Assembly: GCA_019244235.1 (NCBI GenBank)
Contig: JAFASY010000016.1
Coordinates: 1-34,968 of the forward strand
Reading direction: 5' to 3'
Source: Chroococcidiopsidaceae cyanobacterium CP_BM_ER_R8_30
GTDB lineage: Bacteria; Cyanobacteriota; Cyanobacteriia; Cyanobacteriales; Chroococcidiopsidaceae
Length of the DNA: 34,968 nucleotides
The notes under the pieces were generated by a model, which searched no databases, had not been told where the DNA came from, and was given only the letters and a program-made list of their open reading frames with translations. A program made the translations under genes and the position numbers. Shown here in pieces: positions 1 through 34,968 of this stretch. Position 1 is the first letter of the stretch; every line of letters begins with the position of its first letter.

Positions 1-276
1 CTGTGTTTCACAATGCAGCATTGGTTGAAATAGAGATTGAGCAATCCAAAATCGCTTAATCGGCATTCCAGGATCTAAGGAAAACCATTAGCTGATAGCT
101 TATCTTATATCTTGCAGCAGGTTACATTGATATCCATCTACCAATTTAAGCCGAGACACTTTGCAGACTAGATTTTTAAGACTTTGCCGACTTTTTAGAG
201 ATTCTGGGCGGGGGCAGTCCCATCTGCTTCACTACCAAGAAAAGCAGGAAATTCGGTTACAAGACAGCCAGTTGCA

Positions 277-573
277 CTACACCGCAGCCAACTGTTTCAG
301 GATTTGAGCCACTTGATAAAGTTCATTGCCTTCACCAGTGCTCAACGTTCCGCTGGAGGCGGCTCCAGCGGCTGCGTTGAGCGAGTTCAAAGTGAACTTA
401 TCTGACAGGGCATATTGCAAAGAGAAGCGATCCAACTTAACAAATAGGTAATCCTCACCCGTTGTAATCAGGGCAAAAACCGGAGAGACTGACGCGCCCA
501 TCATGTATGCTAAGGTTTGTGCGATCGCCTGCCGAACACTAAAGCCATAACGTTTACTTTCAATTACAATCAG
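277..573 (-). pseudogene. 5'-truncated restriction-endonuclease-like (HsdR-type) remnant
   Basis: Reading leftwards from 573 the frame starts with LIVIESKRYG and runs through a conserved-looking C-terminal half (PVFALITTGEDYLF, YALSDKFTL, ELYQVAQILKQL) to a TAG at 277-279. The VIESK stretch looks like the ExK part of a PD-(D/E)xK nuclease core. The whole resembles the C-terminal part of the small proteins often labelled 'type I restriction endonuclease subunit R' in cyanobacteria (family recalled from memory). The N-terminal half is missing. The frame is closed upstream by the TAG at 574-576, which is also the stop of the methyltransferase in the same frame, so the deletion joint must lie close to 574. 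An ORF of 75 codons can be opened at the ATG ending at 504, but it would lack the motif. The segment 340-382 is a palindromic repeat read as a Gly/Ala/Ser-rich insert. Most likely a dead remnant. Confidence 0.6.
340..382. repeat. Nested palindromic repeat inside the HsdR-like remnant
   Basis: The outer arms GCTCAACG (340-347) and CGTTGAGC (375-382) are perfect complements. Inside them CGCTGGAG (351-358) and CTCCAGCG (363-370) form a second perfect 8-bp stem with a GCGG loop. The 32 bases 341-372 match 22752-22783 at 29 positions by eye, so this is a dispersed element and not a chance hairpin. Confidence 0.8.
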
Positions 574-1179
574 CTATCCCAAAGAATTTTCACCCACGCG
601 CTCAAACAAATCAATTCGGTATTTCTCTGCCCGCTTGCCCCCTAGATGCTGAAGCTGTGACGAGGGTAACGCCAGGAATGCTTCATGTACCTCATCCCCA
701 CTCAACGGGTTGTCATAATAATCCGCGTAAGGCGTCCAGTGAACCAGCAGCAGGTGTCCTCCTGGTTCGAGATGATCTAGGATCAGTTGTTGGGCTGCTT
801 TAAGATCTTGCCAACACCAGTAGTATCCAACTTCCGACAGTACCGTGAGGTCAAACCATTCATCTGGATAGGATTGTGGCACCTGCATGAGTTGAAAGCG
901 GACGTGAGGCAGATGCTGACAACGTACGATCGCCTGCTGTTGAGCCTTGTCTGATACATCAACTGAAAGCAGTGAATCACATCGCTCGGCCAACATTTCT
1001 GTCAGTACACCGATCGAACCACCAATCTCGAATGCAGAATGATAGCGAGGTTTGGGTAATGCTGCTAGTGTAGCGGCATATTTCTCTGCCTCGTAATCGC
1101 TAGTTTCAAATTTCCAGGGGTCAGAATCTGTTTTGTAGAGTGCGTCAAAGTATTCGGGTGTAAGAGATTGTTGAGACAA
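574..1179 (-). CDS. NodS-like SAM-dependent methyltransferase
   Basis: A 201-residue class I methyltransferase. The N-terminus (TPEYFDALY, DPWKFETSDYE) and the SAM-binding loop EIGGSIG at residues 51-57 match the NodS-like family. Acidic residues after the second strand (SVDVSD) and a typical motif region (HLEPGGHLLLVHW) follow. NodS itself N-methylates a chitooligosaccharide, but related proteins occur widely outside nodulation, so the substrate here is unknown. It lies 2 bp after the PIG-L deacetylase stop and is co-directional with it and with the acyl-CoA dehydrogenase, so the three are probably co-transcribed. The same gene trio, usually with a glycosyltransferase, recurs in many bacteria and suggests modification of a sugar-containing metabolite. 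The C-terminus runs directly into a truncated nuclease remnant, so the last few residues may derive from a recombination joint. Confidence 0.85.
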   Translation of the reverse strand: MSQQSLTPEYFDALYKTDSDPWKFETSDYEAEKYAATLAALPKPRYHSAFEIGGSIGVLTEMLAERCDSLLSVDVSDKAQQQAIVRCQHLPHVRFQLMQVPQSYPDEWFDLTVLSEVGYYWCWQDLKAAQQLILDHLEPGGHLLLVHWTPYADYYDNPLSGDEVHEAFLALPSSQLQHLGGKRAEKYRIDLFERVGENSLG

Positions 1180-1181
1180 AT

Positions 1182-1940
1182 TTATCGTACCTCCTCTAAA
1201 TACACTTCCCAGGGACGAGCAAAGTTTGCCAACATCTCTGGCGTCAATTGAAAACCCTCCGGGTCGTCATCAATCAAATTGGTCGTTTGAGAACGGTAAG
1301 CTGCGATCGCCTTCAGCTTTGTCTCTAAAACCGCCTGAATATCAAGTCGCCATGCCACAACTTGCTTAGAGTTTGTAAAATCGCCTTGCTGTTCTGGGTC
1401 CCAATCCCAGATAGGGTACTCAATGATGCGGGGTGAATTGTCTAAATCAACGATCGCTAAGGTGGAAATTAGCTTCCAAGTCGCTCGATGATCCGGATGA
1501 GGATCGTCTCGCCACGGCAGAAAGATTGTTTCAGGCATTAGCTTTTCTAAACACCTGCGACAACGCGCGACTACCTCTGGAATTCCAGGGGATTCAGACG
1601 ATGGAATTGCTCCATCTGCCAACCGCAAAAAAGTGACTTCTGTTTCTCCTATACCCAAAGTAGACAACGCTTCTAGCGTTTCTGCTTCCCGCAATGCCCG
1701 TAAGCGTGGAGCCGGATACTTGAGAGAACGAGGATGGGACAACGTTCCATCACTCATGACCAAAACATGCACCGGATACCCTAGAGTGCGAAGCAGTGCC
1801 ATCACTCCACCGCAGCCCAGCGTTTCATCATCCGGGTGCGGCGCAACGACAAGCGCCGAGCCAGTAATATTATTCATCGCTCGCATTGGTAAAGCGGCAG
1901 GATGCGACAGAGGTGAGTGACTAACACTCCGTAGATTCAT
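1182..1940 (-). CDS. PIG-L family (LmbE-like) deacetylase
   Basis: PIG-L/LmbE proteins are zinc-dependent hydrolases that remove acetyl groups from N-acetylglucosamine-type sugars. The metal-binding signature HPDDE is visible near the start (VVAPHPDDETLGCGG), and the second metal motif is HPDH in DDPHPDHRATW. Translation from the ATG at 1940 gives 252 residues, normal for the family. The open frame extends to 2009, but that would overlap the dehydrogenase by 89 bp with an unlikely Pro/Arg-rich extension. An ATG at 1886 directly before the conserved domain is another option; none has a clear Shine-Dalgarno site. The 20-bp overlap with the upstream dehydrogenase suggests translational coupling. 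Substrate unknown; the neighbouring methyltransferase suggests a modified amino sugar. Confidence 0.85.
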   Translation of the reverse strand: MNLRSVSHSPLSHPAALPMRAMNNITGSALVVAPHPDDETLGCGGVMALLRTLGYPVHVLVMSDGTLSHPRSLKYPAPRLRALREAETLEALSTLGIGETEVTFLRLADGAIPSSESPGIPEVVARCRRCLEKLMPETIFLPWRDDPHPDHRATWKLISTLAIVDLDNSPRIIEYPIWDWDPEQQGDFTNSKQVVAWRLDIQAVLETKLKAIAAYRSQTTNLIDDDPEGFQLTPEMLANFARPWEVYLEEVR

Positions 1941-3147
1941 AGGACCACAGGGAATCGGTGGACTTCGTTTGAGACGAGGCATATTGTCCGACGTTGGCAA
2001 GCGCAGCATCGAAAACAGGTTGACGCAGATACAAGGTCAAATCCCGAATAATTCGCTCCATTGAATGGGGCGGCAGCAACCCACGAGTTCCAACCGATCG
2101 CTCACAAAGCTGCATCACATCCATACAAATTTGCTCGATCGCCGTTCGCACCATGTTGGCGTAGGCAACCAGCTTATCTGCCTGGTCATTTGGCTGATCG
2201 GGATAACCTGCAAAAATGGGAGCATACGCTTTCACAAAATCTGCTGCCCCGCGTAACCAGAGATTGCCACTTTCAAGGGCGATCGCCATGCGTCCTAATC
2301 GCTCTTGCTGATATGGATCGGTCGTTCGCTTCAAGTCGCGCAAGTATTGCCGGGTGGCATCAAAGAGCGCCTCTGCTCCTCCCAACTGGACGGCAGCAAA
2401 GCGAAGCACGCCTGTAGTCAGCCACGGTTGCCGAAAATAATCGCCTGGTTGCCCGATAAGGGCACTTGCATTCAACTCAACACCGCTGAAATCTACCTTA
2501 AAGCTTGCGGTTGCCCGCATCCCCATAGGTTGCCACCAAGCAGGGTCACTGACCGTTGCCACCTCTTCCATTGGCACAATACACATCTGCCAAGAACCAC
2601 CAGCTAGCGGTCCATTCACAAACGGGCGCTCAACAAAGCCAGACCCAGAACAAAACGTCTTTGAACCCTCTAGACGGTATCGACCATCCTCCAGTGGATG
2701 CACTGTCACGCCGTCCTCTGCTTCGGCATTCCAAACCCCAAAGATTTTGTGGCGCTCGCGAGCGTCACTTGCGTAAGATGCAATTTGGTCTGGTGACCCA
2801 AATGTTTGAATGAGTTGCAGCGCATTGACATGCCCCTCGTACACTCGCCCAACAGCTAAATTACCGCGTCCGATTTGCTTGAGCAGCATTAATAGTTCGC
2901 AGGTCACTGCTGCATTGATACCTAATCCACACCCTCCCAATTCGGGCTTCAGCGGTGCTGCTAATAGTCCCGCTTCGGCAATTAACTCAAATTCCTTGAC
3001 TGGAAAGGCTCCGTTATGGTCGATTGCATCTGTATTAGCTGCGCAGAAGGCAGCAATTTCAGCCCCTCGAACTAAAACATCAGCAACAGATAACCTGCTC
3101 TGTTCGTAAACAGAATAAGGTGAAGAATGAGCAGTAATGAGAGCCAC
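1921..3147 (-). CDS. Acyl-CoA dehydrogenase family protein
   Basis: A 408-residue protein with the layout of acyl-CoA dehydrogenases: an N-terminal helical region (AEAGLLAAPLKPELGGCG), a middle beta domain (YRLEGSKTFCSGSGFVERP) and a C-terminal helical bundle (LRFAAVQLGGAEALFDATRQYL). Members are FAD enzymes that oxidise acyl thioesters or related compounds. The start is GTG at 3147; I see no better ATG. It is first in a minus-strand trio with the PIG-L deacetylase and the NodS-like methyltransferase. That co-occurrence argues for a dedicated modification pathway and against beta-oxidation. The 242-bp space upstream separates it from a divergent sensor gene and should contain its promoter. 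Confidence 0.85.
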   Translation of the reverse strand: MALITAHSSPYSVYEQSRLSVADVLVRGAEIAAFCAANTDAIDHNGAFPVKEFELIAEAGLLAAPLKPELGGCGLGINAAVTCELLMLLKQIGRGNLAVGRVYEGHVNALQLIQTFGSPDQIASYASDARERHKIFGVWNAEAEDGVTVHPLEDGRYRLEGSKTFCSGSGFVERPFVNGPLAGGSWQMCIVPMEEVATVSDPAWWQPMGMRATASFKVDFSGVELNASALIGQPGDYFRQPWLTTGVLRFAAVQLGGAEALFDATRQYLRDLKRTTDPYQQERLGRMAIALESGNLWLRGAADFVKAYAPIFAGYPDQPNDQADKLVAYANMVRTAIEQICMDVMQLCERSVGTRGLLPPHSMERIIRDLTLYLRQPVFDAALANVGQYASSQTKSTDSLWSYESTEC

Positions 3148-3389
3148 CTGACTTAGTTTTGCTTTAAGTTACTAAAAAATTGTGTATCAAAACCACCCAC
3201 AAAAATATCTATCTTCTGGAGAGTTTACAAAAAAGTTATCCAATCAATACGAATTATTTACACCAGTAGCAGAAAGCGTATCCATACTGAAAAGGTGGAA
3301 ACAAAGCTAATTTATGATTTGCAAGTTGGCTCGTTCCTTGAACTTGTTCTGATTGAATCCTGCCTTAACTTAATCTTTAATTTAAGACA

Positions 3390-5321
3390 ATGCTTGAGAG
3401 CCAGCTACCGCAAATTCAATATTTTCTGGTTATAGAGGATAACCAAGGTAAACGTGTTACAGCACTGGAAGCTACTACTTACTCTATTGGTCGTGATTCA
3501 AGTAACTCCATTGTGCTACATTCCAAGTTAGTCTCTCGTCAGCATGCTATTTTAATGCGGTTGACAACTCCTGAAACTACCAATTATATATTTCGACTCA
3601 TTGATATTAACTTACAAGGAAAGCGCAGTACCAACGGAATAATTGTTAATGGACAGCGCTGCTTTTCTCAGGATTTAAAACATGGGGATATGATTGCTTT
3701 TGGTAAAGAGGCAAGGGCAAGATTCTTTGCTACCTCCAATCCAGCAGAGTTAGAAAGCCTGAAATTGAGCAAGACCGAAGATATTTCGGGAATTTTATCA
3801 AGCTTACATGATCCATTCTCTACTCTAATTGCTCCAGAACTCAATCCACCAGAAACTTCTGTCGAGTCAACCCTGATTCGATTAGCCTCTTTCCCCGAAC
3901 TGTTAGCTAATCCAATTATTGAGATAACGCTAAGTGGAACAATCACTTATCTCAACCCAGCAGCAATTGGACAATTCCCAGACATTGCAGAAATAAAGTC
4001 AAAGCATCCAATCATTATCGGCTTAACCTCAACTGTCCAGCGGGGCAAGGAAAAATTTTTCATTCGTGAGGTTGAATATGACAATAAAGTGTTTGAACAA
4101 TCCGTCCACTACATTGCTGCAAGCGACTTAATCAGAAGCTACATAGTTGATATTACAGAGCGCAAGCAGATAGAAGCTGCACTGCGACAGGCGCGTGAGG
4201 AGCTAGAGCTTAGAGTGCAAGAGCGCACAGCTGAACTCAGTAAGACCAACGAGCACTTAAGGATTGAGATTGGCGAACGCCAACGGGCAGAATTGGCGCT
4301 TTCCCAGGCAAATGAAGCACTCGAAATCAGGGTACAGGAACGGACTACAGAGTTAACTAAAATCAACGCCTCACTCCAGGCGGAAATTAATAAGCGCCAG
4401 CAAATCGAGAAGTCGCTGCGGGAGAGCGAGGAGCGCTATGCACTGGCAGCTCGTGGGGCTAACGATGGATTGTGGGACTGGAATCTCAAGACTAAACAGA
4501 TCTATTTTTCCCCGCGCTGGAAATCTATGCTGGGTTACTCTGAAGATGATATCGGTAACACTATGGACGAATGGTCTGGGCGTATTCATCCCGATGACGC
4601 CACGCTCGTCAAGGAAGCGCTCTTGGCTCATCTTCTAGGACAGACTCCCCACTTTGAAAACGAACATCGCATGCGGCATCAGGATGGTAGTTATCGCTGG
4701 GTGCTCAGTCGCGGACTTGCTGTTCGCAATGCCTCAGGCAATGCATACCGCATTGCTGGGTCCCAAACCGATATAACTGAGCGTAAGCAAGCCGAGTCTC
4801 AACTGCGGCATGACGCCTTACATGATGTGCTGACAGGATTACCAAACCGTGCCTTATTCATGGATCGGTTAGAACGTGCGCTGAAACATGCTAAACGGCA
4901 TCAGGATTATTTGTTTGCTGTACTATTTCTCGATCTCGATCGCTTCAAAGCAGTCAATGATAGCCTTGGTCACTTAGTTGGAGATCAACTGCTGGTAGCA
5001 ATCGCTCAACGACTTAAACAGTTCCTACGTGCTGAAGATACAGTGGCTCGGCTGGGAGGAGACGAGTTTGCTATCCTACTGGAAAATCTCCGAAGTGAAG
5101 AAGATACGCATTTCATTGTCGACTCCATTCGACAAACACTGGCGTTGCCTTTCAATTTGAAGGGACATGAAGTGTCTACCTCCGCCAGTATTGGTATTGC
5201 TCTAAGTAAGCCTGACTACGAGCTACCTGAAGATATGCTGCGTGAAGCTGATACGACGATGTACCGCGTCAAAGTTCAGGGTAAGGGCGCAGAAGCGTTA
5301 CTTACCACTGCCTTAACTTAG
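3390..5321 (+). CDS. FHA-PAS-PAS-GGDEF diguanylate cyclase
   Basis: A 643-residue soluble signalling protein predicted to make cyclic di-GMP. Residues about 28-110 form an FHA domain, with G34-R35, S49-R50-x-H52 and N82-G83 in the phosphothreonine-binding positions. A degenerate PAS-like region follows at about 170-260. Two near-repeated coiled-coil segments (each with RVQERTAELS or RVQERTTELT) cover about 265-345. A well-conserved PAS/PAC domain spans about 350-465 (ending ITERKQAE), then a GGDEF domain. The signature GGDEF is intact at 556-560 and is preceded five residues earlier by RAED, which fits the RxxD inhibitory site, so the enzyme is probably active and feedback-inhibited. There is no EAL domain and no membrane segment. 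The FHA domain suggests input from Ser/Thr kinases, a type also encoded at 21746. No clear Shine-Dalgarno precedes the ATG. Confidence 0.92.
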   Translation: MLESQLPQIQYFLVIEDNQGKRVTALEATTYSIGRDSSNSIVLHSKLVSRQHAILMRLTTPETTNYIFRLIDINLQGKRSTNGIIVNGQRCFSQDLKHGDMIAFGKEARARFFATSNPAELESLKLSKTEDISGILSSLHDPFSTLIAPELNPPETSVESTLIRLASFPELLANPIIEITLSGTITYLNPAAIGQFPDIAEIKSKHPIIIGLTSTVQRGKEKFFIREVEYDNKVFEQSVHYIAASDLIRSYIVDITERKQIEAALRQAREELELRVQERTAELSKTNEHLRIEIGERQRAELALSQANEALEIRVQERTTELTKINASLQAEINKRQQIEKSLRESEERYALAARGANDGLWDWNLKTKQIYFSPRWKSMLGYSEDDIGNTMDEWSGRIHPDDATLVKEALLAHLLGQTPHFENEHRMRHQDGSYRWVLSRGLAVRNASGNAYRIAGSQTDITERKQAESQLRHDALHDVLTGLPNRALFMDRLERALKHAKRHQDYLFAVLFLDLDRFKAVNDSLGHLVGDQLLVAIAQRLKQFLRAEDTVARLGGDEFAILLENLRSEEDTHFIVDSIRQTLALPFNLKGHEVSTSASIGIALSKPDYELPEDMLREADTTMYRVKVQGKGAEALLTTALT

Positions 5322-5341
5322 GTGATGGACTGATAAGAGAC

Positions 5342-5803
5342 TTAATTCGAGCTTGCTCTTTGGAAGTCGCTCTTTGCTACCAAAGAGCGAAACCTTAAGT
5401 TTTTCTGTTCAGCTTGTTTATATGCTGCCCAACCACCATAAGAGGAAATATCAGGCCACTGGTGCTTCTCAACAAGCTCACGAGGATAAAGCATTGCAGT
5501 CACAGCTTTTCCATCCTCCAAAATGACTTTGCCAGGATACATGTTGGGTGGTTCAGTTGCAAGCAAGTAATCGTACTGCTCTAAGGTGAGTTCGTAGACT
5601 TCGCCTGGAATACTAATTCCTCCTTCCTCCACCTCGTAAATAGCTGGATGCCAACCATCAACAGCGGCATGGATACGATACTTGGCTTGCGTTTGGGCAG
5701 GCTCAATGAATTTTGCCGACTGGAGATTCTGGTGATCTGGTTGACCTTTCAAAGCCGAACCGCAAATGAAAACTAGCTTTGAATTCAGGTTGTTTTCTGT
5801 CAT
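5342..5803 (-). CDS. Gamma-glutamylcyclotransferase-fold protein, allophanate hydrolase C-domain-like
   Basis: A 153-residue protein beginning LVFICGSALKGQPDH, with PAIYEVEEGGISIPGEVYEL, LLATEPPNMYPG and AMLYPRELVEKHQWPDIS. I recognise this as a stand-alone version of the small C-terminal domain of allophanate hydrolases (AtzF type), which has a gamma-glutamylcyclotransferase-like fold. Its reaction is not established by sequence; in ureide pathways it may act near allophanate or ureidoglycolate. It follows the allantoinase gene on the same strand with a 136-bp gap containing a GTATACTGTATAC palindrome, so it probably has its own regulated promoter. An AAGGATG sequence lies 10-16 bp before the ATG. 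Assignment to purine/ureide use rests on both family and neighbourhood. Confidence 0.75.
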   Translation of the reverse strand: MTENNLNSKLVFICGSALKGQPDHQNLQSAKFIEPAQTQAKYRIHAAVDGWHPAIYEVEEGGISIPGEVYELTLEQYDYLLATEPPNMYPGKVILEDGKAVTAMLYPRELVEKHQWPDISSYGGWAAYKQAEQKNLRFRSLVAKSDFQRASSN

Positions 5804-5877
5804 CTGATTTCTACATCCTTGCTATTGCAACCAAGCTTCCAGAGCAAAAGACCATGTTGCTGTAGGTTGATATCAAC

Positions 5878-5890
5878 GTATACTGTATAC
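5878..5890. promoter_or_regulatory. Candidate operator: GTATACTGTATAC palindrome
   Basis: A perfect 13-bp palindrome with 6-bp arms about a central T, located 75 bp upstream of the minus-strand start at 5803. On the minus strand it contains CAGTATAC, the same core found upstream of the allantoinase (6893-6907) and the NCS1 permease (18401-18419). The shape, with TGT/ACA half-sites, resembles GntR-family operators. No such regulator gene is in the window. Confidence 0.5.
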
Positions 5891-5939
5891 TATGAATTGT
5901 CAATTTTTAGCTCAACCTGGTACAAGGTTTGACTTTTCT

Positions 5940-6845
5940 CTAAGGCTTGTGATGCTCGTGCCAATGACGTGCAATATCAATCCGACGACATAGCCACACC
6001 TGCTCGTGTTGCTGCACATAGTCTAGAAAGCGTGCCAGAGCAGCTGCCCTTCCTGGTCTTCCTACTAGGCGACAATGTAACCCTACACTCATCATCTTAG
6101 GCGCAGTTTCGCCTTCAGCATAGAGGACATCGAAAGCATCGCGTAAATAGGCAAAGAACTGCTCCCCACAATTAAATCCCTGGTGAGTTGCAAACCGCAT
6201 ATCATTGTTGTCTAGAGTGTATGGAATCACCAGATGGGGTTTACCGTAGTCCTGTACCCAGTAGGGTAAGTCATCGGCATAGCTATCAGCATCGTAGAGA
6301 AACCCTCCTTCCTCCACTACTAGTCGCCGAGTATTGGGGCTATTCCGTCCGGTATACCATCCCAGCGGACGCTCCCCTGTCACTTGTGTGTGAATAGTGA
6401 TCGCCTTCTGTAAATGCTGGCGCTCTATCTCCTCCTCAAAGAACTTGTAGTCAATCCACCGCCAGCCATGACTGGCAATTTCCCAACCAGACTCTATCAT
6501 AGCTGCAACGGCATCAGGGTTACGCTCTAGAGCCATCGCTACGCCATAGACAGTTACTGGAATACCCCGTTGCACAAACATCCTATACAGTCGCCAAAAG
6601 CCAGTCCGACTACCGTATTCATAGATTGATTCTATGTTTGCATGCCGCGCTCCAAATAGTGGCTCGGCCCCAATGATTTCTGATAAGAATGCTTCAGCAG
6701 CGTCATCGCCGTGCAAAATGCAGCTCTCGCCGCCTTCCTCGTAATTGATCACAAACTGCACAGCGAGGCGAGCGCAATTCGGCCATTTAGGATCGGGTGT
6801 GTTGCGCCCGTAGCCAACCAGATCCCGTGGGTAATATTCAGGCAT
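5940..6845 (-). CDS. puuE: Allantoinase, PuuE type (polysaccharide-deacetylase fold)
   Basis: Opens the hydantoin ring of allantoin to give allantoate. The protein is 301 residues and matches the PuuE group, which is unrelated to the amidohydrolase-type AllB allantoinases and uses the polysaccharide-deacetylase (NodB) fold. Diagnostic stretches are the N-terminus YYPRDLVGYGRNTPDPKWP, VQFVINYEEGGE, IASHGWRWIDY, RPLGWYTGRNSPNTRRL, YDADSYADDLPYW and MSVGLHCRLVGRPGRA. Full length, with no obvious lesions. A CAGTATAC-containing palindrome lies about 50 bp upstream of the start. In other bacteria this gene often neighbours OHCU decarboxylase; here the companions are HpxO and UraH about 5 kb away and an allophanate-hydrolase-like domain protein downstream. 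Confidence 0.93.
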   Translation of the reverse strand: MPEYYPRDLVGYGRNTPDPKWPNCARLAVQFVINYEEGGESCILHGDDAAEAFLSEIIGAEPLFGARHANIESIYEYGSRTGFWRLYRMFVQRGIPVTVYGVAMALERNPDAVAAMIESGWEIASHGWRWIDYKFFEEEIERQHLQKAITIHTQVTGERPLGWYTGRNSPNTRRLVVEEGGFLYDADSYADDLPYWVQDYGKPHLVIPYTLDNNDMRFATHQGFNCGEQFFAYLRDAFDVLYAEGETAPKMMSVGLHCRLVGRPGRAAALARFLDYVQQHEQVWLCRRIDIARHWHEHHKP

Positions 6846-6892
6846 GTTTGAAACTAAACATCATATACGATATATAAATAGAGTTAATTTAC

Positions 6893-6907
6893 TTGTCCAG
6901 TATACAA
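6893..6907. promoter_or_regulatory. Candidate operator TTGTCCAGTATACAA upstream of puuE
   Basis: An inverted TTGT/ACAA pair flanking the CAGTATAC core, 48-62 bp upstream of the puuE ATG. The same core is present upstream of the genes starting at 5803 and 18246. Resemblance to FadR/GntR-type sites is inference. Confidence 0.5.
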
Positions 6908-7044
6908 TCTGAGCTGCTAGCAGCAGGAATATTTCATATCAGCAGAATTGAGGCTTTCTTGATTTTTCTTAATATCAGACTCATTTAAAATGACTTTATA
7001 ATTACAGCTAACAAGACAAATTCCAACAAGATAAATATTCATAA

Positions 7045-7060
7045 ATCTTTGCGCAAAGAT
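7045..7060. repeat. Perfect 16-bp palindrome ATCTTTGCGCAAAGAT
   Basis: Each 8-base half is the exact complement of the other, and flanking ATAA and TTAT extend the symmetry imperfectly. It sits in non-coding DNA between puuE and the UrtA-like remnant. It could be a repressor site or a relic repeat; it lacks a following T-run, so a terminator is unlikely. Confidence 0.45.
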
Positions 7061-7440
7061 GTTTATCTTTCTCAAGACTTAACATTATGCTTTGAGAGGG
7101 CTTATGACTTTTGATATAAAGGATATCATGTTTCTCAGCGAATTATTCTTCGCAATAATTCTGTTTATAACAATTGGTATCTGTTATTATCACAATATTA
7201 AGCATCATTTAACCGTCCACCAGAGCCGACTGCGACAACTGCGCTGAGCGAACTTAATGTTCCGTCTTGACAGCTCCGGTAGTGCGAAGAGCGCAAGACA
7301 CAAAACACTAATCGCTTCGGCTTAAACTATTTTAGATCGCAGACCTTTCCAAGTGTGTATCGAGCTATTTTGTTTGAAATACTGGTATATTCATAGCTAG
7401 CGTTCCTAAGTCACAAGCAACAAATTATAAAGAGCTTATT

Positions 7441-7573
7441 TTTGTATCCAATGCTACTAGCAGTGGAAAAGACACAATTAAAGTTGGAATCTTATTCCCT
7501 GAGTGGCACACTGTCAGTGAGTGAAAGAAGCGTAGTAGACACAGTTTCAAAGACAGTGAAGTCTATCAAATGA
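7441..7573 (+). pseudogene. Remnant of UrtA-like (urea/amide) ABC transporter binding protein
   Basis: From 7468 the frame reads KDTIKVGIL. After a 2-base loss near 7495 a second frame (7496-7546) reads SLSGTLSVSERSVVDTV. Joined, they reproduce the mature N-terminus of UrtA-type periplasmic binding proteins, which typically read TIKVGILHSLSGT followed by SEKSVVDA. The homology ends near 7547, and a TGA follows at 7571. The rest of the gene and the other urt genes are absent. This is a frameshifted scrap of a urea or short-chain amide transporter, in keeping with ureide metabolism nearby. Confidence 0.5.
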
Positions 7574-7590
7574 TTTAAGTGATCGCCTGC

Positions 7591-7962
7591 TCAAAGGGCG
7601 ATAAGCCCCAAGCTAATTTGAATAGCTTGATTAACCTGTTCCATGGTTACTTCTGTTAAATTGCCTAGCCGCTTAACTAAGCGCTGCTTATCAATTGAGC
7701 GGATTTGATTGAGCAATACGACTGAGTTGATCGTCAGTCCTCCTTCAGGTGGTTGGATTGCCACCTCCGTGGGATAGAGGGTTTCATCGAATTGAGACGT
7801 AATAGCAGCCACAATCGTAATTGGACTGTACTCGTTAGCTACGTCATTTTGTAGTACCAACGCCGGACGAGTCTTTTGGATTTCAGCACCAATTGTGGGG
7901 TCGAAGCTCACTAAATAGACCTCCCCTCGCTGGGGATAGGTCATTCTTCTTTTCGCTGCCAT
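7591..7962 (-). CDS. mazF: MazF/PemK-type toxin endoribonuclease
   Basis: A 123-residue PemK/MazF-fold protein, the toxin of a type II toxin-antitoxin pair that cleaves mRNA. Family hallmarks are RGEVYLVSFDPTIGAEIQKTRPALVLQND near the N-terminus (split here as RGEVYLVSFDP and KTRPALVLQND), TIVAAITSQ in the core, VLLNQIRSIDKQRL, and a C-terminal helix. Two starts are possible: ATG at 7962, preceded by GAGGAAGAGG, or ATG at 7944, which overlaps the antitoxin stop as ATGA. The purine-rich tract partly reflects glutamate codons of the antitoxin, so the shorter form cannot be excluded. It is the second gene after the ribbon-helix-helix antitoxin, the usual order. Confidence 0.88.
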   Translation of the reverse strand: MAAKRRMTYPQRGEVYLVSFDPTIGAEIQKTRPALVLQNDVANEYSPITIVAAITSQFDETLYPTEVAIQPPEGGLTINSVVLLNQIRSIDKQRLVKRLGNLTEVTMEQVNQAIQISLGLIAL

Positions 7963-8186
7963 GCCTCTTCCTCAAGGGCAAACCAATCTTCAGCGAGATG
8001 GCGATCACGCTCTCGCCGACGGATAGCTCCTTCCTTTAGTTGCTGCCGTAGTTTTTCTTTCTGAATCTGAGCGATATAGTGCTGGATAGCTTCCTGGATA
8101 AAGCGGCTGCGATCGCCCTTGGGGGCAAATTGGTCGAGTAAGGTTAGGGTTTCACCAGGTAGGGTCACATTGATACGGCGATACAT
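7941..8186 (-). CDS. Ribbon-helix-helix antitoxin of the MazF-like toxin
   Basis: An 81-residue protein from the ATG at 8186, beginning MYRRINVTLPGETLTLLDQF and followed by RSRFIQEAIQHYI. This is the beta strand and two helices of a CopG/MazE-type DNA-binding domain. The C-terminal half is highly charged (KLRQQLKEGAIRRRERD, EEEAWQRKEE), as expected for the toxin-neutralising tail. An upstream extension to 8240 is open but starts before the conserved strand and is unlikely. It overlaps the toxin gene, so the two are co-translated. Antitoxins of this type usually repress their own promoter. Confidence 0.82.
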   Translation of the reverse strand: MYRRINVTLPGETLTLLDQFAPKGDRSRFIQEAIQHYIAQIQKEKLRQQLKEGAIRRRERDRHLAEDWFALEEEAWQRKEE

Positions 8187-8341
8187 TAGTTGACAATCCA
8201 CACTACAGATGTGTAGTTTAAGTGTATCACCGATAGACAATTAGTGTTTACCCTGCTTGAATTAGGAGGAGCTGACGGAAGCTCTAGAGGAAGCCTATGC
8301 CCAAGCAGTTAACAAAGCTTCTTTAGCAGTTTGACTAAGGG

Positions 8342-9745
8342 CTAGCTCTGAGCTGTGGTAGAAACTGTGAGAATTGAAGCTGGCGTTGAGGGAACATTGG
8401 TTAGTCCTGAGTTTTGTGGTTGAGGCACAAAGAATGTGGTCCAAATTAAGATCGCGGCTACCACACACATGAATCCTAGTAAAAAATAGCCCACGATGTT
8501 AGACCAGATGTTGTTGGTAAATCGGCCCATAATTCGTGGATTGTTGCAGATCTTCAGGATGAAGAAGATAGTAGGCGGCGCAATAATGCCATAAACCGTG
8601 GCAGAAAAGATTAATGCCTGCACAGCACCAATCCCAGTCAGATTAATCATCAAGCTTAGGGCAATCGAAAGGAAAATCACCGCATAAAATACCTTGGCTT
8701 CTGGCAATTTCTTATCCATTCCCCTGGGACAGCCAAAGGCTTCGGCAGCAATGTAGCCGCAAGAGCCAGCTAGAACAGGAACCGCAATTAAGCCAGAAGC
8801 CAGAATCCCGACAGCAAAGAGAAGGTAGGCAGCCTCCCCAGCAATCGGTTTGAGGGCTTCCGCCGCTTGATCTACAGTATTGATATCTGTAATCCCTTTG
8901 GGAAATAGAGTACTGCCACAAGCCCAAACAACGAAGAACATAATAGTTCCGGCGATCGCCATCCCAAATGCATTGTCCTTTTGCATAGTCTTGACTTCTT
9001 GCATCAGATCTGGCAACTCCGCCTGTGGGTCATTAAACAAGTGACCATACTTGTGCTGCTGATCGTCTACAAACGTAGAGGATTCCCAGAAAAATAGATA
9101 AACAGAGATGTTGGTGCCGATGAAAGCTCCAAACGTTCCTAAGAATGCTGGCTCAAATTGTAGATGTGGCGTGACTAGCGATCTCAATACCAATCCCCAA
9201 TCCTGTTTGACCAAGAAAGGGACAAAAAAATACACGACTAGAACACAAGCCGCCCATTTTAGCACCGACGCCACCCGCTCATAATTAAGCAGGAACAGTA
9301 TTGCCAGAACCAGGATACCTGCAATGATGCTAAACACAGCCGTTGAAACCTGGGGGAGCAGCATATGAGAAACAGCGCCCATTGCCAATAGGTCAGAGCC
9401 AACGTTGATCATAGTAGCAGGAATGGCAAGCAGCCCGACTAGCCATAACGCGTAAGGTGGATATTCTTCCTTAATAATGGTGATGATGCCTCGACGAGTC
9501 ACTAGGCCAATGCGAGCACTCATTTCTTGAATACAAACCATCAATGGAAAAATAAATGGAGCTAGCCACAGTAACTTCAATCCATATTGAGCTCCGGCTT
9601 GGGAAAAATTAGCAATCCCTGAAGGGTCATCGTCTGCCGCTCCAGTTACAAAACCAGGTCCCAGAATTTTAAAAAAACTTTTAGCTTTATTGATAACTCG
9701 GCGGGCTACTATCGCTTGACGCTGCTGTTCCCCTAGATTAGACAT
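8342..9745 (-). CDS. NRAMP-like divalent metal ion transporter with variant substrate motifs
   Basis: A 467-residue integral membrane protein with about 11 hydrophobic segments and the overall NRAMP/MntH layout. The first transmembrane signature reads D40-P41-S42-G43 in DDDPSGIANFSQAG, where canonical NRAMPs have DPGN. In segment 6, by eye alignment, the metal-binding Met-Pro-His is replaced by Gly-Thr-Asn (GAFIGTNISVYLF). A long loop (about 223-255, rich in D, E and Q) separates segments 6 and 7. These changes place it with divergent relatives, some of which carry Mg or Mn instead of Fe; the ion here is undetermined. Encoded alone on the minus strand. The C-terminus is a Ser/Thr-rich tail. 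Start ATG at 9745 with only a weak purine tract upstream. Confidence 0.85.
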   Translation of the reverse strand: MSNLGEQQRQAIVARRVINKAKSFFKILGPGFVTGAADDDPSGIANFSQAGAQYGLKLLWLAPFIFPLMVCIQEMSARIGLVTRRGIITIIKEEYPPYALWLVGLLAIPATMINVGSDLLAMGAVSHMLLPQVSTAVFSIIAGILVLAILFLLNYERVASVLKWAACVLVVYFFVPFLVKQDWGLVLRSLVTPHLQFEPAFLGTFGAFIGTNISVYLFFWESSTFVDDQQHKYGHLFNDPQAELPDLMQEVKTMQKDNAFGMAIAGTIMFFVVWACGSTLFPKGITDINTVDQAAEALKPIAGEAAYLLFAVGILASGLIAVPVLAGSCGYIAAEAFGCPRGMDKKLPEAKVFYAVIFLSIALSLMINLTGIGAVQALIFSATVYGIIAPPTIFFILKICNNPRIMGRFTNNIWSNIVGYFLLGFMCVVAAILIWTTFFVPQPQNSGLTNVPSTPASILTVSTTAQS

Positions 9746-9828
9746 GCTTAATTCTTAAAAATTGGTTCAAATTTTAACTTAGATGTATCTCTTGCACACA
9801 ACCGTCCAAAGCTAGAAACTTTACTTGC

Positions 9829-10524
9829 TCAGAGTTGTTGGATGCATGATTTCGGACGCAAGCGCCTGACAAATAGGGTAAAAGGACCAACGGCTTTGGC
9901 TGCACCAGAGGCTTGCACCCGTACAGTATAGCTACCAGATATGGGAATGCAGATATTTAGTAGTGAGTTGGTAGTGCCATCAGGACCATCATCATTTTCG
10001 CCCACTATGCTGCCGTCAGAGGCTAAAAGCGAGACAAAGGTATCAAACCTCTCGGACTTTAATTCAATCACGACTTGGTCACCAGCGGTCAAACCCACTA
10101 TGTAATCTCGGGCAAATCCTCCATGTCCTAGAGGAATATCTAGAGCCGAAAGCGTATCTGCAATTGGCTTACTAATTGACAAAGGAATCGGCTCATAGAT
10201 TCGGCTTTTCGTCGTTGCTGTCATCATTTCCTCAGAATAAATAGATCTGGGTGGACTGCTGAGGCGAAACAACCTTTCTAGAGCTTGAGTGCGCCGTTGC
10301 CGTGCGGTCGTGCGATAGGTAAAGTATATTCCCGTTAAGAGCGCAAGCAGGAGATAGAGGAAAAACAGCAATTCTACCCTGTGGAGGGCGAGATCTGAAG
10401 GGAGGAAGACAGGGCTGGCGTTATAGCTTTGTCCAACTAAGCATTGTTGTCCAGGGTGAAATGTTTGTGGCTGACCAGAATCGGAGTTTGGCATAGTCTT
10501 GGTAAGGAAAAGCTGACTTCTCAT
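9829..10524 (-). CDS. Single-pass membrane protein with PPC (pre-peptidase C-terminal) domain
   Basis: 231 residues. A hydrophobic stretch at about 51-69 (VELLFFLYLLLALLTGIYF) should span the membrane, followed by a basic segment. The C-terminal part, about 140-225, is a PPC-type beta-sandwich: DYIVGLTAGDQVVIEL, FDTFVSLLASDGSIVGENDDGPDG, then SGSYTVRVQASG and GPFTLFV. In other proteins this domain is attached to secreted proteases; alone it has no known catalytic role and may bind ligands outside the membrane. ATG at 10524 has AAGGGG immediately before it; an ATG at 10494 is a weaker alternative. No obvious operon partner. Function unknown. Confidence 0.7.
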   Translation of the reverse strand: MRSQLFLTKTMPNSDSGQPQTFHPGQQCLVGQSYNASPVFLPSDLALHRVELLFFLYLLLALLTGIYFTYRTTARQRRTQALERLFRLSSPPRSIYSEEMMTATTKSRIYEPIPLSISKPIADTLSALDIPLGHGGFARDYIVGLTAGDQVVIELKSERFDTFVSLLASDGSIVGENDDGPDGTTNSLLNICIPISGSYTVRVQASGAAKAVGPFTLFVRRLRPKSCIQQL

Positions 10525-10730
10525 CCCCTTGAAGAGGGTTAAAAGCTTTTGGCAAAATATACAGAATTACTGAACCTGCTACCCATAAAGATACCGAATT
10601 CCTCGTCCAACTACAGCAATCTGCAAACAAATGCAAAATCGCTCTTTTCTCGTGAAAAACTAGTTCTAATGAATTTCTCCGACAAACCCTTTACAGTACT
10701 ATACAAATCAACGAGTTCAATCTGCAAGTG

Positions 10731-11120
10731 ATGAAAGTTAAGTATCTAACCTTTCTCGGTACAGCCTTAGTTCTGACAACAACCTGCAAAATTGCGGCTG
10801 CTCAATCAAGTGGCCCCAGCACAGATGTCAAACTTACCCCAGCAGCTCAGACACTTTTATGTAAGGAATTTCCCCAAAATTCTCGCTGTAGTAGTACAAG
10901 TACACCTGCTAGCAGCACTCCTCCTAGTACAACTCCAGCCAACCCTCCTACTTCCGAGCAGCAAACGGCACCAGTTAACAGTGACCATAATGGTACAACT
11001 CCATCTGGTACTAACCCTCCCGGCAATCCCAACACAACCAAGCCCGGCAGCACAATCCCTCCTGTTGGTTTACCTCCATCTCCCGGTTCACAGAAACAAC
11101 CTTACATTACGCCGCATTAA
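10731..11120 (+). CDS. Small secreted Pro/Thr/Ser-rich protein
   Basis: 129 residues from the ATG at 10731 (a GTG at 10728 is also in frame). Residues 1-24 are a Sec signal peptide: MKVKYLTFLG core and a likely Ala-X-Ala cleavage at KIAAAQ. Then comes a short conserved-looking block, KLTPAAQTLLCKEFPQNSRC, with two cysteines that could pair. I recall similar 'LTPxxxxLLCKEFPxNSRC' blocks in other small cyanobacterial exported proteins. The remainder is low-complexity, dominated by P, T, S, N and G, and ends QPYITPH. Probably an extracytoplasmic protein of unknown function. No Shine-Dalgarno is visible. Confidence 0.65.
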   Translation: MKVKYLTFLGTALVLTTTCKIAAAQSSGPSTDVKLTPAAQTLLCKEFPQNSRCSSTSTPASSTPPSTTPANPPTSEQQTAPVNSDHNGTTPSGTNPPGNPNTTKPGSTIPPVGLPPSPGSQKQPYITPH

Positions 11121-11395
11121 GTTGACAGTTTCCTTCGTTCTGTAAATTACGCAACTGCCAGATAATTCCCCTAATTCAGATCTGGCAAATTTCTATTCCT
11201 CACTCTCTGAAGTTGCGCTATTTGAGTCAGAAAGTGTATTGAAAGTTACAATTGCGCTTCTACCTAGGTTGTATATAGGGTTTATAGAGCAATTCACACA
11301 ATACATTCAGGCTTTGTCGTTCAGCTAATAACAATCACGATGACCTAACGTTTGTTCATATCGCTGTCGTACCAGTATTGGAGGAAAATTACGGT

Positions 11396-12559
11396 ATGGA
11401 TAACTTAAAGGTCATAATTATCGGAGCCGGGATGGGTGGCTTGGCAACTGGCATTGCTTTGCGTCAGGTAGGATATGAGGTTGAGATTTACGATCGCGTT
11501 AGCGAACTGCGACCAGCAGGAGCAGGCATTTCTCTTTGGTCAAACGGTGTCAAAGTCCTCAATCGTCTGGGTTTAGGCAAAGAAATTGCTCGCCTTGGGG
11601 GACAGATGGATCGCGTAGCATACTACAGCAATACAGGAGAAAAGCTTACTGATTTCAGTTTGCAGCCCCTGATCGAGTGCGTTGGGCAACGCCCCTATCC
11701 TGTTGCCCGTACTGATTTGCAAGGTATGTTGCTGAATGAGTTTGGTGTAGAAAACGTTCAGCTTAAATCTAAGTGCGTTGCCATTAAACAAGATGCCGAC
11801 AGTGTGACTGCTATCTTTGAAGATGGACGCCAAGCTACAGGAGAGGTTCTGGTTGCAGCAGACGGAACCCATTCTATGACTCGGAGCTATGTTTTAGGTC
11901 ATGCAGTTGAACGGCGCTATGTGGGTTATGTTAACTGGAACGGTTTAGTTCCCGCTAGTGAAGATTTAGCTTCCAAGAATAGCTGGGATGTCTATGTTGG
12001 CGAACACAAACGCGCCTCCATGATGCCTGTAGGGGGCGATCGCTTTTACTTCTTCTTCGACGTACCATTGCCCAAAGGTACTGTAAGCCAACCTGAAACC
12101 TACCAGGAAGAACTGGCAAACTTCTTCAAAGGTTGGGCGGCTCCAGTTCAAAGGTTAATTCAACGCCTCGATCCACCTAAGACGAATCGAGTTGAAATTC
12201 ACGATATTGAACCTCTACAAACCCTAGTACGCGGTCGTGTTGCCCTACTGGGAGATGCCGGACACAGCACTGCTCCTGATTTAGGACAGGGTGGCTGTCA
12301 AGCAATGGAAGATGCCCTAGTATTGGCTACCTATTTGCAAACGACTAACGTTAGTGTTGAAGATGCCTTAAAGCGTTACGAAGCTGCCCGTAAAGATCGT
12401 GTTGCTGATGTGATTACAAGAGCGCGAAAGCGCTCGAATATGACTCACGGTAAAGAGCCAGAGAAAACCCAACAGTGGTACGAGGAACTCAAGCACGAAG
12501 ATGGAACAGACATCCTCAATGCCATATCAAGAACAATCCTGGCGGGACCTTTACATTGA
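11396..12559 (+). CDS. hpxO: FAD-dependent urate hydroxylase
   Basis: Oxidises urate to 5-hydroxyisourate with FAD, NAD(P)H and O2, the first step of urate breakdown where classical uricase is missing. From the ATG at 11396 (GGAGGA at 11380-11385) the protein has 387 residues, close to Klebsiella HpxO. A TTG start at 11378 would swallow that ribosome site. The Rossmann motif GAGMGG is at residues 10-15. Other stretches that match HpxO closely are ISLWSNGVKVLNRLGLG, VGYVNWNGLVPA, MMPVGGDRFYFFFDVPLP, IEPLQTLVRGRVALLGDAGHS, PDLGQGGCQAMEDA and the C-terminal KRSNMTHGKEP and TILAGPL. The 5-hydroxyisourate hydrolase gene follows after 10 bp, which strongly supports the assignment. Confidence 0.93.
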   Translation: MDNLKVIIIGAGMGGLATGIALRQVGYEVEIYDRVSELRPAGAGISLWSNGVKVLNRLGLGKEIARLGGQMDRVAYYSNTGEKLTDFSLQPLIECVGQRPYPVARTDLQGMLLNEFGVENVQLKSKCVAIKQDADSVTAIFEDGRQATGEVLVAADGTHSMTRSYVLGHAVERRYVGYVNWNGLVPASEDLASKNSWDVYVGEHKRASMMPVGGDRFYFFFDVPLPKGTVSQPETYQEELANFFKGWAAPVQRLIQRLDPPKTNRVEIHDIEPLQTLVRGRVALLGDAGHSTAPDLGQGGCQAMEDALVLATYLQTTNVSVEDALKRYEAARKDRVADVITRARKRSNMTHGKEPEKTQQWYEELKHEDGTDILNAISRTILAGPLH

Positions 12560-12569
12560 AGGATAAAGT

Positions 12570-12929
12570 ATGGGAAAACTCACGACGCATGTACTTGATA
12601 CTGCTCACGGTTGTCCTGCTTCTAGTCTAGCCATAGAACTCTGGTCAATCGATACTCAGTCCAGACAAAAAAGTTTGCTTAAAACGATAGTAACGAATGC
12701 AGATGGGCGTACCGATGTGCCCTTACTAGTCGATGTAGAACTAACTGTTGGCATATACGAGTTGGTTTTCAAAGTTGGCGAATACTTTGCACGTTTTACA
12801 GACGAGTTGCCCGATCCACCCTTTTTGGATCGCATACCCCTCCAATTTGGCATTGCTGATTTGACCGCACACTATCATGTACCACTTCTGGTTTCACCCT
12901 GGTCGTATAGCACCTATCGAGGAAGTTAA
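12570..12929 (+). CDS. uraH: 5-hydroxyisourate hydrolase (transthyretin-related protein)
   Basis: Hydrolyses 5-hydroxyisourate, the HpxO product, to OHCU. The 119-residue sequence has all hallmarks of the family: [12 protein letters not shown] at the N-terminus with H7, the NADGRTD segment with its arginine, and the C-terminal [18 protein letters not shown] ending in the invariant Tyr-Arg-Gly-Ser. The spacing of 10 bp after hpxO and AAGGA just before the ATG indicate an operon. OHCU would then need UraD, which is not in this window, or would decompose spontaneously to racemic allantoin for the PuuE allantoinase. Confidence 0.95.
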
Positions 12930-12960
12930 AATAAACCGCTCTGATAACTGGTTGTTTATT
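12930..12960. terminator. Candidate bidirectional terminator between uraH and DUF2949 gene
   Basis: AATAAAC (12930-12936) is complementary to GTTTATT (12954-12960), with partial pairing inside. The element exactly fills the space between two convergent genes. The stem is AT-rich and short, so strength is doubtful. Confidence 0.3.
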
Positions 12961-13165
12961 AGCGTTGCTGCGACTCTGCTTGATCGTCTAGCCAGTCGAA
13001 AAATTTTTCAAGTTGTTGCAAAGAAACTAAGCCATACTGCCAAAGAATCATAGGTAAAGGAGCAGCATTCTGAGCATGAAGACGCAGTGCCATGTTGATA
13101 GATGGAACTGCAATGCCAAGTTCCTGCTGTAAGAAATTGGTGAGCTGTATATTGCTTCTATTCAT
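12959..13165 (-). CDS. DUF2949 family small protein
   Basis: 68 residues: LTNFLQQELGIAVPSINMALR, then APLPMILWQYGLVSLQQLEKFFDWLDD. The PLPMILWQYGLV block is the signature I associate with DUF2949, a family of small soluble proteins largely from cyanobacteria with no assigned function. TTAGGA stands just before the ATG. It is convergent to uraH and tandem with the gene at 13201-13506, 35 bp away. Confidence 0.75.
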   Translation of the reverse strand: MNRSNIQLTNFLQQELGIAVPSINMALRLHAQNAAPLPMILWQYGLVSLQQLEKFFDWLDDQAESQQR

Positions 13166-13200
13166 GTTCCTAACCGGATTATAACTATTGGATGTTGTTC

Positions 13201-13506
13201 TTAATTTTTCTGCAACACGGCATCAACATTAAAGGTATATAGAAGCTTTCTGCCATAGCGAATTACAATCCATCTGAATCCTAATGTTTCGGCTATCAAA
13301 GCTAGATTTTGGGTTTGTTCTTGCCCTAGAACCTTAACTATAGGTAGAGATTTAGAGTCAATGAAGAAAGCCGAATCGCCAAACAGTGTCAATCCAATAG
13401 ATAACTGACATTGATTGAGTAGCTGCCTCAACGGTTCATGAGCGATTCTTAGAAATCGCAACATCACTTGAAATGCAAACTTAGCTTCAATAGAATTGTT
13501 AATCAT
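13201..13506 (-). CDS. Hypothetical protein, 101 residues
   Basis: I do not recognise this protein. It is predicted soluble, with alternating helix and strand character: a helical N-terminus (FAFQVMLRFLRIAHEPLRQLLNQC), a strand-rich middle (IGLTLFGDSAFFIDSKSLPIVKVL) and a C-terminal IVIRYGRKLLYTFNVD. GAGAAAAG precedes the ATG, and the frame is co-directional with the DUF2949 gene 35 bp downstream, which supports a real gene. Confidence 0.5.
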   Translation of the reverse strand: MINNSIEAKFAFQVMLRFLRIAHEPLRQLLNQCQLSIGLTLFGDSAFFIDSKSLPIVKVLGQEQTQNLALIAETLGFRWIVIRYGRKLLYTFNVDAVLQKN

Positions 13507-13542
13507 CTTTTCTCAAAGGTTGTTTCTAAGCACTTCTATAAA

Positions 13543-13587
13543 GTCATGTGCAGGCGACGCCGTTACAGGGCATTGCCTGTACATGAC
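13543..13587. repeat. 13-bp inverted repeat with 19-nt spacer
   Basis: GTCATGTGCAGGC at 13543-13555 pairs with GCCTGTACATGAC at 13575-13587 at 12 of 13 positions, the exception being a G-T wobble. It lies just upstream of the minus-strand gene starting at 13506. Could be a dispersed palindromic element or a 5' leader hairpin. Confidence 0.5.
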
Positions 13588-14099
13588 CCCCTCCGCAGAG
13601 TTGGCAGATATATTTGATAAACTAACTAATATAATCTCCGTCTAATGCCAATTCACTATAAATGCCTGCTACAGATCTGAAGCCTCAAGAGAGCGCTCTT
13701 ATTGGCTCATTTCAATTGCTAATTGCGCCATCGGCTTAGCGTTGCCGAAGGCATATTGCGAATTGATATAACCATTCTTGGATAAGGATTAATCCCATAA
13801 GGAATAGGTTCTTTGTATCTAATGCGCTCCAAGCGCTTCGCTACAAAGAGTATGGTTTAATATCGTCTTATTTAGATAGAAGTCAGCTCTTGACAAAGAT
13901 ACACTTACCCTCCATGCCAGAGCTGCAAAGTTCCACCTGCAATGTCTTCTCTAAACAGCTCACAGCACTGGCAGTGCTGGTTAAGTAACATTAGTGCTAT
14001 TCGTAATAAATCTGTAGAGCGACAGAGCAAAAACTCGCTAAAGGCTTTTCTTAGTGACTCTACATCTATACTATAAGCATACTCAGCTCTGTCTGTAAA

Positions 14100-14135
14100 G
14101 TGTTTCTGGCTACAAAAGTGTTTCTGGCTACAAAA
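14100..14135. repeat. Perfect 18-bp tandem duplication
   Basis: GTGTTTCTGGCTACAAAA occurs twice head to tail (14100-14117 and 14118-14135). Non-coding, about 60 bp past the porin stop. Likely a replication-slippage duplication. Confidence 0.8.
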
Positions 14136-14196
14136 GATAGGGGATTGATCAATTTAGATGAAACCGTCCCCTGGCTTTCTCCCAGTTGCCGAGCTT

Positions 14197-16020
14197 TTAA
14201 AAGCTAAACTGTAGCCGTACGTTACCGACATAGATAGGACCATTGCTTTTAAAGTTATTCGCTCGTGTAATTAGGTAAAACGCGGGAACAACTGCAATAT
14301 TATCAGTTACAGGAAAATAGTAAGTAGCTTCAAAATCATTCTCAATTCCACCATCCCCGACATTAGAGATGAGAAACCTCCGACCGTCCAGAATTGAGAA
14401 CGGTATGACATAAGATAGTGTTGCTAGTGCTCCCTCCTTCCCTAAGTCAGGAAAAGCAAGCCCGCCTTGAACTGCTTGGGCATTGACATCACCGCGAGGA
14501 CGGTTCAAGTTCCGCGGCGTTAAATGTGTACTTCCGTAGGTATAACGTCCAAATATACCAAAGCCACGGGTGATTAACCAATCAAAGTTAGCTTCATATG
14601 TATCAGCTGTGGCACTTCTGAGCGGACCACCAAAACCGTCATCTGCCTCGCCATAAAGAGGCTCTCCCTCCGGTTGACCGACTATTCCGAAGATCTGCTG
14701 AATGCGGGAACGGTTGTAGAGGAATCTGATATTGAAATTATTAGTTGGCGAGAAGACAGCTTCAGCTGTGGCAGAGTAATTGCCACCAAATACACCTCTA
14801 GTTGGATCGGAAGACGTCTGAAAGATGCCGCTAGGTAGGAAGTCAGTGTTCTCACCGATATAGCCGATATTAAGCTGGAATACCTTGCTTGGTTTTAACA
14901 GTACGAATACTCCCGAACCGCGATCGACATTGTTGAGCAGGGTACTACCGCTAGAGTTAAAGCTACTTGCCCCTGTTAGAATAAAGGTGAAGCGGTTGTT
15001 GTCGAACACGCGATACCAGTTCAGCCGAGGACCGACTGCTATCTGAATGTTATTATTGACTGGAAAAGAATAAAACAACTCTGAGACGACAACTATATTT
15101 TGACCATTGGGAGAAAAGCTAGACTGGTCAGTAAAAGGCACGCCAAACGTATTAAACATACCCCCAGAGGCAAACTGGTTGGCAGGCGATATGCCATTCC
15201 CCACACGTAGCTGAGTAATTAAAGAGTCTTTGCCCGTAAATGAAGTGTTGAAGGTCAGCCACACATAATCACTGAAGGTCGTGTTGGGATTACCGACCCG
15301 TTGAGACAAAGGTCTATTGGTAACGGGATCTCGCCCAGGCCTTCTTCCTGACAAGTCGCCATTGGCTGGCTCAACTGTATCGGGAGTGGTTTCTACTCTT
15401 ATTGGATGAGGAGCCTTGGCAGTGGTCAGGTTTAAAAAGGCAAGACCATTGAATTTCGTCGTAGTAGAAAACTGATTTGCCTGGAGTTGAGCCGTGCGGG
15501 CTTCTAAAACGTCTACACGTCCTTTAACAGTTGCTAATTCATTAGCGAACTCTGTGCTTAGCCGTCGGATAGTCGCTACGTCTTCTTGTCGCACTAAACC
15601 AGATGTTCCTGCTGCGATCAATTCATTGATCCGATCAAGGCAAGCATTTAACCCCGCCGCAAATTCATATCGAGTCATTGCTCGGTTACCTCGATAAGTG
15701 CCATTCGGGTAGCCAGCAATGCAACCATAACGCTCTACCAAAGACTGCAACGCTGAAAAAGCCCAGTCAGTCGGTTTAACATCTGACAGTTGAGATACTG
15801 AGGTGACTTGTGCCAATGGTTCTTTCACATCAGTATCCTGTCCACTCAACGGGTCTAAATGTTCAGGTGCAGTTACATTTACATCGGTTGGTATTGGAGG
15901 TAATGGCTTTGTGTCTTTTAGCGTTTCATTCGCCATCACCGAAGACGAGATCGCAAAGATATTACAGACAAAGACCGATGTTATCGTTAAGAAATTCCAT
16001 ACTAGAGTTGTTTTGATCAT
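14197..16020 (-). CDS. Outer-membrane iron-uptake-type porin (SLH + OprB)
   Basis: 607 residues. An N-terminal hydrophobic segment of about 30 residues (ending SSSVMA) is the signal peptide. An SLH domain covers about 76-135 (VSQLSDVKPTDWAF, GCIAGYPNGTYRGNRAMTRYEFA), which in cyanobacteria anchors the porin to the peptidoglycan-linked polysaccharide. A short coiled coil follows (about 145-185, ending VLEARTAQLQANQF). The rest is an OprB-type beta barrel with alternating aromatic strands ending VRLQFSF, the terminal aromatic typical of outer-membrane proteins. Members of this group are annotated as iron uptake porins, but solute specificity is not readable from sequence. Single gene; a perfect 14-bp inverted repeat lies 57 bp upstream of its start. 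Confidence 0.9.
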   Translation of the reverse strand: MIKTTLVWNFLTITSVFVCNIFAISSSVMANETLKDTKPLPPIPTDVNVTAPEHLDPLSGQDTDVKEPLAQVTSVSQLSDVKPTDWAFSALQSLVERYGCIAGYPNGTYRGNRAMTRYEFAAGLNACLDRINELIAAGTSGLVRQEDVATIRRLSTEFANELATVKGRVDVLEARTAQLQANQFSTTTKFNGLAFLNLTTAKAPHPIRVETTPDTVEPANGDLSGRRPGRDPVTNRPLSQRVGNPNTTFSDYVWLTFNTSFTGKDSLITQLRVGNGISPANQFASGGMFNTFGVPFTDQSSFSPNGQNIVVVSELFYSFPVNNNIQIAVGPRLNWYRVFDNNRFTFILTGASSFNSSGSTLLNNVDRGSGVFVLLKPSKVFQLNIGYIGENTDFLPSGIFQTSSDPTRGVFGGNYSATAEAVFSPTNNFNIRFLYNRSRIQQIFGIVGQPEGEPLYGEADDGFGGPLRSATADTYEANFDWLITRGFGIFGRYTYGSTHLTPRNLNRPRGDVNAQAVQGGLAFPDLGKEGALATLSYVIPFSILDGRRFLISNVGDGGIENDFEATYYFPVTDNIAVVPAFYLITRANNFKSNGPIYVGNVRLQFSF

Positions 16021-16664
16021 TACTCCTCACACACAACACACACTGACACCACATCGCATACAGTACACTTCTTAAAATCATTCTTTTTGTGTAAAAAAAT
16101 ACAAAAAGAATGATGTTTTACTGTGTTAAATACTACTACGTGGACGAAACTTTAACGGTTATCCCTGTGAATTAATGTAGTTAAAAGCACATTTATTAAG
16201 AAAAAAGATTGCTTTAAGCTCTTGTGAATGCCTGTAGTTGCACGATGGATAGAAGATGGCAATAGTCATTCTACGCAGAGCTTACGTTCCGTAAACACTA
16301 ATTTATAGCTCTCTCATAGCGGGCTAACCGAACTTTTCAAACAAACCACAGACCTCTGATATTGTTATCATAAAAATACTAGACAAATAGGTAAGGCTCA
16401 AGTTTTAAGTAAGCCAGATGGACTAGGGTTGGTAGATGCCGTTATGGGAGTTCAAAGAGGCTTATTCCCTAAGGTAGAAGAGGACAAAGACTAGAAACCA
16501 ATTTATTCTCTACTGCTTGAAGGGAATAAAATTCTAACTCACATAGCTGCGATCCCGACTGCTAACACAAGGCTTAGTTTTACCAAGTTAGGTTATAGAG
16601 ACCTTACACATAACTTAATGAGAGTGAACACTATAACTGATCAGTTTGAATCGGAGCGAAGAGC
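16021..16664. other. Divergent 644-bp intergenic region
   Basis: Lies between the divergent porin and secreted-protein genes and should hold both promoters. It contains the inverted repeat at 16077-16114. A 45-codon open stretch ending at a TAG at 16492-16494 has coding-like composition but no start codon at its head and no match I recognise. Confidence 0.5.
16077..16114. repeat. Perfect 14-bp inverted repeat upstream of porin gene
   Basis: ATCATTCTTTTTGT (16077-16090) and ACAAAAAGAATGAT (16101-16114) are exact complements around a 10-nt A-rich loop. It begins 57 bp upstream of the porin ATG. As RNA it would be a stable hairpin; as DNA it could be an operator or a tiny transposon-like relic. 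Confidence 0.7.
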
Positions 16665-17063
16665 ATGAAAAAATTAGTTCTAGCTGCTTTTTTAGGCTTA
16701 GCTACTGTATCAACATCTCTACTTTCTCCTCAAGCCGTTAAAGCAGATGAAGCGATCATCAACGGAAATTATGTTACTGGTCGCCAGGTAAGTCAAAATT
16801 CCTGGGCAGCCGATCATCCCCATGCCTATGCAGATGGTTTTCGACAAGGACAACAAAGCGCTCGGGATGGAAAACCTTACCGACCTCGAACTGCAGGCGG
16901 GGAATTTGCTCGTGGGTTTGAAGACGGCTATTTCAATCGTCCCTATACTGGACAAAGGGTGGTTATACTTCCGCCTCCTGTGATTTACAACTATCCAAAT
17001 CCTGCTTTCAATTTCGATTTCGGGTTCGGCTTTGGAGGGTGGCACCATCATAGATGGTGGTAG
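16665..17063 (+). CDS. Small secreted protein, Gly/aromatic-rich tail
   Basis: 132 residues. Residues 1-27 are a clear signal peptide (KKLVLAAFLGLATVS, cleavage after VKA). The mature part has two GF-containing repeats, ADGFRQGQQSARDGKPY and ARGFEDGYFNRPY, which look like a duplicated short motif. These are followed by a Pro-rich segment (ILPPPVIYNYPNP) and a Gly/Phe tail ending GGWHHHRWW. The His/Trp end could bind metal or a surface, but no function is known to me. GGAG stands 7-10 bp before the ATG. Monocistronic by spacing. Confidence 0.7.
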   Translation: MKKLVLAAFLGLATVSTSLLSPQAVKADEAIINGNYVTGRQVSQNSWAADHPHAYADGFRQGQQSARDGKPYRPRTAGGEFARGFEDGYFNRPYTGQRVVILPPPVIYNYPNPAFNFDFGFGFGGWHHHRWW

Positions 17064-17216
17064 TCTCCCTTTACAGCAAATTCATCAAAACGGTGTGAAT
17101 TGTGTTGCAAAAATTTTGTGAGGATAGAAAAATCCTATTGTTAGTTAAGCTACAGATCTAAAGAGCCACCTCAACATTAGAATAAGCATATCCATATCAA
17201 AATAAAGTGGTGAATT

Positions 17217-17507
17217 ATGTCTAAAGAAGCTGTTATTGACTTTTTTAAAGCTATTGCTGCAGACCCAGCAATGCACGCGCAGCTAGGAGCTGCTGACAGT
17301 CCATCTACAGTAGTTAAGCTGGCGAAACAAAAGGGTTTCGAATTTAATGAGGCAGAGTATGCCGCTGTAATGGAGGAAATGACGGCACAGGATAAGGAGG
17401 AGTTAGACGATAGCGAGTTGAAAGCTTTTGCTGGAGGAGGAGGAGAGAGTCAGGATTGGGCTGAAAGACAGAAAAAGCTGATTGAACGTTACGGATATGA
17501 CAATTGA
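17217..17507 (+). CDS. Nif11-type leader-like peptide (possible RiPP precursor)
   Basis: 96 residues. The N-terminal part, MSKEAVIDFFKAIAADPAM, then VVKLAKQKGFEFNEAEYAAVMEE, is the Nif11 domain used as leader in nitrile-hydratase/Nif11-related RiPP precursors. It ends ELDDSELKAFAGGGG, which matches the Gly-Gly leader-peptidase cleavage site at about residue 73-76. The remaining tail, about 20 residues from ESQDWAERQ to YGYDN, lacks Cys and Thr and has one Ser, so it is a poor substrate for lanthionine or heterocycle formation. No modification enzyme or C39 transporter is nearby. It may be a stand-alone Nif11 protein or an orphan precursor modified in trans. The ribosome site is weak. Confidence 0.78.
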   Translation: MSKEAVIDFFKAIAADPAMHAQLGAADSPSTVVKLAKQKGFEFNEAEYAAVMEEMTAQDKEELDDSELKAFAGGGGESQDWAERQKKLIERYGYDN

Positions 17508-17526
17508 AAGATACGATTACCTGCAT

Positions 17527-18246
17527 CTATCGACCACTGTCCTGTAATTTAATCTGTCGTAGGCACAAATAGGCTACACCAGCAAAGATGATACCCAACT
17601 CAAAGCCAATGTCGATGCCATATGGCTGATTAAGCAAGCCAGCAATCAGTCCCACAAATTTTTCTTGGGCTGCACCCAGGTAGACTCCGAAAAGACCAAT
17701 TATGAGTGATACGCTCGCCGCCCAACCTACAGGTAATCTGCTTGGGATATCCCAGTCATCGACATTGTAACTTCCATGCCGGAATACAAAGTGTTCTAGA
17801 ATCAAAATAATTGACCAGGGACCAAGCCAGTAGGCAACAAGCAGTAGAAAGCCTTCGAGGGTTTGGGCAAAGCTATTAGCGCCAGCGATCGCAATTGACA
17901 AATATAATAGTGCCATAATTTTGGCACCTGTCCAGCCAAACGAGAACCGCGAGATCGTCATCTGACGCAGTCCTAATTTTGGACCTAGTGTGGAGAAAAA
18001 GCTAACTGGCAGGATGCCAAGTAGATTGAAAATCGCGATCGCAGCAACACTATCCCAAAAACCAAGTTTAAAAACGCCAATAGCTAGTGAGCCAAGGGTA
18101 ACTGTGGAAATGACTAAATTGGCTGAGAGCCATAGGGTAAAGTTGTCAAAGATCCGAACGTGAGTGCGCCTTTCTGGAGAGACTCGCTCAATGCCATGTG
18201 CCTCAATTCCTACAGTCTTTTCTACCTCTGCAATTCGGTAACTCAT
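17527..18246 (-). pseudogene. NCS1 family nucleobase/allantoin permease, internally deleted
   Basis: 239 residues where NCS1 cytosine/purine/allantoin permeases normally have about 450-500. The N-terminal part is regular: EAHGIERVSPERR, FDNFTLWLSANLV, then SRFSFGWTGAK after the third membrane segment. At about residue 112 the sequence jumps to YLSIAIAGANSFAQTLEGFLLLVAYWLGPW, LEHFVFRHGSYN and DIPSRLPVGWAAS, which belong to the region of segments 9-12. About 200 codons are missing, with the frame kept. The central segments that form the binding site are lost, so I think transport is lost. A TTTGTGTACAGTATACAAA palindrome upstream is shared with puuE and the gene at 5342, suggesting the permease once belonged to the ureide regulon. 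If stable it would be an unusual half-size carrier. Confidence 0.7.
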
Positions 18247-18557
18247 TTTTTTCTTAAAGTATTCTTCTTATGAGATTTCAAGTAGTTGGCGATCTCTATT
18301 GTCCCTAGTTTGCTCCACTTCACCATGCGCTTTTAGAAGAGCCGCTAGCTTTTTGCGCATCACAATTCCTGGCTTATCCGTAAATTATGATTTTTTTTGT
18401 TTTGTGTACAGTATACAAAATACTTAAAATGTTTTGTAGTTTTAGATACTATTTCCCTGACTAGCGTTTTGAATTCTGTTTTTCTAAAAGAAATAGATCT
18501 ACACCCATTGATTCATGCTTATCTGCTGCAAAAAGGGAAAGGCTAGACAATTGCTCC
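18247..18557. other. 311-bp intergenic region with candidate operator
   Basis: Between the NCS1 permease start and the Uma2 gene stop. It holds the operator-like palindrome at 18401-18419 and a T-tract just before it. No gene is supported. Confidence 0.5.
18401..18419. promoter_or_regulatory. Candidate operator TTTGTGTACAGTATACAAA
   Basis: A 19-bp palindrome centred on A18410; the 9-bp arms match at 8 of 9. It contains CAGTATACAA exactly as upstream of puuE, and its complement contains GTATACTGTACAC, which differs by one base from the palindrome at 5878-5890. It lies about 155 bp from the permease start. Confidence 0.5.
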
Positions 18558-19160
18558 TCAAGCCTGTTCTAAAATCTGCTCAATCGTTAGCTGTAATTCA
18601 CTAAACGTAGGAGAAATAATTCTGCTACTGCCAGTAAATGCCTGCGCTTGATACCTACCATCAATCAGCTGATGGACAAAAATTGTTGGCACTTTGGGAT
18701 TGCCAAGATAGGAACGGGGACCGATTGCTAAATAGTCCACGATCCAGTATTCCTTAATGCCCAAGCGCTGATACTCATCCAACTTGTCTATGTAATCATC
18801 TTCCCAGTTAGTTGATACTACCTCAACGGCAAGCTGGAGCGGTTCGGTTAGGGCAGAGTAAGCAAGTGGGTTTGAATCCCAAAGCACTTGGTCTACTACG
18901 CTCACATCAGGATGGCGACCTTGTATTCTACCGTCCGCAGTTTGTGTTCTAACAACAATTCGACCGGAAACTCTAAACGGTATTTGCAGTCGATTCTTTT
19001 CAGCTTTGAGCTGATCGCTGATAAATTCTGCAACATTGTCGTGCTGCCTAGTTGCAAGTATTCGCACGATTTCTCCATCAACAAGTTCAAAGCGTCCATC
19101 TTCTGGACGTGACTCTAAAAATTCCTTGAAAGTAAGTGGTTTGGTTGTAGCTTGAGTCAT
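18558..19160 (-). CDS. Uma2 family endonuclease-fold protein (DUF820)
   Basis: 200 residues from the ATG at 19160, which has AGAGG 6 bp upstream. The longer frame to 19223 overlaps the preceding gene and adds a Cys-rich stretch not seen in the family. Family signs are TFKEFLESRPEDGRFELVDGEIV, GRHPDVSVVDQ, LAVEVVSTNWEDDYIDKLDEYQRLGIKEYWIVD. The PD-(D/E)xK-like residues are D in HPDVSVV, E in AVEVVS and the Lys/Asp of the following helix. Uma2 genes are present in dozens of copies in many cyanobacteria; their biological role is not settled. It follows the cysteine hydrolase after 8 bp and may be co-transcribed with it. Confidence 0.88.
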   Translation of the reverse strand: MTQATTKPLTFKEFLESRPEDGRFELVDGEIVRILATRQHDNVAEFISDQLKAEKNRLQIPFRVSGRIVVRTQTADGRIQGRHPDVSVVDQVLWDSNPLAYSALTEPLQLAVEVVSTNWEDDYIDKLDEYQRLGIKEYWIVDYLAIGPRSYLGNPKVPTIFVHQLIDGRYQAQAFTGSSRIISPTFSELQLTIEQILEQA

Positions 19161-19168
19161 AAAAACCT

Positions 19169-19846
19169 CTAGTTGTGCGATTTTTCCAAAGCTTGTAGAA
19201 CGTTTGCAGCAGGTGCAGTCCAACCGACAATGCCACCTTGAGCCCGAATCATTTCTAGCGTGGATTGTTTAAATTCTGGAAAGTAGCTCTCGGTAGCATC
19301 CTCTACTAGTAGGCACTCAAATCCTCGGTCGTTAGCTTCTCGCATCGTCGTCTGAACGCAGACTTCTGTCGTGACTCCAGCGATAATCAGATGGGTAATC
19401 TCCTGTTCATGTAAGAGCGTATCTAGTTTGGTCCCGTAAAAAGCTCCCTTACCAGGTTTAGTAATTACTGTTTCATTAGGCAGAGGTTCCAGTTGTGGGA
19501 TAATAGCGTTACCAGGTTCGCCTAGAACTAAAATTCTTCCCATCGGTCCCACATCACCTATTCTCAGCTCGCCCTGACCTCGCCTTTGCTTTGCTCTTGG
19601 ACAATCTGATAAGTCAGGTAAATGACCTTCAACAGTGTGGAAAATTGGCAGTTTTTGGGACCGAAAGGCTTCTAGTAACAACTTGACAGTGGGCACGATT
19701 TCCTGTAAGCGACTGACATTATTGCCAAGCAACTCTCCAAAGCCACCTGGCTCCAAAAAATCTCGCTGCATGTCGATAATCAGCAGAGCGAGACTACTAG
19801 AAACGGGTAACTCATAGTCATAAGGTTGAGCAGATATTAGGACCAT
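19169..19846 (-). CDS. Cysteine hydrolase, isochorismatase superfamily (biuret/ureidoacrylate-type)
   Basis: 225 residues from the ATG at 19846; a TTG at 19867 would only add a stretch shared with the adjoining remnant. The isochorismatase-like triad is visible: D25 in [10 protein letters not shown], Lys in KPGKGAFYG and Cys in [18 protein letters not shown]. The segments [42 protein letters not shown] and [17 protein letters not shown] resemble biuret amidohydrolase (BiuH) most closely in my memory. Such enzymes cleave carbamoyl-type C-N bonds and give allophanate, ammonia or CO2. With the allophanate-hydrolase-like protein and the ureide genes nearby, a role in ureide nitrogen release is plausible but unproved. 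Confidence 0.8.
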
Positions 19847-19974
19847 AGAGAAACTGGTTTTTCCCAAATTGCCAGAACAATACAGCCTGCCTGACTCACA
19901 ACCGCTTGATATTTACCACTATCAAATCGGCGTTGTACAAGGTCTTCAAGTTCAGGTGGTAGAACAATTTGCAT
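19837..19974 (-). pseudogene. ParD-like antitoxin remnant
   Basis: From the ATG at 19974 the frame reads [23 protein letters not shown], the beginning of a ParD/RHH antitoxin. The expected EVLxEALxLL continuation is replaced by [22 protein letters not shown], so the gene is frameshifted or truncated where it meets the cysteine hydrolase gene. No toxin partner is visible. Confidence 0.5.
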
Positions 19975-20193
19975 GGAAGGCTGCGGCAAGAGTTCTGATT
20001 TTATTGTAAGCGATCGCAAACAGGGCTATTTCATTAATTCTTCGAGATCTTCGCTCATCAGAGACACCCGTCAATTGGTAGAGTGGCTTACCGAGAATGT
20101 CCTGCCCCACCAAACTCGCGAGGGGCTATGACCTCAGCCGAAGGCGGGTCGTAGGGGAATCGCTTGTCCGCTCTCCCCCTCAATGGGGATGAG

Positions 20194-20216
20194 CTTGTCA
20201 ACAAGTCTACACTTGT
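20194..20216. repeat. Overlapping hairpins 5' of tnpB
   Basis: CTTGT-CA-ACAAG (20194-20205) and ACAAGT-CTAC-ACTTGT (20201-20216) share bases and so form alternative hairpins, 16-38 bp upstream of the tnpB start. Subterminal hairpins are typical of IS200/IS605 element ends, so this may mark the left end. The exact border cannot be set. Confidence 0.4.
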
Positions 20217-20231
20217 GGTAATATTATATGC

Positions 20232-21413
20232 ATGAACCAAGTACTGACGCTAGTTGTAAAACTTCAACCTACCCCAGAACAGTATACCAAACTCAAGGAT
20301 ACTGCTCTGGAGTTTGCGTCGTGCTGTGAGTTGATCAATTCCTCTGTCAAGCCAACTCTCACTAACCGCAACTCAATCCAGGCAGTGATTTACAACGATG
20401 CCAAAGAAAACTTTAATTTGGTATCTAACCATATCATTAGGGCTTGTGCGAGGGTTGGGGCTAATCGTTTAACTGCGAAACACAAAGGCAGGAAAGTTAA
20501 GGGGTTTAAACCAACCAGTTTTGATTGCGACAAAGATACTTTCACTTTTCGAGAAAAAGACTGGACAGTTAGTTTGAGTACGGTTAGGGGAAGAGAAAGA
20601 ATCACTTTAAATGCTAGTAATTATCATCGCGGTAAGCTCACAGGGCAGAAACCAACTTCCGCTCAGGTTTGTTTACACCGCGATGATAATTTTTATGTGC
20701 ATATTCAGCTTAAATCAGAGACTCCAGAACCTATTCAAATTGGAAAGGTGATAGGAGTCGATTTTGGTCGTCGAGAAATAGCAAAAACGAGTACAGATAA
20801 AGGTTGGGATGGCAAACAGATAAACCAAGTTAGAGATGAATTTGCTAGGGTTCGAGCTTCTCTGCAAAGACGTGCTTCCCAAGGCACAAGGTCTACGCGG
20901 CGTAGATGCCGACAGATTTTGCAACGGTTATCGGGGAGAGAGAGAAGATTTCAATCCTGGCTAAATCACAATATCAGTAAGAGAATAATTACCGAAGCTA
21001 AGGAATTAAACAGCATAGTAGCGATTGAGGATTTAACGGGAATTCGTGAGCGAACAAATGAACAACCCAAGGATAAAACAGAGCGGCGGCGCTCTAATTC
21101 TTGGTCATTTCATCAGTTGCGAAATTTCCTGGAATATAAAGGAATCAAAGAAGGCGTTAAAGTCGTTATTGTCCCTCCTGCTTATACTTCTCAAACTTGC
21201 CATTGCTGTCTTTATCTTGGCGTGAGAACTAACAAGAAATTCAAATGCATCAATCGATCCTGCGATTGGATTGGGGACGCAGACACCAACGGTTCGAGGG
21301 TAATTGCTCTGCTTGGGGCGACCTATGTAAACTCGCCCGTTAAAGGTTCCTGGTTATCTTGTCCTTTGGACGAGACAACTAGAGGGCTATTAAAAGCGTC
21401 TAGCTCAGCGTAG
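20232..21413 (+). CDS. tnpB: TnpB, RNA-guided nuclease of an IS200/IS605-type element
   Basis: 393 residues and apparently intact. It belongs to the TnpB/OrfB family, the ancestor of Cas12, which cuts DNA guided by an RNA made from the element's right end. RuvC residues are D177 (GVDFGRRE), E266 (VAIEDLTGIRER) and D351 (ADTNGS). The zinc-finger cysteines CHCC and CINRSC lie between the last two (about 316-342). The usual NAA after the last Asp reads NGS here. No TnpA (Y1 transposase) is adjacent, so this is an orphan TnpB unit. Residues about 217-225 (ASQGTRSTRRR) coincide with a GC-rich repeat-like DNA stretch. A hairpin spans the stop codon. Whether it still moves depends on a TnpA elsewhere. 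Confidence 0.93.
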   Translation: MNQVLTLVVKLQPTPEQYTKLKDTALEFASCCELINSSVKPTLTNRNSIQAVIYNDAKENFNLVSNHIIRACARVGANRLTAKHKGRKVKGFKPTSFDCDKDTFTFREKDWTVSLSTVRGRERITLNASNYHRGKLTGQKPTSAQVCLHRDDNFYVHIQLKSETPEPIQIGKVIGVDFGRREIAKTSTDKGWDGKQINQVRDEFARVRASLQRRASQGTRSTRRRCRQILQRLSGRERRFQSWLNHNISKRIITEAKELNSIVAIEDLTGIRERTNEQPKDKTERRRSNSWSFHQLRNFLEYKGIKEGVKVVIVPPAYTSQTCHCCLYLGVRTNKKFKCINRSCDWIGDADTNGSRVIALLGATYVNSPVKGSWLSCPLDETTRGLLKASSSA

Positions 21414-21423
21414 CGGCTAGACG
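21397..21423. repeat. Hairpin over the tnpB stop codon, likely right end / guide RNA scaffold
   Basis: CGTCTAGC (21397-21404) pairs perfectly with GCTAGACG (21416-21423); the tnpB TAG (21411-21413) is in the loop. In IS605-type elements the guide RNA overlaps the 3' end of tnpB and ends at the right boundary, so this stem is a candidate part of it. The boundary itself is not identified. Confidence 0.45.
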
Positions 21424-21449
21424 TAGTTTACTCCTTAGATAGCAAATAC

Positions 21450-21530
21450 TTGGAAAATACAGTTCGTGAGCGTTTACTTCAGCTACGGATTGAGCCAATG
21501 ACTCCCGGTCGCATGGAGCGCCTCAATTGA
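21450..21530 (+). pseudogene. Scrap of a Tn3-type (DUF4158-containing) transposase
   Basis: A 26-codon open stretch reads LENTVRERLLQLRIEPMTPGRMERLN then TGA. The RIEPxTPGRxERL block resembles the N-terminal DUF4158 region of Tn3-family transposases as I recall them. Nothing else of the gene survives. It is joined tail to tail with the next remnant. Confidence 0.4.
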
Positions 21531-21640
21531 CCATCGCAGCTGGCGCACGGTTTCATAGCATTTTTGTTCGTCAACTAAGGTCTGGAGATTAATCAGCGCA
21601 GGAATGGTCACGGTTTGATCAGTTGATAAAGCTAGTCAGA
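21531..21640 (-). pseudogene. Scrap of an IS1595-like transposase N-terminus
   Basis: On the minus strand from about 21635 the frame reads STDQTVTIPALINLQTLVDE, followed by QKCYETVRQLRW. The LVDExxCxExVRQLRWP pattern begins IS1595/ISXO2-type transposases, just before their zinc motif. Homology stops at RW, where the DUF4158-like scrap begins. Confidence 0.45.
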
Positions 21641-21745
21641 GTAGGTATTATATCCTCATTGACTGCCACGAAAATCCAGCTCCCTGCAATCCATAAAGAG
21701 CCTTGACCTTTATACATTGAATGCGAATTCATCAGGAGAGCGTCT
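21641..21745. other. Leader region of the large kinase gene
   Basis: The last third of the 332-bp space between tnpB and the kinase. No gene is visible. AGGAGAG about 10 bp before the kinase ATG is a good ribosome site. Confidence 0.5.
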
Positions 21746-24700
21746 ATGATTGCCCTACCTGGAATTACCCTTCAAAGCAAAATCTATGAGAGTTCGGCAT
21801 CTTTGGTCTATCGGGGCATTAGAGCAAAAGACAATCGTGCGGTCGTTGCCAAAGTGCTGAAGCAAGATTATCCCTCTCCAAAAGAAATAATTCGCTACAG
21901 ACAAGAATATCAAATTACCAAATCCCTTAACCTTGAAGGAGTAATTGGGGCATACGGTCAGCAAACTTATCAGCGTACACTTGTTATTCTGCTGGAGGAC
22001 TTTGGCGGCGAGTCTTTAGAGCACTGGATGCGGCAACAGCCTGACTTGTTCCCCACGTCCTTATCCAATTTCTTACGATTAGCCATCAATATCACTGATA
22101 TCTTGGGCAGAATTCATGCGGCTAGAGTCATTCACAAAGATATTAACCCTGGCAACATTGTCTTTAATCCAGCTACGGGGGTAGTCAAAATTATTGATTT
22201 TGGCATTGCTACCCGCTTCAACCGCACCAATCCAACCTTTAGAAGTCCTCATGAGTTAGAAGGTACTCTTGCCTATCTGTCACCAGAGCAGACTGGGCGG
22301 ATGAACCGCCTGCTTGATTACCGCACTGATTTTTACTCACTGGGTGTCACCTTCTATGAACTGCTCACCAAGCAGTTACCATTTCCAACTACGAACATTC
22401 TGGAGCTAGTTCATTGTCATATCGCCAAACAGCCTTTTCTCCCGTGTGAGCTGAACGCAGCAATTCCTAAAGCTGTTTCAGACATTGTGATGAAATTGAT
22501 GGCGAAAAATGCAGAAGATCGCTATCAAAGCGCCTGGGGTATCAAAGGAGATTTAGAACGTTGTGCAGCACAACTTACAGAAACAGGGCAAATTGGTAAT
22601 GTCCAACTGGGTCTACAAGAGGTTTCCGATCAGTTTCACATTCCCCAGAAGTTGTATGGACGAGAAGCAGAGATTGCAGCATTATTAGCAGCATTTGAGA
22701 GAGTAGGAAGTTCTAAGTTCTCAGTTTTAAGTTCTCAGTTAGAAAGCCCAACTCAACGTTCCGCTCGAAGCCGCTCCAGCGGCGCGCCCTTTGCAGCTCA
22801 AAACTCAGACCTCAAAGCTCAAAACTCGCTCACTGAAATGATGTTGGTTTCTGGCTACTCCGGAGTTGGCAAATCAGCCTTAGTGCAAGAACTCTACAAA
22901 CCCATCACAGCAAAGTGCGGCTATTTCGTCTCTGGTAAGTTTGACCAATTTGGGCGCAACATTCCCTACAGCGCGATCGCCCATGCGTTGCAAAAGTTGG
23001 TGCAACAACTGCTAGGTGAACCTGATGCACAATTGCAACAGTGGCGATCGCGCCTACTTACAGCATTAGGTAGCAACGGACAACTCATAATTGATGTGAT
23101 TCCGGAGGTTGAGTTAATCATTGGCAAGCAGCCACCTGTGCCGTCCGTTGGAGCAACGGAAGCCGAAAACCGCTTCAATCGTGTCTTTGGGCAGTTTATT
23201 CGGGTATTTTGCTCTAAAGAACATCCGCTGGTCATTTTCCTAGATGATTTGCAGTGGATCGACTCCGCCACAATTCAGTTAATCGAACTAATGCTGCTTG
23301 ATGAGCAGACTCAAGCTCTGTTTTTGATTGGAGCTTATCGAGATAATGAAGTGAGTTCAACTCATCCATTAGCACTAGCGCTGGAGAGACTGCGACAACA
23401 AGGAGCAACGCTTCAGACGATTAATTTGGCACCTTTAACTTTAGAACCGTTAGCTCAATTGGTGGCCGAGACACTTCATCAAAATCCCAGCATTGCTCGT
23501 CCTTTGGCTGAATTAGTGCTGCGTAAAACCGAGGGTAATCCCTTCTTCGTGGGTGAATTTTTACGATCGCTGTACAGTGAGAATCTATTAAACTTTAATA
23601 TTGAGCAGCGAAGCTGGCAGTGGAACATTACTCAGATTGAAGCTCAGAATATTACCGATAATGTCGTGGACTTGCTGCTGAGCAAGTTGAAGAAACTACC
23701 AGAGGGAACACAGCAGATTCTTCAATTAGCCGCTTGCATCGTGGCTGAATTTGATCTGGAGACGTTGGCGATCGTGTGTGAACGATCGCCTGAAGTTGTT
23801 TTTCAGGATTTATTAACAGCGATAGAAACTGGATTCATTCAACCCCTCTCTGAGTTAGACGAAGACTTGTTAGTGCAAAACTATAAGTTCTTGCACGATC
23901 GCGTTCAGCAGGCAGCTTACGATCTAATTGATGAGTCAAATAAACAAATAGTCCATCTTCAAATTGGTCGTAATTTGCTTAAAGAAGCGTTGCCAAATCG
24001 ACTATCAGATCGACTATTTGAAATTGTGTATCATCTCAGTCATGGGATTAAACTGATTACTAATCAAGCAGAACGAGATGAAATTGCCAGATTGAACTTG
24101 ATGGCAGGTCAGAAAGCAAAAGCCGTGATCGCTTATAACACTGCTCAAAACTATTTGGCTACTGGAAGAACGTGGCTAGCTGGTTCTAGCTGGCAAACAA
24201 ACTACGAGCTGACCTTAGAGCTATATCTAGAGACGACAGAAGTCGCATATTTGTGCGGTGAGTTTGAGCAGGTAGAATCTTGGGCAGCGATCGTTCTAAA
24301 AGAAGCTGAAACGGTTCTTGACAGCGTAAAAGTTTACGAAGTCAAAATTCAGACCTATATCGCGCAGGGTCAGCCATTAAAAGCAATCCATTCCACATTA
24401 CAAGTTCTGCCACAATTTGGGATTAGTGTCCCCGAACAGCCAAGCCAATCAGATATTCAGATTGAACTAGACGCAATCTCACACCTCTTTAGACAGAAAT
24501 CGATCGAGGACTTGACTTATTTGCCAGAAATGAGCGAACCGGATAAGTTAGTAGTGATGCGAATTCTATCTAGAATTACGATTTCGTCTTGGATTGCTGC
24601 TCCTGATTTAATGGTGCTACTGGTATCTAGACAAGTCAGCTTGTCAATAGAGTATGGGAATGCGATTGTGTCTCCCTTTGCATATGCCAACTTTGGATTA

Positions 24701-27700
24701 ATTCTATGTGGAAAGGTTGGAGATATTGAGACGGGCTACAAATTTGGACGGCTCGCTTTAAGACTGTTGTCGCACTCCAATATTCATTCACTTAGTGCTA
24801 GAACATTGCTGATTGTGAATGTTTTCATCATTCATTGGAAAGAGCATATTAGAAACACTTTTCAGCCATTACTCAAAGCCTACCACAGTGGACTAGAAAC
24901 CGGAGATTTGGAGTTTGTTGCCTATGCCGCTCACGCTTATTGCTTCAACTTCTACACGGTTGGAAATGAACTCATAGAAGTTAACCGCGAGATGACAATA
25001 TACAATGAGGCAATCTGTCGCATTAAACAGGAAACGGCGCTGACCTGGAATCAAATATTCCAGCAAGTGGTCGCAAATTTGATGGACTGCTCAAACAATC
25101 CAATCCATCTAGCTGGTGAATTTTACAATGAGAAAGATAGATTACCACAACATGAAGTAGCAAATGATGGAACTTCGATTTTTGATGTCTATGCTAATAA
25201 ACTTCTCCTATGCTATCTATTTTCTGAGTACGACCAGGCAGTCGGGAATGCAACGATAGCAGAGCACTATTTGACCCAAATAGTCGGCACAGCTTTTGTT
25301 CCTATTTATTACCTCTATGCTGCTTTGGCAAGACTTGCCATATACATTGAAAGCAGCGTTGAGACACAGGCAGAAATTCTGGAAAAAGTTGCTGTTAGCC
25401 AGGAGAAAATGAAGCAATGGGCGCAATATGCACCCATGAATTATTTACATAAATATCATCTGGTACAAGCAGAAACGGCGAGAGTTTTGGGTCAATTGTT
25501 TGAGGCAGAAGAATTTTACGAACAAGCCATTCAGGGTGCTAAAGAAAACGAGTATCTTCAAGAAGAAGCTTTAGGCTATGAGTTAGCTGCCAAATATTAC
25601 CTAGCTCGTGGTCGAGAAAAGATTGCCCAGCTTTACATGAAGGAAGCTCGTTACTGTTATGAACGTTGGGGAGCAATTGCAAAGGTCAAAGATTTAGAAA
25701 TTCGCTATCCACAGTTCTTTCATCAGTCGTCAGGCATAGCTGACACGCCAATTCACACCTCTGCTGGAACCACTTCTAACACCTCATCTGTCGCTTTCGA
25801 TTTAGTAACGGTGATGAAAGCCTCTCAAGCGATTTCAAGTGAGATTGAACTAGAACAGTTACTTCGTTCTTTGATGCAGATCCTAATTGAAAATGCTGGG
25901 GCACAAACCGGATGCTTGCTTTTGGAAAACGCAGGAGAATGGACGATCGAGGCTGCTTGTGAACTGGCTGAGGGTGAGCAGGTCTGTGCTACACAAGTGC
26001 TACAATCGATGCCAATGGCAAATCGCTTACCCGAATCCATCATTCAGTATGTGATCCGGACTCATGAATCGGTCATCTTAAATAATGCGACTTGTGAAGG
26101 TAATTTTATTCATGATCCCTACATTCAACACAATCAAACTCAATCCATTTTCTGTTTGCCGCTGCTGAATCAGGGCAAGCTTGTGGGCGTGCTGTATTTA
26201 GAAAATCGACTAGCAACTGGAGTATTTACCTCTGATCGAGTCTCCGAAGGAGACGCTACGCGAACGCAAGTTTTGCATCTGTTATCAGCCCAGGCAGCGA
26301 TTGCGATCGAAAATGCCAAACTCTATTCCAAGCTACGGAAGAGCGAAAGTCAGATGGCTCAATTCTTAGAGGCGGTTCCAGTGGCAATTGCAGTAGTGGA
26401 TGCGGATGGTCGTCCTTATTACGCCAATCAACGGAGAATTCAGCTAGTAGGTAAAGAGATCGATCCTGCTGTGACAGCGGATCGGTTCGCAGAGGTTTAT
26501 CAGTTTTATCGAGCGGGAACCGATTGCAAATATCCAAGTGAGCAACTGCCAATCGTCCGTGCATTACGCGGTGAGCGTATCACGGTTGATGATATGGCAA
26601 TTCACCGAAACGACGCTACAATTCCGATTGAGGCGTGGGCAACGCCAGTCTTTGACGAACAGGGCAATGTGGCTTATGGGATCGTAGCCTTTCAAGACAT
26701 CTCAGAGCGGAGACGAGCAGAGCGACTGCTAGCCGATTACAACCGCACCCTAGAGCAACAAGTCGCAGAACGAACGGCAGCATTGCAGGCAAGTGAAGCA
26801 GAACTACGGGCATTATTTGCATCAGTTCCCGATCCACTTTTTGTGTTAACGGCTGAGGGACGAGTGGTGAAGGCAGTCGAAGTTGGGGTAGATCGATTAT
26901 ACAGACCCATTGAAGAACAGATGGGTAAAACCCTGCACGAAATCTTCTCACAAGAGCAAGCCGATCAATTCCTAGATTACATTCACCAGGTTCTTAGCAC
27001 TCAACAAATACTCACTGTTGAGTACAGCTTACTGATGGCTGGGAAAGTAACTTGGTTTTCGACTCGCATTGCACCCATCCGATCCAATCAAGTGATTTGG
27101 TTGGCACGAGACATCACCGAACAGCGAAACGCTGCACTACGTGAACGCAAACGTGCTGAGGAAGCTTCCATTTTGGGAGAGCGCAACCGCATGGCGCGAG
27201 AGATTCACGATACGTTAGCACAGGCTTTTACAGGCATTTTGCTCCATGTAGGATCTGCAACACAAAGGCTGACAAGTGGTCTGGAAGCAACCCAGATCCA
27301 TCTGGAAGTGATGGAAAAGATTGATGAACTAGCCCGAACCGGACTTGCTGAAGCTCGTCGTTCAGTGGCAGCGCTCCGTCCCCAACTGTTAGAAGAGGGT
27401 ACTTTACAGAGTGCCTTGCATCGCCTCGTAAATCAAATGCGAGCGACTAGCAGTACCATTTTGAGCTACGAAAGCAAAGGTGTAGTTTACTCCCTGCCAA
27501 CCGAAGTGGAAAATCACTTACTCCGGATTGGGCAGGAAGCCTTGACAAACGCCATCAAATACGCCAAAGCTGGCAAAATTCTAGTTGAGCTGGTGTACGA
27601 CGATGCTCAATGTCTTTTGCGCATTAAAGATAATGGGCAGGGCTTTGGAGTTGGTAGTATTACATCACTGGGTGGCTTTGGCTTGTTGGGAATGAGTGAA

Positions 27701-27799
27701 CGAGCAGAGCAGATTGGAGCACAACTGGCGATTCAAAGCCAACCTGGGCAGGGAACAGAAATTATTGTCACTGTCAATCGGGAGCAAAAATCACCATGA
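21746..27799 (+). CDS. Giant hybrid: Ser/Thr kinase - AAA ATPase - TPR-like - GAF - PAS - PAS - histidine kinase
   Basis: 2017 residues. Residues 1-270 are a Pkn2-type kinase with K36 (VAKVLK), the catalytic loop H130-K131-D132 with NPGN, and D151-F-G. A predicted ATPase of the MalT/STAND kind follows: Walker A GYSGVGKS at 370-377 and Walker B IFLDDLQWID near 495. A long helical TPR-like region runs to about 1340. A GAF domain spans about 1370-1525, PAS domains start near 1537 and 1687, and the HisKA_3 motif REIHDT gives phospho-acceptor H1821. An HATPase with EALTNA near 1931 and DNGQGFG then GGFGLLGM closes the protein. This architecture is well known in cyanobacteria. It overlaps the response-regulator gene by ATGA, so the pair acts together. 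Two repeat-derived inserts are present: about 321-361 between kinase and ATPase, and 1500-1507 inside the GAF domain. Confidence 0.95.
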   Translation: MIALPGITLQSKIYESSASLVYRGIRAKDNRAVVAKVLKQDYPSPKEIIRYRQEYQITKSLNLEGVIGAYGQQTYQRTLVILLEDFGGESLEHWMRQQPDLFPTSLSNFLRLAINITDILGRIHAARVIHKDINPGNIVFNPATGVVKIIDFGIATRFNRTNPTFRSPHELEGTLAYLSPEQTGRMNRLLDYRTDFYSLGVTFYELLTKQLPFPTTNILELVHCHIAKQPFLPCELNAAIPKAVSDIVMKLMAKNAEDRYQSAWGIKGDLERCAAQLTETGQIGNVQLGLQEVSDQFHIPQKLYGREAEIAALLAAFERVGSSKFSVLSSQLESPTQRSARSRSSGAPFAAQNSDLKAQNSLTEMMLVSGYSGVGKSALVQELYKPITAKCGYFVSGKFDQFGRNIPYSAIAHALQKLVQQLLGEPDAQLQQWRSRLLTALGSNGQLIIDVIPEVELIIGKQPPVPSVGATEAENRFNRVFGQFIRVFCSKEHPLVIFLDDLQWIDSATIQLIELMLLDEQTQALFLIGAYRDNEVSSTHPLALALERLRQQGATLQTINLAPLTLEPLAQLVAETLHQNPSIARPLAELVLRKTEGNPFFVGEFLRSLYSENLLNFNIEQRSWQWNITQIEAQNITDNVVDLLLSKLKKLPEGTQQILQLAACIVAEFDLETLAIVCERSPEVVFQDLLTAIETGFIQPLSELDEDLLVQNYKFLHDRVQQAAYDLIDESNKQIVHLQIGRNLLKEALPNRLSDRLFEIVYHLSHGIKLITNQAERDEIARLNLMAGQKAKAVIAYNTAQNYLATGRTWLAGSSWQTNYELTLELYLETTEVAYLCGEFEQVESWAAIVLKEAETVLDSVKVYEVKIQTYIAQGQPLKAIHSTLQVLPQFGISVPEQPSQSDIQIELDAISHLFRQKSIEDLTYLPEMSEPDKLVVMRILSRITISSWIAAPDLMVLLVSRQVSLSIEYGNAIVSPFAYANFGLILCGKVGDIETGYKFGRLALRLLSHSNIHSLSARTLLIVNVFIIHWKEHIRNTFQPLLKAYHSGLETGDLEFVAYAAHAYCFNFYTVGNELIEVNREMTIYNEAICRIKQETALTWNQIFQQVVANLMDCSNNPIHLAGEFYNEKDRLPQHEVANDGTSIFDVYANKLLLCYLFSEYDQAVGNATIAEHYLTQIVGTAFVPIYYLYAALARLAIYIESSVETQAEILEKVAVSQEKMKQWAQYAPMNYLHKYHLVQAETARVLGQLFEAEEFYEQAIQGAKENEYLQEEALGYELAAKYYLARGREKIAQLYMKEARYCYERWGAIAKVKDLEIRYPQFFHQSSGIADTPIHTSAGTTSNTSSVAFDLVTVMKASQAISSEIELEQLLRSLMQILIENAGAQTGCLLLENAGEWTIEAACELAEGEQVCATQVLQSMPMANRLPESIIQYVIRTHESVILNNATCEGNFIHDPYIQHNQTQSIFCLPLLNQGKLVGVLYLENRLATGVFTSDRVSEGDATRTQVLHLLSAQAAIAIENAKLYSKLRKSESQMAQFLEAVPVAIAVVDADGRPYYANQRRIQLVGKEIDPAVTADRFAEVYQFYRAGTDCKYPSEQLPIVRALRGERITVDDMAIHRNDATIPIEAWATPVFDEQGNVAYGIVAFQDISERRRAERLLADYNRTLEQQVAERTAALQASEAELRALFASVPDPLFVLTAEGRVVKAVEVGVDRLYRPIEEQMGKTLHEIFSQEQADQFLDYIHQVLSTQQILTVEYSLLMAGKVTWFSTRIAPIRSNQVIWLARDITEQRNAALRERKRAEEASILGERNRMAREIHDTLAQAFTGILLHVGSATQRLTSGLEATQIHLEVMEKIDELARTGLAEARRSVAALRPQLLEEGTLQSALHRLVNQMRATSSTILSYESKGVVYSLPTEVENHLLRIGQEALTNAIKYAKAGKILVELVYDDAQCLLRIKDNGQGFGVGSITSLGGFGLLGMSERAEQIGAQLAIQSQPGQGTEIIVTVNREQKSP
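22700..22835 (+). repeat. Repeat-derived in-frame insert in the kinase linker
   Basis: The stretch begins with two tandem-like copies built from TAAGTTCTCAGTT (22710-22740). It continues with a 32-bp unit at 22752-22783 that matches 341-372, including the stem GCCGCT/AGCGGC at 22770-22783, and ends in two copies of GCTCAAAACTC (22796-22826). Its translation (SVLSSQLES, RSARSRSSGA, AAQNSDLKAQNS) is low-complexity. In homologues as I remember them the flanking protein joins directly. Confidence 0.75.
26240..26263 (+). repeat. 24-bp palindrome-bearing insert in the GAF domain
   Basis: GTCTCC-GAA-GGAGAC (26240-26254) is a perfect stem, followed by GCTACGCGA. It encodes roughly SEGDATRT between TSDRV and QVLHLLSAQAA, where the usual GAF sequence runs DRVQVL without a gap. 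The length is a multiple of three, so the frame is kept. Confidence 0.7.
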
Positions 27800-28425
27800 G
27801 CCAATTCACTAAAATTCGGGTTCTGATTGTTGACGATCACTCCCTCGTTACAGAAGGACTGGCAAATATCATTAATTACAATCCAGAAATGACAGTGGTT
27901 GCCCAAGCGGAGGACGGGCAACGAGCAATCAACTTGTATCGTGAACACCAGCCTGATATCACTCTAATGGATTTACGAATGCCAGCAATGGGAGGGGTTG
28001 AAGCCATTACTGCGATTTGCGCTGAATTTAAGTCAGCTCGAATTATTGTGCTTACCACCTACGATGGTGATGAAGATATTTATCGAGGATTGCAGGCAGG
28101 TGCTCAGGGCTATTTACTTAAAGATGCTAAACCGAATGAACTTTTGAGTGCGATCCGCATGGTTCATAGTGGTCAGCAATATGTTTCTCCGACCGTGGGA
28201 AGAAAGCTGGTAGAACGGATGAACAATCCGGTACTCAGTGAACGAGAGCTAGATGTACTCCGTTTGATGGCGCAGGGATTGAGTAATCAAGACATTGGAA
28301 CTGCTTTAAATATTGGTGAAAGTACTGTTAAGTCGCATGTGACTCGTATTTTGAACAAGCTGGGAGTGAGCGATCGCACGCAAGCCGTCATTGTTGCTGT
28401 TAAACGTGGGCTTGTCAGTTTATAA
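27796..28425 (+). CDS. NarL/FixJ-type response regulator
   Basis: 209 residues. The receiver domain holds the acidic pair D13-D14 (LIVDDHS), the phospho-acceptor D59 (LMDLRMP), the Thr of VLTTYDG and the Lys of LLKDAKP. The C-terminal LuxR-type helix-turn-helix runs from LSERELDVLRLMAQGLS through ESTVKSHVTRILNKLGV. Its start overlaps the kinase stop as ATGA, so it is translationally coupled and is the expected partner of H1821 in that kinase. HisKA_3 kinases regularly pair with NarL regulators. Target genes are unknown; the plus-strand redox cluster immediately downstream is the natural candidate. A hairpin at 28484-28503 may terminate the transcript. Confidence 0.95.
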   Translation: MSQFTKIRVLIVDDHSLVTEGLANIINYNPEMTVVAQAEDGQRAINLYREHQPDITLMDLRMPAMGGVEAITAICAEFKSARIIVLTTYDGDEDIYRGLQAGAQGYLLKDAKPNELLSAIRMVHSGQQYVSPTVGRKLVERMNNPVLSERELDVLRLMAQGLSNQDIGTALNIGESTVKSHVTRILNKLGVSDRTQAVIVAVKRGLVSL

Positions 28426-28483
28426 ATTGCGTTTTAGTTGAAACTTGGATTGCGACTTTAGTCGGAGATAAGCTTCCACTTTT

Positions 28484-28507
28484 GATGGGTTGCTTCACCC
28501 ATCTTTG
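28484..28507 (+). terminator. Candidate terminator after the kinase/regulator operon
   Basis: GATGGGT (28484-28490), loop TGCTTC, ACCCATC (28497-28503), followed by TTTGG. The stem is perfect, but the T-tract is short. Placed 59 bp after the regulator stop. Confidence 0.4.
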
Positions 28508-28627
28508 GACTATGCAAAATTGTAGACTCTCGGTGGACGACATACAAGAGCGGATTATTATATTGTACTTGTGCAAACGCTAACAGCAATTTAATTGCAG
28601 AGTTTAAGTTTGCTTGACAGGTCTGAA

Positions 28628-29185
28628 ATGGCTGACGATCGCAGACATCATTCTTTATTCGTCTCACCTTCAACTCAGGATCGTATTCAAGGGGTGCTAA
28701 GTGCCACCGTAGTACTCGTCATGTATGGAGATTACGAATGTTTTCAGAGTGCAAACGTCTACCGATTGATTAAAGTCGCTCAACAACAGTTGAGCCCTTC
28801 TTTTGAGGAAAATGATTTTTGTTTTATCTTTCGTCATTTTCCTCAGGTACAGGCTCATCCTCATGCTCAACGAGCCGCGGAAGCGGCGGAAGCTGCAGCG
28901 GCTCAAGGGCAGTTTTGGCAAATGCATGAGATGCTGTTTATTCATCAACAAGAGTTAGGAAATGGCTATCTAGTGGAGTATGCCAATCGTTTAGGACTTG
29001 ATATTTCTCAATTTTTGCAGGATTTATCCAGGGGAACGTATGTCGATCGTATCAATGCGGATATCGAAGGTGGACTGCAAAGTGGAGTGGAGGCTGCGCC
29101 CGCTCTGTTTATTAATAGAATTCGCTATCCCGATCGCTGGACTATTGAGCAAATAATGGCAACCATTGTCGCTGCAAGTGATTAA
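28628..29185 (+). CDS. DsbA-like thioredoxin-fold protein with single active-site cysteine
   Basis: 185 residues from the ATG at 28628; a TTG at 28595 would extend it without domain support. It has the thioredoxin-like DsbA fold: VVLVMYGDYECFQSANVYRLI at the active site, FCFIFRHFPQVQAHPHAQRAAEAAEAA, FWQMHEMLFIHQQEL and VEAAPALFINRIRYP with the cis-proline context APALF. The CxxC of DsbA is C-F-Q-S here, so it cannot form an active-site disulfide by itself; a glutaredoxin-like monothiol or chaperone role is possible. No signal peptide, so cytoplasmic. CAGG about 10 bp before the ATG is a weak ribosome site. Position at the head of the redox-type genes fits thiol chemistry. Confidence 0.85.
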   Translation: MADDRRHHSLFVSPSTQDRIQGVLSATVVLVMYGDYECFQSANVYRLIKVAQQQLSPSFEENDFCFIFRHFPQVQAHPHAQRAAEAAEAAAAQGQFWQMHEMLFIHQQELGNGYLVEYANRLGLDISQFLQDLSRGTYVDRINADIEGGLQSGVEAAPALFINRIRYPDRWTIEQIMATIVAASD

Positions 29186-29328
29186 GGTTTTTGATGCTCA
29201 TCCCAACGAGTATTTCAGTGGGGAGTAGTTCATAACTTATACTCAGCCAAAAAGAACCAGGAATTTCCGTAATTTAGCAAGAATATAGGCAACTCGAATT
29301 GATGTACAAGCTAACCGAGGAGGATATC

Positions 29329-29355
29329 ATGACTCACTATGACTATTCTCATTAG
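29329..29355 (+). CDS. Eight-codon mini-[11 protein letters not shown] with strong ribosome site
   Basis: ATG at 29329, preceded by GAGGAGG at 29317-29323 with 5-nt spacing, followed by seven further codons and TAG. It ends 38 bp before the dehydrogenase start. The ribosome site is the strongest in this stretch. It could be a leader peptide controlling the next gene or the 5' scrap of a lost gene. No terminator-like attenuator was found by eye. Confidence 0.35.
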
Positions 29356-29393
29356 CAACTGACCGCTTTAAACCCAATAATCAGAGGATTCAT

Positions 29394-30146
29394 ATGATGA
29401 GAAAACTGGAAGGAAAAATCGCCCTTGTTACGGGTGGTAACAGTGGTATCGGTCTTGCTACTGCCAAACAGTTTGTTGCTGAAGGTGCCTATGTCTACAT
29501 TACGGGTCGTCGCCAAGCTGAACTGGATGCTGCTGTAGAAGCTATTGGTAAAAACATCACGGGTGTTCAGAGCGATGTCTCCAATCTGGCAGATCTCGAT
29601 TGCCTGTTTACCATAATTAAGCAAGAACAAGGACATCTCGATGTGGTCTTTGCCAATGCTGGTATTGGAGAAATTGCCCCACTTGGCTCAATCACTGAAG
29701 AACACTTTGACAAAATATTCAACACAAACGTTAAAGGGTTGCTGTTCACCGTGCAGAAGGCCTTGCCGCTGCTGCCAGAGGGTGCTTCGATCATGCTGAA
29801 CGCTTCGATTTCTTCTATCGTTGGTACCCCAGCGTTCAGCGTTTATAGCGCGACCAAAGCCGCCGTGCGATCGTTTGCCCGGAATTGGATACTTGACCTC
29901 AAAGAACGCAAGATTCGAGTGAATGCCGTTAGCCCTGGTGTAGTGCCGACTCCTGGTTACGATCATTTCGGATTGAATAACGAGCAGTTGCAAGAATTCG
30001 TGGACAGTCAAGCCAGCGCCATCCCGCTGGGACGAGTCGGCAACCCCGATGAAATTGCCAAAGCCGTTGTTTTTCTGGCTTCAAACGACAGCAGCTTTGT
30101 GAACGGTATAGAGCTATTTGTTGATGGTGGTATGGCACAGATTTGA
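29394..30146 (+). CDS. Short-chain dehydrogenase/reductase
   Basis: 250 residues, standard for classical SDRs: NAD(P)-binding TGGNSGIG near residue 14, then NAG in [11 protein letters not shown], the catalytic Ser in LNASISS, YSATK for the Tyr and Lys, and SPGVVPTPG. The GRR after strand 2 (ITGRRQAEL) suggests preference for NADPH. Substrate not predictable. AGAGGA at 29383-29388 serves the ATG at 29394, or the next ATG at 29397. First of a plus-strand series; MOSC follows after 19 bp. Close homologues are commonly labelled glucose or 3-oxoacyl-ACP reductases without evidence, so I keep it general. Confidence 0.92.
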
Positions 30147-30165
30147 AGTCTAAAAGGAGTTAACC

Positions 30166-30822
30166 ATGCAACTCATCTCTGTCAACGTCGGATTGCCGCG
30201 TGAAGTGACCTGGAAAGGGAAAACTGTTCGCACTGGAATTTTCAAAGAGCCAGTCAATACTAGAGTAAGAGTGCGTGAACTCAACCTTGACGGCGATCGA
30301 CAAGCAGATCTTACTGTTCATGGTGGAGTGGACAAAGCTGTGTATGTCTATCCATTCGAGCATTACGATTACTGGCGCAGTGAATTGCCTGACACAGAGT
30401 TAACACCAGGCATCTTTGGTGAAAATTTCACAGTCACGGGATTTAGAGAAGAGGAACTGAATATTGGTGATCGCTTCCAAATCGGCAGTGTGGAACTAAT
30501 GGTGACTCAACCACGCCTGCCCTGCTACAAACTGGGGATTCGCTTTGGGCGATCGGATATGGTGAAACGATTTCTCGCCAGTCGTCGCACCGGATTTTAC
30601 TTTCGGGTTTTGCAAGAGGGCGAAGTGATCGCTGGAGACACTTTAGAGTTAGTAAGCCGGGATAGCAACAATATCACAGTTGCTGATATCACTCAGCTTT
30701 ATGTTCGTGAGCAAAACAACCCAGAGTTACTGCACCGTGCCGCTCAACTGGAAGCGTTACCTGCAAGTTGGCGAGACTACTTCCACAGAGCGGATCCGTC
30801 GTCAGGACGGGGGATAGATTAA
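30166..30822 (+). CDS. MOSC domain protein, YiiM-like
   Basis: 218 residues. MOSC domains bind sulfur or molybdenum cofactor; YiiM-type proteins take part in reduction of N-hydroxylated compounds and detoxify base analogues in E. coli. Signs are [77 protein letters not shown] with the invariant Cys, and [12 protein letters not shown]. The C-terminal part (about 165-215) fits the extra helical domain of this subgroup. AAAGGAG precedes the ATG at the right distance. Co-directional between the dehydrogenase and an epoxide-hydrolase-like gene, with short gaps, so part of one operon. Confidence 0.9.
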
Positions 30823-30875
30823 CCTGCCATAAAACGCTGCCACTTGATTTTTATACGCTGAGAAGGAGTAATCTC

Positions 30876-31763
30876 ATGACTACATATCGCACCGTTTCGA
30901 TCGATGGTTTAGACATCTTCTACCGCGAAGCGGGTTCCCGTGATAATCCGACGATTCTGCTATTGCACGGCTTCCCAACGTCGTCTCATATGTTCCGCAA
31001 CTTGATACCTGCGCTTGCTGATAAATTCCATCTTGTTGCACCTGACTATCCAGGCTACGGCAACAGTTCGATGCCAACTGTAAATGAATTTGACTACACG
31101 TTTGATCGCTTGGCTGAGATTGTGGAGAAATTCATTGCCGCGATCGACCTCAAAAAGTACAGCCTTTATGTGATGGATTATGGGGCACCCATTGGCTATC
31201 GGATTGCGGCTAAATATCCAGAGCGAGTGCAAGCCCTGATTGTGCAAAATGGCAATGCTTACGAGGAAGGGCTGCGCGAATTCTGGGAACCCATTAAGGC
31301 ATACTGGCAGGAGCGATCACCTGAGAATGCTGAAAAGCTCAAATACCTTGTCACCCTGGAAGCAACGAAGTGGCAATATACTAACGGTGTTCGCAATCTA
31401 GAAGCGATTAGCCCTGATACCTGGACTATTGATCAACATTTTCTCGATCGTTCCGGTAACGGTGAGATTCAACTAGCGCTGCTGTATAGCTATGGCACCA
31501 ATCCACCACTCTATCCACAATGGCAGGAGTATTTCCGCCAATATCAACCTCCGACCCTGATTGTTTGGGGCAAGAATGACTACATCTTCCCTGCTGAAGG
31601 CGCTTATCCCTATCAACGCGACCTGAAAGACGTTGAGTTTCATTTACTCGATACGGGACATTTCGCCCTGGAAGAGGATGGGGACGCGATTGCAGACCAT
31701 ATTCGCTGCTTTCTGACCACCCACGTTGGGGAGAACACTATGTTAGCCACCAGTTACAAATAG
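30876..31763 (+). CDS. Alpha/beta hydrolase, epoxide hydrolase/dehalogenase-like
   Basis: 295 residues from the ATG at 30876, chosen because AGAAGGAG stands just before it; a longer frame to 30768 would overlap the MOSC gene. The oxyanion-hole motif is [10 protein letters not shown]. The nucleophile is an Asp, D101 in [10 protein letters not shown], instead of Ser, which places it with epoxide hydrolases and haloalkane dehalogenases. The catalytic base is H262 in [11 protein letters not shown] cap domain lies between (about 125-215, rich in W, Y, E). No signal peptide. The substrate may be an epoxide or a halogenated or otherwise reactive compound, in line with the redox/detoxification neighbours. 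Confidence 0.9.
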
Positions 31764-31899
31764 TTTCGGCTAGAAAACGATGTCCGTAGAAAGTGATTGC
31801 TATTCCACAATCACTGCTGATCGAACATCACTGTTAAATCAATTCATTTAACGGTGCCATTTCAACAGATTGTTCATTACTTAATTAAAGGAGAATGTC

Positions 31900-32898
31900 A
31901 TGGTTGCTCAAGTAAACTCACAAGCAGCAAAAATTTTGGAAGTTGCAGATGATCCCCGTCTTTCCAGAGAAGTGAAGGCATTTTTGAAGGAGCTGAACTC
32001 ACCAGGGGAGGAGGCTCTAGAGACACTCTCTCCACTCGAAGCGCGCCAAGTACTCGTGGATGCACAGGCTTCGGTTCAAGTTGATCTTTCAGGCATTGAA
32101 GAGTCTGAGAAGACAATTACCGCTGACGGTTACCCGATTACACTCAATATCGTGCGACCTGAAGGGGTCAAAGGCACACTGCCGGTTTTCATCTTTATTC
32201 ATGGCGGCGGTTGGGTACTGGGTGATTACCCAACGCATAAGCGTATGGTTCGCGATCTTGTGGTGCTCTCAGGCTTTGCCGGAGTCTTTGTCAACTACAC
32301 ACGCACGCCAGATGCTCAGTATCCCCAGGCAATCAATGAAATCTATGCTGCGACTAAATGGGTCGCCGAGCATGGTGAGGAGATTGGCGTGGATGGCAAA
32401 AATCTGGCAGTCGTTGGCAACAGTGTCGGCGGCAATATGACAGCAGTCACTGCTTTGCAGGCGAAAGACAAAGGAGGACCACACATCAAGTTACACATCA
32501 TGATGTGGCCGATCGTCGATGCGAATTTTGAAACGGATTCGTATCAGCAATTTGGTGACAAACGTTACCTGTCCGCATCGACGATGAAGTGGATGTATGA
32601 CATGTACATCCCTGATCCAGAAAAGCGCAAAGATATCTATGCCTCTCCTTTGCAAGCGACAGTTGAGCAACTGCAAGGCTTGCCTCCAGCGTTACTTGTG
32701 GTTTCAGAGAGCGATATTTTGCATGACGAAGGCACAGCCTATGGACGCAAGCTCGATGAAGCTGGGGTAGAGGTGACAACGGTGCAGTACAACGGCATGA
32801 TTCATGACTTCGGACTGCTCAATGGTTTAGCTGAAATTCCAGAGACTCGTTCTCTCTTTGTTCAAGCTGCGGCTGAATTGAAGAAACATCTGCAATAG
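31900..32898 (+). CDS. Alpha/beta hydrolase, HSL/esterase family
   Basis: 332 residues. The hormone-sensitive-lipase signature HGGG is present in FIHGGGWVLGD, and the nucleophile elbow is GNSVGG with S175. D272 (SESDILHD) and H302 (GMIHDFG) complete the triad. The N-terminal 80 residues form the usual helical cap (DPRLSREVKAFLKEL, SPLEARQVLVDAQ). It is a carboxylesterase of unknown substrate; these enzymes usually take short acyl esters. AAAGGAG before the ATG. The 136-bp gap upstream allows a separate promoter. A repeat with a strong stem follows 12 bp after the stop. Confidence 0.93.
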   Translation: MVAQVNSQAAKILEVADDPRLSREVKAFLKELNSPGEEALETLSPLEARQVLVDAQASVQVDLSGIEESEKTITADGYPITLNIVRPEGVKGTLPVFIFIHGGGWVLGDYPTHKRMVRDLVVLSGFAGVFVNYTRTPDAQYPQAINEIYAATKWVAEHGEEIGVDGKNLAVVGNSVGGNMTAVTALQAKDKGGPHIKLHIMMWPIVDANFETDSYQQFGDKRYLSASTMKWMYDMYIPDPEKRKDIYASPLQATVEQLQGLPPALLVVSESDILHDEGTAYGRKLDEAGVEVTTVQYNGMIHDFGLLNGLAEIPETRSLFVQAAAELKKHLQ

Positions 32899-32909
32899 AA
32901 CGCAGAGAG

Positions 32910-32980
32910 GGAGACGCGGAGATGGAAGGGCGCGGTAACGCGGAGAACTAAGAAATTGGTTAGGAGTCACCGCGTCTCCC
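32910..32980. repeat. 11-bp inverted repeat, possible terminator or dispersed repeat
   Basis: GGGAGACGCGG (32910-32920) and CCGCGTCTCCC (32970-32980) are perfect complements. The flanking GAGA and TCTC extend the pairing imperfectly, and the spacer itself contains two GCGGAGA-like copies. It looks like a cyanobacterial dispersed repeat derived from CGCAGAGAGG-type sequence. It could end transcription after the esterase. Confidence 0.55.
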
Positions 32981-33085
32981 CTATCTCCAAATCTCTTTTT
33001 CATTCTCGATGAGGTAATTTCAACGTAAGCTCAAATCGTTAGCTGTTCTGGCAGTTGTGAGTTCTTCAACAGGGATAGAGATACT

Positions 33086-33565
33086 ATGAATAAATCCGAA
33101 AATCATCGGACACCCGTGCCCCCCTTTGATTATGAATCTGCTATTCAGAAGGTCAGAATTGCAGAAGATGCTTGGAATACACGTAACCCTGAACAAGTAT
33201 CACTCGCCTATACGACAGATAGTAGATGGCGCAATCGTTCAGAATTTGTATCAGGGCGTGAGGCGATCGTACAGTTCTTGACCCGTAAGTGGCTTAAAGA
33301 ATTGGATTACCGTTTAATCAAAGAGCTTTGGGCTTTTCGAGACAATCGAATTGCTGTTCGGTTTGCTTACGAGTGGCACGATGATTCGGGCAACTGGTTC
33401 CGCTCTTATGGCAATGAGAATTGGGAGTTTGATGAACATGGATTGATGCGATGGCGGATTGCTAGCATCAACGATCTGCCCATCCAAGAGAGCGATCGCA
33501 AATACCACTGGACACTGGGTCGTCGTCCCGATGATCATCCTGAATTGTCTGACCTCAATCTTTAA
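33086..33565 (+). CDS. DUF1348 / NTF2-like protein
   Basis: 159 residues: [80 protein letters not shown], then [13 protein letters not shown]. This is the DUF1348 branch of the NTF2/SnoaL-like fold, a cone-shaped pocket protein used as a small hydrolase, isomerase or binding protein. Its reaction is unknown. No signal peptide. Purines (AGGGATAGAG) precede the ATG. I recall DUF1348 genes near flavin-dependent and hydrolase detoxification genes elsewhere, as here, but have not verified it. Confidence 0.88.
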
Positions 33566-33714
33566 CAGATAAACAAATAAACTCCATGCTCAAAGCAATT
33601 AACACAACTGTCGCCGCTTTTTGGGAACGGCGGTAGCAAGTATTCTCACAGAAACAGCACTTCTTCACCTGCAAAGGGATCATTCTACCAACTCCTTTCA
33701 GATACTTACCCGCT

Positions 33715-34098
33715 ATGAACACCCACACATTAAGCGCCAGGGACATTATCGGACCATCACCGTTGATCGCGATCGAAAATGAAGCATCACCCAAGCTGAT
33801 TGTCGATCCACCGCTTCCTGAACCACTATCTCAGGGTCGTGTTTTCATCCAGTACCGCACAGAGAACCTGCGTGTGTTGCCAGTGTTTGGCAAAGGTGCC
33901 CTCGACGTATCGCCGCGCATCGGACATATCCACATCACTGTCGATGATGCACCGTGGCACTTTGTCGATACCAGTGGCGAAACGATTATCCTGGTTGGTT
34001 TGGAACCGGGTCTGCACAAGGTGTTGATCGAACTAGCCGACCCCACACACAAAGTCATTACCAGTGAAACAGTGACGTTTACGCTGCCCAATCCTTAG
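33715..34098 (+). CDS. DUF6130-like small protein
   Basis: 127 residues with the blocks SPLIAIENEASPKLIVDPPLPE, FIQYRTENLRVLPVFG, RIGHIHITVDDAPWHFVDTSGE and LEPGLHKVLIELADPTHKVI. I associate these with the uncharacterised DUF6130 family. The pattern of alternating strands suggests a compact immunoglobulin-like or cupin-like beta fold, and the His in HIHITVDDAPWHF could coordinate metal. No hydrophobic export signal is visible, although relatives may be exported. No ribosome site near the ATG. The flavoprotein gene follows after 13 bp with its own site, so they are co-transcribed. Confidence 0.7.
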   Translation: MNTHTLSARDIIGPSPLIAIENEASPKLIVDPPLPEPLSQGRVFIQYRTENLRVLPVFGKGALDVSPRIGHIHITVDDAPWHFVDTSGETIILVGLEPGLHKVLIELADPTHKVITSETVTFTLPNP

Positions 34099-34111
34099 TA
34101 AGGAGAAAACA

Positions 34112-34968
34112 GTGGACACTGAGTATTACGACGACATTATTATCGGCGGTGGCAAAGCTGGAAAAACACTGGCACCCGCACTGGTTGCAAACGGGCGGAA
34201 AACTGCCCTTGTGGAACGTAGTTTAAGCATGATTGGCGGCGGATGTATTAATGTTGCCTGCATTCCCACTAAAACGATGGTGACAAGTGCTAACGTTGCA
34301 CATACTGTACGAAACAGCGCGTTTTATGGGGTTAACGTCAATCCACCTACTGTTGATTTAGCAGCAGTGATTCGACGAAAGCGATCGGTTGTGCAATCTG
34401 CGCGAACAATGAACTTGCACAATCTAGAAACGGCTCTGGGTCACGACTTAATTATTGGAACAGGACGTTTTGTGGCTCCTAAGACCATTGAAGTGATGAC
34501 GGCTGAAGGTAAAACTCGCCAGCTTACCGCAGAGCGATTATTCATTAATACAGGTACAAAACCACTTATTCCATCAGTGCCTGGACTGGAAGAAACTGGT
34601 TTTCTCACCAGTGAGTCGATCATGGAATTAGAACAGCTACCCAACCATCTAATTGTTCTTGGCAGTGGATACATTGGGTTAGAATTTGCCCAAATGTTCC
34701 GACGTTTTGGCTCTCGTGTGACAGTGATTGGACAGAGCGAGCAAATTCTGTCGCAACAAGATCCAGATATCGCGATCGCTGTTCAAACTCTGTTGGAACG
34801 AGAGAACATTGAATTCCTATTAAATGCGAGGGTCTTGAGAGTTGATCGCGCTCTTCATGCGACTAAACTTCAAATTCAAGTCGTTGATCGAGAAAGAAAT
34901 CTTCAGGGTTCGCAGTTGCTTGTCGCTGTCGGTCGTGCGCCCACCACTGGTACGCTAAATCTAGCTGC
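34112..34968 (+). CDS. MerA-like pyridine nucleotide-disulfide oxidoreductase, 3' end outside window
   Basis: 285 residues visible, with the frame open to the window edge. The start is GTG at 34112, with AAGGAG at 34100-34105. The FAD-binding motif is IIGGGKAGKT; the redox-active pair C45-x4-C50 is in GGGCINVACIPTK; the NAD(P) domain begins LIVLGSGYIGLEFAQMF; the second FAD segment is LLVAVGRAPTTGTL. It belongs to the glutathione reductase/mercuric reductase class I family. No N-terminal HMA metal domain is present. In this context it probably reduces a reactive electrophile, quinone or disulfide rather than mercury, but the C-terminal part that would show vicinal cysteines is missing. Last member of the redox cluster in view. 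Confidence 0.93.
   Translation, partial: MDTEYYDDIIIGGGKAGKTLAPALVANGRKTALVERSLSMIGGGCINVACIPTKTMVTSANVAHTVRNSAFYGVNVNPPTVDLAAVIRRKRSVVQSARTMNLHNLETALGHDLIIGTGRFVAPKTIEVMTAEGKTRQLTAERLFINTGTKPLIPSVPGLEETGFLTSESIMELEQLPNHLIVLGSGYIGLEFAQMFRRFGSRVTVIGQSEQILSQQDPDIAIAVQTLLERENIEFLLNARVLRVDRALHATKLQIQVVDRERNLQGSQLLVAVGRAPTTGTLNLA

Follow-up and report, generated by a model that had tools for sequence, protein, structure and literature searches.

Palindromic elements that code for protein are known from Rickettsia and Wolbachia, whose genomes are reduced. Among cyanobacteria, the small dispersed repeats (SDRs) of Nostoc, reportedly presented by Elhai et al. in 2008, are said to be hairpins of 21-27 nt with compensatory stem changes and a setting in heptamer arrays, which were inferred to be mobile. 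Spread via an RNA intermediate was reportedly proposed for them by the same authors. SDR5 inserts precisely in HIP1 (PMC4390886). The Rickettsia palindromic elements (RPE) occur in frame in unrelated conserved protein genes and also in intergenic positions, and the encoded peptide is tolerated. They measure ~105-150 bp; the first report listed 19 intragenic cases, and a host enzyme that was tested stayed active (PMC2229807, PMC10969869). REP sequences and REPINs are short hairpins with a fixed tag at the foot and a high copy number, presumably mobilised by a Y1 HUH transposase (RAYT) acting in trans (PMC3733652, PMC3116915). IS608 carries hairpins at its ends, inserts 3' of a fixed tetranucleotide (TTAC) and is cleaved on the right at TCAA, while the target of ISDra2 is TTGAT (PMC5934647).

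The DNA analyzed here, the window, comprises 34,968 nucleotides and is contig C244 in the draft genome, 5.54 Mb in size, of a cyanobacterium. An earlier note had reported a 32-bp palindromic repeat in two unrelated coding regions. Direct comparison of positions 341-372 and 22752-22783 confirmed identity at 29 of 32 bases. The match stood as the core of the repeat, but not as its length, the full unit being 50 bp (341-390 and 22752-22801). The repeat pattern was found two times in the window, whereas 100 dinucleotide shuffles produced none; together with more than 100 related copies genome-wide, this rules out a chance similarity. Copy 1 (341-390, forward strand) has the full two-stem form CTCAACG..CGTTGAGC-GAGTTCAA and was matched by the second covariance model, R2, with 67.1 bits (E 3.9e-16). 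Copy 2 (22752-22801, forward strand) has the 3' variant GCGCCCTTTGCAGCTCAA and a partly decayed inner stem (R2 56.8 bits, E 2e-13). Folded as DNA, copy 1 has the strong stem claimed for the repeat (-18.3 kcal/mol, z -5.0, matched by none of 200 shuffles), whereas the degraded copy 2 does not (z +0.2). A probable third, divergent copy of 53 bp (50+3) is located at 5347-5399 on the reverse strand (R2 20.9 bits, E 4.9e-4). Its inner stem differs from that of the other copies yet pairs perfectly, TCGCTCTTTG-GTAG-CAAAGAGCGA; the stem has been fully re-paired (CGCTCTTTG/CAAAGAGCG), which suggests that further subfamilies may have been missed by the covariance model. This copy supplies, in frame, the C-terminal tail of a short ORF (5342-5803, reverse strand).

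The full unit reads CTCAA-[hairpin]-AAGCTCAA. It is bounded by CTCAA on both sides, and the hairpin consists of a 9-bp inner stem and a 4-nt loop, to which the longer form adds a 7-bp outer stem. Three consensus forms were obtained, CTCAACGTTCYGCYGGAG-NNNN-CTCCRGCRGCTGCGTTGAGCAAGCTCAA, CTCAAGGCTTCGCCGGAG-NNNN-CTCCGGCGACTTCCTTGAGCAAGCTCAA and CTCAAAGGTCAGCCGGAG-NNNN-CTCCGGCTGCTGCTTTGAGCAAGCTCAA, and a further form ends in GCGCCC(G/T)TGCAAGCTCAA at the 3' end and lacks the outer stem. In folding, the consensus forms reached z scores between -4.5 and -5.2. Of 126 copies, 108 have CTCAA as their 5' pentamer and 92 have GCTCAA as their 3' hexamer. Compensatory changes were found at the stem pairs 6-36 (GC/CG/AU), 11-30 (CG/UA/AU), 10-31 and 14-27 (both CG/UA), so that two positions, 6-36 and 11-30, show three pair types. 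The covariation score was 0.237 versus 0.131 in shuffles (0 of 500 reached 0.237), and slid controls gave 0.05-0.12.

A loose pattern detected 18 copies in the own genome versus 2 in the reversed control. The exact inner palindrome GCYGGAGNNNNCTCCRGC was present 54 times in the own genome, five times in the same-family genome G010 and 0-1 times in 58 other relatives; the control gave none. A first covariance model, built from 14 copies, yielded 104 matches at E up to 1. R2, built from 53 copies of one length and applied at E up to 0.01, yielded 129 matches in the own genome, seven in G010 and a single marginal match in each of the genomes G004 and G011; the remaining 15 same-family genomes had none. 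A phylum-wide covariance search returned no copies in 385 further genomes, with 15 candidates scored per genome and hence little weight, and an exact-pattern scan of GTDB genome contigs, using a narrow pattern, gave no match. Among the sampled genomes, the element family is nearly confined to its own species.

Sequence context was available for 126 copies. A copy was counted as intragenic if it lay in an open frame spanning 150 codons or more, with 30 or more codons to either side of the copy (fewer at the end of a contig or locus). This applied to 63 of the 126 copies, and no site had a second qualifying frame. The intragenic copies measured 50 bp (61 copies) or 92 bp (one copy, 50+42), and one was a truncated match. 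Elsewhere, lengths of 50 (29 copies), 51 (18), 52 (6), 53 (4), 49 (4), 46 and 56 bp occurred. Lengths compatible with the frame were thus found in 63 of 63 copies in ORFs, the truncated match included, versus 34 of 63 elsewhere (Fisher p = 5e-11), and 29 of the 63 non-ORF copies have lengths that would break a frame. Random 50-bp windows from the same loci fell in qualifying ORFs in 66% of cases. The intragenic share of 50% lies near the 56% expected if only closed-frame insertions had been lost (p 0.18). The predicted read-through peptide is rich in Gly/Ser/Ala or Pro/Ala, e.g. TQRSAGGSSGSAPVQAQ and LNVLPEAAPAALSKL. Mitochondrial byps are hairpin elements inserted in ORFs and bypassed in translation. 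Being likewise a hairpin inserted in ORFs, the cyanobacterial element might be removed as a mini-intron or skipped by the ribosome, leaving the protein unchanged. A skipped element would not have to preserve the frame, yet all in-gene copies are of frame-compatible length and occupy stop-free frames, and a removal at the RNA or ribosome level is therefore considered highly improbable.

The frames used in genes were +2 (34 copies), +0 (19), -0 (7), -2 (3) and +1 (0). The codon phases in which host ORFs carry CTCAA, multiplied by frame openness, give expected numbers of 24.6, 15.6, 6.6, 13.4 and 2.7 copies, respectively. Frame usage tracks this product, which supports CTCAA as the target. The raw ratio of sense to antisense copies was 53:10, versus 43 sense copies expected (p 0.006 after correction for target phase and open frames). 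A strand bias was rejected as a mechanistic signal, the sense excess being mostly due to these two factors. What deficit is left concerns the -2 frame; its product is an Arg-rich peptide, and the shortfall suggests selection at the peptide level. Multiple and composite insertions were also observed. MurC (L066, C207:1038-1132) carries at least two tandem element copies in a linker, all in frame. A condensation domain of a nonribosomal peptide synthetase (NRPS; L045, C28:8404-8453) contains a composite insert of ~90 bp, in which the element is accompanied by related GCTCAA-bounded modules, and similar composites recur on the contigs C78 and C215.

Orthologues were compared from other genera of the same family, and the insertions are dated against these other genera only. 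An exact gap of 15 residues (45 bp) was found in the orthologues of Tex, a gamma-glutamyltranspeptidase, a Cu-ATPase and a PHP-domain phosphoesterase. For Tex, 75 of 80 named cyanobacterial genes match over exactly 171 codons versus 186 in the own genome, and the structurally characterized Tex of Pseudomonas is likewise gapped where the element lies. A gap of 14 residues was obtained for an OmpR-type response regulator with a degraded copy, and the comparison of MurC orthologues showed a multi-copy insert. The clearest case at the DNA level is the kinase paralogue C82, which has likewise gained exactly 15 residues (45 bp). The empty site in the sister genome reads AAT GCT CAA TTC AAC. The filled site reads AAT GCT CAA [GGC TTC GCC AGA GAA AGC TCC GGC GAC TCA AGA GCG CAA GCT CAA] TTC AAA, and the gained 45 bp end in GCTCAA, the same as the target. 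Empty sites with the pentamer were found in one orthologue each of the PHP-domain protein (AAA-TTG-AGC) and Tex (TCT-CTC-AAT), while several others have a near match, CCCAA or CTGAA, and not the exact CTCAA. At the compared sites, the element constitutes a net gain of 45 bp over an empty site with CTCAA or a near match.

These empty sites bear on two further explanations. A classical MITE, mobilized by a DDE transposase, would have CTCAA as its target site duplication of 5 bp; this fits the direct CTCAA on both sides and the net gain of 45 bp. However, a duplication copies any target that is hit, whereas CTCAA occupies 108 of 126 5' ends here, and the 45 bp between the pentamers lack terminal inverted repeats. 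The near-invariance of the pentamer disfavors this reading, which is judged improbable. An immobile conserved element, whether a functional RNA, a terminator hairpin or a REP-type regulatory palindrome, would agree with the strong hairpin and with half of the copies lying outside ORFs. It is contradicted by 63 copies in unrelated genes, of which those compared are missing from orthologues with clean empty sites. A search of the window against Rfam at gathering thresholds gave no match either, and a known RNA family was rejected on this result. The probability of an immobile hairpin is considered very small.

The two main copies in the window lie in their host genes in the orientations given in the earlier note. 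Copy 1, read antisense, adds its residues between FTL and GNELY in a fragment of an HsdR N-terminal-like family (286-573, reverse strand), recognized from its translation and homologues. Of 18 other same-family genomes, 13 contain homologues, and the own genome has paralogues; ~29 of these sequences were aligned, own-genome paralogues included, and all lack the insert. Pfam gave no match for this fragment, and the family name derives from the earlier note and a reading of the homologues. The frame is open from an upstream in-frame stop, and the fragment may be a pseudogene. A methyltransferase-like ORF (574-1179, reverse strand) continues in frame into the fragment, separated from it by a stop codon; the arrangement looks like a fusion of two gene remnants or an interruption of one gene.

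Copy 2 is read in sense direction in a protein of 2017 amino acids (21746-27799, forward strand) composed of a Ser/Thr kinase, an AAA ATPase and a sensor kinase (Pfam Pkinase 15-260, AAA_16 363-528), and lies in the linker joining the kinase and AAA domains. In orthologues this linker is short and variable, too variable for a clean 45-bp empty site, and the element is present in none. The same linker of the kinase paralogue C82 took an independent copy. Some 330 bp upstream of the giant kinase, a TnpB-like protein is encoded (20232-21413, forward strand), with a Cas12f1-like TNB domain and OrfB_IS605 just under the Pfam cut-off; no TnpA was present beside it among the listed ORFs. To the left of copy 2, the linker contains a heptamer-like array, AGTTCTA/AGTTCTC/AGTTTTA (22710-22743, forward strand), and to the right an inverted one, AACTCAG/ACCTCAAAGCTCAAAACTC (22802-22828, forward strand), both read from the sequence. 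The latter includes CTCAA, the target of the element, and the copies in G010 likewise lie within CTCAA-containing heptamer arrays.

The nesting in heptamer arrays at copy 2 and in G010 is a point in favor of an SDR-like element spreading via an RNA intermediate instead of a DNA transposase. Such a spread would also agree with the similar size class, a hairpin kept by compensatory changes and the slight sense excess (53:10, 43 expected). The fixed pentamer at both ends and the exact gain of 45 bp, in contrast, resemble the recognition of a DNA target, and the sense excess arises mostly from target phase and open frames. An RNA intermediate is regarded as unlikely.

The repeat is neither limited to two copies, with ~129 in the genome, nor retained in all orthologues, where the inserted bases are missing, and every in-gene copy preserves the frame, typically with a net gain of 45 bp. 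This makes the earlier description, a miniature, possibly mobile, protein-modifying repeat, a fair one that, as far as sequence comparison can tell, largely holds. With the mobilizing enzyme left aside, it is highly probable that the copies represent a very small mobile palindromic family with a 50-bp unit, a 45-bp gain, ~129 copies, preservation of the frame and selfish spread. The element would spread as selfish DNA into CTCAA sites, and insertions in genes would survive where the frame is free of stops and the site tolerates a flexible loop.

A resident HUH transposase of the IS200/IS605 type would act in trans on the single-stranded hairpin and cut at TTGAG/CTCAA. Mobilization by such an enzyme is a tentative best guess and the least certain step of the mechanism. 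The own genome harbors at least nine Y1 transposase loci (PF01797). A search for a transposase-bearing parent had been suggested in the earlier note; in covariance searches with R2, no ends resembling the element were found at these loci. Two ordinary copies lie 0.7-1.2 kb from PF01797 loci. An IS605-like element with divergent tnpA and tnpB exists in two copies with 91% identity (L091 on C273, L092 on C320). Its tnpA-side end is GCTCAA, while the opposite end lacks CTCAA, and this terminal GCTCAA at one end is all that it has in common with the hairpin element. Inside the IS605-like end lies a GC-rich palindrome, CCGGAGGCGGAGCGTCTCCGG (CCGGAGGCGGAGC(G/A)TCTCCGG). This palindrome recurs alone at two other sites, on C189 and C91, and was rejected as proof of IS605-like parentage because it is a separate repeat. 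The full reading is put forward as a doubtful one: an element of 45 nt, which would rank with the smallest mobile DNAs known, would be carried into CTCAA sites by a resident single-strand HUH transposase working in trans, and would recently have put 15-residue flexible linkers into ~60 proteins of a single free-living cyanobacterium, among them the conserved enzymes MurC, Tex and RsgA.

Compared with the known systems, the cyanobacterial element resembles REP and REPIN sequences as a short, high-copy hairpin with a fixed tag at the foot. It differs from REP, with a GTAG/CGTC tag and a mainly extragenic position, in its near-invariant foot CTCAA/GCTCAA and in the 50% of copies in ORFs, and no associated RAYT was found. 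It shares with IS200/IS605 elements (IS608, ISDra2) the hairpin, a fixed target of 4-5 nt and the presence of resident TnpA copies in the genome, but has no transposase inside and one hairpin only. Classical MITEs have terminal inverted repeats and variable target duplications, in contrast to the direct, near-invariant CTCAA ends observed here. With the Nostoc SDRs it has in common the nature of a tiny cyanobacterial hairpin repeat, compensatory changes and the setting in heptamer arrays. The 50-nt unit and the CTCAA target set it apart from them, by description only, as their size is reportedly 21-27 nt.

The Rickettsia and Wolbachia palindromic elements are similar in forming a stable stem-loop palindrome that occurs in frame in unrelated conserved genes and is absent from orthologues. 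RPE, however, measure ~105-150 bp with terminal inverted repeats and reside in intracellular bacteria, whereas the present element has a net length of 45 bp with direct CTCAA pentamers at the ends, and a free-living cyanobacterium as host with ~63 in-frame copies versus 19 intragenic RPEs. A 50-bp unit in a cyanobacterium has neither the length nor the Rickettsia-specific sequence of RPE, a distinction by description, not by sequence. By analogy, the cyanobacterial element appears to work like RPE and is not RPE. It fits the complete definition of none of the systems against which it was tested, and it combines an RPE-like action with an SDR-like size and setting. If this is true, natural in-frame linker mutagenesis of conserved proteins would not be peculiar to decaying endosymbiont genomes. 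With 50 nt, a known target and resident TnpA candidates, the element would offer a minimal system for the mobilization mechanism of such elements. It would also present a larger case than RPE, with a fixed target and empty sites that differ cleanly by 45 bp, in a free-living phototroph with a genome of 5.5 Mb.
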